Part shown: positions 1 to 64,000 of the stretch, piece after piece | Layout of the letters: every line of letters begins with the position of its first letter | Numbering within the stretch: the stretch's first letter is position 1 | Origin: an uncultured Myxococcales bacterium | GTDB lineage: Bacteria; Myxococcota_A; UBA9042 | Direction: 5' to 3' | NCBI GenBank assembly: GCA_903842345.1 | Contig: CAIMLR010000004.1 | Coordinates: forward strand, 186,001-250,000 | DNA length: 64,000 nucleotides | Notes under the pieces: generated by a model | Databases searched by the model: none | What the model saw: the letters and a program-made list of their open reading frames with translations, nothing else | Told to the model about the DNA's origin: nothing | Program-made: the position numbers and the translations under genes

Positions 1-1
1 T

Positions 2-70
2 GAACCGTCGTTGCAGGATGTTATGCCGCGCTTCCTCGCCAGCGAACTGCGGCACGCGCCGCCGGGATGA
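2..70 (+). CDS. 3' end of a gene entering from the left (partial)
   Basis: The first 70 bases hold an open frame with no start in the window that ends in TGA at 68-70. The last residues read roughly EPSLQDVMPRFLASELR. The composition is protein-like and the frame converges on the next gene, whose stop lies at 119. Too little is present to name a family. It could also be a chance frame. Confidence 0.35.
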   Translation, partial: EPSLQDVMPRFLASELRHAPPG

Positions 71-118
71 TGTCCTCCCCGCGACATCTCGGCGCTGAGG
101 GACAATCTCCCCCTGCCC

Positions 119-1618
119 TCACGGTTTCGGCTGACTGTACGGCATCCCGAGGTAGATCGTCCCCGAGTACACCCAACTCCGCTCGGCCATGTACTTCTCC
201 GGAGTCGCGCCGAGGAATTTCTTCAGGTGGTTGGGCACGATCCGCACATCGACGCGGTACACGCCGGCAGTCTTCACCGCGAAATCGTAGTCCTTGGTGT
301 CCGACGCCACTTCTTCCCAGCCATCCGTCACCGCGCGCAGGATCTTGGCGGTAATGACTGGGGCAATGGTGCCTGACGCCAGCTTGCCGTAGACCCGCGG
401 GACGCTCACATGCAGCGTCACGCCGGCGGCGCTCTGCAGCTCAGCACCCATCTCGTACGTCTTCCCACCGACGGTCGCGTGAAAGTCGAAGCCCACGGGA
501 TAGCCATAGAACAGGAAGGCATTGTAGACCCGCCCCGCGGCCAGCGCGTCCTTGTACGTGCGGTCGTCAGGCGTCGCCGCCTGGTCCTTCGGCAGCAAGA
601 AGAAGTTGCCAAACCAGTGGAAGAGGCGCCGATACGAGTCGCCGCGCTCGCCGTCCGCCATCTCCATCGGCAGCGAATTGCGGTGCGCGTTCGGCCCGAT
701 GAAGTTGAAGACCCGCTGGCGCAACACGGTGTCCGACCAGAACTGCATGTTGGCGGCACCTTCTTCAAACACGGCGAGGATCGCCAATTCCGGCACCGGG
801 CTGTTGTCCGGATCATTCACAAAGTCTGCGATCGAACTGAGCATTGTGCCCATGTGCATCTTCATTGTTGTCGCCGGATTGAACACTTCGTAGCCATCCC
901 ACTTGTACTTGGCGAGCTCCGCGCGGTCCCAGTCGCTCACGTACGCGACGGCGACAAGCGCGTGGCCTGAGTCGCGAAATTCCTGAAACGCCGCATCTGA
1001 CTTCGTGCCGTAGAGCGTCTGCCGGTCCGCCGACGTCGCGCGCAGATGTTTTTCCAGGCCGAGCACGAGGTTATGGTTGTCAAAGCCCGGCGCGAGCAAC
1101 ATCGTGTGACCGTCCTTGCATTTGAGGCGGTTGGCCACGGGCGCGCCGTCGCGCAGCACCAGCGTGTCGCCCTGATCCGGCTCGTAGAGGAATTCTTCGG
1201 GGTACTCGTAGTCGCAAAACAGGCCCGCGTTGTGGTCAGTCAAGAACAGGACGTCGAGCCCGGTCTGGCAGATGCCGTCGCGGAAGTCCCAGAAACACTG
1301 TTCATTGCGGGCGCCCGTCTCGCCGTTGACGCGTGGCGAACCGTCGCAGGCATCGTGAGAGAACACCGAATGGCCGTGAATTTGGCCCTGCTTGACGACA
1401 AACTCCCGCACCGGCGCGATGGCGTCCGAGGTCCGCAGCAACTTGGGGTCAAACGTCGGCTCGTTCGCCGCCGGATCAACGGCCACATCGGCGACCTCGC
1501 TATCCGTCTGCGCCTGGGCGTCCAGACCCACAGTCGCCGCATCGCCTTGAGCCTTGGTGCAAGCCGCACCTGCCAGGCCCAATCCCACAAGAATCACCAG
1601 CCAACGCATACGCTTCAT
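119..1618 (-). CDS. Lipoprotein with a PHP-like metal-dependent phosphoesterase domain
   Basis: Predicted protein of 499 residues. I chose the ATG at 1618 because GGAGG lies just upstream and a signal peptide with lipobox AGAAC (Cys20) follows directly; the frame stays open further upstream. After an Asp/Ala-rich linker there is HGHSVFSHD (about 81-89), then FLTDHN (about 125-130). These resemble the first metal-binding motifs of PHP-superfamily phosphoesterases. The protein is probably tethered to the cell surface or periplasm. The upstream gene on the same strand ends 23 bp before this start, so the two probably form an operon. The substrate is unknown. The PHP assignment rests on motif appearance only. 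Confidence 0.7.
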   Translation of the reverse strand: MKRMRWLVILVGLGLAGAACTKAQGDAATVGLDAQAQTDSEVADVAVDPAANEPTFDPKLLRTSDAIAPVREFVVKQGQIHGHSVFSHDACDGSPRVNGETGARNEQCFWDFRDGICQTGLDVLFLTDHNAGLFCDYEYPEEFLYEPDQGDTLVLRDGAPVANRLKCKDGHTMLLAPGFDNHNLVLGLEKHLRATSADRQTLYGTKSDAAFQEFRDSGHALVAVAYVSDWDRAELAKYKWDGYEVFNPATTMKMHMGTMLSSIADFVNDPDNSPVPELAILAVFEEGAANMQFWSDTVLRQRVFNFIGPNAHRNSLPMEMADGERGDSYRRLFHWFGNFFLLPKDQAATPDDRTYKDALAAGRVYNAFLFYGYPVGFDFHATVGGKTYEMGAELQSAAGVTLHVSVPRVYGKLASGTIAPVITAKILRAVTDGWEEVASDTKDYDFAVKTAGVYRVDVRIVPNHLKKFLGATPEKYMAERSWVYSGTIYLGMPYSQPKP

Positions 1619-1641
1619 CCGTTCCTCCGGGTCCTTCTGCT

Positions 1642-2802
1642 TCATTGCGCCGGCAATCGCCAGGCAAGTACAATCGATTTCAGGCCGTTGCCTACGTACA
1701 CGGTCTTGCCATCCGGCGAGAATGCCAGAGCCGCCACCTGCGGCACGGGCAGGATTGCCACCGGGTGCGCGATGTTGCTCTGAAGGCTTGCCACCTCGTA
1801 CAACTTGGCACCACCCGTCAGCGTGCCAACAACGAACCGCTTTCCGTCCGGCGCCCAAGCCACCGAGAGCGCCGTGTCGGATTCGACGCCCTGCGCCAGC
1901 GGCTTGCCGGTTTGAACGTCGTAGATGACGACCAAATTCCAACAGGCTGCCAGGAGTATTTGGCGATCTGGCGCGAAATCGACGCTCATGCTCGTGCACT
2001 CCAGCGTGACTGGCGTGGCCGGGGCAGCCAAGTCAAACAGGCGCACATCGCCATGCGGCGAGCCGAGACCGTTCTGCCCCGTCGCGCTCGCCAACCGCTG
2101 CAGATCGGCCGAGAACGCAAGACTGCGATGGCGCGCCTTCTGGGGCCCAGGATGCGCCAACGCGCCCAGAAGCGCACCCGCGGGCGAGTACAGGCGGATT
2201 TCTGCGTCCGTCGCTGCCGCGATTTGCTTGCCATCGGGCGAGGCAGCCACCGGACCCGCGGCGCCATCCAGCACCGTCGTCGTCGCCCCTTCAGCCAAGG
2301 AGAGCAACAGCGCCGGCGACGTCCCGACGACCAGCACTGTCGCGTCGTCCGGGAGAAGCGCCACACTCTGGGCGAAGCCGTCGTGCAACCAGAGCAGTCT
2401 TTGGCTCGCAATCTCCCACAGCTGCGTCACGCCCGCAGTGCCCTCGGGATTGCCCAGCGTCACGGCCAAGTGCACGGCGTCGACGTCGAGCGCGGTCACG
2501 CCACCGGTGCTCGGCAGTGTCCACACGACAATGTCCCCGGGCACTTCGCCACACACGCCAGCGTTGCACACGCCCCAGATCGCGCCCGTTGGTGTGCATT
2601 TCTTGCCCTGCGCCTTCGGCTTGCAGCCGTCGCAGCACGCGTCTGTTCTCAGGCACACACAGGCGCCGCCCGCCGAATCGCCAGCGTCGAACACATCATC
2701 GGCTGCATCTTGGGTCAAGGCTGCCGTGGTCGGCGCACAGCCCATCACAAGTGCCACGGCGCCCAACAGCCAGTGTCCAGTCTGCTTGTGTCTCGTTTGC
2801 AT
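1642..2802 (-). CDS. WD40-like beta-propeller lipoprotein
   Basis: Predicted protein of 386 residues. The start at 2802 is followed by a signal peptide with a lipobox ending VMGC (Cys22). A short Cys-rich stretch (about 45-85, CVCLRTDACCDGC) precedes repeated WD40/YVTN-type blades with motifs such as ASPDGK, DFAPD, AWAPDGKR and AFSPDGKTVYVG. These give a propeller over roughly residues 100-386. This is probably a surface-anchored interaction protein. It is the first gene of a two-gene unit with the PHP-like lipoprotein. It is divergent from the gene starting at 2971 across 168 bp, where I saw no clear promoter match. The open frame continues upstream, but only this start places a signal peptide at the N-terminus. 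Confidence 0.75.
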   Translation of the reverse strand: MQTRHKQTGHWLLGAVALVMGCAPTTAALTQDAADDVFDAGDSAGGACVCLRTDACCDGCKPKAQGKKCTPTGAIWGVCNAGVCGEVPGDIVVWTLPSTGGVTALDVDAVHLAVTLGNPEGTAGVTQLWEIASQRLLWLHDGFAQSVALLPDDATVLVVGTSPALLLSLAEGATTTVLDGAAGPVAASPDGKQIAAATDAEIRLYSPAGALLGALAHPGPQKARHRSLAFSADLQRLASATGQNGLGSPHGDVRLFDLAAPATPVTLECTSMSVDFAPDRQILLAACWNLVVIYDVQTGKPLAQGVESDTALSVAWAPDGKRFVVGTLTGGAKLYEVASLQSNIAHPVAILPVPQVAALAFSPDGKTVYVGNGLKSIVLAWRLPAQ

Positions 2803-2970
2803 CGTGCAGTCGCAGGGGACCCGGAACCGCACCCGGGCATTGGGAGGATCGCCGCACGTTGTGACGAATCCGTGCGAGGTCTGTTGCACCTCCGCGTCCC
2901 TTCCGAATGTCGTCGGATTGGCACGCACTGTTCATCTGGGCGTCGTTGCCCAGGGGCAGATTCCGCGGCC

Positions 2971-4701
2971 ATGCGCAACTACCTCCTTTGCCTGCTCCTC
3001 ATTTCCTGCGGCCCAGCCGCTGCAACAACCTCCAACGACGCCGAAGGTGCCGCGGACGTGCCCGCCACAGACTCCGGTGATGCCGCCGACAGCGGAGACG
3101 CAGCGGAAGCGGGACTCCCGACTTTGCCCAAACCCGCCATCACGCTGCCACCGGCCTGCGGGATCGCCGGCCCGCAGTTCTGCAATCCGTTGGACAGTGA
3201 AGGCTGCGAGTCGGGCACGACCTGCGACTTGGCAGCCGATGGCACCTGGCAATGCGTGGCAGCAGGCGACGCCGTCGGCGAAGGCGCAACGTGCAGCGGC
3301 CTGACCGGCCCGTTCTGCGGCAAAGGCCTCACGTGCGTCGGCACGCTGAGCGCCTCGGCCACGTGCAAGAAGCTCTGCTGCGGAAACGCTTCTTGCAGCG
3401 GCAGCCCGTGCACGCCACTGGACGCGATCGGCATCAGCAAAGGCGGAATCGGCGTCTGCGCCGCCAGCCTCCCCGATCCCGTGACGCTCGGCAACCAGTC
3501 TGGGCGCGTCGAAGGCCGGGGCTACGTCAAGAGCTGGAAGTCATGGCGCGAGGCGCTCGCGCTGCAGATGGCATACTACGCGGCGGCTTGTGACGATGTC
3601 GGCGGCTACCCACTGCTCGCCAGCGCCACGCACTTTGGCAGCGATTGCGACGCGTCCGGCAGTTCAGAAGTCATCCCGGCGATGCAGGATGGCACGGCGA
3701 TTCTCTCCTACCTCGCGTACGACGCGTTCACCGGCCACGTCGACCCGCGCTGGATCAAGACCGCGCTGCGCTATGGCGACTATCTCGTCGACGAGGCCGT
3801 GACGCCAAACGACGGCAAGTGGCCCGGCGTCTTTCGCTCCACTGGCAAGCCAATGGCGTTTCCACAGGCACCGGACTGCGGAATTCGCTCGGACCAGCCT
3901 TATGAGATCGAACCAGACAAGGTGGGCATTGCCGGCTACGCGCTCCTGCGTTTGACGGCCGTGACGGGCGTCCAGAAGTACGCCATCGCCGCGCTGCGCA
4001 ACGCGACTGTGCTCGCGCAGAATATGACCGACGGCAGCGCGACAACTTCGCCCTGGCCCTTTCGCGTCGACTACCGCGACAACACACCCAACGGGGACGT
4101 CTCTGGCAATATGGTCTGGAATCTCCGCCTGTTCGACACCCTGATCGCCGGCGGTCGCACCGAACTCCAGCCGGCGCGCGACAAGCTGTGGAAGTGGATC
4201 CGCGACGTGCAGATTCCCAACGCAGCCGGCGATGGCACGCTGTGGGCGCAGTTCTTTGAGGATCAAGTGCTGCCGACAAACCGCACGGCGTGGGCGCCCG
4301 CCGCGACGGCGAGCTACCTGCTGGAGCGCCGCGAGCAGCTCGATCCGGACTGGCAGAAGCACGCGGATATGCTGCTGAAGTTCGTTGAAGCCAATTTCGT
4401 CGACGCGTGGCAAGGCTTTCCCCTGTGCATCGAGCAGGACTTTGACCGCAAGCCGTACGGCGGCGTGCTCTCGACCTACGCGCAGGCAGAGGCACGCTAC
4501 GCAGCCCTGACGGGCAACGCGGACCGACGTGCGCGGGCGTACATGGCCATTGCGCTGCTGATTCAGTCGGTCAACGCCAATGGCTGTCCGGGGCACCGCG
4601 CGCTGGATGGCGGCTGCGGCGGCTGGCAGGAAGATGCGCACACGGACCGGGTGCATAACATCCTGGCCGTGCTGAGCGCATTTCCGGCTTGGGCGGATTG
4701 A
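2971..4701 (+). CDS. Lipoprotein with Cys-rich head and helical-barrel-like body
   Basis: Predicted protein of 576 residues. The ATG at 2971 gives a short signal peptide with lipobox LISC (Cys13) and a D/A-rich linker. A Cys-rich module follows (about 55-165). Residues about 180-570 are helical and rich in aromatic residues, with recurring segments such as YLAYDAFTG, LRYGDYLVDEAV, YALLRLTAVTG and MLLKFVEANF. This pattern is typical of (alpha/alpha)-barrel sugar-active enzymes (GH88/GH127-like or epimerase-like). I cannot point to catalytic residues, so enzyme activity is an inference. The long frame stays open to 1645, but that part is antisense to the two preceding lipoprotein genes. Confidence 0.7.
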   Translation: MRNYLLCLLLISCGPAAATTSNDAEGAADVPATDSGDAADSGDAAEAGLPTLPKPAITLPPACGIAGPQFCNPLDSEGCESGTTCDLAADGTWQCVAAGDAVGEGATCSGLTGPFCGKGLTCVGTLSASATCKKLCCGNASCSGSPCTPLDAIGISKGGIGVCAASLPDPVTLGNQSGRVEGRGYVKSWKSWREALALQMAYYAAACDDVGGYPLLASATHFGSDCDASGSSEVIPAMQDGTAILSYLAYDAFTGHVDPRWIKTALRYGDYLVDEAVTPNDGKWPGVFRSTGKPMAFPQAPDCGIRSDQPYEIEPDKVGIAGYALLRLTAVTGVQKYAIAALRNATVLAQNMTDGSATTSPWPFRVDYRDNTPNGDVSGNMVWNLRLFDTLIAGGRTELQPARDKLWKWIRDVQIPNAAGDGTLWAQFFEDQVLPTNRTAWAPAATASYLLERREQLDPDWQKHADMLLKFVEANFVDAWQGFPLCIEQDFDRKPYGGVLSTYAQAEARYAALTGNADRRARAYMAIALLIQSVNANGCPGHRALDGGCGGWQEDAHTDRVHNILAVLSAFPAWAD

Positions 4702-4929
4702 CGGCGCGCGGGCGAATCTGCCGTTCGATGGGCTGGCGGCAATCGTGTACCCGGCTGGACGCCAATCGCCGTTCGTCCGTCCGTTGTGGCACGCGTGCAG
4801 GACTGACCTACCATGAAGGGCGCGTGGGTCAGCGGCGGCGATTGGGGCGGTGGGCGTCGCGACGAGCCACTGGCGGAGTGGCGAGGCCTTGGAGCCGACA
4901 ACGCAGCCCGCGCCGCAGGAGTCAGGACA

Positions 4930-5805
4930 ATGCCCATCGATTGCAGCAAGTTTCGCGTCGCACCTGACGAGGAAGTCGACCTATCGGCACGGCCGACTGA
5001 CATCAAGCCCCTCTACGACTCGCACAAAGACTATCGCCGGCGCATTGAGGAGCACATCGAGGCACTGGCGGAGCAACAGAGCCTGCTCTACAGCAACAAC
5101 ACGCACTCACTCTTGTTGATTTTCCAGGGGATGGACTCCGCCGGCAAGGACAGTTGCATCAAGCACGTGATGTCCGGCGTCAATCCGCAGGGCTGCCAGG
5201 TGTACAGCTTCAAGCATCCAAGCGCTGCGGAACTGGAGCACGACTTCCTCTGGCGAACGACGCAGCGGCTGCCAGAACGCGGCCACATCGGCATTTTTAA
5301 CCGTTCGTACTATGAGGAAGTGCTCATCGTCCGCGTGCAACCCGAGATTCTGCGAGGTGAAGGCCTGCCGGAGGAAGTGGGGCACAGCGACCATCTCTGG
5401 CAGCAGCGCTACCGCTCGATCACCGATCAGGAGCACCATCTCCACCACAACGGGACGCGAATCCTCAAATTTTTCCTGCACGTCTCCAAGAATGAGCAGC
5501 GCAAGCGCCTGCTGCGCCGCATCGATGACCCCAAGCGAAATTGGAAGTTCAGCAGTTCCGATATCGAGCAACGCAAGTCCTGGACCCGGTATCAGAAAGC
5601 GTATGAGCTGTGTCTGGGCGCGACGAGCACCGGGCATTCGCCGTGGTATGTCGTGCCGGCGGATGACAAACGGAACGCGCAGTTGATCGTGTCGCAGGCG
5701 ATCCTTGACGCGCTGAATGCGCTGGGGATGTCCTACCCGAAAGTGGACGACGCGCGCGAGCGGGAACTGCAGGCGATTCGCAAGCACCTTGCCAAGCGGG
5801 AATGA
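4930..5805 (+). CDS. ppk2: Polyphosphate kinase 2 family protein
   Basis: Predicted protein of 291 residues, normal length for a one-domain PPK2. The family moves phosphate between polyphosphate and nucleotides in the cytoplasm. Walker A is GMDSAGKD at 67-74. The Walker B region is GIFNRSYYEEV at 121-131. A lid region with Arg/Lys residues and NWKFS follows, then SPWYVVPADDK. The start at 4930 is preferred because GGAG lies about 9 bp upstream and family homology begins right after it; upstream in-frame codons look non-coding. It converges on the ClC gene with only 2 bp between the stop codons, so the two transcripts must overlap. The subclass (AMP or ADP acceptor) cannot be told by eye. Confidence 0.92.
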   Translation: MPIDCSKFRVAPDEEVDLSARPTDIKPLYDSHKDYRRRIEEHIEALAEQQSLLYSNNTHSLLLIFQGMDSAGKDSCIKHVMSGVNPQGCQVYSFKHPSAAELEHDFLWRTTQRLPERGHIGIFNRSYYEEVLIVRVQPEILRGEGLPEEVGHSDHLWQQRYRSITDQEHHLHHNGTRILKFFLHVSKNEQRKRLLRRIDDPKRNWKFSSSDIEQRKSWTRYQKAYELCLGATSTGHSPWYVVPADDKRNAQLIVSQAILDALNALGMSYPKVDDARERELQAIRKHLAKRE

Positions 5806-5807
5806 CG

Positions 5808-7640
5808 CTAGGACGCAGCCCCTGCGCCGAAATGCGGCCGCTTCCACCGCATCGTCCGCTCCGACTTGCCGCCGTCCCGCAGACCACGCAAATGCACGGC
5901 TTGCAGGTCTTTTCGGCTGAGAATCGCGACAAGCAGCCCGTTTTCCACGACTGGCAGTCGCCCCACATCGCCTTGGACCATCCGATCCGCGGCGTGCCGC
6001 AGCGTGTCTGACGGACTGAGCGCCGCCGGGGTCGGCCGAACCAGCGAGCCGAGCGGCTGGTCGTCGGGCGCGTCCGACTGCAGGATGTCGCGCCGCAGGA
6101 CGAGGCCGACGAACTGACCATCGGGCGCGACGACCGGAAAACCCGTGTGGTGATAGGCCGGATCGCTCGCGGACACGCGGGCGCGGGCGACAGCCAATGG
6201 CTCGTCCGCGGCAAGACACACCACCGGCGAGGTTGCGAAATCCCGCACGTGCGCTTGGGCAAACGGGTCGGCGCTGTATTCGACTGGCACGTGGCGGCCG
6301 CGGCGGGCGAGGCGTTCAGTCATGATGGTTTGGCGCATCAGCACGGCGGACACAAGGAAAGCGGCTGTGCAACCCGCGAGCAGCGGCGGGAGGCCGAGTG
6401 GCTGCCCGGTCACTTCAAAAGCGAAGACAACGGAAGCCATGAGCGCGCGCGACGCGCCGGCGAACATCGCGGCCATGCCAACAAGCGCCGCGACGCGAAC
6501 GTCAACGCCGGCCAGCGGAACGGCCGCCGCGAGGAGCGCGCCGAGGGCCGCACCAATGCCGCCGCCAAGGGTGAAAAGTGGCGCCAGCGTGCCGCCCGAC
6601 GTCCCGCTGCCGAGCGCGATCGACCACGAAATGAGCTTCAAAAAGACAAATGGCAGGAGGGCAAACTCGACGACTGGGCTGGTCAGGACACGCTGGATGT
6701 TGTCATAGCCCACGCCCAAAGTATGGGGCGAGAAGAAGCCAATAATACCGACCGGAATCGCGCCGAGCGCGGGCCACCACATCCAATGAATCGGCAGGCG
6801 CTCGAACAGGTCCTCAATCGCGTAGAGCATGCGCGTCAGCCCAACTGCGAGCGCGCCCATCACCGCGCCTTCCGCGAGGTATAGCGCGATGGCGCCGGGC
6901 GACGGCGCCGCAAAGGCAGGCATGGCAAAGACCGGCGCGCTGCCATGGAACCAGGTGTGCATCGCGGCGGCGACCGTCGTGCCCAGCGCGACCGGGACGA
7001 ACGATCGCGGGCGCAGTTCGAACAACAGCAGCTCGATCGCCAGCAGGAGCGCAGCCACAGGGCTGCCAAAGGTCGCGGTCATTCCCGCGGCGGCGCCAGC
7101 GGCCAGCAGCGTCTTGCGTTCCGCCGCAGTCGTTTCAAGTACTTGGCCGAGCAGCGAGCCGAGCGCGCCCCCCGTGGCGATGATCGGCCCTTCGGCGCCA
7201 AACGGCCCGCCGGTGCCAATCGCGATCGCTGAAGCGAGCGGCTTGAGCAGCACGATCCGCGCCGGGATCCTGCTCTCGTTGAAGAGGACTTGCTCCATCG
7301 CCTCCGGAATCCCGTGACCGCGGATCGCCTGCGAGCCATAGCGCGCCAGCACCCCGATGATCAGGGCGCCGACGACCGGAATCAGGACCGCCGCTCCGCC
7401 CAGCCGGTTGTCCGCGGGCGAGCTGCAGGCCGTCGACCACCGGCCGAAGTAGGCGAAATTGGTGATGAGCGCGATCGCGGCTTGCAGGCCTTCGGCGACG
7501 AAGCTGGCCGCAACCGCCAAGCCGATACAAAGTCCGGAGATGCGCAGTGTACGCGGCGTCAGCAGGCGATCTGGAGGCGCGATGCCGGCGACAGGCAAGG
7601 ACGGAGCAACGGGCAAGCCGGTTTCGTGATTCCAACGCAT
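5808..7640 (-). CDS. ClC-type chloride channel/antiporter with C-terminal CBS pair
   Basis: Predicted protein of 610 residues. The N-terminal ~430 residues are hydrophobic with ClC signature elements: GHGIPE (108-113, in place of GSGIP), GTGGPFGAEGP (142-152) and GGTLAPLF further on. The C-terminal ~150 residues hold two CBS domains (VRDFATSPVVCLAADEP... and LVRPTPAALSPSDTLR...), which usually bind adenosyl ligands and control gating. The protein sits in the inner membrane. It is convergent with ppk2. The start at 7640 has no clear ribosome-binding site, so it is less certain than the rest. Confidence 0.92.
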   Translation of the reverse strand: MRWNHETGLPVAPSLPVAGIAPPDRLLTPRTLRISGLCIGLAVAASFVAEGLQAAIALITNFAYFGRWSTACSSPADNRLGGAAVLIPVVGALIIGVLARYGSQAIRGHGIPEAMEQVLFNESRIPARIVLLKPLASAIAIGTGGPFGAEGPIIATGGALGSLLGQVLETTAAERKTLLAAGAAAGMTATFGSPVAALLLAIELLLFELRPRSFVPVALGTTVAAAMHTWFHGSAPVFAMPAFAAPSPGAIALYLAEGAVMGALAVGLTRMLYAIEDLFERLPIHWMWWPALGAIPVGIIGFFSPHTLGVGYDNIQRVLTSPVVEFALLPFVFLKLISWSIALGSGTSGGTLAPLFTLGGGIGAALGALLAAAVPLAGVDVRVAALVGMAAMFAGASRALMASVVFAFEVTGQPLGLPPLLAGCTAAFLVSAVLMRQTIMTERLARRGRHVPVEYSADPFAQAHVRDFATSPVVCLAADEPLAVARARVSASDPAYHHTGFPVVAPDGQFVGLVLRRDILQSDAPDDQPLGSLVRPTPAALSPSDTLRHAADRMVQGDVGRLPVVENGLLVAILSRKDLQAVHLRGLRDGGKSERTMRWKRPHFGAGAAS

Positions 7641-7888
7641 CGGCGAACGCTCCGGTCATTGTCGCCACTCCGGCGACGCGCGGCAGGATGCGCGGCGGGG
7701 CGACCGCTGACAACGAATGCTTGGGAAAGCGCGGCGGCGATGGTCGTTCTTCGTGCACGACTGCTCCAAGGGGACCCGGCGGCCAGTTCACGTGGGGCGT
7801 CGACTGGCATCGCGGAGGCGCAGCGTCAAGCATTACCTGCCGTGCACGATGGCTGAATGTGCACGCGGCCAGGCGCCCTCAACGTTGT

Positions 7889-8330
7889 CAGTCCATGCAG
7901 CACAGGACCCCGCCCTTGGCGCTGTCCGCCTTCGCCACCCGCTGCGTTTCATCGTATCCGCGGCTCAGTGGCGGGCACGACCCGGGCGCACCCAAGCCGC
8001 CGCATGGGTCGCCGCTGCTCCTGGTCAACGGATCGCAGCCGCTGGGGCATGGGCGTGGTAGCGCTGGCGCGCCGCCGATGTACCGGGAGGCCGTCGATAC
8101 CGCCAAAGTAGTCGTGCGGCGGCAGGTTGATCGCCAACACGTGGCCGTCGCTCGTCGGATCCGCCTTCGCGCGCGCCACCTTCGACTTCTCGAACAAATC
8201 CTCCAGCGCTGCCGACTCTGACGCCATCGCCACCGGATTCGAAGCGCGGATCGGCGACAAGGCAAGCGCAATCGGCCCGTGAAGCGCCTCACTTGGCTGG
8301 TCGTTCTGCCACTGAGCCGCGCCGGTCGCC
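7889..8330 (-). pseudogene. Frameshifted gene remnant of unknown family
   Basis: The 724 bp between the ClC and DoxX genes has no intact gene. On the minus strand two frames look like one natural protein. One reads [18 protein letters not shown] and [19 protein letters not shown] down to about 8095. The other, continuing from about 8090, reads YIGGAPALPRPCPSGCDP and ends in GGVLCCMD before the stop at 7889. A single-base shift near 8090 would join them. No start codon with a good ribosome-binding site is visible. I do not recognise the family. A sequencing error is an alternative to true decay. Confidence 0.4.
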
Positions 8331-8364
8331 ACCTGGACGCCCGGGATGCCTCCGCGTGGATGGT

Positions 8365-8763
8365 TCAGGCGTTCACAGGCAACCGGCGCAGCGGCAGCAG
8401 CGCACGCACGCGGGCATCCCGCGCGAAGACGCCCGCCCACAGCAGCACGCCGAGCAGCACGGGTGCGACAAACGCCTGCTCCAAGCGCACGTGCGCGGCG
8501 GTCGCGCCGCCGAGATAGCCGGTCAGCAGGATCGCGCCGAGAATCGCGGTCTGCGGCACGAGGTACAACGCCAGGCCCCCGAGCTCGAGCGCGGCAAGCG
8601 CCGGGAGGATCGTCGGCGCGTAGCCGAGTTTGCCGAGCTGCTCCAGCATCTGCGGCGTCGCGGTGAGCTTGGTGAAGGCGCTCATGAGCAGCGCGAGGAC
8701 GGGGAGAGCGGAGACAATCCGACCGGTCCAAATGCCGGCTTTCGAGTCGAAGAACGTGGACAT
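8365..8763 (-). CDS. DoxX-like four-helix membrane protein
   Basis: Predicted protein of 132 residues with four hydrophobic segments: [55 protein letters not shown] and [15 protein letters not shown]. The pattern (Lys after helix 1, ALELGG in helix 2, [12 protein letters not shown] in helix 3) is that of the DoxX-like family, small inner-membrane proteins often linked to redox or electrophile stress. AAGGAG precedes the ATG at 8763. It is divergent from an HxlR regulator 147 bp away, an arrangement that usually means the regulator controls this gene. Confidence 0.85.
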
Positions 8764-8810
8764 GCGAGCTCCTTGGTATTGCGTGGCGACCTGGTTCTGT
8801 TATCGTTCCT

Positions 8811-8864
8811 GAGCACTCGAGATGCTCTGGTTACGAAATTGCGTATGGTCTCAAATGAGAACCA
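8811..8864. promoter_or_regulatory. Three dyads between the divergent DoxX and HxlR genes
   Basis: Three inverted repeats lie close together. GAGCA (8811-8815) pairs with TGCTC (8823-8827). TACG (8832-8835) pairs with CGTA (8842-8845) around AAATTG. An imperfect dyad, TGGTCTCAAATGAGAACCA, covers 8846-8864. HxlR-family dimers bind such dyads in divergent control regions, so these are candidate operators. Which one is used cannot be decided from sequence. Confidence 0.5.
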
Positions 8865-8910
8865 ACATCAGAATAGGAACTCGCGGAATGCCGCGCAAGA
8901 GGGCACATTC

Positions 8911-9327
8911 ATGGCGCAAGGGCACATCCAGGTTCCCAGCGAGCATCCGCACGCTGGATGTATGGCCGTGCGCGAGGTGCTCAACCGCATCGGTGACAAG
9001 TGGAGCGTGCAGGTCATCGGCTGCCTGGGCGCGGGCCCGCGGCGGTTCAGTGAGCTGCGACGGACGATCGACGGCGTGTCCCAGCGGATGCTGACGCTGA
9101 CGTTGCGGGGGCTGGAGCGCGACGGCCTCGTGACGCGCACGGTGACGCCAACGACGCCGCCGCGGGTTGACTACGCGCTGACGCAGATGGGGAACACGCT
9201 GCTGGTGCCGGTGATGGGACTGGCCGCTTGGGCCGAGGAACACCGTCTGGCCATGCAAGAAGCGCGTGGCGCGTTCGATGCGGCGCATCCGGAAGTGCTC
9301 GAGTCGCTCGCGGCTGGGGCCGATTGA
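8911..9327 (+). CDS. HxlR-family transcriptional regulator
   Basis: Predicted protein of 138 residues, normal for the family. The winged helix-turn-helix begins with [20 protein letters not shown] and continues with [19 protein letters not shown] and [12 protein letters not shown], all hallmark HxlR positions. One Cys near residue 18 could act as the redox or electrophile sensor seen in HxlR/YodB proteins. The ATG at 8911 has GAGGG upstream. An alternative in-frame ATG at 8845 would overlap the candidate operators. The likely target is the divergent DoxX gene, plus its own promoter. Confidence 0.88.
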
Positions 9328-9525
9328 AGACCCAGTCACGGTCGCCGCCGCGGACACTTGGACCGGACAACAGGCCAACGACCGGCCGCAGTTGAGAGGC
9401 AATCCAGCCACCCTTGGAGCGAGCCATGACCACGCAAACGCATCCCATCTGACCTCACATCGGGCGAGGCGCGCCTCGATCCGAACCAACGGCTCGACGA
9501 GCTCGCTTGGGCGCTGTTCCTGATC

Positions 9526-9828
9526 ATGAGCGGCGCGCTCTGGATCGTGCCGGACGAGCGCGTTCCGAAGGGCGCGTGGCTGCTCGGCACGGGCTGTGTG
9601 CTCCTTGGCCTGAATGTGTTGCGGTACCTGCGGCAGCTCGAGATCAGTCGTTTTACGGCGATGCTGGGAATGCTGGCTGTGGCAGGTGGCGTCAGCGATC
9701 TGCTGGGCGTCAGGCTGCCGCTGGTGGCTTTGTGCCTGCTCGCTCTGGCGAGACTGCCGACCGCGCGGGGATGCAGGTCATCGCGAGATGCGCTTCAAGT
9801 CCCGATGCACAACAGCTTTTTCCAGTAA
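9526..9828 (+). CDS. Small membrane protein, probably frameshifted at its 5' end
   Basis: The frame from ATG 9526 gives 100 residues with two or three hydrophobic helices (GAWLLGTGCVLLGLNVLRYL, AMLGMLAVAGGVSDLLGV, LPLVALCLLALA). The same frame is protein-like further upstream (ARLDPNQRLDELAWALFLI, from about 9448) but has no start codon there. An ATG at 9426 with GGAG upstream lies in a different frame and stops after eight codons at 9452. One base gained or lost near 9440 would join them into a protein of about 134 residues. The last ~20 residues also look out of frame. The family is unknown, and the gene may be broken or mis-sequenced. Confidence 0.5.
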   Translation: MSGALWIVPDERVPKGAWLLGTGCVLLGLNVLRYLRQLEISRFTAMLGMLAVAGGVSDLLGVRLPLVALCLLALARLPTARGCRSSRDALQVPMHNSFFQ

Positions 9829-9903
9829 TTCATTGACCTTTCCGCACCCGCCAGGGCACCTTGGCTCGCCGCGACTGATGACCGCGCGGCACAAGGTGTC
9901 ACT

Positions 9904-10860
9904 GTGAAATCGCCCAGATCTCGCGTTCTTGCTCATGTTTGCGCCCTCGCATTGGCGTTCGCCGCACGGCCTGCCGCCGCGCATTTTCTCCTGCAAGAAC
10001 CCGCCTGTTATTCGGACATGGACTTTCTGGGCGGTCCGCAAAAGTCCGCGCCTTGTGGCCAGGACGATCCCGGCCAGCCCCTGACGCAGTCGGGCAAAGT
10101 GACGGCATTTCAAGAAGGTCAGACGATTTCCATCACGATCAGCGAAGTGATTCCGCATCCGGGGCACTACCGCGTGTCCATCGCCAAGGATCTGGCGAGC
10201 CTGCCGGCAGATCCAGCTGTGACCGCCGGGTCGTCCGCTTGCGGGTCGACGATCATTCAGAAGAATCCACAGTTGCCGCTGCTTGCGGACGGTTTGCTGG
10301 TGCACACGTCGGCATTCAGCGGGCCACAGACAATGAAAGTGCAGATTCCGCCGGGGTTTACCTGCGATGGCTGCGTGCTGCAAGTGACTGAATTCATGTC
10401 GAGCCATCCGCTGAACAATCCCGGCGGCTGTTTCTATCACCACTGCGCCAACGTCACGGTGACAGGCACAACGTCAGCGGACGCCGGCTCAGCAGACACG
10501 ACCGCCGCGGATGCTGGTGGACTTGACGTCACGGTGGAAGCGGACACGGCGGCGGGAACGGATGCGACAGCTGCAGCCGATTCGACCGGGGACGCTGCGC
10601 CATCGGCAGACACGGCGGGGGCGGCGCTCGATGCATCGGACGCGGTTGCGGATGCGACGACGGATTCCGGCGCACTTGTGGCCGACGCGGCTGCTGGCGT
10701 GGGATCTGCTGGTGGCGGTGGTGCAGCTACCGCGAAGGGCTGCCAGGCCGGGACGTCGTCAGACGGTTCGGGTTGGGCGGTTGCCGCGCTGAGCCTGTGT
10801 GCCATGGTTTGGACGCGACGCAGGCAGTCCCGGGCCGTTGCGGCTGTTCAGGAGCGTTGA
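9904..10860 (+). CDS. Secreted polysaccharide-monooxygenase-like protein with MYXO-CTERM-like tail
   Basis: Predicted protein of 318 residues from a GTG start with AAGG upstream. A signal peptide ends in PAAA, so the mature protein would begin with His27 (HFLLQEPAC). An exposed N-terminal His is what a copper histidine brace of lytic polysaccharide monooxygenases needs; further His residues lie in PHPGHYR (85-88) and GGCFYHHC. This fits the myxobacterial SCE4755-type monooxygenase-like proteins. After the ~175-residue domain comes a long Ala/Asp/Thr linker. The tail has GCQAG, a hydrophobic segment (WAVAALSLCAMVW) and RRRQSR, as in MYXO-CTERM sorting signals. It probably sits on the cell surface. 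Copper binding and substrate are inferred, not shown. Confidence 0.75.
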   Translation: MKSPRSRVLAHVCALALAFAARPAAAHFLLQEPACYSDMDFLGGPQKSAPCGQDDPGQPLTQSGKVTAFQEGQTISITISEVIPHPGHYRVSIAKDLASLPADPAVTAGSSACGSTIIQKNPQLPLLADGLLVHTSAFSGPQTMKVQIPPGFTCDGCVLQVTEFMSSHPLNNPGGCFYHHCANVTVTGTTSADAGSADTTAADAGGLDVTVEADTAAGTDATAAADSTGDAAPSADTAGAALDASDAVADATTDSGALVADAAAGVGSAGGGGAATAKGCQAGTSSDGSGWAVAALSLCAMVWTRRRQSRAVAAVQER

Positions 10861-10909
10861 GTCCTTCCGGCAGGCTGTTGATCTGAACGCGCGCCGCAAG
10901 TTCTCAGGT

Positions 10910-11176
10910 TCACTTGTGAATCACCTGCGTCGGCACCCTCAGCTGGCTGCCCGTCGCCCAGGACCGACGTAGCCGTCGCGCGCGTGCGTGCTCGACCGCG
11001 CGCTCGCACGTGCGGCACCCGCTCACGACGACCGTTCCTTTGCCGACGAAATCCGCGAACGGCTCGGTGAGGCGTTGGCGCGCCCCGCCGTCCGGCAAGA
11101 TCCGGATCGTGTGACAAACGAGGGGCAAATCGGCGCAAGAATCGCCGGGGCCATTGCGGGCTCCCGCCTTCATCAA
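10910..11176 (-). CDS. Possible small protein, family unknown
   Basis: The 402 bp between the monooxygenase-like gene and the GAPDH gene holds one frame that reads like protein on the minus strand: 88 residues with [20 protein letters not shown] and [18 protein letters not shown]. There is a CxxC. No convincing ribosome-binding site is visible, and two adjacent ATGs (11176 and 11173) could start it. It could be a small metal- or redox-active protein or a chance frame. Nothing else is visible in this gap. Confidence 0.35.
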
Positions 11177-11262
11177 ATCGTCACGCGCGGTGGCTTGACC
11201 GCCATCACGCGCGGAGGCAGATTCGCCGCACCCGGGCCAGCAAGGCCATCTGGAGCGTCCGC

Positions 11263-12267
11263 ATGTCGTCGATCATTCGCGTCGGAATCAATGGTTTTGG
11301 CCGGATGGGCCGCCTCGTCGTGCGCGCCGCGTGGGGCTGGCCGGACATCCGCTTCGTGCACATCAACGACCCGGGCGGCGACGCCGCGACGTTCGCGCAC
11401 CTGATGCAGTTTGACTCGATCCACGGCCGCTGGAGCGAGGACGCGCACGCCGACGGCGACGCGTTGGTCCTGGGTGGTCAACGCATCCCATTCACGCGCA
11501 ACAAGCCAATTGCCGACACGGATTGGTCCAGCTGCGATGTGGTGATTGAAGCGTCTGGCCAGTTCCGCAAGCAGGCCGGGCTGCAGCCGTACCTCGACCA
11601 GGGCGTCAAGCGCGTGGTTGTGACAGCGCCGGTCAAGGAAAAGGGCGCGTTGGACGTCGTCATGGGCGTGAACCATGCGCGCTTCGACCCTGCCATCCAC
11701 CGCATCGTGAGCGCGGCCTCCTGCACGACCAACTGCCTGGCGCCGGTCGTGAAAGTCATTCACGAAAGCCTGCGGATCCGCCACGGCAGCCTGACAACGA
11801 TTCACTGCCTGACCAACACGCAGACGATCATCGATGCGCCGCACAAGGATCTGCGCCGTGCGCGGTCGTGCGGTACGAGCCTGATTCCGACCTCGACGGG
11901 ATCGGCCACGGCCATCGCGGAGATCTTTCCCGAGCTGAGAGGTCGGCTGGACGGTCACGCTGTGCGGGTGCCGCTCACCAACGCGTCGCTGACCGATTGC
12001 GTGTTCGAGGTGGAGAAGGCGACCACCAGAGAGGAAGTGAACGCGCTGCTCAAGGCCGCGGCGGACGGTCCACTCAAAGGGATCCTGGGCTTCGAGGAGC
12101 GGCCGCTCGTGTCGGTGGATTTCCGCGGCGATCCGCGGTCAAGCATCGTGGACGCGCTGTCCACCCGGGTCGTGAACGGCACCCACGTGAAGATTTACGC
12201 GTGGTATGACAACGAGTGGGGCTATGTGAACCGTACAGCCGAGCTGGTGCGCCTGGTTGGAGGCTAA
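11263..12267 (+). CDS. ArsJ-associated glyceraldehyde-3-phosphate dehydrogenase
   Basis: Predicted protein of 334 residues, a type I GAPDH. The NAD fold begins with [11 protein letters not shown] (7-17). The catalytic Cys154 lies in SAASCTTNC, with His181 in the following TIHCLTNTQ. It ends with the typical WYDNEWGY segment. It is followed after 6 bp by arsJ. In known gapdh-arsJ pairs this enzyme adds arsenate to glyceraldehyde-3-phosphate to give 1-arseno-3-phosphoglycerate, which ArsJ exports. The pairing, not the enzyme sequence, is what points to arsenate detoxification over glycolysis. GGAG lies 8 bp before the start. Confidence 0.92.
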
Positions 12268-12273
12268 GCGCGG

Positions 12274-13518
12274 ATGCTCAGCGAACTTTCTGCGTCCGTC
12301 CGCCAGTATCTGCTCATCACGGCCAACTATTGGGCGTTCACGCTGACCGATGGCGCGCTGCGCATGCTCGTCGTGCTGCATTTCCACCAGCTCGGCTACA
12401 ATCCGCTGCAAGTGGCGATGCTGTTTCTGTTTTACGAGATTTTCGGCGTCGTGACCAACCTGTTTGGCGGCTACCTCGGCGCGCGGATTGGCCTGAATCG
12501 CACCATGAACCTGGGCCTTGGCCTGCAGGTGGCCGCGCTGCTGATGCTGACGGTTCCCGCGGCCTTGTTGAGCGTGCCGTGGGTGATGGCGGCGCAGGCA
12601 CTATCCGGAATCGCCAAAGATTTGAATAAGATGAGCGCCAAGAGCAGCCTGAAATTGCTCATTCCGGACGGCGCGCACGCGCAACTGTACCGCTGGGTGT
12701 CGCTGCTGACGGGATCCAAGAACGCCCTGAAAGGCGTGGGCTTTTTCCTCGGGGCCGCGCTGCTGATGACGCTGCAGTTTCGCGGTGCCGTGCTCGCGAT
12801 GGGCGTCGTCCTGCTGGGCGTGTGGCTCGGCAGCGTCGTCTACCTGCGCCGCGACCTCGGCAAGGCCACAGGCAAACCCAAGTTCCGCGACATCTTCTCC
12901 AAAAGCCGCGCCATCAACCTGCTGTCTGCCGCGCGCCTGTTCCTCTTCGGCGCGCGGGACGTGTGGTTCGTCGTTGCCTTGCCGGTGTTCCTGAGCGAAG
13001 TCCTCGGCTGGAGCTTCTGGTGGGTCGGCGGCTTCATGGCGCTTTGGGTCATCGGCTACGGTGGCATTCAGAGTCTGGCACCCCGCATCACGGGGATGCG
13101 CCGGGGCCGCATTCCCGACGGTCGTTCGGCGGCGTTGTGGGCCGTCGCGCTGAGCGTCGTGCCCGGGTTGATCGCCCTCGCCCTCGCGCACGGCTATGCG
13201 CCCATGCCGGTGGTGGTCGGCGGACTTCTCGTCTTCGGCGCGCTGTTCGCTGTCAATTCAGCAATCCACAGCTTTCTCATCATCTTCTATGCCCAGGCTG
13301 ACGGCGTGTCCCTCGACGTCGGCTTCTACTACATGGCCAACGCGCTGGGCCGATTGTTGGGCACCGTGCTCTCCGGGCTGATCTACCAAATGGCCGGGCT
13401 TGTGCCTTGCCTCTGGACCTCGGCCGCATTTGTCGGTTTGGCCGCGGTGATTTCGCTTGCCTTGCCCCGACGGGAGAGCGCTGGGCTCGACCCGCCCCTC
13501 ACGGTCGACGGCGATTGA
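12274..13518 (+). CDS. arsJ: ArsJ organoarsenical efflux MFS transporter
   Basis: Predicted protein of 414 residues with about 11-12 hydrophobic segments, of major-facilitator type. The N-terminus YLLITANYWAFTLTDGALRM, the stretch IAKDLNKMSAKSSLK and the C-terminal half (YYMANALGRLLGTVLSGLIY) match what I recall of ArsJ. ArsJ exports 1-arseno-3-phosphoglycerate, which then breaks down outside the cell to release arsenate. It is translationally close to the upstream GAPDH, with GGAGG inside that gene's 3' end. The pair looks intact. Confidence 0.93.
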   Translation: MLSELSASVRQYLLITANYWAFTLTDGALRMLVVLHFHQLGYNPLQVAMLFLFYEIFGVVTNLFGGYLGARIGLNRTMNLGLGLQVAALLMLTVPAALLSVPWVMAAQALSGIAKDLNKMSAKSSLKLLIPDGAHAQLYRWVSLLTGSKNALKGVGFFLGAALLMTLQFRGAVLAMGVVLLGVWLGSVVYLRRDLGKATGKPKFRDIFSKSRAINLLSAARLFLFGARDVWFVVALPVFLSEVLGWSFWWVGGFMALWVIGYGGIQSLAPRITGMRRGRIPDGRSAALWAVALSVVPGLIALALAHGYAPMPVVVGGLLVFGALFAVNSAIHSFLIIFYAQADGVSLDVGFYYMANALGRLLGTVLSGLIYQMAGLVPCLWTSAAFVGLAAVISLALPRRESAGLDPPLTVDGD

Positions 13519-13589
13519 ATCGACGCCACCACTTGCCTGCCTGGGGCGCGCACAGATGGCACGCAGCGACTGTTGTCCACGCCGTCTCC

Positions 13590-13609
13590 TTATCGTATAG
13601 CGACGATAA
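13590..13609. promoter_or_regulatory. ArsR-type operator candidate 1
   Basis: A perfect inverted repeat, TTATCGT-ATAGCG-ACGATAA, lies 72 bp after arsJ. The TATCG/CGATA half-sites match the style of ArsR/SmtB-family operators. A second site with the same half-site and similar spacing lies 77 bp downstream. Confidence 0.6.
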
Positions 13610-13664
13610 TCAACAATACCAGACACGCCCATTCGCTTGCCCGACAAGACCTCCCGGGCTGACA

Positions 13665-13705
13665 TTGACATTCTTCCGGCATCGGCTATCGTGATATGGC
13701 GATAG
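13665..13705 (+). promoter_or_regulatory. Promoter of the arsD unit with ArsR-type operator candidate 2
   Basis: A perfect -35 box TTGACA (13665-13670) is followed after 16 bp by TATCGT (13687-13692), a 4/6 match to a -10 box. A 20-bp dyad CTATCGTGATATGGCGATAG (13686-13705) overlaps the -10 box, so a bound repressor would block RNA polymerase. The transcript would begin about 45 bp before arsD. The expected repressor is an ArsR-type protein, but no arsR gene is in the window. Confidence 0.6.
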
Positions 13706-13745
13706 GCACGCGCCCCGTCGTCGGCAACAACCTGAGGAGCCCGCG

Positions 13746-14117
13746 ATGACTGCAACGATCCAAGTGTTTGACCCCGCGATGTGCTGTTCCACCGGCGTCT
13801 GTGGCCCGAGCATCGATCCCGCGCTCGTGCGCTTTGCGGCAGACCTGGAATGGCTGTCCGAGCAAGGCGTTTCCGTTGAGCGCTTCAACCTGTCGCAACA
13901 GCCGCAAGCGTTTGTCTCCCAGCCGCTGGTGACCCAGGTCATCGAACTGCAGGGGGAATCGGCGCTGCCGACGGTCATGGCGGGCGGTGCCATCACGAGC
14001 ACGGGCGTCTATCCGTCGCGTGCGCAACTGGCCGCCTGGGCGGGCGTCGAGCCGGGCGTGAGCGACAAGCCGGTCGTGGAAAAAGGCAGTTGCTGCGGGC
14101 CAAAGGGCTGTTGCTGA
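13746..14117 (+). CDS. arsD: ArsD arsenite metallochaperone/regulator
   Basis: Predicted protein of 123 residues. It begins IQVFDPAMCCSTGVCGP, giving the three As(III)-binding cysteines Cys13, Cys14 and Cys19 of ArsD. The C-terminus GSCCGPKGCC carries the extra Cys pairs found in some ArsD proteins. ArsD hands As(III) to the ArsA ATPase and can repress transcription weakly. No arsA is in the window, so either it lies elsewhere or ArsD acts alone here. GAGGAG precedes the start. It is the first gene after the promoter at 13665. Confidence 0.92.
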   Translation: MTATIQVFDPAMCCSTGVCGPSIDPALVRFAADLEWLSEQGVSVERFNLSQQPQAFVSQPLVTQVIELQGESALPTVMAGGAITSTGVYPSRAQLAAWAGVEPGVSDKPVVEKGSCCGPKGCC

Positions 14118-14128
14118 GCGAGGACGCG

Positions 14129-14371
14129 ATGAAGATTCAGGTTTACGGCACGAACTGCGCGCCCTGCAAGCTGATGCTGGCGAACACCCAGGAGGCTGCG
14201 CGCCAGTTGGGCTTGCAGGACGCGGTCCAGCACATGACGCGCATCCAGGACATGCTGGCAGCGGGCATCACGGGAACGCCAGCGCTGGCGATTGACGGCG
14301 AAATCAAGGTCATGGGCAAGGCGCTGGAAATCCCCGCGATCGTGGCGTTGTTGCGCTTGGGGAACGTTTGA
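14129..14371 (+). CDS. Small thioredoxin-like protein (ArsE-like candidate)
   Basis: Predicted protein of 80 residues with a CAPC active site (Cys10, Cys13) and the cis-Pro region TGTPALAIDGE. It resembles the glutaredoxin-like MTH895/TM0996 group. The protein has no signal peptide, so it is cytoplasmic. It starts 11 bp after arsD, and its stop overlaps the next start (TGATG). Known arsEFG-type clusters have two small redox proteins followed by a CcdA-like permease, the same order as here; the ArsE label is an inference from that order. Confidence 0.8.
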   Translation: MKIQVYGTNCAPCKLMLANTQEAARQLGLQDAVQHMTRIQDMLAAGITGTPALAIDGEIKVMGKALEIPAIVALLRLGNV

Positions 14372-14835
14372 TGTCAGTAAAATCGGTCGCGGGAATCCTC
14401 ATTGTTGGTGCGGTAGTACTCGTGCCACTGTGGCTCAAGCGACCCTCCGCTGCTTCCCCAGCCGCGCCTGTCACGGTGGCCGCGGCCGCGGCCCCAGTTG
14501 GCGGTCCCGCAGCCGCGCCTGCACCTGCGCCACGTGTCCTGCCACGCTTCGTCGACGTCGGCACCACAAGCTGCGCCCCGTGCAAGGTCATGATGGGCGT
14601 CCTCGCTGAGCTGGAGGCGCGCTATCCGGACTCGCTGAAGGTCGAGTTCATCAACAGCCACGACAACCCTGACGTCGCGGAGACCCTGAACATTACGGCG
14701 ATTCCCTCGCAGATCTTCTACTCGCCGGGCGGTCAGGAGATTTTTCGCCACACCGGCGTGATGCGGACGGACGCGGTCGTGGCCAAGTGGCGGGAGCTCG
14801 GCCTGATTTTGCCGGAACCCAAGGCCGCACCATGA
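14371..14835 (+). CDS. Membrane-anchored thioredoxin-family protein
   Basis: Predicted protein of 154 residues. An N-terminal transmembrane anchor (about 6-22, VAGILIVGAVVLVPLWL) and an Ala/Pro linker precede a thioredoxin domain from about residue 58. The active site is CAPC (Cys68, Cys71) and the cis-Pro loop is TAIPSQIFY. The anchor puts the domain outside the inner membrane, where a CcdA-type partner could keep it reduced. It overlaps both neighbours by a few bases (TGATG before, ATGA after), a sign of translational coupling. The role in arsenic resistance is inferred from position. Confidence 0.85.
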   Translation: MSVKSVAGILIVGAVVLVPLWLKRPSAASPAAPVTVAAAAAPVGGPAAAPAPAPRVLPRFVDVGTTSCAPCKVMMGVLAELEARYPDSLKVEFINSHDNPDVAETLNITAIPSQIFYSPGGQEIFRHTGVMRTDAVVAKWRELGLILPEPKAAP

Positions 14836-15533
14836 GCGTCAACGATCTCGTTTTCCAACTCACCGACGCCGTCAGCGGCACACCGGCCATTGCGCTCGGC
14901 GCCTCGCTCGTCTGGGGCGTCATCAGCGTGCTGCTGAGCCCGTGCCACTTGGGCACCATCCCGCTCGTCGTCGGCTTTGTCGGCTCTGGCACCGCCACCA
15001 CGCGCGGCCGCGGCACGGCGCTCGCCTTCTCGTTCGCGGGCGGTATGTTGGCTGCCATCCTGCTCGTCGGCATGGTCGTCTTTTGGCTCGGCCACGCGCT
15101 CACTGCCTTTGGCGCGGCCAGCAACTACGTCATCGCCACCATCTTCCTGCTCGCCGGTCTGAACTTGGTCGGCATCCTGCCCATGCCGGACAAGGGCCTC
15201 TCCATCGGCGGCACCAAGGGCAAGGGCATGTTGGCCGCTGCCGGCGTTGGCCTCGTACTCGGCGTCGGCTTGTCGCCGTGCACATTCGCGTTCATCGCGC
15301 CGATTCTCGGTGCCACGGCGGGCAGCGCGGCGCGTCATCCCGCGCTGAGCGTCGGCATGTTGCTGGCCTTTGGCATCGGCCACTGCGGCGTCATCGGCGG
15401 CGCGGGTTCATCGACCGAGTTCGTCCAGCGTTACCTCGACTGGAGCGACGAATCGCGCACGGTCAAGGTCGCGAAGTTCGTGTGCGGCGTATTGGTGCTC
15501 CTGGCAGCCGCGGTCCTGGTCTACACCGCATAG
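14832..15533 (+). CDS. CcdA/DsbD-type membrane protein (ArsG-like permease candidate)
   Basis: Predicted protein of 233 residues with about six hydrophobic segments. It keeps the two CcdA cysteines in SPC motifs: Cys38 (LLSPCHLGTIP) and Cys150 (GLSPCTFAFIAP). CcdA/DsbD proteins pass electrons across the inner membrane to thioredoxin-like partners such as the one encoded just upstream. ArsG permeases of arsEFG operons, which export aromatic arsenicals, belong to the same fold family. Electron carrier and exporter are both possible. It overlaps the upstream gene (ATGA). Confidence 0.82.
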   Translation: MSVNDLVFQLTDAVSGTPAIALGASLVWGVISVLLSPCHLGTIPLVVGFVGSGTATTRGRGTALAFSFAGGMLAAILLVGMVVFWLGHALTAFGAASNYVIATIFLLAGLNLVGILPMPDKGLSIGGTKGKGMLAAAGVGLVLGVGLSPCTFAFIAPILGATAGSAARHPALSVGMLLAFGIGHCGVIGGAGSSTEFVQRYLDWSDESRTVKVAKFVCGVLVLLAAAVLVYTA

Positions 15534-15559
15534 TCCGTGGGTCGACAAGGGAGAGACCG

Positions 15560-16050
15560 ATGGCCACCAACACCGCGCAGCGGATGGGCTTCTTTGAACG
15601 CTACCTTTCCGTGTGGGTGCTCGTGTGCATGGTGCTCGGCATCGCGCTGGGCATGGGCGCGCCGGATCTGGTCAAACGCGCAAGCCGTTCAGCATGGCGT
15701 TCCTCGGCTGGTTCTTCCTGCGCGTCGTATTCGCCTCGCTCGTTACGCCCGCGGACGCCAGCCAGTACACCGCCGGGCTCATCCTCCTCGCCGCCGCGCC
15801 GTGCACCGCGATGGTTTTTGTCTGGAGCCAGCTCACCGACGGCGATCCCGCCTACACGCTGGCGCAGGTCGCGCTCAACGACCTCATCCTGCTCGTCGTG
15901 TTCGCGCCGATCGTGATGCTGCTGCTCGGCATCGCGCACGTGGCGATTCCGGCGACGGTGCTCGTGACGTCCGTGGTCGTTTTCATCGCGGTGCCGCTGT
16001 CGGCGGGGTTCGCCTCGCGGTATTTTCTCATCAAGGCGCAAGGCGGTCCC
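15560..16050 (+). pseudogene. Acr3 arsenite permease, degenerate (internal deletion plus lost C-terminus)
   Basis: From ATG 15560 the reading is a good Acr3 N-terminus (MGFFERYLSVWVLVCMVLGI) for about 40 residues, to about 15678. From 15682, in another frame, it continues KPFSMAFLGWFFLRVVF and keeps the family Cys motif AAPCTAMVFVWSQLT. About 60 residues expected between these parts are missing. Similarity ends near 16050 (YFLIKAQ), so the last third, including the last membrane helices, is also gone. The frame then runs on into hsp20 by chance. The product cannot be a working ten-helix pump. Confidence 0.85.
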
Positions 16051-16260
16051 GGTCCGCGCAGTTTGCCACATCCGCTGGTGGAAATGTCCGCGGGTCATCC
16101 ATGGCTCGCGCCCGGCCACGCAGCCACGAGCGCGCCAACGCGTTGCACTCCAAAAGCATTGCAGATTGCCGCCGGACTTGGCACGCGCGTTGCTTCCTCC
16201 GATGGCAGCGTCGACGCACAAGACGAGTTTTGTTGGCCCCTATCCGCGGAGGTAATTCTC

Positions 16261-16746
16261 ATGAACTTGAGCACTTGGCGTTCGCCATCCAAGCCTCCCC
16301 GTCCTGACACCGAGTTCGGCGGGGAAATCGCGCCCATCGGCTACCTGCAGGACAACGTCAACCGCCTCTTTGGCCAATTTTTCCGGACTTGGCCGGACTC
16401 CGCGATTGCATCGCGGGACACGAGCGACCTCGCGTTTTCGCCGAGGATTGACGTGCGAGAGGATGACAAACACGTCGCGGTGACGTGTGACCTGCCCGGC
16501 CTGAGTGCCACGGATGTGGAAGTGACGGTCTCGCCAGGATCGCTGACGATTCGCGGCGAACGCAGGGACGAGTCGGATGGGACGGAAGCCGGCTACCACG
16601 TCGCTGAGCGGTCGTTTGGCGCCTTTGAGCGGTCGTTCGCCCTGCCCGATGGGATGGATACAGACAGAGCACACGCGTCGTTCAAGAACGGCTGCCTGTC
16701 TGTGGCCATTCCGAAAACGACTGCGACGCGCAAATCGGTGCGGTAG
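16261..16746 (+). CDS. Hsp20-family small heat shock protein
   Basis: Predicted protein of 161 residues. The alpha-crystallin domain spans about 58-155, with PRIDVREDDKHVAVTCDLPG, VSPGSLTIRGERR and ASFKNGCLSVAIPKT. Small heat shock proteins form oligomers that hold unfolding proteins. I place the start at 16261 because GGAGG lies upstream and the Hsp20 N-terminus begins there. The longer open frame to the left is the Acr3 remnant. Confidence 0.9.
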   Translation: MNLSTWRSPSKPPRPDTEFGGEIAPIGYLQDNVNRLFGQFFRTWPDSAIASRDTSDLAFSPRIDVREDDKHVAVTCDLPGLSATDVEVTVSPGSLTIRGERRDESDGTEAGYHVAERSFGAFERSFALPDGMDTDRAHASFKNGCLSVAIPKTTATRKSVR

Positions 16747-17149
16747 CTGGCGCTTACGCCCATCGCCCCAGCCATGACGGCCGTGACGGCACGTCGGCAC
16801 GCGGCGGTGTGGGCCTCGCGAGGTCCAATCCGGAAAGTGCTTGCCTGCGGCTGAGCCAATCGATCCACTGGTCACGCTCGCACGCCCCTCACGCGGCCCC
16901 ATCGTGATGCTCTCCCACTTCTGCCACGCACTGGGTCGGACTTCCGGCGGCCGATGTTTCTTGCTGCACGACGTCAGGCTGGGTCAGGGCGCCAATGTCA
17001 CTTTTTCGTCACAATGACGACCTGTGTTCAAAAAAAAACACCCATCAGACCACAAAACCAGCTTCGCGCTACACCTCGCCGACAACGCCAATCGCCTCCA
17101 GAAACAGCCGCGGTCCGCGCACGCGTGCTCGCGCGACGCAAATGAACTG

Positions 17150-17198
17150 TTGACACGGCCGTTCTCACGTTTGACGATTTCTTGCCGTCTGACGGCAA
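17150..17198 (+). promoter_or_regulatory. Putative promoter and 17-bp palindrome ahead of the giant-protein operon
   Basis: TTGACA (17150-17155) with a 17-bp spacer reaches GACGAT (17173-17178), a weak -10 match. Directly downstream, TTGCCGTCTGACGGCAA (17182-17198) is a perfect palindrome with 8-bp arms and a one-base centre, placed where transcription would start. This suits a repressor site. The remaining gap from 16747 has no gene; it includes an A9 run near 17030. Confidence 0.5.
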
Positions 17199-17227
17199 AC
17201 TGCCGGGCACGATTCGTGGGGGACACA

Positions 17228-20200
17228 ATGGAAATAGCACATTGCCGCGGCCGGCTCTGGCGCCGAAGTCTGTGGTTTGGCATCTGCTTGGCGTTGTTTC
17301 CTTGGACGGCGCACGCTGCCTGCACAGTCGCGGGCTTTGGCGACAACAGCACTGGCCAGACCACCGTGCCCAGCGGCCTCGGCGTCGTCAAGCAACTGGC
17401 CGTGGGCGATGCGTTCACGCTGGCCTTGAAAGTCGACGGCACGGTCGCGGCATGGGGCAGCGATGCCACCGGCGCCGTCACCGCGACCAACGGATTGACC
17501 AGCGTCCAAGCCGTCGCCGTCGGTCACGCCCACGCGCTCGTCGCCTTCCAGGATGGCACGGTCAAGGTCTATGGCGACACCTCGTTCGCCAACGCCAGCG
17601 TGCCCTTCAGCCTCTCGCAAGTCACTTCCGTCTCCGCCGGTTTGTCCTGTAGTTTCGCGATCAAACAAGACAACAGCATCTCCGCTTGGGGCGACAACAT
17701 CGCCGTCCCCGACATCGACCTGGCCAACAACCAGCAGAACTTCAAAGCCGTCGCCGCGCGCGGAAAGAACGTGTTCGGCTTGCGCAAGGACGGGACGGTC
17801 GCTGCCTTCTGCGGCAACGCCTCATGCGCGCCGCCCGCGGGCCTGAGCAACGTCATCCAGATCGCCGCCACCGAGACGGCGCGCATCGCGCTCAAGGACA
17901 ACGGCAGCGTCGTCGCGTGGGGCACCGGCAGCGCAGCCGTGGTTCCCGTCGGCCTGCAAGACGTCGTGTGGATTGCTGCCAGCGCCGACGTCGTCATGGC
18001 GGGCAAGTCGGACGGCACGGTCGTCGCGTGGGGCAACACCGCCAGCGTCACCGGCATGACCACGGCCGTCAGCGCCGCCAAGGACGTGTGGGTCGGCGGC
18101 TTGGGCAGCAACTTCGGGCTTTTGTACACCTGCGCGGCCGGCTGCGGCGACACCGGCCCGTTTGGCTGCTGCCAGAACGACATGCTGCAAATTTGCGACG
18201 ACGCCGGGCAGCTCAGTTATTCGTTCTGCAACACCAACACGTGCGGCTGGAACTACAGCAACGCCAACGCCTGCGACGCCAGCGGCCTCGGTTTCCCGGA
18301 GCTCGGCTTGCGCAAGGATTGCGCGCCCACCGGCTGCCTACCCAACTGCACCGGCTCAGTCTGCGGCGACGACGGCTGCGGCGGCTCCTGCGGCACTTGC
18401 CCCAGCGGCCAGTTCTGCAATGGCGGCAAGTGCCTTGGAAACTGCAGTTCACTCAACAACGACTGCCGCACCTGCATCTGCAACATCGACAACACCTGCT
18501 GCACGTCTGCCTGGGACACGCATTGCGACAACATGTGCGTTGGCAGCGGCTGCGACAGCGTGTGCGGCAGCGCGACGTGCACGCCGCAATGCAGCGGCAA
18601 GGCGTGCGGCAGCGACGGCTGCGGCGGCGCGTGCGGCACGTGCGGCGTGAACGAAACCTGCGATACCGGCACGTTCCAGTGCGTGTTCAACGGCGGCGGG
18701 GACATCGGCGATGCCGGCGGCGGCGTGGACGACACACTCAGCGACGCCAGCAGTTCCGACGCCGGCAGCTCCGGCACCGTCGCGACCTGCGGCGTGTACG
18801 GCTACGGCAGCAATTCGTCCGGCGAAACGACGATTCCCGCGGACATCGGGCAGGTCGTACAGCTCGCGTCGGCCAGCTACTTTAGCGTGGCCCTGCGCAG
18901 CGACGGCACGAGCAAGGCGTGGGGCGCCGTCCCGACCGACCTCCAGACCGCGCTGGCCAGCGGCATCCCCGGCGTCAAAGCCATCGCAGCGGGCGACCAA
19001 CACGTCGTGTTTGCCATGAGCGACGGCACGGTGAAGGCCTACGGCCTCGGCGCAGGCGGCGGCGCGACCATCGTGCCCAGCGGCCTGACCGGTGTGGTTG
19101 CCGTCGCGGCCGGCTATTCCAGCTCGTTTGCGCTCAAGTCCGACGGCAGCGTGGTCGCCTGGGGCACAAGCAGCGACGGCCTCGGCGCGGTGGAAGCAGC
19201 CAACGGCGCCACCGGCTTCACGATCATCGGCGCGCACAACGGCATGGCTGCGGGCATCAAGTCCGACGGCTCCGTCGTCGCGTTCACCAGCGATCCCGGT
19301 TACTTCGCGCCGAGCGGCCTGCAGGCCCAAGCCCTGGCCTTCGACGCGAGCTCGATGTACGCGCTCAAGTCCGACGGCACAGTCGCCGCCTGGGGCTCGA
19401 GCGGCGGCCTGCCCGTGATGCCGGTCAACTGGACGAACATCGTCGCCATTTCCGGCGGCAACGCCGGCCTCGCGGGCATCACCCCGGACGGCACGCTCAA
19501 AGGCCTCGACAGCGTGTTGAACGGCGCCGCGCCCACCGGCGTGTCCATGTTCGCGGTGGGCTGGCAGTTCCTCATCGCCGCGCAATGCCCCGCCAGCTGC
19601 GGCGCCATCGGCCCGACCGGGTGCTGCGACGGCGACAACGTCAAGACGTGCGACAGCTCCGGCGCGGTCAGCAGCAGCGCATGCGCAACCGGCTCCTGCG
19701 GCTGGTCCGCGAGCGGCTATGCGTGCAATACCACTGGACAAAGCGCCGCCAACAACGTCCCCCCACGCAAGTGCCCGGCCGCTTGCACGCCCAACTGCAC
19801 GGGCAAGAACTGCGGCTCGGACGGCTGCGGCGGCTCGTGCGGCGACTGCGCCCAGACGCAGGCGTGCGGCAGCGACGGCATGTGCAAGTGCGTCCCCAGC
19901 TGCAACGGCAAGACCTGCGGCTCGGACGGCTGCGGCGGCTCGTGTGGCTTGTGCCCCGGCGGCACCAGCTGCGACGCAACCACGCAACAGTGCAAGTGTA
20001 CGCCCAAGTGCGACGGCAAAAGCTGCGGCCCGGACGGCTGCGGCGGCACGTGCGGCACCTGCGCCACCGGCGCGAGCTGCGGCACCAACAACCAGTGCCA
20101 GAACATCTGCGTGCCCAGCTGCGCCGGCAAGACATGCGGTTCGGACGGCTGCGGCGGTTCATGCGGCTTCTGCGCCGCGTCCGATGGCCTGTTTTGCAGT

Positions 20201-23200
20201 TCGACCTTTGGCGAATGCCGTGACACCGGCTGCCCGAACGTTCCCTTGTTCGGCTGCTGCGACGGCGAAACGGCCAAGTACTGCGCGGCCGGCCACGTCG
20301 AGGTCACCAAGGATTGCCACGCCGCGGGGCTCTATTGCGGCTGGGCCTACAACCCGGATCCCTTTCACCCGGTGCTCGCTACCAGCGCCGCGTACATGTG
20401 CCAAAAGGGGCCGGGCAGCGTCGACAAATACGGCACGCCGCGCGCGTGTCCCGGCAGCGCCACGTGCGTGCCCAATTGCACCGGCAAAGGCTGCGGTTCG
20501 GACGGTTGCGGCGGCTCCTGCGGCACCTGCGCGGGGACCAAAAAGTGCGAGTTCAGCACGGGCCAGTGCAAGGACTCGGCATGCGCGAACGTCCCGTACG
20601 AGGGCTGCTGCAAGGACGGCACCGTCGTTTCCTGCAACCAGAGCAACGGCGCGATCACGTTCACGACCTGCAAGCCGCTCAACACGACGGGCGGCGAGGC
20701 GTGCCTCTGGAACGGCAGTTCCTTCCAATGCATGTCGCCAAACGTCGGCCTTTCCAAGCCGAACGGCATCGCGGGGATCTGCCCGGCTTCCGTCTGCATG
20801 CCCAACTGCAAAGGCAAGAACTGCGGCTCTGACGGCTGCGGCGGCTCCTGCGGCACCTGCAAGGGCAACGATACCTGCAACGCCGCGCTGGGCTACTGCC
20901 AAGGACCCTGCGTTCCCGTCTGCAACAAGCCGGACATCACGAGCTACGGCGGCACCTACCACTACTGCGGCTACGACGACGGCTGCGGCGGCACGTGCGG
21001 CTGCAAGGACGGCCAGTTCTGCAACGTCTACGGCTACGGCTCGATCAAGCCCGGCTACTGCCAAGCCGGTACGGACACCTGCAAGACCGCCGGCGTCACG
21101 ACCGCCAACTGCTGCATCAACGACAGCCAGCTGAAGTCCTGCAACGGCGGCCAAGTTCAGTCACAGAACTGCAAATACGGCTGTGGCTGGTCGCCCTATA
21201 GCAACGCGTACTATTGCCTGTACGACGCCCCCGGCCCTGGCGACGTCCTGACCGATCCCAGCGGCGCTCACCCGCTCGCATGCCCAGGCTCGATCGCCTG
21301 CGTGCCGCTCTGCAAGGACAAGCAGTGCGGCTCCGACGGCTGCGGCGGCACGTGCGGCTCCTGCGCCGACGGCCAAAAGTGCGACGGGGACGGCAAGTGC
21401 ATGGACAAGTGCGCGCACAACGTCGGCTTTGAGGGCTGCTGCAACGGCGACCAGCTGAAAATGTGCGGCAAGACCTCCTCCTACGATGCTGCCGACAAGA
21501 TCGGGCTCACCCAATGCGCGCCGGGCACCTGCGGCTGGAAATCGGCGGATGGCAAGTACGGCTGCAACTCGAGCGGCAGCGCGGATCCCAGCGGCAAGCA
21601 CGTCAAGGCGTGCGAGTGCGTGCCATCCTGCCTCCCGTACTACCAGACCTGCGGCTCGGACGGCTGCGGCGGCAGTTGCGGCTCGTGCCCCACGGGCAAA
21701 GTCTGTCACAGCTACGACTACTACGGCATCCCCAAGCAGGAATGCTGCTCGCCCAGCTGCAGCGGCAAGGTCTGCGGCGACGACGGCTGCGGCGGCAGCT
21801 GCGGCTCCTGCGGCACCGGCACGGCGTGCGACGGCAGCACCGGCAAGTGCGAGACCATCCCGCCGCCTCCGACCTGCCAGAACACCAAGTGGCAGGGCGC
21901 GTGCAATGGCGAAGTGCTGCAGTACTGCACCGGCACCCAAATCGTCACCCAGAACTGCGGCAGCAGCTTGCACTGCGGCTGGAACGCGGGCCTCGGCGCC
22001 TACTCGTGCGGCACGGCCGGCGGAGCGGATCCCAGCGGCCAGTTTCCCAAGGAAGCGGCCGGCACCAAGGCGCTCTGCATTCCGAATTGCACGGGGCGCG
22101 AATGCGGCTCCGACGGCTGCGGCGGCGCGTGCGGGTCGTACCAGTGCAAGGAGGACTACTACATTTGCAACAGCAAGGCCGGCAAGTGCGAAGTCGACTA
22201 CGACGGCGAATGGTGGTGGAGCAAGCACCCGTTACCCGCGTGCCCCGATGGCCAGGTCATCAACAAGGTCACCGGCGGGTGCAAATCGGACAACGGCGGG
22301 GCGTGCGGGGCCAACTCGGTTCACACCGGCAAGTTGTGCGGCAAACAGGACAGCGGCTGGACCTGCCAATGCGACCCGGACTGCACGACGCGGGGCGACT
22401 GCTGCTCGGACTACTACGCCTCGTGCCCGGCGGTGGCATTGGGCACGACCGCGTGCGGCGACAAGAGCTGCGACGCGAGCCAGGGCGAAACGTGCGCGGA
22501 TTGCCCTGCCGACTGCGGAACGTGCGCCTCGTTCAGCGGAACCTCGCCGCCGTGGCGCTCGCCGCTCAATGAAATCCTGACGTTGCCGGGGACGGCGGCG
22601 CAGAAGGAACAGACGGTGGCCTCCGGCCCGGAATCGCTGCTGCCGGCCGATTCGCCGTGGCCGCGTGCGGGGTTGCAGGCGTATCTGCCGCGCGACGGCG
22701 TCCTGTATGGCAGCCCGTACAACTTCGCCGCCGCGGGCAGCACGGGCACGTTCAGCTCGGTCGCCGGCGCCCAGGGGCAGGCGATCCGGTTCGGCAACGC
22801 CGGGATGACGGGGCCCTCGGACGGCACGGCGCGCATCAAGCTCTGGTCGGCGTTGCCGGCGATCGACAGCGCCGCGAACAAGACGCTCGGCGGGCTGACG
22901 CTGGCGATGTGGGTCCGGGTCCCGACCTCGGCGCCTGCCACCGTCAATCCGCTGGCCTCGCTCAAGGACATGGGCATGTCGGCGTACCAAAACGACAAGC
23001 CGATTTGCCTGGCGACGCGGCCGGGCGACACCACGCTCAAGATCACGTGCCCGAGCGAATATCCCACCATCACGCCGACCATCGGCAGCGTCTACGCGTG
23101 GTACGGCCCCACCTCCACGCCGCCCAACGCCGGCACTGTCAAGTGCGACGCCCTCGACAAAGCCGGCTTGAGCCCCACCTGCAGCGATCCGGGCATCCTG

Positions 23201-26200
23201 GCAGCGGTCGAAAAGGCCTGCCTCGGCAACTCCACTTGCACCGTGACCCTGACGCCACCGGCGTGCGCCACCGGAACCTCCATCGCCTTCGTGCGCGCGA
23301 TGTGCACGTACGGCAGCTCCATCGTCGGGCCGTCCATTGCGGTCGACAGCAGCGCCAACGGCAGCAAGCTGATGTTCGTGCAGGATCCGTCGGTGCCGCT
23401 CCAGAGCACGACCAGCATCAAGGACGGCTTGTGGCACCACGTGGCGGTGACCTTGCGGCCGCTGACGCCGGGCGGCCGACGCGGCATGACGCAGCTGTAC
23501 GTGGACGGTGAGCTGCAGGGCTCCAGCGACGCGCTGCTCTTTGGCCATTTTGACGAAGTCGTGCTGGGCGCGGGCAGTCTGCTCGGCACGGGCGCGACGC
23601 CGGCGGTGACCAAGACCTCGGGCGTGGGCGACTTGGACGAAGTGTTCGTCTACAACCGCGCGCTGAGCGATGCTGAGGTGCGCGCACTGAAGAACAAGCG
23701 CGATTTCGGGTTCTTGCGGCAATGGCCGGCCACTTCGGCCGAGCAGGTCGTGACGACGCGGCTGGGCATTGCTTCAGGTACGCCGTCGGTGACGGCGGTG
23801 ACCAACCCGGCGGTGGCGCTGCAAGAGGGCGCGTCCAAGCCGTTGACGGCCTCGTGGGCGGGCCTGACCGTGCAGAACGGCAACTACGCGCAGTTGCAGG
23901 CGGATTCCGACCTTGCGGCGATGTCGTCTTACACGCTGATGGGCTGGATCCGCGCGGACAACGTGGCGGCAGGCGGCACGCTGCTGCAGTTGACCAAGGG
24001 CACGACCGCGCAGGCGGCGCTGACTTTGACCAGCGATTGCGACGGCTTGGGCGTCAAGGGCACGGTCGGCAGCAACAGCACGCCGGTGTCCTCGTGCGAA
24101 CACGGGCTGCGGGCCAACACCTGGCAGTTCGTCGCGCTGGTGCAAAATGGCCCGACGCTGCAGGCGTACATCGACGGCGCGCTGGCGGGCACGCTGACCG
24201 CGACGACGACGCCGACGATCCTGAGCGGAACGGGCAATGTCGGGCTGCAGACGGGCACAGGCGTGACGCTCGGCTGGAGCGCGCTGGCGAACCGCGCGAT
24301 GCCCGTGGCGGAGCTGGAACAGTGGCGCAATCCTGGCCCGGCGGTCTGGATGGACGGCTTCCACTACGTCGACGGCGCCAAAGGCCGGATGCGCGACTAC
24401 GCCAACTTTGCCAACTTCTCCAGCAAGACCACCCAGGACGTCGTGGAGGTGTTCGACAACAAAGGTGCGAGCTGGCAGCCGACGGCGGGCGGCACGGCGC
24501 TCACGTTGTCGTCCAGCAACAGCACGTCGAGCGAAGTGCGGATCGCCGCGCGCGGGCGATTGCGGGCGTCGGGCGCCAACGGCCTCCGACCGTTCGCCTT
24601 CACCGGCCGGGTCACGTTCGGACCGGGATCCGTCGCCAACGTGCCGCTGGTGAGCAACGCCACCGGCGACGGGCAGACGAGCTGGACGCCGAGAATGAAC
24701 ACGACGCTGAAGTGCACGCGCAGCACCGACGCGCTGAGCTGCAATTTTGCCGGCAGCAGCCAACTCAGCGACGGGACCTGGAAACTGTGGACGACCGAGA
24801 CGCGCTCGGCTGCAGTCGGCAACGTCACCGTGCACGTCGATGTGGCTGTGTCCTTTGACGGCACGGACATGCACTTCGCGCTGTCGAGCCCGGATGCGAC
24901 GTTCGGCGCGGGAAGTGTCGGCGCGGCAGGTCCGGGCGGCGGCACTCCGGTCGGCTACGTGCTGACCACAACGCCCGCGACGGGAACCGCGCTGCCCAAA
25001 GAGACCGCGACGGCTGTGCCCAACGGCGCGTATTTCCGCATGACGCCGCCGGCATCGTTCACCGGTACGACGGCGCCTGCGTTTGCGCTGGCCAGGCTCT
25101 ATCCGCGGCCGCTGAGCAACACCGAGCTGGGCCAGCAGGTCCTGCGGGCGTGCACCGACCAACATTGCAGCGACATCAACCGCTCGTGTGTCGATGGCGG
25201 CCAATCGCTGCCCGTGTGCGGCAACTGCAAGGCGGGCTCGTTCGAGGTCAGCGGCACCCACGGCGGCCAGTGCTATGTGCGCAAGAACTACGGCGGCAAC
25301 TGCGCGGTCGACGCCGAGTGCGTCAGCGGCTTCTGCCAGAACGGCAGCTGCGGCGCCAAGGAACTCACCACGGACTGCACCGCGTTCTGCCACGGCAAGG
25401 GCCGCGAGTGCGTGATGGCATTCACCGGCTACAGCTTCAAGACCGCCATGTGCGCCAACGCGTGCTTGCCGTACTACACGCAGCCCGGCCTCGACCACTT
25501 TGATCCCGACGTCGACTGCATCTGGTCGCCGGACGCGGACGTGGGCGAAGTGTGCGCCGCCAACGACGAGTGCAAGTCCGGCAGCTGCTCGTCCGTTTCC
25601 GACTACGTCTACAACTTCACGGTCGATCGCAGCCCGGCGTGCAAGGCCGACGGCACGTGTCCGGGCTGGCAGAACACGTCCGACAACAACAAGCCGTTCA
25701 AGTGCGACAAGCGCTGGGACATGGACCTGGACCTCGCGAAGCAGTCCGTTTGCATGTGGGTGCCGACCGGCAATACGCAGATTTCGACCGTGCAGCGCTG
25801 CGATGCGACGTCGGCACAGGCGTGCGCGGACGTGCACCGAAAGGCCGTGCTCGCCAACAAGTCCGGTATCAACGGCACGCCGATGTACAAATGCGGCGAC
25901 TGCGATCCGACCACGTGGACCAACTCGTTGGACGGCAAGACGTATCCGCTGTGGGTCAAGCGCTGGCGGTTGCTCTCTCCAGAGGCGTGCCAGCTGATGC
26001 ACACCAACCTGGTGCGCGCGTTTGTCGCCGGAAAATACACGGAAATTCCGGGGTTCCTGTTCGAGAGCTTCAACGCGTCGACGCTCGGCCAGTTCATTCT
26101 GGAGAAGCCGCCCGGGTCGATCCTGACGCCCGCCGAGTTCGCCAAGCTCATCACCAAGGGCGTGGGTCCGGAGATGATCGACTACGTGCTGGACTCAGAC

Positions 26201-27499
26201 GTCCGCGCCACCTGGGACGCCAAGTATCCGGCCTTGCTGCTGGCCGACTGCGCCATGGATCCCGCCCAGCCCAAGGCGGCGCCGTTCAACAACAAGAACG
26301 ACAACTACCAGGTCTGCGCGCCCAACCAGTTCCCGGACGGCTCGCCGTGCCCGCCCGATGGCGTTGACGCATCGCTGGCCGACAGCTTCTGCCAGAGCGG
26401 CTTCTGCGCGCGCGACACGCACAAGTGCGAGGAGGGCTATGGCATCCTGGAAGACACGCAGTCCGCCAGCCGCAACGACCACAAGGCCTCGGAAGACGCG
26501 TCGGTGCCGCCGGTGCAGTTTGTCCAGCAGAATACGCCCACACTGCAGTTCAAGAAGGTCAAGAAGTCCACGATCGCGAACACGGCGATGCAGGAGCGCA
26601 ACTATTCGATGTCGCTGACCAATTCGAACACGCTCAGCTTCTTTGGTACCTCGATGGACGTCATGTCCATCTCCAACACGCTGTCCGGTGTGATGAATGG
26701 GCCGGACGAAGCCGTGAAGTTCAATTCCTCGGTTTCGATGTTTGGCATCAGTGTGGCCATGCCCGGGGAGCCGCCGCTCAAGTGTGCGGGCATGTCGTGG
26801 AAGGACGGCACGTTGGTGGAACCGCCGCCGCCGCACGCCGCATGCGACCGTGCCAAGCCGTCGGACATTTCCGTCGGGTTTCCGTCGCTGCACGTCTGCT
26901 CGCCTTCGCCCGGCGAGTGCCACGACGATCCGGCCAATTCGCCGTTCAACACGGTGCAAAAGGCCAAGGGGCCGCTGTGCATCAAGCGGTTTGTGTTCGT
27001 CGGGCCGGTGCCGGTATCGATTGAAGTGAGCCTGGTGATTGAAGCGTGCCTGGGCTACGGCACGGAAGTCGATCCGGATTCCCTGGAAGGCTCGTTTGCA
27101 ATCACGCCGGAAATCAACGTCGCCGTCGAGGCCAAAGGTGGCGTGGGCGGGGAAGTCGGCCCGGTGGAACTGTTCGCTGGCGTGAAGGCGGCCATCACCA
27201 TCCTGAACCTCACCTTCCCCATCAAGTGGGCGACGACCGTGACGCAGCTGCAGGATGACCAGAACAAGGACGTGGAGAATCTCTACAAGCTGGGCTACGC
27301 GCGGTCCATTTCGGCCGTCCTGAACACGCTGAAGTTGAGCCTCTCGGCGTTCGCGGAAGCGGCGGTGTCCGTGGTCAGCGTGGAGTGGGAATTCAGCCTC
27401 TTCGAGTACGAAGGCCTGACGTTCGAGTGGGAGTTGACGCCGCCCGACGAAATCTTCGCGAAGAAGGTCGACTTGCAGCACAAGACCGCGAATCAATAG
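17228..27499 (+). CDS. Giant secreted mosaic protein: RCC1, Cys-rich, LamG and SUEL-type lectin
   Basis: Predicted protein of 3423 residues. I chose the ATG at 17228 because a signal peptide (ICLALFPWTAHA) follows. Order: RCC1-type propeller (about 31-300, VAAWG blades); Cys-rich stretch; second RCC1-type propeller (about 520-785); a Cys-rich region to about 1760. In all, 13 copies of the CGSDGCGGSCGTC-type motif occur. Then a LamG-like domain (about 1810-2160) interrupted by a SUEL/rhamnose-binding-lectin-like insert (about 1930-2035), a second LamG-like domain (about 2180-2370), a further beta-rich segment, and Cys-rich modules (about 2640-3070). A beta-rich end domain starts near 3100. No transmembrane anchor or MYXO-CTERM tail is visible. 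It is probably a surface or matrix adhesin, first in a four-gene operon. Confidence 0.9.
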   Translation: MEIAHCRGRLWRRSLWFGICLALFPWTAHAACTVAGFGDNSTGQTTVPSGLGVVKQLAVGDAFTLALKVDGTVAAWGSDATGAVTATNGLTSVQAVAVGHAHALVAFQDGTVKVYGDTSFANASVPFSLSQVTSVSAGLSCSFAIKQDNSISAWGDNIAVPDIDLANNQQNFKAVAARGKNVFGLRKDGTVAAFCGNASCAPPAGLSNVIQIAATETARIALKDNGSVVAWGTGSAAVVPVGLQDVVWIAASADVVMAGKSDGTVVAWGNTASVTGMTTAVSAAKDVWVGGLGSNFGLLYTCAAGCGDTGPFGCCQNDMLQICDDAGQLSYSFCNTNTCGWNYSNANACDASGLGFPELGLRKDCAPTGCLPNCTGSVCGDDGCGGSCGTCPSGQFCNGGKCLGNCSSLNNDCRTCICNIDNTCCTSAWDTHCDNMCVGSGCDSVCGSATCTPQCSGKACGSDGCGGACGTCGVNETCDTGTFQCVFNGGGDIGDAGGGVDDTLSDASSSDAGSSGTVATCGVYGYGSNSSGETTIPADIGQVVQLASASYFSVALRSDGTSKAWGAVPTDLQTALASGIPGVKAIAAGDQHVVFAMSDGTVKAYGLGAGGGATIVPSGLTGVVAVAAGYSSSFALKSDGSVVAWGTSSDGLGAVEAANGATGFTIIGAHNGMAAGIKSDGSVVAFTSDPGYFAPSGLQAQALAFDASSMYALKSDGTVAAWGSSGGLPVMPVNWTNIVAISGGNAGLAGITPDGTLKGLDSVLNGAAPTGVSMFAVGWQFLIAAQCPASCGAIGPTGCCDGDNVKTCDSSGAVSSSACATGSCGWSASGYACNTTGQSAANNVPPRKCPAACTPNCTGKNCGSDGCGGSCGDCAQTQACGSDGMCKCVPSCNGKTCGSDGCGGSCGLCPGGTSCDATTQQCKCTPKCDGKSCGPDGCGGTCGTCATGASCGTNNQCQNICVPSCAGKTCGSDGCGGSCGFCAASDGLFCSSTFGECRDTGCPNVPLFGCCDGETAKYCAAGHVEVTKDCHAAGLYCGWAYNPDPFHPVLATSAAYMCQKGPGSVDKYGTPRACPGSATCVPNCTGKGCGSDGCGGSCGTCAGTKKCEFSTGQCKDSACANVPYEGCCKDGTVVSCNQSNGAITFTTCKPLNTTGGEACLWNGSSFQCMSPNVGLSKPNGIAGICPASVCMPNCKGKNCGSDGCGGSCGTCKGNDTCNAALGYCQGPCVPVCNKPDITSYGGTYHYCGYDDGCGGTCGCKDGQFCNVYGYGSIKPGYCQAGTDTCKTAGVTTANCCINDSQLKSCNGGQVQSQNCKYGCGWSPYSNAYYCLYDAPGPGDVLTDPSGAHPLACPGSIACVPLCKDKQCGSDGCGGTCGSCADGQKCDGDGKCMDKCAHNVGFEGCCNGDQLKMCGKTSSYDAADKIGLTQCAPGTCGWKSADGKYGCNSSGSADPSGKHVKACECVPSCLPYYQTCGSDGCGGSCGSCPTGKVCHSYDYYGIPKQECCSPSCSGKVCGDDGCGGSCGSCGTGTACDGSTGKCETIPPPPTCQNTKWQGACNGEVLQYCTGTQIVTQNCGSSLHCGWNAGLGAYSCGTAGGADPSGQFPKEAAGTKALCIPNCTGRECGSDGCGGACGSYQCKEDYYICNSKAGKCEVDYDGEWWWSKHPLPACPDGQVINKVTGGCKSDNGGACGANSVHTGKLCGKQDSGWTCQCDPDCTTRGDCCSDYYASCPAVALGTTACGDKSCDASQGETCADCPADCGTCASFSGTSPPWRSPLNEILTLPGTAAQKEQTVASGPESLLPADSPWPRAGLQAYLPRDGVLYGSPYNFAAAGSTGTFSSVAGAQGQAIRFGNAGMTGPSDGTARIKLWSALPAIDSAANKTLGGLTLAMWVRVPTSAPATVNPLASLKDMGMSAYQNDKPICLATRPGDTTLKITCPSEYPTITPTIGSVYAWYGPTSTPPNAGTVKCDALDKAGLSPTCSDPGILAAVEKACLGNSTCTVTLTPPACATGTSIAFVRAMCTYGSSIVGPSIAVDSSANGSKLMFVQDPSVPLQSTTSIKDGLWHHVAVTLRPLTPGGRRGMTQLYVDGELQGSSDALLFGHFDEVVLGAGSLLGTGATPAVTKTSGVGDLDEVFVYNRALSDAEVRALKNKRDFGFLRQWPATSAEQVVTTRLGIASGTPSVTAVTNPAVALQEGASKPLTASWAGLTVQNGNYAQLQADSDLAAMSSYTLMGWIRADNVAAGGTLLQLTKGTTAQAALTLTSDCDGLGVKGTVGSNSTPVSSCEHGLRANTWQFVALVQNGPTLQAYIDGALAGTLTATTTPTILSGTGNVGLQTGTGVTLGWSALANRAMPVAELEQWRNPGPAVWMDGFHYVDGAKGRMRDYANFANFSSKTTQDVVEVFDNKGASWQPTAGGTALTLSSSNSTSSEVRIAARGRLRASGANGLRPFAFTGRVTFGPGSVANVPLVSNATGDGQTSWTPRMNTTLKCTRSTDALSCNFAGSSQLSDGTWKLWTTETRSAAVGNVTVHVDVAVSFDGTDMHFALSSPDATFGAGSVGAAGPGGGTPVGYVLTTTPATGTALPKETATAVPNGAYFRMTPPASFTGTTAPAFALARLYPRPLSNTELGQQVLRACTDQHCSDINRSCVDGGQSLPVCGNCKAGSFEVSGTHGGQCYVRKNYGGNCAVDAECVSGFCQNGSCGAKELTTDCTAFCHGKGRECVMAFTGYSFKTAMCANACLPYYTQPGLDHFDPDVDCIWSPDADVGEVCAANDECKSGSCSSVSDYVYNFTVDRSPACKADGTCPGWQNTSDNNKPFKCDKRWDMDLDLAKQSVCMWVPTGNTQISTVQRCDATSAQACADVHRKAVLANKSGINGTPMYKCGDCDPTTWTNSLDGKTYPLWVKRWRLLSPEACQLMHTNLVRAFVAGKYTEIPGFLFESFNASTLGQFILEKPPGSILTPAEFAKLITKGVGPEMIDYVLDSDVRATWDAKYPALLLADCAMDPAQPKAAPFNNKNDNYQVCAPNQFPDGSPCPPDGVDASLADSFCQSGFCARDTHKCEEGYGILEDTQSASRNDHKASEDASVPPVQFVQQNTPTLQFKKVKKSTIANTAMQERNYSMSLTNSNTLSFFGTSMDVMSISNTLSGVMNGPDEAVKFNSSVSMFGISVAMPGEPPLKCAGMSWKDGTLVEPPPPHAACDRAKPSDISVGFPSLHVCSPSPGECHDDPANSPFNTVQKAKGPLCIKRFVFVGPVPVSIEVSLVIEACLGYGTEVDPDSLEGSFAITPEINVAVEAKGGVGGEVGPVELFAGVKAAITILNLTFPIKWATTVTQLQDDQNKDVENLYKLGYARSISAVLNTLKLSLSAFAEAAVSVVSVEWEFSLFEYEGLTFEWELTPPDEIFAKKVDLQHKTANQ

Positions 27500-27511
27500 G
27501 AGCACAGGACC

Positions 27512-29518
27512 ATGAATAGGCGCATTCTGGTGACGATGGCGGTGCTCGTGGGCGCGACGGCGGCGTTGTGGCTGTGGCAAGCGGAGTGGGCGGGACCGCC
27601 GCAGGTGACCGTGCAGGCGGCGACGCAGCGACCGGCGCAAGCGGCGATGGCACAGCCGGTGGAGCGATCGGCGACGGCGTTGCCGGGGCTCGCGGGCAGC
27701 TACGCGGTGCGGTACGTGGCGACGATGGAAGGCCTGTCGGCGAGCGCCGGCACGCGGCAGAAGATGGCGCTCACGCTGACCGGCGCGCTGGATGTCGCGG
27801 GGCTTGCGGCGCCTGGCAATGGCGAAAACGTCGCGTTCCGACTGCGCAATCCGGCGCTGACGGGCGATGACGGCATGCTGCAGGCGGCGAGCCTGACGCG
27901 CGAAACGGCGACGACGGCGCTGGGCAAAGCGTTCGTCGCGCAGGTCGACGGCGAGGGGCGGCTGGGTCAGGCGCGCTTTGAGGCGGACGTGCCGCCGGGC
28001 GTGCAGGCGCTGCTGCTCAACCTGATGCAACACGCGCAGCTGGTGCGGCCGGCCGCGCCCCAAGGATCGCAGTGGCAGGCGACGGAGCAGGACCTCAACC
28101 ACAGCTACACGGCGGAGTACACGCTCGCAGGGGCGCAGGTGCACAAGCACTGGCAGGAGCGCGGTGGCGACGAACTGCAGACGCTGCCACCGGGGTATCA
28201 GGCCACGCATGACGTGACGTTTGCGCTGGCGGATGCGCGGGTGGCGCAGGTCAAGGCGCACAGCGAAGGCAAGGCGGAGCTGGGCGGCGGCGCTCCGACA
28301 GCGCTGGTGTTCGCGATGGATCTGCAATGGGACCGGCAGCCGGACGTGGACGCGACGTGGGCCAAGAGCCTGCACCCGGACGCGCTGGTGGCCTTTGAGC
28401 GCGAGCGCGGCGTCAAGCCCCTGCGCCATGCGGATCCGCGCGAAGTGGAGACGATCCTGACAAGCGCGAACGCGGCGGCGACGGCGAAGGATTGGCAGAA
28501 GCGCCACCAGCTGGCGGCGGAGTTGGCGACCGCCATGGCCCGGAACGACGCGGCGACGGATCTGGCGGCCAAGCAGCTGCGCGAATCGACCAGCGAGCCG
28601 GTGCGGCGGACGGTGCTGGAAGCGATGGCGCAGGCCGAGTCGCCGGCGGCGCAGAAAGCGCTGGTGGGCGCGGCGGCGGATCCCAAGCTGGACGCGGAGA
28701 CGCGACGTCAGGCGCTGGTGGCAGGCGCCTTTGTGCAGCGGCCGCAGCCCGAGTACCTGGCGCAACTGGGCATGCTGGCCTACAGCTCGACCGACCACGA
28801 GTTTGGCGCGATGGCGGCGATGACGATGGCGCAGATGGTGCGGGTGGCGCTGGCGCAAGCGGCCGATGGCGGCACCGTGGTTGGAGGCGGATCGGCGCAG
28901 AAGCTGGCGCAGACGTTCACGGCGGAGGCGACGGCGCGGCTGGCGCCGCAGATCCCGCTGGCAGCGAGCACGGGCGCAACGACGCCGCCGGCTGTGCAGC
29001 TGCACGATGGCAAGGCCCGCTGGAACTGGGTGGCGGCGTTGGGCAACGCCGCGCTGCCGCAGACGCTGCCGCTGCTGCTGACGCTGCTGAAGGACCCCGG
29101 CGAGTTCACGCGGTCGGCGGCGGCGTATTCGCTGCGCTTTTTTGACCCGGCGCAGGTCGTGACCGCCCTGACCGGGACGATGGCGCAGGACGACTCGATC
29201 TACGTACGGGCGGCGGTGCTCCGGGCGTGTGCGTTCTTGGGCCCGGCGGCGACCCAGACGCTGGTGCACAAGGCGCTGCGCTACGACAAAAGCGAGATGG
29301 TGCGCGAGACGGCGGGTTACGTGGTCGCGGCCTGGATGCAGAAGACGCCGGATTTGAAGGACCTGCTGGATGACGCGATTGCCCATGAATCGTCGGCCAA
29401 AGTTGTCGATACGCTGAAGAATTTTGCTCAGCCCGGGCGTGTGGCGGCGCCGTTCCATCTGGTGTCCGGGACGCCTGAAACCGCGCCCGGCAGCCCTCGA
29501 ACCAAGGAGGCCCCGTGA
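27512..29518 (+). CDS. Secreted HEAT-repeat protein, vitellogenin N-terminal-like layout
   Basis: Predicted protein of 668 residues with a signal peptide or anchor (ILVTMAVLVGATAALWLW). Residues about 50-290 are beta-rich and amphipathic (YAVRYVATMEGLSASAG, KMALTLTGALDVAG, VAFRLRNPAL). Residues about 310-650 are helical repeats of HEAT type (AAYSLRFFDP, AAVLRACAFLG). A beta-barrel with a VxFRLxNP-like motif followed by an alpha-superhelix is the layout of the vitellogenin/large-lipid-transfer N-terminal module. That likeness is my reading of pattern only. It starts 12 bp after the giant gene and its stop overlaps the next start (GTGA), so it belongs to that operon. Confidence 0.8.
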   Translation: MNRRILVTMAVLVGATAALWLWQAEWAGPPQVTVQAATQRPAQAAMAQPVERSATALPGLAGSYAVRYVATMEGLSASAGTRQKMALTLTGALDVAGLAAPGNGENVAFRLRNPALTGDDGMLQAASLTRETATTALGKAFVAQVDGEGRLGQARFEADVPPGVQALLLNLMQHAQLVRPAAPQGSQWQATEQDLNHSYTAEYTLAGAQVHKHWQERGGDELQTLPPGYQATHDVTFALADARVAQVKAHSEGKAELGGGAPTALVFAMDLQWDRQPDVDATWAKSLHPDALVAFERERGVKPLRHADPREVETILTSANAAATAKDWQKRHQLAAELATAMARNDAATDLAAKQLRESTSEPVRRTVLEAMAQAESPAAQKALVGAAADPKLDAETRRQALVAGAFVQRPQPEYLAQLGMLAYSSTDHEFGAMAAMTMAQMVRVALAQAADGGTVVGGGSAQKLAQTFTAEATARLAPQIPLAASTGATTPPAVQLHDGKARWNWVAALGNAALPQTLPLLLTLLKDPGEFTRSAAAYSLRFFDPAQVVTALTGTMAQDDSIYVRAAVLRACAFLGPAATQTLVHKALRYDKSEMVRETAGYVVAAWMQKTPDLKDLLDDAIAHESSAKVVDTLKNFAQPGRVAAPFHLVSGTPETAPGSPRTKEAP

Positions 29519-31713
29519 ATCGGCAGGCCCTGACTTTCCTCCTGCTGCTCGCGGCGCTCCTGGCCGGCTGCGGCACGACGACCACGTGCGGCGACGGCAC
29601 AGTCAACGTCGGCGGCAGCTGCGTGCCCGATCCGAATGCGCTCAACTGCGGCGACGGCACATCGCTGGCCGATGGCCAATGCGTGACGGTGGACGCAGGT
29701 CCGATCGACTCCGCCGGCACGGATGCGACAGGAACCGATGCGACGGCTGAAATCGATGCGGCAGCGGATGCGACAGAAGGCACGGACGTCGCGGGCGATG
29801 GGACGCCTGACGCGTGCCAGCCCAACTGCATCGGCCGGACGTGCGGCGACGACGGCTGCGGTGGCGCGTGCGGCGCGTGCGGCGACCCGGCCAAGCCCGT
29901 TTGCGACGCGCTTTTGGGCCAATGCAAGTCCGGCTGCGTCCCGCAATGCAAAGGCAAGAACTGCGGCGACGACAAGTGCGGCGGAACGTGCGGCGCGTGC
30001 CAGGGCAGCGACGTCTGCTCCAGCGCCGGCGTGTGCGTGCCGCCCGCGTGGACCTGCGACAAAACTGCGTACGGCGAGGGCTTTTCATGTGACTGCAACT
30101 GCGGCGCGCCCGACCCGGACTGCCAGAACGCCAAGCTGCCGCTGTGGGGCTGCGGCGACAAGGAAACGTGCGACAGCAGCGGCAAGTGCGTCTCCGGCGT
30201 GCCAGCCGCGTGGACCTGTGCGCCGGTCAGCTACGCCGGCGTGGATTTCTGCGACTGCAACTGCGGCGCGCCCGATCCCGACTGCGCCTTTGGCCTGCCC
30301 GTCCACGGCTGCAAGTCCGCCGCCGCCACCTGCGACGCCAGCGGCAAGTGCTCGGAATGCGTGGCGAACTGCACCGGCAAGGCGTGCGGCGACGACGGCT
30401 GCGGCGGCTTCTGCGGCTACTGCACGGACAGCGTGAAGACGACGTGCAACGCCAGTGGCGAATGCGTCGACCCGTGCGCGGGGCCCAAGCCGCTTGCCTG
30501 CGCTGCAGCGACCTGCGGCAACGACGGCTGCGGCGGCACCTGCGGCACCTGCGCCAGCGACAGCCAGTGCGTCAGCGGCCAATGCCAGAAGACGGGCAGC
30601 CTGGACTCCTGCGTCGGCCACTGCGGCTCGACCGCGCCCTCGGGCTGCTACTGCACCAAAGGCTGCGCGGCGAACGGCAACTGCTGCACCGACTACGCCG
30701 CCACCTGCACCTGCAAGCCCAACTGCACCGGCAAGAACTGCGGCGACGACGGCTGCGGCGGCTCGTGCGGCACCTGCAGCGGCCCCACGCCGTATTGCGG
30801 CGCCAACAGCCAATGCACCGCGACGTGCGCGCCCCAATGCACCGGCAAGACCTGCGGCGACGACGGCTGCGGCAGCACGTGCGGAACCTGCGCGAGCGGC
30901 GCGTCGTGCGCGTACACCAGCCAGTGCGTCCCCGACGCATGGAAATGCGATCTCAGCTACTTTGGCGACAAGGGCGCGTGCGACTGCGGCTGCGGCGCGA
31001 TTGACCCGGACTGCGCCAGCGGCAAGCTGGGCGTCGACGGCTGCCCTGGCAGCGACACCTGCACGGCCAGCGGATTTTGCGCCGCGACGTTCTGCAGCAC
31101 GGACGGCGACTGCAGCGGCAAGTGGTGCACCGGCGCGTGGCCCAAGTCCGCCGGCGTCTACGGCGGCGTGTGCGGCGACTTGTTCCCCAGCGGCGGCGCG
31201 GCCGGAACGCCGTGTATGATCGCCGAGGAATGCGGCTGGGGCCTGTGCCTGAAGGAGGCCTGCCGCACGCATTGCAGCACCGACGGCCAGTGCGGCGCGG
31301 GCTGGCTGTGCGAAGGCTTGCCGGTCGTGAACGCGGCGACGGGCTCGACCTGGGGCTTTGCCGGCGCCTGCGTCCAGCCCTACGGCAGCGCCAAGGCGTG
31401 CACCAAACAGGCGGACTGCAGCGCGGCGGGTGAGACGTGCGTCGCGCGCGTCGATCCGGCAACGCTGGGCCCGCGCTACGTCTGCGAAGCCGTGCCCGCC
31501 TCGCCCGCCGCCGGAGCCAGCTGCGCGGTTTCTGCCTGCCCCGACTGGCAAATCTGCATCGACACGCCCAAGGGCATGAAGTGCGCCCTGCCTTGCCCCG
31601 GCGGCGTCGTCGACTGCCCAAGCGGCTGGACGTGCGTGGCCAAGCCACTGAACAATGCCGGAACGCCCGATCCCTCTGACGACCCGAAGGTGCCGACATG
31701 CCAGCCCAACTGA
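29515..31713 (+). CDS. Cys-rich surface lipoprotein
   Basis: Predicted protein of 732 residues from a GTG start with a strong AAGGAGG site. Lipobox LLAGC (Cys19). A D/A/T-rich linker (about 60-100) leads into a Cys-rich body with six CGDDGCGG-type motifs like those in the giant protein. Between them lie modules such as FSCDCNCGAPDPDC and a somatomedin-B-like patch (CYCTKGCAANGNCC). The C-terminal ~250 residues have spaced Cys pairs (CSTDGDCSGKWC, CKQADCSAAGETC). It is probably a disulfide-stabilised surface partner of the giant protein. Confidence 0.85.
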   Translation: MNRQALTFLLLLAALLAGCGTTTTCGDGTVNVGGSCVPDPNALNCGDGTSLADGQCVTVDAGPIDSAGTDATGTDATAEIDAAADATEGTDVAGDGTPDACQPNCIGRTCGDDGCGGACGACGDPAKPVCDALLGQCKSGCVPQCKGKNCGDDKCGGTCGACQGSDVCSSAGVCVPPAWTCDKTAYGEGFSCDCNCGAPDPDCQNAKLPLWGCGDKETCDSSGKCVSGVPAAWTCAPVSYAGVDFCDCNCGAPDPDCAFGLPVHGCKSAAATCDASGKCSECVANCTGKACGDDGCGGFCGYCTDSVKTTCNASGECVDPCAGPKPLACAAATCGNDGCGGTCGTCASDSQCVSGQCQKTGSLDSCVGHCGSTAPSGCYCTKGCAANGNCCTDYAATCTCKPNCTGKNCGDDGCGGSCGTCSGPTPYCGANSQCTATCAPQCTGKTCGDDGCGSTCGTCASGASCAYTSQCVPDAWKCDLSYFGDKGACDCGCGAIDPDCASGKLGVDGCPGSDTCTASGFCAATFCSTDGDCSGKWCTGAWPKSAGVYGGVCGDLFPSGGAAGTPCMIAEECGWGLCLKEACRTHCSTDGQCGAGWLCEGLPVVNAATGSTWGFAGACVQPYGSAKACTKQADCSAAGETCVARVDPATLGPRYVCEAVPASPAAGASCAVSACPDWQICIDTPKGMKCALPCPGGVVDCPSGWTCVAKPLNNAGTPDPSDDPKVPTCQPN

Positions 31714-31721
31714 ACCCTGCG

Positions 31722-34154
31722 ATGACTTGGGCGCGCGCGTTTGCGTGCCTGTGCGTGCTTGTGGGCGCCTCGGCCTGCGGCAGCTCCGGGCCCGCGTGCG
31801 CGAGCGGAACCCACGTGTCCGGAAACGCGTGCGTGGCGGACGGTCCTGCCCCTGTTTGCGGCGCCGGCACGGTGCAAGAAGGCAGCGTATGCGTGCCCGT
31901 CGACGGCGGCAGCACCGCAGATGCGACTGGCGACGCTTCCGGTACCGACGATGCACAGGCCGACACCGGCGCGACAGACATTGATACTGCTGCGGATTTG
32001 CCGGATTCGGCCACCAGCTGCCTGACGCCCTGCGCCAAAGGCTACGTGTGCAGCGCGCTGGGGACGTGCGAGCCCGACCAGGTCACCGTGACGTGGACCT
32101 GCCTGCCGGTGGCCAAGGGCGACGGCGCGACGTGCGACTGCAACTGCGGCGAGCCCGATCCAGACTGCGCCGACGCCAGCCTGCCTGTGGCCGGCTGCGG
32201 CTTGGGCGGCGCCTGCAAAGCCGATGGCACCTGCGCAACCTGCGTGGCGTCCTGCAGCGGCAAGCAGTGCGGCTCGGACGGCTGTGGCGGCTCGTGCGGC
32301 ACCTGCCTGGACCCGACCAAGCTGTACTGCAGCAAGACCGGCCAGTGCATCGCAGCGTGCCTGCCCGCGTGCAGCGGCCTCGATTGCGGCGACGACGGCT
32401 GCGGCGGATCGTGCGGCGCGTGCACGGGCAGCAAGCTCTGCCAGTCGGGCCATTGCACCGCGCTCCCGCCGGAGCTCTCGTGCGTCAACCAGTGCGGCGG
32501 CCTGGCCACCGGCGGCTGTTCTTGCGAAAAAGGCTGCAAAAACGCGGGGACGTGCTGCGGCGATGTCGATTTCGCCTGCGCCTGCCTGCCCGACTGCAGC
32601 GGCAAACAGTGCGGTTCGGACGGCTGCGGCGGCTTCTGCGGCGACTGCGCCGAGGGCCTGTACTGCGACGTCGGCCAGTGCGCCGTCGACCTGTGCCATC
32701 CCGATCCGTGCGCCGGCAACGGCAGCTGCAGCCAGGTCGACGGCAGCTGCACGTGCGACAGCAAGTTCACCGGCAAGCAGTGCAACGCCTGCGCCGCGGG
32801 ACTGGTCGACTACCCCAAGTGCACGCCCGATCAATGCGCCGGAAAAACTGGGACTTGCAGCGGCCACGGCGCCTGCCAAGCCATCGACGGCAGCTGCGTG
32901 TGCGACACTGGCTTTGCCGGTGCGAGCTGCGGCGCGTGCGTGCTCGCCGGCGCCACCTGGCCCGCGTGCACCGACCCGTGCGCGGGCAAGGTCTGCACCG
33001 ACGACAACCCGTGCACCAACGACACCTGCGACGCCACCGGCGCGTGCAAATTCATCGCCAACAGCCTGCCGTGCGACGACGGCGACCCTTGCACGCAAAA
33101 CGACACCTGCAGCACCGGCGGCTGCTACGGAACCGTCAGCTGCACCATCGCGGTCAACAGCAGCGACGACGTCGACGACGGCACCTGCGACGGCAGCCAC
33201 TGCAGCTTGCGCGAGGCCATCCTCCTGGCCAACTCCAACCTTGACGCGAGCAGCATCGGCTTTACCAAGGATCTGACCATCACACCGGCGAGCGCATTGC
33301 CGACCATCAAGGCGCCGGTGAGCATCGTCGGCAACGGCCATGCGGTGATCCTGGACGGCGGCGGCGCGCAGATCCTGCTGGCCCAGAACGCCGGCTTGAC
33401 GCTGCGCAACCTGACCGTGCGCAAAGGTTCGGCGGCGCAGGGCGGCGCGGTGCAGGTGACGGGCGGCCAGTTCACGGCGCAGCGCGTGCGGTTCTTGGAC
33501 AATGCCAGCAGCAAGGACGGAGGCGCGGTCTACGTCGACGGTCCCGCCGACGTCAGCGAGTGCCACTTCCAGGGCAACACCGCCACGGGCAAAGGCGGCG
33601 CAATCGACCTCGCCGCAGGCAACACGCTCACCGTCAACCGCAGCAGCTTCGACGGCAACAGCGCCGGCTCGGGCGGGGCCATCGCGACGGGCGGCACGCT
33701 CAACGTGGTCAACAGCTCGTTCATCAAGAACAGCGCCAGTAGCAGCGGCGGCGCCATTGTTGCCCAAGAGGCCACGATCCTGCAGTGCAGCCTGTGGAGC
33801 GACAGCCCCGTCGCAGTCCCGGACGTCGCCGTGCCCACGCTTCACCTCGGCAACAGCGTCATCGCCGGCCTCGCCAGCCTCGGCAACTTGTGCAGCGCGA
33901 GCACCGTCGACGCCATCGGCACGTGGATCGCGGACGGCAGCTGCAGCGCCAACTTGAGCGGCGTCGTCACCGGACTGTCGGTCGTCAACACGACTTTTGG
34001 CGAAATCCTCAGCGTGGCCAGCGGCTCCGGCTTGATTGACGCCGGCAACATCGGCGCGTGCGGCACCAGCAGCGTCGCGGGCGTGGACCAGATTCAGACG
34101 CCGCGGCCGCAAGGCATGGCGTGCGACATCGGGGCGATGGAAGTCCTGCCGTAG
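31722..34154 (+). CDS. Cys-rich lipoprotein with right-handed beta-helix
   Basis: Predicted protein of 810 residues from ATG 31722, which gives a good signal peptide with lipobox GASAC (Cys19). An ATG at 31698, overlapping the previous gene, would add eight residues. After the D/A/T linker come three CG(S/D)DGCGG motifs and EGF-like segments (CAGNGSCSQVDGSC, CSGHGACQAIDGSC). The second half starts with HCSLREAILLANSN and runs as a parallel beta-helix (NLTVRKGSAAQGGAVQ, GGAIDLAAGNTL, GGAIATGGTLNVVNSSF). It ends with IDAGN and a choice-of-anchor-Q-like tail. Last gene of the operon. It is likely a surface adhesin or carbohydrate-binding protein. Confidence 0.85.
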   Translation: MTWARAFACLCVLVGASACGSSGPACASGTHVSGNACVADGPAPVCGAGTVQEGSVCVPVDGGSTADATGDASGTDDAQADTGATDIDTAADLPDSATSCLTPCAKGYVCSALGTCEPDQVTVTWTCLPVAKGDGATCDCNCGEPDPDCADASLPVAGCGLGGACKADGTCATCVASCSGKQCGSDGCGGSCGTCLDPTKLYCSKTGQCIAACLPACSGLDCGDDGCGGSCGACTGSKLCQSGHCTALPPELSCVNQCGGLATGGCSCEKGCKNAGTCCGDVDFACACLPDCSGKQCGSDGCGGFCGDCAEGLYCDVGQCAVDLCHPDPCAGNGSCSQVDGSCTCDSKFTGKQCNACAAGLVDYPKCTPDQCAGKTGTCSGHGACQAIDGSCVCDTGFAGASCGACVLAGATWPACTDPCAGKVCTDDNPCTNDTCDATGACKFIANSLPCDDGDPCTQNDTCSTGGCYGTVSCTIAVNSSDDVDDGTCDGSHCSLREAILLANSNLDASSIGFTKDLTITPASALPTIKAPVSIVGNGHAVILDGGGAQILLAQNAGLTLRNLTVRKGSAAQGGAVQVTGGQFTAQRVRFLDNASSKDGGAVYVDGPADVSECHFQGNTATGKGGAIDLAAGNTLTVNRSSFDGNSAGSGGAIATGGTLNVVNSSFIKNSASSSGGAIVAQEATILQCSLWSDSPVAVPDVAVPTLHLGNSVIAGLASLGNLCSASTVDAIGTWIADGSCSANLSGVVTGLSVVNTTFGEILSVASGSGLIDAGNIGACGTSSVAGVDQIQTPRPQGMACDIGAMEVLP

Positions 34155-34168
34155 CCAGAACGGCGAAC

Positions 34169-34194
34169 CGCCTGCCGAGGCCGAGGCTGGCGGA
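34169..34194 (+). terminator. Hairpin after the giant-protein operon
   Basis: CCGCCTGCC (34169-34177) and GGCTGGCGG (34186-34194) form a 9-bp stem with one central mismatch and an 8-base loop. It lies 15 bp past the last stop, in a gap between converging genes. There is only a short T stretch after it, so a Rho-independent role is possible but not certain. Confidence 0.4.
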
Positions 34195-34267
34195 CTTTCA
34201 AGACCGGCCAACGCGGGCGTGCGCCGCGCAGCTGCCGCCAACCGCTCCGGTGTAGGTGGACCGTGTT

Positions 34268-34837
34268 CTAGGGCCGCGCCGCGTTCAGGCCCGGCAGCGC
34301 GACTTCCACCAGCGCGTCGGTCTGCGTATCGGCGGCGAACAGCATCGTGACGTCCCAGGGCTGCGCGGACTGAAGTTCGGCCACCGCCATGCGCGCCGTC
34401 GCCAGATCCACCGCCTGGTCCAGGATGAGCAGCGCGGACCGCGGCGACACGCCCGAGCGGTGATTCCAGTCCTCGATCGCCGACGTCAACTGCGCGCGGA
34501 TGGCGCCTTTCTCAATCGGCCCCGGACCCAGCACATCGCGCTCGGCCACCGTCACGCCATGGGGCCCAACCAACAGCCAAAAGCGCTTGTTCAGCTCCGC
34601 GGGCGCAAACGGCTGCGCGGGCGCCGTCGCTTGCACGAGCGTCGCCAGTTCGGACTCCCGCGCCGGCGGATGCCACTGGTAGGCCGTCGTCAGGTCCGCC
34701 GTCCCCGTCAAGTGGCGGGCCGACTGCGCCACTTTGGCGTCGGTCCCCGGCGGCGGCGGAATGGAGCCTTGCGGATTGCAGCTGCCACCGCAGCCGGTCA
34801 GGAGGACGAACAGAATGGAGTGCAGGTGCAAGCGCAT
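34268..34837 (-). CDS. Small lipoprotein of unknown function
   Basis: Predicted protein of 189 residues. Lipobox LLTGC (Cys16) follows a short hydrophobic stretch. Residues about 40-189 form an alpha/beta domain with RFWLLVGPHGVTVAERDVLG, ALLILDQAVDLATARMAVAEL and WDVTMLFAADTQTDALVEVAL. The end (LLILDQAVD, LFAADT) resembles ExbD/TolR-like periplasmic domains or bacterial hydrolase folds, but not enough to name it. No good ribosome-binding site is visible for the start at 34837 or for the in-frame ATG at 34849. It converges with the giant-protein operon. Confidence 0.65.
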   Translation of the reverse strand: MRLHLHSILFVLLTGCGGSCNPQGSIPPPPGTDAKVAQSARHLTGTADLTTAYQWHPPARESELATLVQATAPAQPFAPAELNKRFWLLVGPHGVTVAERDVLGPGPIEKGAIRAQLTSAIEDWNHRSGVSPRSALLILDQAVDLATARMAVAELQSAQPWDVTMLFAADTQTDALVEVALPGLNAARP

Positions 34838-35024
34838 GGGCCAAATCATAGCGTCAGTGGCCGAAGTCAAGCAAGAGTGGCGCCGCATCCCAAAGCCAGC
34901 GTGCAACGCCAAGCCGAGCCGTCGCCCAGGGCGGAGTTGGAACCGGATGTAACCGGTTGGCATCAGCGACTGGCGGAGGCGCGGCAGGAGGTGGCTTCGG
35001 GCGCGACTGGGGAGTTCGCGGAGG

Positions 35025-35168
35025 TTTGGGGTGATGATGGGGCCATTGTCGTGAACAGGTGTCCGCATTGCGAAGTGCCGGCCAGCACGAGCCGGTCCTA
35101 CCGGTGCGCATTCCGTGCCCGTCGGCTACGCAGCGCCATTCTGGGCGCCGAACGCGGCTACCGGCGCT
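35025..35168 (+). repeat. Dispersed intergenic repeat, copy 1 (core 35036-35077)
   Basis: The core ends AACAGGTGTCCGCATTGCGAA. The right arm (GTCGGCTACGCAGCGCCATT) matches copies at 43.2 and 48.7 kb. It ends just before the stop of the SDR gene. Confidence 0.6.
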
Positions 35169-35171
35169 CCT

Positions 35172-36146
35172 TCAGGACACCGCGCTCATGGATGCTGGGT
35201 TCGACAAGTCGACGCCAGAGACCTTGACGACGGCCTGCCACGCGGCTTCCTGACTGGCGCGATCATGAAAGTGTGGGTGGCGCATCGCCTCCATCGGGCC
35301 CGTGAGCTTCTTTGGCGCCGAGGCGAAGAACTGCCCTGACACGTCGGTTCCGAACTCCGATGCTTGCAGGTACCGACGGGCGGCTGTCTCAGGCGGCTGG
35401 GTCATGCCGGGGATGAGCTTCACCAGCGGAATGAACACCCACTTCAAGGCCGCGTTGGCGTTCCGCGCCGCCTGGGTGTCGGGCGCGCTTCCCGGCGAGA
35501 CCGCGTAAACGGCCATGCCGGAGGGTAGCCGCCGTGCCAGTGCCGCAGCCCACCAGGCGACGATGAGCTTCGCGTCGGCGTAAGCCCGGTTCGGCTCGTA
35601 CTTCACGTTCGGCCCGCTGCGCACCAAGGCTTCAACAACGGCGGTTCGGTCACCCTGGTGGTGTTTGGCCGCGAAGGCTGCCACGTCGGTGTAGCTGAAC
35701 ATGGGCACGTCGCCTCGGGCAGGTTCCGCGCTGGCGATGACAATTCGCGCGTCGGGGCTCAGCAGGTTGGCGCGGAGCAACCCGACAGTCAGTTGATGAT
35801 GGCCGATCAGCGGGGCCTGAGCCGCCTCGACGCCCGCCGCAGTGAGCACGCGCGCCTTGCCAGGAACCATCCCTGCGTTTAGCAACAGGAAATCGATTGG
35901 CCGCCCTACCCTGACCAGGTCGGCGAGCGCGGATTGAACGCTGGTCGGCGAGTCCAGATCCAGCTCCAGCGGCGTGAAAACCGGTGATTTGCTCTCCGTC
36001 CCGAGTTGAGCCGCCGTTTCCTGCACCCGACCGAGGCTGCGGCCGGTGACGATGATCTCGCGCCAGCCCTTCGCAGCGAGTAGGCTGGCTGCCGCGTATC
36101 CAAGACCGGAGGTGGTGCCGGTGACGAGTGCGATCGAATTTTTCAT
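35172..36146 (-). CDS. Short-chain dehydrogenase/reductase
   Basis: Predicted protein of 324 residues from ATG 36146. Cofactor motif TGTTSGLG (9-16), NAG in LLLNAGMVPG, and active-site Tyr/Lys in YADAK. Acting on an unknown carbonyl or alcohol with NAD(P)H, it fits the larger retinol-dehydrogenase/oxidoreductase-like SDRs. It is divergent from a TetR regulator 125 bp away, which is its likely controller. The substrate cannot be read from sequence. Confidence 0.9.
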   Translation of the reverse strand: MKNSIALVTGTTSGLGYAAASLLAAKGWREIIVTGRSLGRVQETAAQLGTESKSPVFTPLELDLDSPTSVQSALADLVRVGRPIDFLLLNAGMVPGKARVLTAAGVEAAQAPLIGHHQLTVGLLRANLLSPDARIVIASAEPARGDVPMFSYTDVAAFAAKHHQGDRTAVVEALVRSGPNVKYEPNRAYADAKLIVAWWAAALARRLPSGMAVYAVSPGSAPDTQAARNANAALKWVFIPLVKLIPGMTQPPETAARRYLQASEFGTDVSGQFFASAPKKLTGPMEAMRHPHFHDRASQEAAWQAVVKVSGVDLSNPASMSAVS

Positions 36147-36208
36147 GGGTGTCTGCCTGGTCAAAGGTGTAAGGTCGAGTCGCGAGGCGCCGCGAGGCTG
36201 CGGACGAC

Positions 36209-36236
36209 TTGCCAATTCCGAACTGAACAGTATCTT
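36209..36236 (+). promoter_or_regulatory. Promoter of the TetR-family gene
   Basis: TTGCCA (36209-36214) and TATCTT (36231-36236) are separated by 16 bp and lie 36 bp before the TetR start, in the gap shared with the divergent SDR gene. I saw no clean palindrome here, so the operator is not assigned. Confidence 0.45.
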
Positions 36237-36271
36237 AATCTGAGTCGGGGTCGCAAGGAGTTTTTAACTGC

Positions 36272-36904
36272 ATGGTTCACAATACGACCAAGCCGCGTGG
36301 ACGGCCGCGCAGCTTCGACGAGGCGGAGGCGCTGGAAAAGGCGACGCAGGTGTTCTGGTCAAAAGGCTACGACGGCGTGACGATCGACGATCTCGTCGCC
36401 GGGATGGGTGTCGGACGGCCGAGCCTGTATGCCGTCTTCGGCGACAAGCGGACGATTTTCCTGCGTGTGCTGAGGGCGTACGCAGCGGCGAAGGGCGCTC
36501 GTGCCACCCAGGCGCTCTTCGCGCCGCAGCCGCTTCGCGACTCGCTAGCCGACTTCCTCAAGCACGACGTCGAGAGCGCGACCCAGAAAGGCTCCGCCCG
36601 GGGCTGCCTGCTGGTGTGCGTCGCGCCGCTTGTGAACGACGCAGAGGTTCAGGGGTTCCTGCAGAGTGCGGTCGCGGGAGGCGCGGCGATGGTGGAGCGC
36701 CGTTTCCGGGACGGCATCAGCGCCGGAGACATCCCGCCTGACTTTCCCGTGGCCGTGCGCGCCATTCAGGTCACGGACCTTGCGCGTGGCCTGACCATGC
36801 GCGCGCAGCTGGGTACGCCGCGCGAGACGCTGCTCAAAGACGCCGAGGAAGCGGCCGACCTGGTCCTCCTGCCGCGGCGTGGAAATGCGACGCCAGAAGG
36901 TTGA
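36272..36904 (+). CDS. TetR-family transcriptional regulator
   Basis: Predicted protein of 210 residues. N-terminal helix-turn-helix with GRPRSFDEAEALEKATQVFW, then TIDDLVAGMGVGRPSLYAVF and GDKRTIFL. The C-terminal ligand-binding domain (about 80-205) has GSARGCLLVCVAP. AAGGAG lies upstream of the ATG at 36272. It is divergent from the SDR gene, the standard layout for local control in which a ligand releases the repressor. Confidence 0.9.
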   Translation: MVHNTTKPRGRPRSFDEAEALEKATQVFWSKGYDGVTIDDLVAGMGVGRPSLYAVFGDKRTIFLRVLRAYAAAKGARATQALFAPQPLRDSLADFLKHDVESATQKGSARGCLLVCVAPLVNDAEVQGFLQSAVAGGAAMVERRFRDGISAGDIPPDFPVAVRAIQVTDLARGLTMRAQLGTPRETLLKDAEEAADLVLLPRRGNATPEG

Positions 36905-36929
36905 TGCTGGATCGCCTCGACGTCGACGT

Positions 36930-37200
36930 CGACCCGACCGGTCGGCCAGTTCCGGCCGCACCATGTGCAGGTTGCCGCAAGTCGATGGCCAGTCATCCGA
37001 GTGCAGAGTGCCCGGCGGGGACGGGAATCGCGCCTGATCTTCAGGCGTATCGGCGCACCCGAAGCCAGCCCGAGCGGCTCAAATCCGGTCGTCCGCGTGA
37101 CGGGCGCACCGCAACGAGCGGCGGACTTCGCATTGAAATGGACTTGTGGATGTTGACACCATGCTGGTCAACGGATGCCCGACTGCAAAGTCGCGGCGGC
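36930..37200 (+). repeat. Dispersed intergenic repeat, copy 2 (core 37152-37193)
   Basis: Near full-length. The left arm (CGCACCATGTGCAGG, CGGGAATCGCG, TTCAGGCGTA) aligns with the copy at 43.0 kb, and the core begins GTTGACACCATGCTGGTCAAC. It fills most of the 516-bp gap between tetR and pilT. The rest of that gap (37201-37420) shows no gene. Confidence 0.75.
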
Positions 37201-37420
37201 GGTCATCATCATCAAGCAGCAGGCGCAGCGACCTGGAACCTCGGACGGGATTGCCGCGTGATGGCCATCCAGGCAAAGTTTCGAGGCGCGGCACTTGCCT
37301 GGACAAACTCGAGTGCAGGCTGATGGCGGCGAGCATGGCGCGCGTGTGCACGGCCGACGAAGATCGCGACGGCGACACCCCACGCGGGAATAGCCGCGCC
37401 CCTCCGCGGGTTGCGTGACC

Positions 37421-38605
37421 ATGCTGCTCGAATCCTGGATCCTCACCGCCCGATCTCTCGCCGCCAGCGACCTGCACGCTGAGCCGGGGATGCCGCTGAC
37501 CGTGCGGGTGCGCGGGCAGTTGCGGATGGTTGGCGCGCCGTTGCCCGCGGCTGTGCTCTCGCAAGCCGTGCGCGAACTGCTGAGCGACGACGACGAGGCG
37601 GTGTTCCGCGAGCGCCAATCGCTGGATTTTTCCCGCACGGTCGGCGGCGTGCGCTGCCGGCTGCATGTCCTGCGCAGTGCCCGCGGCGTTGGCTTGGCGG
37701 TGCGGCTGCTGACGTCGTTCCAGGCGTCGCTGCGCAAGCTCAACTTGCATCCGGATCTCGCCAAGCTCGTGCAGCATCGCCACGGCCTGATTCTGCTGAG
37801 CGGGCCGACGGGTTCGGGCAAGTCGTCAACGCTGGCCGCGCTGATTCAGGAGATCAACACGACCGAATGCCGCCACATCATCACGGTGGAGAGCCCGATT
37901 GAGTACGCGTTCGCGAGCCAAAAGTCGCTGATTCGCCAGCGGGAAGTGGGCCGCGATACGCCGAGTTTTGAGCAGGCGCTGCTGGACGCGCTGCGTGAGA
38001 ACCCGGACGTGCTGATGATCGGCGAGATGCGCGATCCGGAGACGATGCGCTTGGTGCTGAACGCGGCGGAAACGGGGCATCTCGTGCTGGCGACGGTGCA
38101 CTCGTCGAGCGTCGGTGAGGCGCTGGCGCGGATGGTGTCCGCGTTTCCGGCGGACGTGCAAAACGGCATGGCGGCGCAGTTGGCAGACGCGCTCGTCGCG
38201 GTGATTGGCCAGCGGCTGTCGGTGCGCGGGCCGGGCGAGCGGCTTGTGCCAGAGCTCGAGATCCTGTTGGCGACGACCGCGGCGCGCGCGACGATCCGTC
38301 AGGGCCAGTTCGGCAAGATGCAGTCGGTGTTGGAGAGCGGCGGTCTGGACGGCTGTTGGACGCTGGCGCGTTACCGCGACTGGCTGGACCGGCGCACCGA
38401 TTTCTACGTGCCGACGGACCACGAGACTGAGCCGCCTGCTGAACTGCCTCCCGTACCCGCGGGCGAACGCGCGCCCCTGCCGACGCGAAAGCCCAGCCAG
38501 CAGCCCGAGCATGGCAAAGTGCCACGCGGGGAAGCGGGCGTGCTCGTGCTGGATGATGAGGACGACCCGATGGCGATCGTCCGGGCACTCGAAAGGCGAA
38601 GCTAA
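37421..38605 (+). CDS. pilT: PilT-like type IV pilus retraction ATPase
   Basis: Predicted protein of 394 residues from ATG 37421; a GTG at 37415 is an alternative. The N-terminal domain has SDLHAEPGMPLTVRVRG. Walker A is GPTGSGKSST (128-137), the Asp box VESPIEYAF, Walker B LMIGEMRD (198-205), and the His box TGHLVLATVHSS. The family C-terminus ATIRQGQFGKMQSVLESGG is present. A Pro/Glu-rich tail of about 55 residues (PPAELPPVPAGERAPLP to the end) goes beyond the usual PilT end. PilT powers pilus retraction and twitching motility. No other pilus gene is nearby, so this is an isolated copy. Confidence 0.88.
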   Translation: MLLESWILTARSLAASDLHAEPGMPLTVRVRGQLRMVGAPLPAAVLSQAVRELLSDDDEAVFRERQSLDFSRTVGGVRCRLHVLRSARGVGLAVRLLTSFQASLRKLNLHPDLAKLVQHRHGLILLSGPTGSGKSSTLAALIQEINTTECRHIITVESPIEYAFASQKSLIRQREVGRDTPSFEQALLDALRENPDVLMIGEMRDPETMRLVLNAAETGHLVLATVHSSSVGEALARMVSAFPADVQNGMAAQLADALVAVIGQRLSVRGPGERLVPELEILLATTAARATIRQGQFGKMQSVLESGGLDGCWTLARYRDWLDRRTDFYVPTDHETEPPAELPPVPAGERAPLPTRKPSQQPEHGKVPRGEAGVLVLDDEDDPMAIVRALERRS

Positions 38606-38674
38606 ATTCACCGACTTGAGTCGTTTGGCTGGAGCGAAATCTGACTGTCCGGCGCGCGCGAAGGCCACCGGCTG

Positions 38675-38800
38675 ATCCTGTGCGAAGTGCCGGTTGCCGC
38701 AAGGTCCGACCGGCAGCTTCAGTTCGTCACGTGACGCAGCCTGTCGCTCGTCAACTGCGCGGTCTCCAAGGCGCCGAGGTAAGCAAGTGGCACAAAGCAT
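38675..38800 (+). repeat. Dispersed intergenic repeat, copy 3 (partial)
   Basis: It contains GCGAAGTGCC and a right arm (CTGTCGCTCGTCAACTGCGC, TCCAAGGCGCCGAGG) that closely matches the copy at 40.85 kb. The core proper is missing. It lies just past the 3' end of the FGE-like gene. Confidence 0.55.
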
Positions 38801-38819
38801 TGTCGATCGACTCGTCCCG

Positions 38820-40460
38820 TCACGGGCTCTTGGCACACCGGAAGCCGCTCGCGGCCCCGCCTCCGTTTAGACCAGAGGACCTCGCCGACGCTCGCAGCAT
38901 GTTGACATCGAAGTCGTGGGATTTGCCGCCGCGGATCATGCGAAACGGACTATTTGTGGCGTCTTCCCAAGCGCTGCCGTCGGCCGGCGCGCCAGCATAA
39001 TCGCCATGTTCCATGTCCTCCACCCACTCCGACGCATTTCCCAGCATGTCATACAGGCCAAACGCGTTGGGCGCCTTGCCTTTCACCTCATGGCCTGTGG
39101 CGTCCGTGTTGAACCACGCGATGCTCGCCAAACAGCTCGGGTCGTCGCCGCACGTGTAAATTGTTGTCGTCCCTGCGCGTGCAGCATATTCCCACTCCGC
39201 CTCGGTCGCCAGTCGTCCGCCCACTGCCTCGCAGAATGCCTTGGCGTTGGTCCAATTTACGTTCTCCTCCGCACAATTTCCTCCGCAGTCCGGCATGTTG
39301 CTTGGATTGTTTCCCACAACGGTATGATACTGTTCCTGCGTAACCTCCGTCGCCGTCATCTTGAAAGCCGGCACGCTCACCGCATGCTGCGGCTTCTCAT
39401 TCCCATTGCAATTCGGATCCTGCGGCACGCAGCCCATCATCGACGTCCCAGCGGGGATCAAGATCCACGTCGGGCTACAAACGTCACCGTAAGCCCCACC
39501 TTTCACGTTCTCCTGGCCGGGGTTGGGCGTGATGGGGCAGTTGTCCAAGCTGTTTGGCAAGCCGTCCCTATCCTGGTCAAGCACCCGGTTCATGTCGGGC
39601 ACGGCGACCACGGCGCCGATCTGCGACAAGCGTTTGGTGAATTGTTGCGTGACGAGCCTGACGTCGACCCCAAGAAGCGCGGCGGTAATTTCCTGTTTGA
39701 GCGGCCCCGCAAAGGTTCCGTCGGCGAAATCAAAGGTGGCGGTATTCAGCAGCTCCTGAAGGTTCGACTCCAGCGAACCGCCAGCAGCAGTACGGTTGAC
39801 CGCCGTCTGAATGAATACCGAACTGACGGCCATGAGGTAGGCGTTGTTGTCGTTGTCGCCGCCGACCACGTTCATGCCAACGCCGCTGATGGTCGGGCTG
39901 AATCCAGGGTAGGTGATGGCCAACTCAGCCCGCAGCTCGGTCTCGGCCTGCGCCACCGCTGCGCTGAAGGAAGTCCCGCCCGCGACCAGCGCCTTGATGC
40001 GCTCGGTGGTGAGGTGGGTGACCATGTTGATGTACGCCGATTGCGCGCCGCCTTGGGTGGGGACAAAGAAGGCCCTGAGCGTGAGGTTGGAGCTTGAAAG
40101 TTGCCCGGTTACTTCGTTGTAATAATACCCTGCCCCTTCAAGGGCCACAGGGCCGACGGCCTGAAAGCTGATGTCGAACTCGCCGCGGTCGTTTATGGTC
40201 TGTGTATTGAAGACTTGGCCAGTAGGCGTCAAGTTGGGATTAAGCAACGAGACCTGCACCGAGGATCCCACAACGAATGGGCCTTTCTGCACAGCACCGT
40301 GAAGAATAACTTGCTTGGTAGTGCCATCCTCCTCTGTCGCGTCCGCCCCATCTGGAGTTCCGCCGCCGTCAGCTTCGTTCGCCGTACCGCCGCCACAACC
40401 GGCATGGATCGACCCCATCATTGCCAGCGACACGATGACGAGTAGCCACCGACTTTTCAT
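38820..40460 (-). CDS. Lipoprotein with formylglycine-generating-enzyme-like (sulfatase-modifying factor) domain
   Basis: Predicted protein of 546 residues with a lipoprotein signal (Cys22, IHAGC). The middle (about 50-300) is unassigned. A thrombospondin-3-like calcium loop DQDRDGLPNSLDNCP is near 320. The C-terminal ~220 residues are an FGE/SUMF1 domain (WILIPAGTSMMG, PAFKMTATEVTQEQY, GGRLATEAEWEYAARAG, GLYDMLGNASEWVED, RMIRGGKSHDF). Active FGE enzymes have a Cys pair soon after the RGG motif. Here that stretch reads HDFDVNMLRASARSSG with no Cys, so this copy is probably a binding or structural domain, not a sulfatase activator. Confidence 0.85.
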   Translation of the reverse strand: MKSRWLLVIVSLAMMGSIHAGCGGGTANEADGGGTPDGADATEEDGTTKQVILHGAVQKGPFVVGSSVQVSLLNPNLTPTGQVFNTQTINDRGEFDISFQAVGPVALEGAGYYYNEVTGQLSSSNLTLRAFFVPTQGGAQSAYINMVTHLTTERIKALVAGGTSFSAAVAQAETELRAELAITYPGFSPTISGVGMNVVGGDNDNNAYLMAVSSVFIQTAVNRTAAGGSLESNLQELLNTATFDFADGTFAGPLKQEITAALLGVDVRLVTQQFTKRLSQIGAVVAVPDMNRVLDQDRDGLPNSLDNCPITPNPGQENVKGGAYGDVCSPTWILIPAGTSMMGCVPQDPNCNGNEKPQHAVSVPAFKMTATEVTQEQYHTVVGNNPSNMPDCGGNCAEENVNWTNAKAFCEAVGGRLATEAEWEYAARAGTTTIYTCGDDPSCLASIAWFNTDATGHEVKGKAPNAFGLYDMLGNASEWVEDMEHGDYAGAPADGSAWEDATNSPFRMIRGGKSHDFDVNMLRASARSSGLNGGGAASGFRCAKSP

Positions 40461-40589
40461 GATGTCCTCTTTCTGGCAGGTGTTGAAAATGGTCAGTCGC
40501 CCCGCGCGGTCGTGGACAGGAGCTGCGAGAACGACTTCCTGCCGAGGTTCCTGCACACATCCGGCCGCGCGGCAGCGTCGGACTACGTG

Positions 40590-40905
40590 CACGCCGCCTG
40601 CACTCCAGTAAAGCCCGTGCAGCACGCCCGTCAAGGTCGAGCAGCGTCGGAGTTGTGTCACATTCAGGTGTTCAGGCTCACCACGCCGCCCGCGGCCGGC
40701 AATCGGCGGCCCATGACCTGCAGCGTGGCTGGATTGCTTCATGTTGGATTCGGATATGTGGGGGTTGAGACCATCGTCGTCAACGGGTGTCTGGAGTGCG
40801 AAGTGCCCGCGCGGTCTTGGCGGTCCAGAGTTCGCGCACCCTGTCGCGCGCCAGTTGCGCGTCATCCAAGGCGACGAGGTCGGCCATCGGCGCAGTCCGG
40901 TATCG
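40590..40905 (+). repeat. Dispersed intergenic repeat, copy 4 (core 40764-40805)
   Basis: Left arm with GTTCAGG and CCGCGGCCGGC, core starting GTTGAGACCATCGTCGTCAAC, right arm CTGTCGCGCGCCAGTTGCGC and TCATCCAAGGCGACGAGG. It sits directly past the 3' end of the gene at 40908. Confidence 0.75.
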
Positions 40906-40907
40906 GC

Positions 40908-41924
40908 TCACAGGCACGCGCCGGCCGTGCACACGTTGCCGGCCCCACAAGCGCTGCCGTCCGCCGCGGCCGTGTGCGTGCAGCCAGTCTGCGGTACGCA
41001 GCCATCGACGGTGCAGTCATTGGCGTCGTCGCACGCGGTCCACGGCAGCGCCGCACATAAGCCTGCTTGGCTGCAGGTCGCGTGACCCCACGGGTCCCCG
41101 CGCAGCAGGCGGCTGTAGCGGTCGACAATGGCGATGCCGTCGGGGCGCACTCGCACTGGACCCAACGACGCGCCTCCCAGCGCTTCGCCAAAGATGCCGC
41201 CTTGGCACTGCCAGAGGACGTTACCCAGCGCGTCGGTGCGCACCAGCCAGCCCTTTTGTGCCGTCACGCCCGAGAGCAGGAAGCCTCCGTCCGCTGTCGC
41301 TTCGGCACCCTCGAAGTGGCTGTCTTCGTTGGAAGCGTAGGTCTTCTGCCAGAGCACCTTGCCGTTTGGGCAAGGCGCGCCGCCTGGCCCGCCGCAGTCG
41401 GTGGTTTTGCAGCCTTGGTCCCAGCCCGCGCCGATGCACAATCTCCCTACCGGACATGCTTCGACCGCGCCTTCCGCGCAGCTCGCGCCACTACAGCACT
41501 TGGGGTCGTAGCCGTTTTCCTCACAGCTCATCGTGTGGTCGCGGCGCACATGGTGGTTGCCGACGCAGACGGTCTCAGATTGGCACGGAAAGTCGATGTA
41601 GACGAAGCCATCACAGGGGCCGGCATCCGGCGCGTCGCCAACGTCCGGCACGTCGGCAACGTCCGTGAGCGCGCTTTCGTCGGCAGCGTCCAGGCCATCG
41701 CCGACGCCATCGAGGCCACAGGTCTCCGCGCAGCTGTTCGGCCCGCCGATCATGTTGCAGGCAAAGGCGCCGGCAGGCCAGGTCAACTTGCCGTTATCCA
41801 TCCCAAAGCAGATGGTGTGATAGACCACGCCGTCCTGGCAGCAGGCGGTGTCGGTCCAGTAGGTGCAGCCCGAGTCTTGAACGCTGTCGAGCACTTCAGC
41901 AGTGGCGTCGGCGGCCGTGTCCAA
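40908..41924 (-). pseudogene. Beta-propeller/Cys-rich tail protein, 5'-truncated
   Basis: The frame encodes 338 residues but has no signal peptide. Its only possible start is a TTG with no ribosome-binding site, directly inside the D/A-rich linker (DTAADATAEVLDSVQDSG) that normally follows a lipobox. It then has a Cys-rich part, only one or two propeller blades (GWLVRTDALGNVLWQ) and the tail WGHATCSQAGLC...TACDDANDCTVDGC...CTAGACL. The same tail ends the protein at 63051, which has several more blades. So the 5' end and probably some blades are lost. Protein-like D-rich sequence continues in another frame at 41980-42070. Confidence 0.55.
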
Positions 41925-42029
41925 TTGGCCGAGGTGAAGGCGCTGACGTCGCTGGTGTCCAGTGGTTCACAGGTCGCATACGCGGCCGCGCGTCAACTAC
42001 GCAAGTGTCATCCAGAGCGGAGACGTCGG

Positions 42030-42839
42030 CTACTGGCGCAAAGACGTGGCCGGAGTCGATTGTGGCTTTTCAATTGAAGTCCTGGCCCGTCGCGACAAAA
42101 GCGCAAAAACCAGTAGCGCTGGCCATGCTGCGGAAGCACGCGGGACTGCCGAACAACCTGCGTCGCGAACTGCGCTACTGGCAGTCGCTTCGCCGTCGGC
42201 TGCCCCGGCGTCAGGCGACAATCCAGGGGGATCTGCCGCATCCGCCGTTGCGGCCGCTGCGAAATCGAATCGCCAATCGGCTGCGGTGAACAGTTCTCCG
42301 GTCCCTTGATTCGGTGGCGCCGGCACGATGAAGTACACGTGCGCAGAAGTCCCGGCGGTCGCTGCACAGGCCGCGCCGGTCGGATCAGGCGCGAATTCAC
42401 CAAGGACCGTTTTCATGTCCAGCGTGAACGTCTCGCCCGCGAACGTCGTCTGATTCACAAGAGTCTGGTCATTCACGAGAATCACGCAACCGGTCACGAT
42501 GTCTTCCTCCAACAGGTTGTGCGGATCGCACAGCTCAATCGGCCCCTGCACTTTGATGGCGTAGTGCTGCTGCAGTCCAATCGCCGGATTCGGCACCGGA
42601 TTCAGCCAACTCCACGTCACCTGAATTTTCGCGTCTTGCGCCGTGGCAATCGCGACGCAATCGGCTGCGGTCAGCGTCGTCGCGCCGCTCAGAGCCAGCG
42701 GCGGTGTACCCAGCGCCGGCTCCGGCATCCAAGTACTTGTGCCTACGCCGATTTTGTCGATGCGGACCGCGACAGCTAGCGACGGCCTTGGTAGCACGAG
42801 CAGTGCGAAGAACAGCAGTTTCAGCGTCCGCGACGTCAT
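42030..42839 (-). CDS. Secreted protein with MYXO-CTERM-like tail
   Basis: Predicted protein of 269 residues. GAGGAGG precedes the ATG at 42839. The signal peptide (LLFFALLVLPRPSLA) is followed by a beta-rich domain of about 190 residues with conserved-looking parts: IQVTWSWLNPVPNP, YAIKVQGPIELCDPHNL and VYFIVPAPP. The C-terminus has DAGCSAVPRASAAWPALLVFALLSRRAR in pattern: Cys, hydrophobic helix, Arg pair. It matches the MYXO-CTERM sorting signal. About 20 residues beyond the Arg cluster look tacked on, so the true stop may have been lost. The function is unknown. Confidence 0.75.
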   Translation of the reverse strand: MTSRTLKLLFFALLVLPRPSLAVAVRIDKIGVGTSTWMPEPALGTPPLALSGATTLTAADCVAIATAQDAKIQVTWSWLNPVPNPAIGLQQHYAIKVQGPIELCDPHNLLEEDIVTGCVILVNDQTLVNQTTFAGETFTLDMKTVLGEFAPDPTGAACAATAGTSAHVYFIVPAPPNQGTGELFTAADWRFDFAAAATADAADPPGLSPDAGAADGEATASSAVRDAGCSAVPRASAAWPALLVFALLSRRARTSIEKPQSTPATSLRQ

Positions 42840-42984
42840 CAGAACCTCCTCAGGCGACGTTTGCACAAGCTAACCTTGCCGCCTCTGGATGTCATGCCGC
42901 CGTTGCACGAAGTGATGCAATCGATGCAAAACTTCAAACGATCCCAGTTGCTGGCCAATAGCCGCTATGCACAAGCCGTCCCCA

Positions 42985-43321
42985 CCAGTTGGCCAAATCC
43001 AGCCGCGCCATGTGCAGCCTGCGGCCATGTGACGACCAGTCAGCCCCGTCCAGTGTGCCCGGCAAGGCCGGGAATCGCGTCAATTGTTCAGGCGTAGCGG
43101 TGCACTCGCGGGCGGCAGCAGCGGCGACCTGACTGCTGCGCGGGACGGCCAGCGCACTTCATGTTCATTTGGGACAAGTGGATGTTGACACCATCGCCGT
43201 GAACTGGTGCCCGCAGCGCGAAGTGCCTGCCCCCAATCTGCCTTTCCCCGCGTCGCACATCATGCAGGTCGTCGGCTACGCAGAAGCGTTATCCGGGCGT
43301 GCTGGGCGGGCATCGGCGCGG
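42985..43321 (+). repeat. Dispersed intergenic repeat, copy 5 (core 43184-43225), near full length
   Basis: It includes all segments: CGCGCCATGTGCAG, GTGCCCGGCAAGGCCGGG, AATCGCGTC, GTTCAGGCGTAGCGGTGCAC, the core starting GTTGACACCATCGCCGTGAAC, and the right arm GTCGGCTACGCAG to CATCGGCGCGG. It ends at the stop of the MazF-like gene. Together with copy 2 it defines the left end. Confidence 0.8.
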
Positions 43322-43681
43322 TCAGGCGTGGAGAATCGACAGCGTCTTTCGCAGCCAGGCGCGCACGGCCCGCCGCTCGCCACGCGCGAGTTCGCCCAGC
43401 GGGTCGGCAACGTCGGCTTCGATCGTCGCCAGCTTCGCCAGACGCACCATCGATGGCGCCGGCAGCCCGGCCGCTGTCAGGTCGGCGACCTCGAGGTCAC
43501 CCGACCAGCGCTTGTGCGCCGCGCTGGTGATCATCGCAACCCACAGCAGTGGGGGGCCCCCCGCGTCCGGGAGCGACGCGAGCACGAGCGCCGGCCGCCG
43601 CTGCGTCACGGGCTTATCGGTGTAGGGAAACGGCACCTTGACGACGGTCCACGGCTCAAAGGCTGGCATAGGCGCGCTCAT
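43322..43681 (-). CDS. MazF/PemK-type mRNA-cleaving toxin
   Basis: Predicted protein of 119 residues. The N-terminus PWTVVKVPFPYTDKPVTQRR followed by PALVLAS is the standard PemK/MazF strand pattern, and LLWVAMITSAAH and VADLTAAGLPAPSMVRL complete the barrel. Such toxins cut mRNA at short motifs. An inner ATG at 43669 gives 115 residues and may be the real start. The gene overlaps the antitoxin gene by 14-26 bp, so translation is coupled. A dispersed repeat begins directly after its stop. Confidence 0.85.
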   Translation of the reverse strand: MSAPMPAFEPWTVVKVPFPYTDKPVTQRRPALVLASLPDAGGPPLLWVAMITSAAHKRWSGDLEVADLTAAGLPAPSMVRLAKLATIEADVADPLGELARGERRAVRAWLRKTLSILHA

Positions 43682-43874
43682 CCTCGGGCGAAGCCCATTC
43701 GTCGAAGACGGCGAACGGGTCCAACTCCGCCGGCGGCACGACGCGGGTCAAAATGACCAGACCGCCCGGTTGCACGACGTACGCCAGATCATCGCCGGGT
43801 CGGAGATTCAGCGCGCGACGCACCGGCTGAGGAATCGTCGTCTGCGCCTTGGTCGTGAGCTTGCTGGTGATCAT
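43656..43874 (-). CDS. AbrB/MazE-type antitoxin
   Basis: Predicted protein of 72 residues. A SpoVT/AbrB DNA-binding domain takes the first ~45 residues (KLTTKAQTTIPQPVRRALNL, RPGDDLAYVV). The acidic tail (PFAVFDEWASPEDERAYA) would thread into the toxin. GGAGG lies upstream of the start. It is the first gene of the pair, with a promoter and palindrome 31-58 bp upstream, so it probably represses its own operon. Confidence 0.87.
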   Translation of the reverse strand: MITSKLTTKAQTTIPQPVRRALNLRPGDDLAYVVQPGGLVILTRVVPPAELDPFAVFDEWASPEDERAYASL

Positions 43875-43904
43875 GGACGCCTCCGGGCGCCTGCGCCCTC
43901 GGTC

Positions 43905-43932
43905 ATTGTAAGGAAAGTCCTTGCGCGGTCAA
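43905..43932 (-). promoter_or_regulatory. MazEF-like promoter with palindrome in the spacer
   Basis: Read on the minus strand: TTGACC (43932-43927), 16-bp spacer, TACAAT (43910-43905). The spacer holds the palindrome AAGGA-CTT-TCCTT (43910-43922), a likely binding site for the AbrB-type antitoxin. Confidence 0.65.
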
Positions 43933-43999
43933 GCCGAGTACCCTCAGTTTGCTCGGCCGCGCGCAGCTCCTGAGCCACGTCGAGCGGAATCGGCCAGTA

Positions 44000-44170
44000 G
44001 TCGAGCTGACCATTGACCGGGCCGGGCCGCCCAACCCCGCTCATCCACCTGACTGCTCAGCGGAGCGATCGACATACTTTGCTTCGAATTCGGACGAGTC
44101 GCTGTTGACCCCATCGTGGGCAACTTGTGCCTGCAGTGCGAGTTACCGGCTGCGGCGGGACCGCGACCGT
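44000..44170 (+). repeat. Dispersed intergenic repeat, copy 6 (core 44104-44145)
   Basis: A diverged copy: the core reads GTTGACCCCATCGTGGGCAAC then TGCAGTGCGAG. It fills the gap between the toxin-antitoxin promoter and the 3' end of the large Cys-rich lipoprotein gene. Confidence 0.6.
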
Positions 44171-44220
44171 CGGACGGCCACGGCTCCGACCGCTCTAGCG
44201 TATGGCACGTGAACGCAAAC

Positions 44221-47200
44221 TCACGGCGTTTTGCCATTGCGCACGCTGAGGACGTAGGGCTGACAGTCGACTGCCGGCCCGACCGTCCTGTAGACGTGAA
44301 TGTAGAAATCCGCTGAATTATCGGTGCAAATGTTCATGCCTGGCAAGCCGCTCCCGTTGGCAATACAGTTGCACTCGCCGCCCAACTCGGGGAGTGGCGA
44401 GACGGAAGTGATGCCGCCGGGTGACGGGTTCTTTAGCGCGTCGGGGCCGGACGGTACGCTGCCGTAGAAGTCGGTGGCCCAGGAGTGGTCGGTGACCCCG
44501 CTGCAGAGCAGTGAGGCGGAGGCGCATGAGCCACGGTAGACGTCAAACACAAACGCAGCTTGCGGATTGGTAATGAAGAAGGCTTGGAAGTTGAACCGGT
44601 CGCAGTCGCCCGTCTTGTCGGTGTCCGCAGTGTCAATCGCGTGCACGTGATACCACGCGCCATTGCCGGCCTGCGGGTCCGTGCCGACAGCTGCTTTGGG
44701 CGCAGCGAACTCCGCGATCGATCCCAAGTCCACTGCGGCGCTGCACTTGTCGCCAGCACCTCCTGGTGCGGGCAGAATCGCGCACTCACAACCGTCTGAC
44801 GTCTTGCCGTTCAGATCCAGGAAGCCCGCCGGGCAAAAGCCGGTGGAGCACTTGCCGGCCGCACACGTCGCCCCGACGCCACAGCCCGCGGTACCATTTT
44901 CGTCGGTCGCGCCGTTGCAGTTGTCATCGATGCCGTTGCACGTGTCGCCGACCCCAGGCCGGATCAGCGGATTCGTGTCGTTGCAATCCCCTGCGGCTGT
45001 CGCACTGAGCGTCAGCAATGCGGCACACAGGCACTCGGGCTGCGCACCACTGGCGCCAAAACCGTCATGGTCGTTGTCCGCGTAGTACGCGATGCAGCCG
45101 AGGCTCGATATCGGGTCGACTACGCCATCGCAGTCGTTATCGACGCCGTCACAGACCTCCTTGTTCCCTGGGTATGACTTGGCGCCGCTCACCGGGTTGT
45201 CGTCGCAGTCCGTCGCCAACGTGGACCAGCCCGCGCTCGGGGCACACGAGCACCGCGCCCAGTTCATCACGCCGTAGCCGTCGCCATCGACGTCGCGGTA
45301 CAGCGGGCTGCAGCCCTTCGAGCCATCGGGGTCCGTGATGCCATCGCAGTCGTTGTCGATGCCGTCGCAAACCTCGGCGAGCTGCGGGTGGAGCGTCGCG
45401 TTGGTGTCACTGCAATCGCCGGCAAGGAGGACGCGGCCGGCCGTGGGCGCAGCGCACGTGCATGTCAGCGTCGTGGGGTCGCCGTAGTGGTCGCCGTCGT
45501 TGTCCGCGTACGATTTGATGCACCCGTCTGCACCGGCCGGGTCAGTGGTGCCGTCGCAGTTGTCATCCAAGCCATTGCACACTTCGGTCTGGCCGGGGTG
45601 CACAAACGCGTTGGCATCGTTGCAGTCGGCACTGGCGCCCGCGGTCGTGGTGTAGCCGTCTCCGTCTGAATCGCCGCTCACGGATGTGGCGACGCACACA
45701 CCATTCGCACATCCGCCCGGCGTCGTGCAGGTCTTGCCCGCGATGAGCGCGGTCCCTTCCGTGTTGCAAGTCTCCAGAACGGCACCGCTGCAGGACTTGA
45801 CGCCCGGCCAGCAGATTGCCGGTTGGCAAGTCCCGCCGTCGCAGTTCGTGCCGATTCCGCACTTGGACTGGACGGTCAGTTCTGTGCCGGTCGCGTTGCA
45901 GAGGTAGATGGATGGACCCACACACGACAGCGCGTTCGGCGTACAGACCTTCGCCTCGCAGATGCCAACGACGCACGCCTTGCCAATGGCCGCGCAGTCA
46001 GTGCCGCCATTGCTCACGATTCCCGAGCCGTCCAGCTTGCAGACCGTCGCCACATTGTCGTTACAGGTTGGCGCGTTTGGCACACAGACCGCGGCCTCGC
46101 AGATACCCGAGATGCAGCCTTTGCCGGGGCCGCACGCGACAATGGGCAAGTAGCCCGTACCCGTGGCGTTGCAGCTCTTCGTGCCCGCGCCGTCGCAGAC
46201 GCTCGTGTTCGGAGTGCAAAACAGGGCTTTGCAGGCGCCAGCGACGCATGTGTCCCCGCCATCGCTGCAATCAATGGCCCCCGGGTTGAGCGCTGTCCCC
46301 GCGGCGTTGCATTTACCGGCAACCGAGCCGATGCAGCTCGGCAGTCCGGGTGAGCACGCCATCGGCTTGCAGACACCATTCTCGCACACCGAACTCGCGT
46401 CGCAGGTCTGCACCAATGACCACGCAGCTCCTGTCGCCGAGCACTTCTTCACGGCATTGCTGTCGCAGAACAGCGCATTCGCGGTGCAAACGATGGGCGC
46501 GCACGCGCCGCCGTCGCAGGTCAGGCCGGTCAGGCTACAGTCGGTCCCGTTCGTGAAACCGCTGCCCACCGCGTTGCATTGCGTGACCATGAAGCCATCG
46601 CAAAGCGCCGTGTTGGGTGCACATACATTGGCCAAGCACACCCCGCCTATGCAATGGCTCGCCGTGTTGCAAGTCTGCGCGACACCCCAGGCCATGCCGT
46701 TGGCGCTGCAGACCATGACGTCGTTGCCGGTGCAGGTGACATCGCTTGCCAGGCAGATTGGTTTGGCGCAGACCCCGTCAGAGCATACTTGGCCGGTCGG
46801 AGAGCAGTCTTCCCAAAGCACCAGCGCGCTGCCAACGGCGTTGCAGTTTGCGACCTGGGTGCCGATGCACGCGGGCGTGTTGGGCTGGCAAACTTGTGGC
46901 AAGCAGTCGCCGTCGCTGCAGTAAGTGCCCTCGGTGCAGACGCCAGCGTCATACGCCACAGTGCCATCGGCGGAACACACCTTGGCCAGTTGTCCGTCGC
47001 AGAACAGCGCGCTGGGTGTGCAAACCAACGGGACGCACGCGTCACCCAGGCATGTCGCACCCTGAGCGGCACAGTCGACCTTCGCCAGCACGTTCAGGCC
47101 GCTTGCGCCGCACGTCACCAACTCGGCGCCGTCGCAATGGATGCCGGGTTGGCACGTCCACGGCGAGCAGCTGGCGCCCGCGATGTTGTGGACGCATGTC

Positions 47201-48219
47201 GTTTGTGCGCCACACGGGGTGGACTTCGTGAAACCAGATCCAGAGTCGTTGCAAATCGCCAGCGCATTGCCCTGACACTGCGCCTCTTGCGCCTTGCACA
47301 GATCCGGAACGCACGCGCCCGTGCCGCCGACACCGCTGCCGCCGCAGTGGTAGATCTCCGGACAGTCGAAGTCCGTCACGCAGTCCGCGCACACGCCCTT
47401 GGCCTTGTCGCAAACCAAGCCGATCGGCTTGCAGTCCTTGTCAGAGGAGCATGCCGTAAACGCCTTGCATTTGCCGCCATCACACGTCTCGCCGGGCTTG
47501 CAGTCGCTGGCGGCGCCGCATTCAGCGCACTTGCCGAGGATCGGATCGCAAATCAGGTTGCCCGGGCACTGATTCGTGGACTTGCAGATCAGAACTAGCT
47601 CGCATTTGCCGCCATTGCAGGTCTGGTTGGCACCGCAGTCCACGGTGGCGGCGCACTCGATGCACAGCTGGGTCGCCGTCGCGCAAATGGGCAGGGGCAC
47701 GCCTCCTGTGGCGGTGACGCCTGCGCAGTCGGCGTCAAGGGCGCATGTCTCCATGGCGATGCAGGATTTCTCGACGCAGACATTGCCGACCGGACACTGC
47801 CAGTTCACTACGCATTTTGAGCACTTCTGGGTCCAAGGGTCGCAGACGGTGCCGTTTGCACAGCTCGCGTCGCTCGTGCAAGACACTGCTGCAGCATCGG
47901 CCACGGGCGCATCCAGTCCTGAGTCGGGCGGGACGTCTATCTCGTCACCGGGCGTGGCTGCGTCGTCCCCAGCGTCGTCAGCATCGATCGCGACGGCATC
48001 CGTCGCCGACGACGCATCGTCGAGCACGTCAGGAAGCTGAGCGGTGGCATCCGCGTCTTCCGTTGCAAGAATCGCCTGAATTGGCGTGTCGGTGTTCGCC
48101 CCGCAGCCTTGCACGGAGAGGACGAGCATCACGCCGACGAAGCCCGCCGGCAGATGGAACCGCTTCTGAACTGGCAGTCGGTCGGCGAATGGGATCAATC
48201 GTCCGCGAAGTACCGTCAT
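44221..48219 (-). CDS. Large Cys-rich lipoprotein with MopE-type metal-binding motifs
   Basis: Predicted protein of 1332 residues. Lipobox SVQGC (Cys39) and a D/A-rich linker (to about 110). From about 115 to 850 it has Dickkopf-like Cys repeats of about 40 residues (CTPNALFCDGQLAKVC type, roughly a dozen). Then come calcium-loop segments (DVDGDGYGV, DNDGDHYGD) with four MopE-type motifs (CNGLDDNCDGTTD, CDGIDNDCDGITD, CDGVDNDCDGVVD, CNGIDDNCNGATD). The last ~220 residues are a beta-rich domain. MopE of Methylococcus binds copper through such regions; metal binding here is an inference. The start at 48219 has only a weak ribosome-binding site. Confidence 0.87.
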   Translation of the reverse strand: MTVLRGRLIPFADRLPVQKRFHLPAGFVGVMLVLSVQGCGANTDTPIQAILATEDADATAQLPDVLDDASSATDAVAIDADDAGDDAATPGDEIDVPPDSGLDAPVADAAAVSCTSDASCANGTVCDPWTQKCSKCVVNWQCPVGNVCVEKSCIAMETCALDADCAGVTATGGVPLPICATATQLCIECAATVDCGANQTCNGGKCELVLICKSTNQCPGNLICDPILGKCAECGAASDCKPGETCDGGKCKAFTACSSDKDCKPIGLVCDKAKGVCADCVTDFDCPEIYHCGGSGVGGTGACVPDLCKAQEAQCQGNALAICNDSGSGFTKSTPCGAQTTCVHNIAGASCSPWTCQPGIHCDGAELVTCGASGLNVLAKVDCAAQGATCLGDACVPLVCTPSALFCDGQLAKVCSADGTVAYDAGVCTEGTYCSDGDCLPQVCQPNTPACIGTQVANCNAVGSALVLWEDCSPTGQVCSDGVCAKPICLASDVTCTGNDVMVCSANGMAWGVAQTCNTASHCIGGVCLANVCAPNTALCDGFMVTQCNAVGSGFTNGTDCSLTGLTCDGGACAPIVCTANALFCDSNAVKKCSATGAAWSLVQTCDASSVCENGVCKPMACSPGLPSCIGSVAGKCNAAGTALNPGAIDCSDGGDTCVAGACKALFCTPNTSVCDGAGTKSCNATGTGYLPIVACGPGKGCISGICEAAVCVPNAPTCNDNVATVCKLDGSGIVSNGGTDCAAIGKACVVGICEAKVCTPNALSCVGPSIYLCNATGTELTVQSKCGIGTNCDGGTCQPAICWPGVKSCSGAVLETCNTEGTALIAGKTCTTPGGCANGVCVATSVSGDSDGDGYTTTAGASADCNDANAFVHPGQTEVCNGLDDNCDGTTDPAGADGCIKSYADNDGDHYGDPTTLTCTCAAPTAGRVLLAGDCSDTNATLHPQLAEVCDGIDNDCDGITDPDGSKGCSPLYRDVDGDGYGVMNWARCSCAPSAGWSTLATDCDDNPVSGAKSYPGNKEVCDGVDNDCDGVVDPISSLGCIAYYADNDHDGFGASGAQPECLCAALLTLSATAAGDCNDTNPLIRPGVGDTCNGIDDNCNGATDENGTAGCGVGATCAAGKCSTGFCPAGFLDLNGKTSDGCECAILPAPGGAGDKCSAAVDLGSIAEFAAPKAAVGTDPQAGNGAWYHVHAIDTADTDKTGDCDRFNFQAFFITNPQAAFVFDVYRGSCASASLLCSGVTDHSWATDFYGSVPSGPDALKNPSPGGITSVSPLPELGGECNCIANGSGLPGMNICTDNSADFYIHVYRTVGPAVDCQPYVLSVRNGKTP

Positions 48220-48499
48220 GGTCAAATCACCCGGAACCGGCTCGCCAGTTCGCTTCGCGTTCACAGGCGCGGGAAATTCCAAACTCTCGATGAGCCGGTG
48301 CGCAGCAGGTCCGCAAGTAAGAAAGCAGTCTCACCTGCGTCGGATTCACCGTCAAGCAAGCCGTCGGGAAGGGCGTCCGCGGCGAGACAACTACGCCGCC
48401 TGAGCGGGGCGTTCGGCTTCGACCGATACCGGCGGCCGATCCCAGCCTGACACCTGTTGATCGAAGGAAGTCCGGGAACTCCGCGCTCACGCCCGGCCA

Positions 48500-48860
48500 C
48501 CAGGCAGCGCCGGCCCTCCAGTGCGCCGCCTGCAGGTCAGCCCGCTGGGTCGAGCGGGCCGGTCAAGGCCAAGCGGCACCGCGAGCGGCGGGTTTCGGGT
48601 GTGCGGGTGGACGGGCCCAACGCAGCAAGTTTGCAGCGTCCATGGCCCGCAGTGTGGGATGGCCGGAGCCCTTCCTGTTGCTTCCGAACAAGTCGCCGTC
48701 GCCAACATCGTCGTCAACGGGTGTCCGCAGTGTGAAGTGCCAGACCCAATTTGGCAGTCCACAAGTTGCGCATCCCGTCGCGCGCAAGCTCTACGCAGCG
48801 TCATCCAGTGCGTCCTGGATCCTACCGGCGCAGGTACCGGCGCAGCATGCAGCCAGCCGA
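48500..48860 (+). repeat. Dispersed intergenic repeat, copy 7 (core 48698-48739)
   Basis: Long copy in a 934-bp gap: left arm with CCGGTCAAGGCCAAG, core AACATCGTCGTCAACGGGTG, right arm TTGCGCATCCCGTCGCGCGC and GCGTCATCCAGTGCGTCCTGG. The rest of the gap has no gene that I can support. Confidence 0.7.
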
Positions 48861-49093
48861 CGCCCACGTGCCGGCGCTTCGAAGACGACGCGCCGGAACA
48901 AAACAGCCGCTCTCAGCCAGTCTTGCCGCTTGCGCCGCCCACGCTGAGCCGCAAAGTCGCGCGATTCTGACCACTTCAGACCGACCGGCAAGCCCTTACC
49001 CAGGCGCGCCAGTATCGCAGCGCCCATCAGTCGCTCACATTCTCTCACGCAGCCGGCATTTGCCACTCCTAACAACCGTCCTCACGCGACGAC

Positions 49094-49112
49094 GTGGAAC
49101 GAGGCGTTCCAC
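49094..49112 (-). terminator. Perfect hairpin after the beta-propeller lipoprotein gene
   Basis: GTGGAACG-AGG-CGTTCCAC, an 8-bp perfect stem with a three-base loop, lies 42 bp past the stop of the minus-strand gene at 49154. It has no T tract, so it may be a transcript-end stabiliser and not a classic terminator. Confidence 0.4.
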
Positions 49113-49153
49113 CACCCTTGGCAATCCCCGCCACTGACGAGTAGACCCCGGGC

Positions 49154-52100
49154 TCAAGGAACCACGGGACACGGCGCTCTGCCAGACGTGTCCAGCCGGT
49201 ACAGCCAGCCCTGCACGGCCCCGTCATCGCTGCACGCGGCGCGCACGGCCAGCTGCAGCGTGTCGCCCGGCAGCGCCACCAAACCCGCTAGCCACGGGCC
49301 AGGGCAAGTCGTCAGCGTCCGCTGCCAGAGCACATCACCTCCTGCACTGTAGCGCATCACCCGGACGCCCGCCTCGTTCACGTAGGCGACCGCCAAGCCA
49401 CCATCGGACAGGCCTACCAGATTCAGTGGGCCGAACATCGGCGCCGGAGCCGTCCGCAGCCACAGCGTTTGACCGGTCGCGGACAGCAGCCAGATTTGCA
49501 GCGCGCTCATCGTCGAAGTCACCGCGGCGACGGTGCCGCCCGGCGCGAGAGTCGTTGCGGCGATCCACGTCGGTTTGTCTTCAGGGAACGCGATGCAGAA
49601 TGGCGCGCAATTGTCCGGGGAGCTCAAACCGATCCCCGTCAAATCGCGGGTCCACGGTTGGACGGGCCCATTGGCGTATGCGAGGTGGCCGCCAGTCGTC
49701 CAAACCGCTGGCAAATCCGGCCAGCTCTGATTCGACGGCAGCTCGCTGATTTGTCCGCCCACTCGCTTGCCGCGCCAACCGCCGGCCGCGATGTAGAGGC
49801 CGCCGTCAGGGGACGCGGCAATGGCGGAGACAAGCGTCGCCCCGGCCGGCAAGGCGACCGTCGTCGGCTGGGACCCTGGTGTGGCAAAACGCAGGATCTG
49901 GTCCGGTGCGGCCGTGTCCGACGCGGTGTGCACCGCTACGTCCACTTCGTCACCCAGCAGCGTCGCCGCAATGGGCAGTTCAATCGCCACGCCGGGCCAA
50001 TGGGTAACGGCCAGGGGCTCGCCAGTCGCCGTCCACCAGTTGAGCTGCAAACCCGCGGCGTCGTTTGGTTTTCGTTCCTGACTGATGACCAACGCGCGTC
50101 CGTCCGGGTACGCGAGCGTCAGCGACGGCTGCGCGCCCACAATGGGCAGGCTGAGCGGCGCAAGCGCAGTTTGGCACGGCCAGACGGACAAAGGATCGGC
50201 GCAGGTCAAGGTCTGCGGCATCGCCAGTTCGGCCCAATGCGCGTAGGCGTCAAATACGCCGGCGTTCACCGAACTGACGCGCGACGCGACCATCAGCCCG
50301 GCACCGTTCTGGAGCAGCGCGACCGGCACCGCAACTTCCGTATTGCCCACTTCGCGCGCCCAGTCGGTCGCGCCGCTCGGGTCCACGTGTTGGAGCAATT
50401 GCGTACCTGAAAGCAGCCAGACCGAGCCGTCGGCCACCGCGCGCAGGTTGGTCAGCCCCGGTTGGTCAAGTTGCTGCAGAATCTGGCCGTCCAGCCCCAC
50501 GTGCGCAGCCCGCGATGGTGCGCTCGGCAGCAAGGGGCTCCAAGCGGGCAACCAGTCCTGACCGATGCCCAGCCACATACCGTTCGGCTCCTGGTCGCCG
50601 GTCAGCGGACGGCCCGCACCGAGCGGCGTTTGCCACACGACGTTGCCGGTCGCATCGAGCCGCATCGCCCAAGTCTCGCCGCCACCGCCATAGAAATTCA
50701 ACGTCGCCGTCGTCACGGCCGCCAGCGCGCCGCCATCCGGCAGCCGAAACAGCTGGCCGATTTTGAGATTACCTAGCGGATCCAACTGCTTCTGCCATAG
50801 GATTTGCCCCGTCGGCGTCACGGCAGTCAGGTTGCCCGCGAGCTTGGCAGTGGAATCCGACGCCAGCCACATGTCCGTTGGCCCTTGGGCGAAAGCGCGC
50901 GTATGGATGGGCAGCGTCCAGGCTGGCACGTCCGCGCCGTACGGGTAAAACGCGGTTAACTTCACATTCCCGTCAGGGGTGTCCCACTGCGCGTCGCCAG
51001 CCCAAATGCCGTTCGCGTCCGCATGGAGCGCAGTGAAGTCGTAGCCCGCGCTTCCCACGGTTGGAAAGGGTTGCTGCGTCTTGTGCTTGACTGTGCCATC
51101 CAAGGCGACCACCACCAACGAGCGTTGTGTGACCGCGCTCCAGCTCGGACCTGAAGTCTTGGCGAGGCTGAGCACCAATTCGCCGGCCGGCGTAAGGGTC
51201 GCGGCACGCGGGCTGCCCAGCCCCTTCAACTCGTGGAGCGTCTGCGCCGCATCGGAGGGCACGCAGGTCGGCGCAACGCATTCAACCGGACAGCTCGCGG
51301 GCGTCGCGGGCGTGTGCGCACCAAGCTTCTGCGGCTCAGCGAACACCAAAGTCCAGTGCCCCGGCGTCGTCGTCGACTGGCCGGACAGCAGCCAGTGCCC
51401 GTCGGGCAGCTCCAGAATCCCGGCACCTGGCGGCCTGACTGGCAGGCATTCGCGCCAGCCGATGGCGCCGATCAGCGGGTCGATCTGGGTGTTACCGCGA
51501 TTCCACCAAGTGCCGTCCGGGTTCTGTGCCAGCCGGCCACCGACGTTGGCCGCCAGCTCGTGCAGGACTTTGCCATCTGGGCCATACACCGCGCACGACG
51601 CGTCAACGGCATAGGGGGTACACAAGACCACCTGGCCCTGCGGCAGCGCGTCCACCGCCGTATGTTCGTAGCCCGTGCTTACGACCTTCGTTGCGGTGCC
51701 CTGCTCCACACGAACCAGTCCGCCGTACCAAGTGGCCGACTCTGTGGCCCCACCGCTCGCCGCAACCCAGATCGCGCCGTCGTCGGAGCGGACGACTGCT
51801 TGTTCACCGCTCCAACCCGGTGGCAACGCGACGGCGGACTGCGTCACCCCGTTGTCGTTCTGAATGAGTAAGCCCGGCGGGTTCAACACGCGCGATGCCA
51901 TCCCACCGCGCCACAGTAAACGCACTGACGTCAGCCCCAGACTCGGCAGCAGCTGGCCGTCCATGTCAAAGCGCAGAAGCTGCCCGTCGGCGAGTACGTT
52001 CACGCCCGTGTCGAACCGGAATGCGATGCCCAATTGCGCCCCGGGCGCCCAGCTCTGCGCTTGCTGCGCCGACCACATCGGCTCGCCGGTTGCCGTCATC

Positions 52101-52600
52101 CGCACCACGCGCAGGACCTTGGAACCATTCGCAAGCTGGAGCCACGCGGCCGCCACATAACCGTCGGTTGCCGTCGCCACGGCGCTCAGCTGCACGAAAG
52201 TCGCGTCGGGGGCCAAATCCACGGACCACAGTGTGCCATTGGCGCACGCTGGATTCGGCTGAACACCGGCAGCATCCAACGGCACGTCGGCGGCCGCTGC
52301 GGAATCGACAGGGGAGACCTCCAGCACGTACCCGTGCGGCACGTCCATCGGCGTGGAATCCGTCGGTGTCGCACCGTCCAGGGCCGCGTCGGTCGCGCCG
52401 GAGACATCGCCAATGGTCGCATCGGTTTCCACGTCGGCCGCGGCGTCGGCAGTTTCAGTATCCGCAGCCGTGATAACGTCGCGATCCCCCGCTTCGTCGG
52501 TCGGTTGGCGACACGCCACGAGAATCAAGGCAAGTGCGACAAGGGCGTGCGTGGCTGATAGGCGTTCCGAGCATGTCCGCCAACTAAACTGCCCTGCCAT
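49154..52600 (-). CDS. Large beta-propeller lipoprotein
   Basis: Predicted protein of 1148 residues. The start at 52600 gives a lipobox ending ILVAC (Cys30), followed by an Asp/Ala/Thr-rich linker to about residue 110. The rest is made of repeated beta blades with PQQ/Kelch-like strands: MTATGEPMWSAQ, VTPTGQILWQKQL, DATGNVVWQTPLG, LSATGQTLWLRTA, YSAGGDVLWQRTL. There are probably two propellers. The GxVLWQ signature is shared with the proteins at 40908 and 63051. It is a surface-anchored protein of unknown partner. No strong ribosome-binding site is seen. Confidence 0.82.
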   Translation of the reverse strand: MAGQFSWRTCSERLSATHALVALALILVACRQPTDEAGDRDVITAADTETADAAADVETDATIGDVSGATDAALDGATPTDSTPMDVPHGYVLEVSPVDSAAAADVPLDAAGVQPNPACANGTLWSVDLAPDATFVQLSAVATATDGYVAAAWLQLANGSKVLRVVRMTATGEPMWSAQQAQSWAPGAQLGIAFRFDTGVNVLADGQLLRFDMDGQLLPSLGLTSVRLLWRGGMASRVLNPPGLLIQNDNGVTQSAVALPPGWSGEQAVVRSDDGAIWVAASGGATESATWYGGLVRVEQGTATKVVSTGYEHTAVDALPQGQVVLCTPYAVDASCAVYGPDGKVLHELAANVGGRLAQNPDGTWWNRGNTQIDPLIGAIGWRECLPVRPPGAGILELPDGHWLLSGQSTTTPGHWTLVFAEPQKLGAHTPATPASCPVECVAPTCVPSDAAQTLHELKGLGSPRAATLTPAGELVLSLAKTSGPSWSAVTQRSLVVVALDGTVKHKTQQPFPTVGSAGYDFTALHADANGIWAGDAQWDTPDGNVKLTAFYPYGADVPAWTLPIHTRAFAQGPTDMWLASDSTAKLAGNLTAVTPTGQILWQKQLDPLGNLKIGQLFRLPDGGALAAVTTATLNFYGGGGETWAMRLDATGNVVWQTPLGAGRPLTGDQEPNGMWLGIGQDWLPAWSPLLPSAPSRAAHVGLDGQILQQLDQPGLTNLRAVADGSVWLLSGTQLLQHVDPSGATDWAREVGNTEVAVPVALLQNGAGLMVASRVSSVNAGVFDAYAHWAELAMPQTLTCADPLSVWPCQTALAPLSLPIVGAQPSLTLAYPDGRALVISQERKPNDAAGLQLNWWTATGEPLAVTHWPGVAIELPIAATLLGDEVDVAVHTASDTAAPDQILRFATPGSQPTTVALPAGATLVSAIAASPDGGLYIAAGGWRGKRVGGQISELPSNQSWPDLPAVWTTGGHLAYANGPVQPWTRDLTGIGLSSPDNCAPFCIAFPEDKPTWIAATTLAPGGTVAAVTSTMSALQIWLLSATGQTLWLRTAPAPMFGPLNLVGLSDGGLAVAYVNEAGVRVMRYSAGGDVLWQRTLTTCPGPWLAGLVALPGDTLQLAVRAACSDDGAVQGWLYRLDTSGRAPCPVVP

Positions 52601-52614
52601 ATCAACCCCGCAGG

Positions 52615-52853
52615 CAGGCTTGGCCCGTCCAACCCGCGCCTGACCGGCAGTCTCGGGCGCGCCGGCGCCCCCGTCAAGGCCCACACAGGCCCAGAACGGC
52701 GTGATTTTCGGGTGTTCAGACGTAGCGGCGCCCCCGTGACCAGCACCAGCCGCTCCACACGTTGCGCGTCCTGTCGCACGTCCGCTACGCTGCGCCATCC
52801 AGAGCTTCCTGGTAGGCTATTGGCGCGGTCCTCTCGCCAGACGGTGCACCACT
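52615..52853 (+). repeat. Dispersed intergenic repeat, copy 8 (core deleted)
   Basis: Left arm (CCGTCAAGGCCCA, TTTTCGGGTGTTCAGACGTAG, GGCGCCCCCGTGACC) runs directly into the right arm (TCCACACGTTGCGCGTCCTG, GCGCCATCCAGAGCTTCCTGG, TATTGGCGCGG). The 42-bp core and its flanks are missing. It fills the gap between divergent genes and must hold the promoter of the outer-membrane protein gene. Confidence 0.55.
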
Positions 52854-54224
52854 TTGTCTTTCCGAGCCCGCCTCCGCCCGCTGCTGATTCTGCTGCTCCT
52901 CCTCGTCGGCGTGCCTGCGCTCGGGCAGGTGCCGGATTGGATGGGCGACAAGCCGAGCCTGCATCCCGACGATCTCGCCAAGAAGGTCATCGGTTCGTAC
53001 CCGACCGGCATCCCGTTCGTCGACTACGATCCCGACACGGGCTGGGGCGTCGGCGCCCGCGGGTACTACTACTGGAACGGCGACCGTTCCGACCCGTTCT
53101 TTGCCTACACGCCCTACCGCCATCGCCTGATGCTGCAGGCTTACGCCACGTCGGGCGGCTTTCAGGACCACCAGGTCGATTGGGAATGGCTGTATGCGGC
53201 GAATACACCCTGGCGATTGCGCACCGCGCTGGTGCTTCTCGGGAACTCGGCGTCGAACTACTTTGGCACTGGCGCCGCGGCAATGGCGCCGTTTCGGGGA
53301 CCGGACGGCCGGACGTACGGGCGCTTCGCCGACTTCGTGCGGGCCATCCATCAGGTCGACGCCAAGGGCGGCACCTACGCAAGTTACGGCCAGTACGGCT
53401 ACCTGAACCCGCTCTGGCGGGCGCGACTCGAGCGCGAGCTCCTGGGCGGCCGGGTGCGCGTGCAAGGCGGCGTGGAGGTCGGCTGGGTGCGCATCACGGA
53501 CGCGACGGGGACGGTGGTCAACGGCGCCAATCCCGACGGCAGCGCGCGCTTGGCCACGTCGCTACCCACGCGCCTGCGGGAGGACTGCGACGCCGGGCGG
53601 CTGGTCGGCTGCAACGGCGGCTGGAACAACCTCCTCAAACTCGGCGTGACCTACGACACGCGCGACTACGAGCCGGATCCGAACGAGGGCGTGTTCGCCG
53701 AGCTGACCGCCGAGGCGTCGACCCGCTACCTCGGTTCGCAGTTCGACTTCCAGCGGCTGACCTTCACGCCGCGCGGCTACTGGAGCCCCTGGCGCGACGC
53801 AGTCGACCTCGTCCTCGTCGGCCGCCTGCTCGCCAGCGCCACGACCAGCGGCACGCCGTTCTTCGCGCTTGGCAACCTGACGACCACCGGCGAGCTCATC
53901 CGCGGCGTCGGCGGCAGTCGGACGTTGCGCGGCTTTCGCCTCGACCGCTTCGTCGGCCCACGGGCGCTCGTCGCCAGCGCCGAAGCGCGCTGGACTTTCG
54001 TCGAATTCACCATGCTATCCCAGCGTTTTTCCTTTGCTCTGGCGCCGTTCGCCGACACCGGCCGCGTCTTTGATTCCTGGGACCAAATGACCTGGCGCGG
54101 CTGGCGTCTGGGAGGCGGCGCCGGCATTCGACTCGGGTGGAACCAAGCCACCATAGGCGCGTTCGACTTCGGCTGGAGCAGCGAGGGCTTCCTGTTCTAC
54201 ACCGAGTTTGGCCATCCGTTCTGA
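52854..54224 (+). CDS. BamA/TamA-type outer-membrane beta-barrel protein
   Basis: Predicted protein of 456 residues from a TTG start, the only start that keeps the signal peptide (RPLLILLLLLVGVPALGQ). The body is amphipathic beta strands ending in Phe (YTEFGHPF), as needed for BAM insertion. Motifs YDTRDYEPDPNEG and GSRTLRGFRLDRFVG (the RGF motif of the L6 loop) and FSFALAPFADTGRVFDSWD match the Omp85/surface-antigen barrel. No POTRA domains are present, so it is a barrel-only member. The cargo or role is unknown. Confidence 0.85.
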   Translation: MSFRARLRPLLILLLLLVGVPALGQVPDWMGDKPSLHPDDLAKKVIGSYPTGIPFVDYDPDTGWGVGARGYYYWNGDRSDPFFAYTPYRHRLMLQAYATSGGFQDHQVDWEWLYAANTPWRLRTALVLLGNSASNYFGTGAAAMAPFRGPDGRTYGRFADFVRAIHQVDAKGGTYASYGQYGYLNPLWRARLERELLGGRVRVQGGVEVGWVRITDATGTVVNGANPDGSARLATSLPTRLREDCDAGRLVGCNGGWNNLLKLGVTYDTRDYEPDPNEGVFAELTAEASTRYLGSQFDFQRLTFTPRGYWSPWRDAVDLVLVGRLLASATTSGTPFFALGNLTTTGELIRGVGGSRTLRGFRLDRFVGPRALVASAEARWTFVEFTMLSQRFSFALAPFADTGRVFDSWDQMTWRGWRLGGGAGIRLGWNQATIGAFDFGWSSEGFLFYTEFGHPF

Positions 54225-54239
54225 ACAGGGACCAGCGTG

Positions 54240-54440
54240 GCGCGTTCCGTGTCCGTCGATGCAGCGTTTCCGCCGTTACCGCGCCAATTCCCGAAAGCTT
54301 CCGCGACCGTCCGGATGGGTTTTCACGCGTTCGCACGGACTTCACGTTGATGTTGACACCATCCTGCTCAACGGCGGCCCGCAGCGCGAAGTGTTGGCGG
54401 CCCCGCAGGTCCGGCAGAAAGTGCAGGTGGCGGCGTAGGC
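54240..54440 (+). repeat. Dispersed intergenic repeat, copy 9 (core 54352-54393)
   Basis: ACGGACTTCACGTTGATG leads into the core GTTGACACCATCCTGCTCAAC, ending CAGCGCGAAGTG. It lies between the outer-membrane protein gene and the Phd/Doc-like pair. The left part of the repeat is badly diverged. Confidence 0.7.
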
Positions 54441-54577
54441 GTTTTTCTGCCGAACGCGTCATGCGTGCCACGCTGCGGCATCCGCCACCGCAATGACCAC
54501 CGAGCTTGGACTTCGTTGAACCTCCGCGGTCACGTGCGTAGACGGCGGGCTGAACGACAGCAACGACCTGTTTGTGC

Positions 54578-54605
54578 TTTACAGCCGTTCGAACATCCGT
54601 ATCAT
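54578..54605 (+). promoter_or_regulatory. Phd/Doc-like promoter with palindrome in the spacer
   Basis: TTTACA (54578-54583), 16 bp, TATCAT (54600-54605); both boxes match consensus at 5 of 6 positions. The spacer holds the perfect palindrome GTTCGAAC (54587-54594), a candidate antitoxin site. Confidence 0.6.
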
Positions 54606-54647
54606 GAAAACTTGCCGCGGACCTTGACCGCAGGGTTGGAGCGCACC

Positions 54648-54875
54648 ATGCAAAAGCACCTGACGCCAGTTGGCAACAGCCTGGGCGTGCTCATCGAAAA
54701 GCCGATTTTGGAACTGTTGGGCATTACCCGCGAGACGCTGCTGGACATGACGACGGACGGCGAGGCCCTGATTCTCCGGCCTATCCGCCAACCCAAAGTG
54801 CACGAGACTGTTGCTGAAGCGACCAGCGCGCTGATGGACATGCACTCGGAAACCTTGGCAAAGCTCGCACAATGA
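54648..54875 (+). CDS. AbrB/PemI-like antitoxin of a Doc-type toxin
   Basis: Predicted protein of 75 residues. The N-terminus KHLTPVGNSLGVLIEKPILE has the PVGNS pattern of SpoVT/AbrB-fold antitoxins, and the acidic helical tail would contact the toxin. It is a swapped-hairpin antitoxin, not a classical Phd fold, although it sits before a Doc-type toxin. It overlaps the toxin start by 4 bp (ATGA). GGAG precedes the start. Confidence 0.8.
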   Translation: MQKHLTPVGNSLGVLIEKPILELLGITRETLLDMTTDGEALILRPIRQPKVHETVAEATSALMDMHSETLAKLAQ

Positions 54876-55270
54876 GCGGCGACGCCATCGGGTTCTTGAC
54901 GACCGCGGACGCGCTGGCCATTCACGCGCAGCAGCTCGAACGCTTTGGTGGGTCGGACGGCGTGCGCGAGCAAGGCTTGCTGGATTCAGGAGTGGCGCAG
55001 GCGCAGGCGTCGTTTGGCGGGCAATTGATGCACAGCGACGTCATCGCCATGGCGGGCGCCTACTGGTTCCACATCGTGCGCAACCACGCGTTTGTGGACG
55101 GCAACAAGCGAACGGGGCTGCTTGCGTGCCTGGTCTTTCTGCGGCGTCACGGCTGGTCGCTGGACCACGTGTCGCCGGCACTGTACGAGGTCACCTTGGC
55201 CCTGGCCGACGGCAAGTTGTCCAAGGAGCACTTGACGGACTGGCTGAGGCTGCACGCGAAACCAAGGTAG
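54872..55270 (+). CDS. doc: Doc-type (death-on-curing) Fic toxin
   Basis: Predicted protein of 132 residues. The Fic active motif HAFVDGNKR covers 72-80. Doc toxins use the HxFx(D/N)xNKR form to phosphorylate EF-Tu, and the NKR ending here is that form, not the GNGR of AMP-transferring Fic. Upstream parts fit too (LAIHAQQLERFGGSDGVREQ). Translation is coupled to the antitoxin by an ATGA overlap. Confidence 0.92.
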   Translation: MSGDAIGFLTTADALAIHAQQLERFGGSDGVREQGLLDSGVAQAQASFGGQLMHSDVIAMAGAYWFHIVRNHAFVDGNKRTGLLACLVFLRRHGWSLDHVSPALYEVTLALADGKLSKEHLTDWLRLHAKPR

Positions 55271-55329
55271 CCGGCAGACGCCGAAAACCGGTGGAGCCGC
55301 ACAAATGCCTCAGGCGCCATTCGCCGTCC

Positions 55330-55480
55330 TCATCGAGCCCCGGCAGCGCCGGACCTGACATCCCTCCACCTGCAGCCCAGTCAAGGCCGAGCTACGCACA
55401 GAATCGCATCACCTTTAGGCGTTCAGGAGTGGGCTTGCGCCCGCGGCCAACGCAGGCCAGTCCATACGTTACGCGGTTGC
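55330..55480 (+). repeat. Dispersed intergenic repeat, copy 10 (left part)
   Basis: Only the left arm is clear: CAGTCAAGGCCGAGCTACGC, AGAATCGCATCA, GGCGTTCAGGAGTG and GCGCCCGCGGCC. The 345-bp gap after doc holds nothing else recognisable. Confidence 0.5.
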
Positions 55481-55615
55481 TGCGCGTCGCTCTACGCGGC
55501 GGTCGGCCTACCGTCCGGCCATTCAACGGCGGCGTGTGCTGGTAAGCGGCTCAAGCTTGACGCGAGGACCGCACCGGTCAGACTCGGTCCGATTTTCCCT
55601 CCGAGGTTCCGAACG

Positions 55616-56185
55616 ATGCCCGAATTCCGCAAACAGTGTGACATCTTTCAAGGCTTTGACTTCAAGAAGGACAAGCAGACCGTCGTCGCCCACATCACCC
55701 ACCTCACGATTGCGGGCACCGTGCTCCCGCCCGACTTGACCTGCAAGGACCCGATCAACCCGCAGCGCGCGCTTCAGGTAGTCGCCGTGTGCAGCGACGT
55801 CATGTGGGAATTGGGCGTCACGGATGCGGTCTACTTCAGCGGCCAGGTCTCTGCGGCGAACAAGCAGAACATCCTGAGCCTGGTCTACAACACGCTCGCC
55901 AATACGGCCGTGGTCGTCCAGTTCACCGTCTACGCGTACGACCAACTGAGCAAGGCGTACTTCAAGACCTTTGACTGCAGCGGCACGGACTTGGCCGGTC
56001 TGCTGGAGAAGCGCGGCGGCGATCTCAACCTCACCGTCAGCGACGACGCGTCGACCGAAGTGCCGTCGCCCGAGAACTACTCCATGAACATCGGCATCAA
56101 GCCGCAGCAGCTGGCGCAATCGCTGACCGTGGCAATGTCGTCCGATAGGCAGGTCATCAAGTCGTGGGGCTTGCAGGTCGCGTAG
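55616..56185 (+). CDS. Conserved-looking protein of unknown function
   Basis: Predicted protein of 189 residues with GAGG upstream of the ATG at 55616. No signal peptide or membrane helix is visible. It is rich in alternating beta strands: QTVVAHITHLTIAGTVLP, VYFSGQVSAANKQNILSLVY, AVVVQFTVYAYDQLSKAYF and NYSMNIGIKPQQLAQSLTVA. It has a regular two-part beta-sandwich look, and such small soluble beta-rich proteins include contractile-tail or carbohydrate-binding parts. I cannot assign it. It stands alone between two dispersed repeats. Confidence 0.75.
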   Translation: MPEFRKQCDIFQGFDFKKDKQTVVAHITHLTIAGTVLPPDLTCKDPINPQRALQVVAVCSDVMWELGVTDAVYFSGQVSAANKQNILSLVYNTLANTAVVVQFTVYAYDQLSKAYFKTFDCSGTDLAGLLEKRGGDLNLTVSDDASTEVPSPENYSMNIGIKPQQLAQSLTVAMSSDRQVIKSWGLQVA

Positions 56186-56289
56186 CGTCAGAACGACGGG
56201 GCGTGAGCGGCGCGGGCCATGACGTTTGACTCAGTCCGCAGAAGGCGTTCCGCGCGGGTCTGCCTGCCGCGCTTGCCGATCGCGTTCAC

Positions 56290-56540
56290 TGGCCTGGCAG
56301 CACCGGACCTGCCAGAACCGCCCGTGGAACCCGGAACACCGGGTGCAGCGAACGCATCAAAGTCCACAACGCCCCAGTTTTCAAGCGTTCAGGCCCAACC
56401 GTGCACCCGCAGCCGGCGGCAACGGCGATCTGCGGGCGGGCTTCATGTTGAAAAAGGACAAGTGGATGTTGACACCATCCTGCTCAACAGGTGCCCGCAG
56501 CGCGAAGTGCGCGCCAGGTCGAGGGTCCGCCTGGCTTTTT
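56290..56540 (+). repeat. Dispersed intergenic repeat, copy 11 (core 56468-56509)
   Basis: AAGCGTTCAGGC, GTGCACCCGCAGCCGGCGGC, GGACAAGTGGAT, and the core GTTGACACCATCCTGCTCAAC ending CAGCGCGAAGTG, identical to the consensus. The right arm is cut short 9 bp before the stop of hicB. Confidence 0.8.
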
Positions 56541-56548
56541 GGCCACGT

Positions 56549-56986
56549 CTACGCCATCACCAAAAGCGCCACGCCCACCGCCTGTTCCAACCGCACCAGC
56601 GTCGCCAGGGTCGGGTTGGCCCCTGGCCGTTCCAGCTTCTGATACGCCTGCTGCGTCAGTCCCAAGCGCGCAGCCATGTCTGTCTGACGCAGGTGCTGAC
56701 GAACACGCGCAGCGCGCAACGCGACCGGGATGAGTTCCTGTGGTGAAAACGCCAGACAGTCGCCGGCCGGATCGCGCTCAGCCAGGTCGTGGGTGAAGTC
56801 CTCGCCATCGGTGGCGCCGCCTACCAGCGACTCCAAGACGTACGCGCGCAAAGCATCCTGCGCGGCTTCTGGCGTGCTTCCTGCGCCGACGCCAAACACA
56901 TCGCCCTTGGTGTCGCGGCCTTCAGCGGACCAAGTGCGCGTTTCGTCATCGTGGGTCAACGTGTACGGCAAGTATCGGAATTGCAT
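56549..56986 (-). CDS. hicB: HicB-type antitoxin with XRE helix-turn-helix
   Basis: Predicted protein of 145 residues. The N-terminal ~60 residues are a HicB partial RNase-H-like fold (TWSAEGRDTKGDVFGVGA, STPEAAQDALRAYVLESL). The C-terminal XRE domain has LRQTDMAARLGLTQQAYQKL and NPTLATLVRLEQAVG. It neutralises HicA and represses the operon. It starts 9 bp after hicA, in the usual toxin-first order. Confidence 0.88.
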   Translation of the reverse strand: MQFRYLPYTLTHDDETRTWSAEGRDTKGDVFGVGAGSTPEAAQDALRAYVLESLVGGATDGEDFTHDLAERDPAGDCLAFSPQELIPVALRAARVRQHLRQTDMAARLGLTQQAYQKLERPGANPTLATLVRLEQAVGVALLVMA

Positions 56987-56995
56987 GACTTCCTC

Positions 56996-57211
56996 CTACG
57001 CGACGACGGCTGGCCAGTCGGCCCGTGGAATTTCCAGCTGCTTCAGGATCGCCCTGATTTCGTTGGGATTCTGCAGCTTGTGGCGGACTGGCACTGGACG
57101 CTTGCCAGACTTCTTCAGCAGATACGGATGCTTCGTGCCGCCAACGTCGTGCCAGCCGAAGCGTTCGGCAATCTTGACCACGTCCAAGCCGTCCAGCAAA
57201 GCTGTGCCCAT
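56996..57211 (-). CDS. hicA: HicA-type mRNA interferase toxin
   Basis: Predicted protein of 71 residues, a double-stranded-RNA-binding-like fold. GWHDVGGTKHPYLL carries the region of the catalytic His, and RPVPVRHKLQNPNEIRAILK is the family C-terminal helix. HicA cleaves mRNA when HicB is degraded. It is the first gene of the pair, 42 bp after the promoter -10 box. Confidence 0.87.
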   Translation of the reverse strand: MGTALLDGLDVVKIAERFGWHDVGGTKHPYLLKKSGKRPVPVRHKLQNPNEIRAILKQLEIPRADWPAVVA

Positions 57212-57252
57212 TGCACCCCGCTATCGGCGAGCCGTATCGCCGTCCGGTCATC

Positions 57253-57280
57253 AAGATACAACCTGCAGGTTGTTTGTCAA
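57253..57280 (-). promoter_or_regulatory. HicAB promoter with a perfect 16-bp palindrome in the spacer
   Basis: On the minus strand TTGACA (57280-57275), 16-bp spacer, TATCTT (57258-57253). ACAACCTGCAGGTTGT (57258-57273) is a perfect palindrome covering nearly the whole spacer. HicB, through its XRE domain, is the likely binder. Confidence 0.72.
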
Positions 57281-57349
57281 GATCGGCGGCAGCGAGCTCG
57301 TGATGACCGACAAGGCCGCAGCCGAGCTCAAACCGGGTCGATGCGTTGC

Positions 57350-57407
57350 TCGCTTAGGGCGACTATGCGGCATCATCCAAGGCGTCCTGGAAGGCGATTA
57401 CCGCAGC
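57350..57407 (+). repeat. Dispersed intergenic repeat, copy 12 (right end only)
   Basis: GCATCATCCAAGGCGTCCTGG and AAGGCGATTACCGC match the right end of the other copies. It stops exactly at the stop codon of the gene at 57408. Confidence 0.55.
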
Positions 57408-58859
57408 TCACCCGCCGCATTTCGCCGTTACGCAGCGGTCGGTCTTGTCGCACGTCAAGCCGGGTCCGCAGCCGCTCGGGCTCACGTCGTTGGTGCAGCC
57501 GCCGCCGACGCCGGAGACGGGATCGCCGCAGACGGAGCTGCCCTTCGCGTTCGAATTGCAGCGCAACCCAGGCGCGCAACTGACGCCGCCGGACGTGCAC
57601 GGCTCGCCCCAGCCCAGATACGCCACGCAGAGCTTGCTGTCATTGTCGCAAGTGAACCCAGGTCCGCAGCGCAAGACAGGCTTGGGGATTGCGTTCTGCT
57701 CGGCGCACGTTTCCCCTTCGCTGGGCCAGGCTTGGCAGATCGAGCCGTTGCCGCCGGCGAGGCATCTTGCCGCGTCCTTGTAACATTGGCTGGCTTCCGT
57801 GCAGGGTTGGCCGGTGGCGACCCTCACTGGGTGCCAAACGCACTGCGCTGGATAGGGTTTGCCGGAAGTGACTGAATCACACCGGTAATTGGCTTCGCAA
57901 GAGCCTTGGATGGAATGGCCAAGCGAACACGCCTCGCCGGCTTTGGCCAGGACCGTGCAGACGGCCGGTTTTTGCACGCCGCTGACCTGGTCGTACAAGC
58001 GCAGGCAGGAATAGCCGTCGACACATTGGTCGGTGTCGCTGTTGCACGCCACACCTGGGGCCAGCCTTGCCTGGCAGGTGAAATCGCCCGACTCGCGACA
58101 GTACAAGGCCGGGTCGCATTGTGGTTGGCAGGGTTGCCCGAGCTGCGCGTACACGACCGGCTTGGCGAAAGCGCACTTGCCGCTGACGCAATAGAGGCCG
58201 CCAGGGCAGAGAAACTGACACGGATCGCCGACTTGGGCCACCGGCACGCACTTGTCGGGACACGGGACGGCGCTCTGCGACTCGCCGCAGTAGCCGGACG
58301 CGCAGGACGCGCCGTCGAGGCATGGGGCGCCGCCGGGCAAGGGGCCATGCACCGCGCGGGCGCAGATGGCAGGGTCGAAGCCCAAACCGCTGCTGGTGTC
58401 ACACGTCGTCGGCATCTGCGCGATGCACATGGCCGCGGCCGCTGGATCAAAAACCAGCGTTCCTTGGGCAACTTTCGCCTGCACTTCCGCACTCCGCCAC
58501 TTGCCGCCGCCGCGATTCGCAACGCACGCTGCCGGGTCGGAATCGGAGTTGCACGCCGCTTCGATGGCACATTCGTGCGTGGCCAACTCCGTCTCAAAGG
58601 CGTCGATCGTCAGCGGCGCCGGTTCGCCATCGGCCAAGGTCGGCGTGGCGGATGTTGCGAGGATTTGACCGTCGGCGAGGACAATTGCGCCGTCAGCTTG
58701 GAGCGTTGCGCCCGCGATCACATCGTTGTCCGACCAAGCAACGGCGCCGTCGGCAAGAACCACGACCTGACCCGTTTCCGCAGCGGCCGTCACCGCGATA
58801 TCCGGCGCGCAAGCCACAGGTCCGGCCAGGAGCAGAGCGAACCAAAGGCGTCCAAGCAT
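57408..58859 (-). CDS. Cys-rich lipoprotein
   Basis: Predicted protein of 483 residues. The ATG at 58859 has GGAG upstream and gives lipobox GPVAC (Cys17). Residues 20-100 are a repetitive beta-like stretch (VVVLADGAVAWSDNDV, AIVLADGQILAT). Residues about 105-190 include ELATHECAIEAACNSD. The rest is a Dickkopf-like Cys-rich array with CLDGASCASGYC, CSLGHSIQGSCEANYRC and CGPGFTCDNDSKLCV. It is a surface lipoprotein of unknown role. Confidence 0.83.
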   Translation of the reverse strand: MLGRLWFALLLAGPVACAPDIAVTAAAETGQVVVLADGAVAWSDNDVIAGATLQADGAIVLADGQILATSATPTLADGEPAPLTIDAFETELATHECAIEAACNSDSDPAACVANRGGGKWRSAEVQAKVAQGTLVFDPAAAAMCIAQMPTTCDTSSGLGFDPAICARAVHGPLPGGAPCLDGASCASGYCGESQSAVPCPDKCVPVAQVGDPCQFLCPGGLYCVSGKCAFAKPVVYAQLGQPCQPQCDPALYCRESGDFTCQARLAPGVACNSDTDQCVDGYSCLRLYDQVSGVQKPAVCTVLAKAGEACSLGHSIQGSCEANYRCDSVTSGKPYPAQCVWHPVRVATGQPCTEASQCYKDAARCLAGGNGSICQAWPSEGETCAEQNAIPKPVLRCGPGFTCDNDSKLCVAYLGWGEPCTSGGVSCAPGLRCNSNAKGSSVCGDPVSGVGGGCTNDVSPSGCGPGLTCDKTDRCVTAKCGG

Positions 58860-58939
58860 GCAACTTTCTCCAGGCTCGGATGCGCGCCGCAATCGGCCGG
58901 TCAAACGCCAGAGTCCGAGTCAGCATCTTGCGTGACACC

Positions 58940-59270
58940 GTTCGTTGGCCAGTCTACGCCCGCGGTCTATCGCGTCAACAGCCGACGCACGCCCGGAATC
59001 GCGTCATCTTCGCGTGTTCTGGCGTATTCCGGTGCACCCGCGGCCGGCGTCGACCGACAATCTGACTTCTGCGCCGCAAGGAGCGACGGACTTCACGTTG
59101 AAATGGACATATCGTTGTTGACACCATCCTGCTCAACAGGTGCCCGCAGCGCGAAGTGTTGGCACCAATCGGTCCACACGTTGCGCTCCCTGTCGCGCGT
59201 CAGCGAGGCTGCATCGTCCAGTTTGTCCCGGAAGGGCATTGGCGCAACGACCGGCCTTGCTCGCCGCGGT
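58940..59270 (+). repeat. Dispersed intergenic repeat, copy 13 (core 59117-59158), near full length
   Basis: CACGCCCGGAATCGCGTCATC, TCCGGTGCACCCGCGGCCGGC, GGACTTCACGTTGAAATGGA, consensus-identical core, right arm CACACGTTGCGCTCCCTGTC and ATCGTCCAGTTTGTCCCGGA. It occupies part of the 786-bp gap between two lipoprotein genes. It is the last copy I can recognise. Confidence 0.78.
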
Positions 59271-59439
59271 CCGCCGTTTCCAGTCGATTGCCCCAGGCAA
59301 CTTGGGTGGCGGCATGTGGTGCACCCGATGCGACGAAGACGACTCGAATCCGATGTCCCTTTCCCGGGGGTGAGGACGCCGCACTTCGGCGCATCCCTGC
59401 TGTCCTGGCCGCCTGCGCGAGATCGGAAGCAGTCAACGC

Positions 59440-59640
59440 GGCGGATTTCGCTGACGTGCCGGACGCGGTCCGCTCGCCCTGGTCGGCCCGGCCGTCAGTC
59501 AGCGCGACGCACGTTCCCGCAGGGTAACCCATCCCCACAAGGACGCGCGGTGTCGCGTAGCCCGCTTGCGCGAGCTCGGCCTGGAACCCGCCGTTGAACA
59601 GCTTCTGCAGCGACGAAGTTAGCGGTGGCCGCGGGAGGAC
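59440..59640 (-). other. Protein-like fragment, possible remnant
   Basis: On the minus strand one frame reads SSLQKLFNGGFQAELAQAGY, ATPRVLVGMGYPAGTCVALTDG and SAALTASDLAQAARTAGM. It looks like real protein but has no start or clean end. I do not recognise it. It may be the relic of a gene lost between the pectinacetylesterase gene and the repeat. Confidence 0.25.
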
Positions 59641-59645
59641 AGGCC

Positions 59646-60809
59646 TTACAGCCCAAAGTTGCCCCACCTGGCGTCGCCATCGCGAAACCACGTGAACCAT
59701 TGCAGCGCCGTCGTCGTGCCCACCGACGCGTGCCACGCCCCGGGCGAACTGACCACGACGTGTGCCGTGCCGTGCGTCTCAAACATCGCCGCATTGGGCT
59801 TGCCCGCAAGGTGCGTTCGCAGGTCGCTCAAGCCTGCCGGAAAGAGGCCTGTGGCGAATTCCGGCGGAAAACCGACCTCGTCCATGGCGCTGCAGTTGTC
59901 CAAGCCAAACGAGTAGAAGAACTTGATGATGCTGTCCTCGTCGTGGCTCAGCAGGCCAAAACGCCTGCCGACCTGCCGTTGAAGCGCCGCGTCGATGAGC
60001 GGCTCGACGACGTGGCCCCCTGCCAGATCACACTCGGTGCAGGCCGGGTGCAAGGAGTCCTGCCAGCCCCACAATGCGCTCATGTGTTGCTGCATGCACG
60101 GCGTCAGGTACTTGCCCGCCATCGGCGGTCCTGAATCATCCAGCGCGTGAACGGCAACCGTCGCGCCAAACGCGTCCTGCACGCGCAGCCAGTTCCACGC
60201 CGTGCCAAAGCCGCCCGCGCTGACTCCGGTGAGCACCACGGTGCTCAGCTTGCCCTGGAACGTCGGTACGATCCGCTCCAAAAACTTGCCCAGGTTGTTG
60301 TACCCGACCTGCGGCTCGCCGTTGTGGCCGTTCATCACCGTGCCGCTGAAGACGTCGCCGGAGCAGTACGGGATGTAGGCGAAGCTCCAGTCAGCGAACG
60401 GGTTGATGCCGTCGCGCTGCAGCGTCGCCGCACCGATGCTGGGGCTATAGGTGTAGTGCATCGGGTTGACCGCGCAGGTCAGGTCGTTGAAGCACGCGCC
60501 GCCGCCCTCCAGAAAGATGACGAGCTTGTCGGACTTCGGGTTGGCGTTGATGGCGAAGCCGGTGGTTTGGCCGTCGCGACAGAACGTGCCGGGCACTTCC
60601 ACGTACTGCCACTTCTTGTCGTCCACGACGATCGGTGCGCCGGACGTGAACACCGAGACGTCGCGGATCGCAGTGTCACTGGCCGCGTCGGCGCTCGAAG
60701 CGTCGTCCCAGAGCGGCCCGCTGATCGGCACATCCGAGCCTGTACAGCCGCCGCAGAGCGCGAGCCAAACGCCCACGCACGTGGCGGTACACCAGAACCT
60801 GTTGCGCAT
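59646..60809 (-). CDS. Pectinacetylesterase/Notum-like alpha/beta-hydrolase lipoprotein
   Basis: Predicted protein of 387 residues with lipobox LCGGC (Cys22) and GGAAGG before the ATG. The hydrolase core starts near residue 65. VIFLEGGGACFNDLTC is the family oxyanion/GGG region, GVSAGG holds the nucleophile Ser197, DDSG the Asp (about 225), and HGTAH the His (about 346-350). PAE-family enzymes remove acetyl groups from pectin or, in animals, acyl groups from proteins. It is an extracellular deacylase of unknown substrate. Confidence 0.88.
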   Translation of the reverse strand: MRNRFWCTATCVGVWLALCGGCTGSDVPISGPLWDDASSADAASDTAIRDVSVFTSGAPIVVDDKKWQYVEVPGTFCRDGQTTGFAINANPKSDKLVIFLEGGGACFNDLTCAVNPMHYTYSPSIGAATLQRDGINPFADWSFAYIPYCSGDVFSGTVMNGHNGEPQVGYNNLGKFLERIVPTFQGKLSTVVLTGVSAGGFGTAWNWLRVQDAFGATVAVHALDDSGPPMAGKYLTPCMQQHMSALWGWQDSLHPACTECDLAGGHVVEPLIDAALQRQVGRRFGLLSHDEDSIIKFFYSFGLDNCSAMDEVGFPPEFATGLFPAGLSDLRTHLAGKPNAAMFETHGTAHVVVSSPGAWHASVGTTTALQWFTWFRDGDARWGNFGL

Positions 60810-60962
60810 GTTGACCTTCCCCCACCTCGCAGTATTCCTGTGTGGACGGCGGGTGTAAAGGCGACAGTCTGCGCGAGACTGCGCCTGACATTCCTCAACA
60901 TTCGCATCGATGAAGCAGTGCGGCGCGCTGTGGCGTCATCCCGAACCGACGGCGTTGAACGT

Positions 60963-61200
60963 CAGCCCGTCGAACCCCAGACGACGTTGCGCCTGGAAGG
61001 TGAACCACGGCACGGCCTGCTTGGCGTCTTTGTGGGCGCGGTCGGGATCGCAGCCGTGCTCCAGATTCGCGTCGGCAAAGTCGAAGTCGACCCGCTTGCC
61101 GCGCGAAGCGGCAGGCAGAGGAAGTTGAATTGGGCTTTGGTGTCACAAATCCTCGTCCAGTGCGAACGCATACGGCGATTGCGTCTGGCTCAGCGTCGGT
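60963..61200 (-). pseudogene. C-terminal fragment of a lost gene
   Basis: Downstream of the S53 peptidase, two minus-strand frames read as one protein end: TLSQTQSPYAFALDEDL (stop near 61147), then GKRVDFDFADANLEHGCDPD and AVPWFTFQAQRRLGFDGLTF ending NAVGSG at 60963. A one-base shift near 61150 would join them. No start is present. The family is unknown. The 438-bp gap has no intact gene. Confidence 0.4.
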
Positions 61201-61247
61201 CACGGCGCGGTAGATCCGCCGGACGCTGTGCACTGCGCGACCCGGCG

Positions 61248-62459
61248 CTACAAGCCGCTGACACCTGCTGGCGCGCCGTTGCCGGTCGGGCCGTCGTAGC
61301 CGGCGAGCGCGGTGCACAGGTAAGTGCCGCCGCAGGAGCCGTTGCCGCCGCTCACGATGTCGTAGAACGCCGTCGTGTGGCTGTACGGGTAGCTGCCATA
61401 CGTGACGGTGCCCGTGTTGCCGGCCAACGCGTACATGGCGCCGACGAGCGGTGCCGAAGCGCTGGTGCCCCCGACGACCCACCAGCCAGCGCGGCCCTGA
61501 TACTTCGTCGTGTCGTAGACGGCGACGCCCGTGGCCGGGTTAGCGACGGCTGCCAGGTCAGCAATCGTGCGCTTGCCGCAGCCGGTGTCGGTTTGCCATG
61601 TCGGCTTGCCGACATAGGCGCTGCAACCGCTGCCGGAGCCACTCCACGTCACTTCGCTCCAGCCGCGCGCATTGCCCGCCTTGGTCAGCGTCGTGCCGCC
61701 GACCGCCGAGACGTATTGCGATGCCGCGGGGAATTCAGCGCCGTATCCGCTGTCCCCTGAACTCACGGTCAGGACGACGCCCGGGTGCTTGAAGTACTTC
61801 CCTTCGTCGACGATTTCGCCGCTGTACTCGTTGCCGCCGTAGCTGTTGCTGACCACTTTGGCGCCCAGCAAGACCGCCGTGTTCACCGCAGCGCCAAGGT
61901 TGGCCATGCTGTTGCTGTTCGCCTCGACGAGGACAATCTTGCACTTTGGACAGGCGGCGCTGACCATCTCGATGTCGAGCGCTGCCTCCAAGGCCCAACC
62001 GGCGTTGGCCTTGGGATAGCTGCCGGCGACGCCGCTTTGGTTGACCTTGCGGAAGCAGCCGTTGGCGGTGGTGCACGGCGGCAACCCAAATTGCGTGCGG
62101 TACGCGGCCAAGTCAGCCTCGGCGCTTGGGTAGTCGTAGGCATCGACCACGGCGACTGTCACACCCGTGCCAGCGGTCGTCGACGGCAGGGCATACGCGG
62201 CCTGCAAGTCGGCGGGACGCAGCCCGGTCGAGTAGGTGGCACCAACCAGCGGCTGGCCTTTGGCGTCCGTGCCCACCCACGCGTGGCAGCGCGCTTCGCC
62301 GTCCGTCGCCGGTCCCGGACAAACAGCCGCAGCGTTGGCGTGGCCGCTGAGCGCCCCTTCGATGTTGTCTGTGCCATCGCCCGTCACAGCAGGCGTGGAA
62401 ACACACCCTGCGAGGAGTGACAGACCAAGGAACCAGGGAACGAAGCCGCTGCGTTGCAT
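61248..62459 (-). CDS. S53 (sedolisin-type) peptidase lipoprotein
   Basis: Predicted protein of 403 residues with GAGGAGG before the ATG at 62459 and lipobox LLAGC (Cys19). The sedolisin catalytic set is present: Glu158 and Asp162 in WALEAALDIEM, Asp236 in SSGDSG for the oxyanion hole, and Ser333 in GGTSASAP. A short propeptide-like region (about 25-85) has LRPADLQAAYALP at its end. S53 enzymes are acid-acting serine peptidases. The C-terminus is short after the catalytic Ser (about 70 residues) and ends in GVSGL. Confidence 0.9.
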   Translation of the reverse strand: MQRSGFVPWFLGLSLLAGCVSTPAVTGDGTDNIEGALSGHANAAAVCPGPATDGEARCHAWVGTDAKGQPLVGATYSTGLRPADLQAAYALPSTTAGTGVTVAVVDAYDYPSAEADLAAYRTQFGLPPCTTANGCFRKVNQSGVAGSYPKANAGWALEAALDIEMVSAACPKCKIVLVEANSNSMANLGAAVNTAVLLGAKVVSNSYGGNEYSGEIVDEGKYFKHPGVVLTVSSGDSGYGAEFPAASQYVSAVGGTTLTKAGNARGWSEVTWSGSGSGCSAYVGKPTWQTDTGCGKRTIADLAAVANPATGVAVYDTTKYQGRAGWWVVGGTSASAPLVGAMYALAGNTGTVTYGSYPYSHTTAFYDIVSGGNGSCGGTYLCTALAGYDGPTGNGAPAGVSGL

Positions 62460-62745
62460 GGGAACCTCCTCGGAGGCGGCGCACTCACATCTGCGGATGC
62501 CCGCTCCTGTGGGCCGGCGTGGAAACCGCAGCCCGCTTCAACAATAGGTCGTATCCGCCGCGCCGCAGGTGCAAATCTTCCGCCGCGGCGCACGCTCCCG
62601 ATCGGGTCGGCGGGCCAGCAGTGCAATGGCAAAGGGTACTGCAAACCCTGAGCTGCCGTGCGCCCCGAGTCGGCCAGCGGAGGCAGCGTTTGCACCGGCG
62701 TACGCCGCGGCGTATCGTGCCAGCAGCCACCGGCGCTTTGGACCC

Positions 62746-62943
62746 AAAGTGGGTACAAAAGTGGGTACAGAAGCGCTGCTCATCGCACCTGCTCGCTGGT
62801 CACGCGGAGTTCCAGCCAACATGAACATCGTCACCTGCGAAGTGGCGGGGTCTTTGCGATCAGGTAGTTGACAATCATTCCAAAGTGTTACGGTCGCTCA
62901 CGATCGCGCTGGATCGCCCTGCGTCCAGGCAAAAGTGGGTACA
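62746..62943 (+). repeat. Three copies of AAAGTGGGTACA
   Basis: Two exact copies are in tandem (62746-62757 and 62758-62769) and a third lies at 62932-62943. The 591-bp gap between the S53 gene and the next gene has no gene that I can support. The motif function is unknown. Confidence 0.6.
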
Positions 62944-63050
62944 GAATCCGCCGCCTGGCGATCGCCTACGCTCCGCGAGGTGCCGGCGGCGGAGGTCATT
63001 TCGTCGTGCGTCATCGCCTCGGCTGCGCCGTCCTTGCCGTCCAGTTCGTC

Positions 63051-64000
63051 TCACAGGCACGCGCCCGCCGCGCACGCCTTGCCGACATCGCACTGGCTGC
63101 CGTCGCCGAGCAGGACGTGGAAGCAGCCGCCGTGAATCGCGTCGCAGCGGTCGACCGTGCACGGGTTGCCGTCACTGCAGTCCTGCCAGCCTTTGCTCAC
63201 GCACGGCCCCGATTCGGCGCACGTCGCGTTGCCCCACGCGTCGGTGAGATAGCCGCCAGAGAGCAGGCCATCCGCGAATGGCCGCAAACGCCAGGGGTTA
63301 TTGAAGGCGATGCTCGCCCACTTCTGCACCAGATTGCCCCACGCATCGTAGTGCCAGACCGACGTCGCATCGGAGACCAGAAACCCATCGGGCAGTTGCG
63401 CGAGCTCAAATGAGCCAAATGGCCCCAACTCCTTCTGCGAAATGGTCTTGGTTAGCGGATTGAGCAGCCGCGCCGTGACGACGCCATTGTTGCCATTGTC
63501 GCCCAGCACCAGCAGACCTTCGGGCAACGTCGCGATCTGGGCGTTGATGATGTAGTTCGACTTCGCGTCGAGGTCCACGACCTGCAGTACTGCCCCGATC
63601 GTGTCCATCTGCACCAGCCGCGCGGTGCCGAACGGGCCGACGCCGGCAAGGACCAGGTCGCTGCCCACGATCGCCATCGACTGCGCTTTGAGTGATGACG
63701 TCGTCTGCTGCTGGCTCAGCACGTTGCCACTCAGATCAACCGTAGCCATCCACGCCTTGCCCGCCTGCTGCCCGCCGATGACGATCTGCCCGTTCACCTC
63801 CGCCATGCCGACCGCGTGCACGCCCGCGCCGCCGGGAATGGGCTGATGCGCCACGAGCTTGCCGGCGCTGTCGACGACCCAGACGCTGGGCACGAACGTG
63901 TCATCCCACTTCGAGTCGCTCACGCCGCAGAACCTGCCCGCGGCCATGACCAGCGTCGGTGTGTTTTCGGAAGCGGTCACGCCATCGCCCGGGCCGAACG
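63051..64000 (-). CDS. Beta-propeller protein with Cys-rich tail (5' end outside the window)
   Basis: At least 316 residues; the gene runs past the right edge, so its start is not seen. Repeated blades contain WVVDSAGKLVAHQPIPG, ATVDLSGNVLSQQQ, VQMDTIGAVLQVVDLDA and HYDAWGNLVQKW. The C-terminus (WGNATCAESGPC, WQDCSDGNPCTVDRC, CAAGACL) has the same Cys spacing as the truncated protein at 40908. This is probably a surface lipoprotein like the large propeller at 49154. Confidence 0.85.
   Translation of the reverse strand, partial: FGPGDGVTASENTPTLVMAAGRFCGVSDSKWDDTFVPSVWVVDSAGKLVAHQPIPGGAGVHAVGMAEVNGQIVIGGQQAGKAWMATVDLSGNVLSQQQTTSSLKAQSMAIVGSDLVLAGVGPFGTARLVQMDTIGAVLQVVDLDAKSNYIINAQIATLPEGLLVLGDNGNNGVVTARLLNPLTKTISQKELGPFGSFELAQLPDGFLVSDATSVWHYDAWGNLVQKWASIAFNNPWRLRPFADGLLSGGYLTDAWGNATCAESGPCVSKGWQDCSDGNPCTVDRCDAIHGGCFHVLLGDGSQCDVGKACAAGACL

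Follow-up and report, generated by a model that had tools for sequence, protein, structure and literature searches.

A probable bacterial relative of the animal large lipid transfer module, encoded beside a giant secreted protein with a beta-rich tail

The window analyzed here, 64,000 nucleotides of DNA from an uncultured Myxococcales bacterium, holds a run of four coupled genes on the forward strand. They encode a giant secreted, Cys-rich protein (17228–27499), a protein resembling the large lipid transfer (LLT) module of large lipid transfer proteins (LLTPs) (27512–29518), and two Cys-rich, lipoprotein-like products (29515–31713 and 31698–34154). The open frame at 27512–29518, proposed in an earlier sequence-only reading of this DNA, was confirmed and specifies a product of 668 amino acids. 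That reading also held the gene to be translationally coupled to its neighbors, and the spacing bears this out. The stop codon of the giant gene ends at 27499 and the ATG of the LLT-module gene lies at 27512, with AGGA directly 5’ of it; the LLT-module stop codon and the GTG of the next gene share 4 nucleotides; and the last two genes overlap by 16 nucleotides.

The first of the two downstream products carries a lipobox (LLAGC). Within the window’s own family, the module is usually followed by a Cys-rich gene that has CGxDxCGG repeats; no Cys-rich ORF was seen after the module in a distant minimal pair (L099). The second downstream product, characterized from its open frame and Pfam matches, combines chlamydial PMP-type repeats with EGF-like repeats. 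Lipid-transport or lipid-storage genes were not recognized among the neighboring genes scanned. A single open frame at 15613–16746 strongly matches an HSP20 domain as well as part of the profile for a sodium/bile-acid symporter (SBF), and is possibly a true fusion or two genes read together.

The giant gene upstream of the module encodes about 3,400 residues. Its likely start is the ATG at 17228, with the frame open back to a GTG at 17024, and the product begins with a signal peptide of the cleavable type (17228–17320, MEIAHCRGRLWRRSLWFGICLALFPWTAHAA; cleavage judged by eye). Pfam matches identify RCC1 repeats, a somatomedin B domain and two laminin-G-like domains, followed by a conserved beta-rich C-terminus; the protein also contains 248 cysteines and 11 CGxDGCGGxCGxC repeats. 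Such a mixture draws on domains usually found in eukaryotic extracellular proteins. The C-terminal beta core, about 165 amino acids long (26978–27472), was modeled with AlphaFold (AF2) as long antiparallel strands of up to 33 residues, with an overall pLDDT of 68. Two of these strands are clearly amphipathic as judged by hydropathy alternation.

An AlphaFold model of the LLT-module protein itself was built with 25 relatives (mean pLDDT 81.6, pTM 0.54). In this model, a hydrophobic N-terminal helix (residues 3–26, 27518–27589) and a disordered linker (residues 27–56, 27590–27679; pLDDT < 50) lead into a beta-barrel-like domain, which we term the N-sheet, with strands within residues 62–276 (27695–28339). 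A central helix of this domain (residues 162–174, 27995–28033) aligns with the NI.RGIL..Q helix of lipovitellin, and the motif that follows it, W...E.D..G...A.Y (residues 187–203), aligns with lipovitellin E.G.EG.C.T.Y; short helices are also predicted between the strands. The remainder of the chain forms a HEAT-like superhelix of 18 predicted helices (residues 312–639, 28445–29428), and the protein matches the Pfam family HEAT_2 at E 9e-17. The layout anticipated by the sequence-only reading, a hydrophobic N-terminus, a beta-rich domain and then helical HEAT-like repeats, is borne out. The peptide VAFRLRNPAL, which had been likened to a vitellogenin strand, does fall on a real predicted strand (residues 105–118), but its ‘NP’ is confined to this protein and its nearest relative and is therefore poor evidence for an LLTP relation. 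It was dropped as an LLTP motif, being unconserved across the bacterial family.

When the model was compared with the PDB using Foldseek, the first 11 matches were all LLTPs (MTP, apoB, lipovitellin and bee vitellogenin), with E-values from 6.4e-16 to 1.1e-7 and alignments mostly of 613–754 columns. The apoB beta-barrel entry 9bd8 was among them (E 1.1e-7), and the first generic HEAT protein followed after these 11 at E 5.7e-6. The predicted N-terminal fold is thus LLTP-like, and the protein is not simply a HEAT-repeat protein or one with an unrelated extra domain. Whole-chain TM-scores were modest (0.44–0.48 for MTP, lipovitellin and bee vitellogenin; 0.28–0.30 for apoB), which we attribute to how the two domains are oriented in the chain and to the curvature of the superhelix. 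A search of a viral structure library gave no significant match.

Sequence profiles were also used to assess homology. The Vitellogenin_N profile (PF01347) scored 15.5 bits against the LLT-module protein, below its cut-off of 24, with residues 352–545 aligned to profile positions 344–527. Several relatives scored above the cut-off, at 26–46 bits, and the best score (69.9 bits, E 2.2e-19) came from L099, which belongs to a more remote branch of the phylum. The best-scoring stretches all lie within the helical part. HEAT repeats cross-match this family: two control genomes were positive and one HEAT-only protein scored at E 0.004. For this reason PF01347 matches alone are insufficient, and they were rejected as stand-alone proof.

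Profile-profile comparisons were made between 42 bacterial sequences and three animal LLTPs (lamprey lipovitellin, apoB and MTP), the animal letters being taken from PDB matches. The full comparison gave a score of 88.4 (E 6.1e-10) over 497 collinear columns, as against 12.7 for a reversed template, at most 17.3 for column shuffles and at most 30.6 for block shuffles. The helical part alone scored 57.2 (E 1.5e-7). The N-domain alone scored 42.5 (E 9.1e-5), with block shuffles reaching at most 29.0; here the bacterial pattern PF....D..GRV...RF.......LL......Q......W...E.D..G...A.Y aligns with the animal PvrfdysaGrI..iy......vNIvRGILNlfQl......f.l.EtgveGicqttY. An earlier run with two animal and 25 bacterial sequences had detected the helical part only (E 2.6e-5). 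A HMMER search of PDB sequences with the bacterial N-domain profile found no match even at E 10, and we ascribe this to the weakness of single-sided profiles, since both profile-profile comparison and fold search detect the relation.

Calibration in the same set-up gave E 4.5e-5 for lipovitellin against MTP and 0.016 for apoB against MTP, while the bacterial family matched lipovitellin alone at E 9.1e-9 and MTP alone at E 3.3e-6. By this yardstick, which sets a deep bacterial profile against single animal sequences, the bacterial proteins appear as near to the LLTPs as the LLTPs are to each other. The N-sheet-then-superhelix order suggested by the sequence-only reading is therefore supported by fold search, by Pfam matches in relatives and by profile-profile comparison, and the bacterial module is very probably homologous to the animal LLT module. 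Of the two outcomes that the sequence-only reading had named as counting against it, an unrelated predicted N-terminal fold and profile searches with no LLTP match, neither was observed.

The module does not amount to a full LLTP. Its ORF stops about 30 residues past the superhelix and leaves no room for the A and C sheets of the lipid cavity. The disulfide cysteines of the LLT N-sheet are missing as well; the protein has one cysteine, which lies outside the N-domain, and several relatives are Cys-free. Because both the cavity sheets and the N-sheet cysteines are lacking, we class it as an LLT-module homologue. The role of an envelope or extracellular lipid carrier, which had been suggested for it, may still apply in some form. 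However, apoB truncated close to where its LLT region ends is reported, in work summarized in PMC1783640, to bear almost no lipid, and the bare module is accordingly unlikely to be a carrier alone and would need a beta partner.

The earlier description of the beta-rich domain as secreted needs correcting. The hydrophobic N-terminus is real and is common to the relatives, which show basic residues, a hydrophobic helix and then a low-complexity linker. A cleaved and released form is less well supported, since no obvious signal-peptidase (AxA) site was found by eye in the module relatives; one exception among them, L042, carries a lipobox. Judged from these N-terminal sequences, the helix is a probable uncleaved signal anchor, and the protein looks periplasmic and anchored rather than released.

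Among 284 genomes of the phylum, 38 carry a match to the N-domain profile; these belong to 14 families, some within the window’s class and some beyond it. N-domain identities to the LLT-module protein range from 15 to 81%, and one of the relatives comes from an uncultured Myxococcales MAG. In a tree, the three animal sequences group together with a support of 0.99. Their placement next to L100, a fragment, is distrusted. The wide range of identities, the spread over 14 families and the separate animal clade do not fit a recent transfer from animals. Full-text searches of open-licence papers turned up no previous description of an LLT module in bacteria, which is not proof of absence.

The module does not travel alone. 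Immediately upstream of module relatives, the final 576 residues of the giant protein are conserved. In 39 of 41 LLT-module loci a neighboring ORF carries the partner beta core at its C-terminal end or close to it; this ORF lies upstream on the same strand in 36 loci, downstream in two and on the opposite strand in one. Of these 39 loci, 12 had not contributed to the beta-core model. The genome studied here has one module gene and one partner gene, side by side. Distances among modules and among tails are strongly correlated (r 0.89; Mantel test, 0 of 2000 permutations). Where a genome holds paralogous pairs, module and tail have diverged to similar extents, with identities of, for example, 38 and 40% or 30 and 34%.

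The remainder of the partner is far less constant. In L099 it consists almost only of a signal peptide and the beta domain. The homologue at L056:11853–14219 (reverse strand), which lies on the strand opposite its module, carries a C-type lectin domain and a Dictyostelium-type Cys repeat. This front is unlike the RCC1/laminin-G-like front in the window, which indicates that the fronts are exchangeable. The only module loci with no recognizable partner beta domain nearby are L105:4357–8391 and L112:4072–6081 (both reverse strand), and these have either a diverged partner or a module working without one. Overall, the module and the beta-tail gene almost certainly form an obligate pair. Conserved pairing and co-divergence are the strongest functional clue available, and they suggest that the module works with the partner’s beta tail.

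The partner beta domain may supply the cavity sheets that the module lacks. Profile-profile comparison of the tail with LLTP lipid sheets gave no signal, and the control of lipovitellin against MTP also fails there. The partner C-terminus, considered as an LLTP A-sheet (DUF1943), had no Pfam match and no PDB sequence match.

Taken together, these data lead us to a working model that we hold to be somewhat more probable than improbable: an anchored, MTP-like module, obligate with the partner’s beta tail, that docks on the tail and encloses or loads lipid during export. In this model, the N-terminal anchor would sit in the inner membrane and hold the module in the periplasm, where it would be one half of a pair with the amphipathic beta-rich C-terminus of the upstream giant protein. 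The module would dock on that tail during export, much as MTP does on nascent apoB, and lipid would be enclosed or loaded by the two together. The partner’s large, variable front portion would then be carried or displayed. Lipid handling by the module is proposed by analogy with the LLTPs, and we consider it slightly favored on balance.

The main rival retains the pairing and dispenses with the lipid. Here the module would be a dedicated periplasmic chaperone escorting an outer-membrane beta-barrel or surface anchor of the partner, so that the front is displayed without lipid cargo. The make-up of the partners, with a signal peptide of the cleavable type, a front that varies and resembles adhesins (RCC1, laminin G, C-type lectin) and an unvarying beta tail, would suit such a role, and several distant partners have a Phe at the C-terminal end, whereas partners of the window’s own family have no terminal aromatic residue. 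The fold search with the tail model bears on the same question. Foldseek returned nothing significant; in the list of weak matches porins came first by E-value (1.4e-3), but their probabilities of 0.1–0.25 were below those of MTP, which came next (E 0.011) with the highest probability among these matches (0.41–0.44). Lipovitellin appeared lower down the same list. The very long strands predicted for the tail also argue against a barrel anchor, and we regard the chaperone reading as rather unlikely, while still the principal competitor.

A free-standing intermembrane lipid shuttle, with the neighboring gene merely co-expressed, would account for an LLTP N-sheet and superhelix joined to a membrane anchor. 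This is improbable given that the module has no cavity sheets and that the tail is kept beside it phylum-wide, despite unrelated fronts, and co-diverges with it. That the module is an ordinary HEAT scaffold joined to an unrelated beta domain, its LLTP likeness being convergent, is very improbable: the cross-matching of PF01347 by HEAT proteins would allow it, but the N-domain alone matches LLTP N-sheets with a score far exceeding those of shuffled and reversed controls, and only LLTPs head the fold search.

LLTPs, which assemble yolk, LDL and insect lipophorin, are generally presented as a superfamily of animal proteins (e.g., PMC1783640). The present results suggest that the animal lipid machinery of yolk and blood-fat proteins has bacterial relatives. 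More tentatively, and with the odds somewhat against it, myxobacteria may possess an ancient split LLT machinery, in which an MTP-like anchored module and a lipid-holding beta domain in the next gene load lipid onto giant surface proteins and display them, with animal LLTPs derived from the bacterial system or sharing an ancestor with it. The presence of the module in 14 families of one phylum, with a diversity (15–82% identity) too great for a recent transfer from animals, opens the origin of the LLTP machinery to testing. The finding further points to a two-gene envelope system, hitherto undescribed, in which the beta tail stays constant, an LLT module serves as its dedicated partner and the surface fronts can be exchanged.

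The nearest known systems compare with the module as follows. Bacterial HEAT proteins (YibA, phycobilin lyases and the alphaRep designs) share with it the HEAT_2 repeats (residues 499–603 of the module), but have no N-terminal barrel and no paired beta partner, and their fold match is weaker. Lipovitellin and vitellogenin (1lsh, 9enr, 9ens) align with the LLT module over 440 columns (E 9e-9; fold match to 1lsh, 3.4e-11), and the lipovitellin N-sheet shares with it the helix and the E.....G...Y motif. Vitellogenin differs from the bacterial module in that a single chain also contains the lipid cavity and additional domains, and in being a cargo protein that is released. ApoB-100 (9bd1, 9ea7, 9bd8) matches in both its N-terminal beta-barrel and its helical module (E 1.6e-11; barrel entry, 1.1e-7); beyond these parts apoB extends as a long belt of amphipathic beta structure, whereas in the bacteria the amphipathic beta structure, if equivalent, lies in a separate gene. 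The best fold match is the MTP large subunit (6i7s, 8eoj; E 6.4e-16 over 646 columns), which has an N-sheet with a central helix and then a HEAT superhelix in the same order. MTP itself supplies the A and C sheets of its lipid cavity and has PDI as its partner in the ER, whereas the bacterial module stops past the superhelix, has a predicted membrane anchor and lacks conserved cysteines. MTP acts on a separate beta-rich secreted protein, apoB, and the same is proposed here for the bacterial module.
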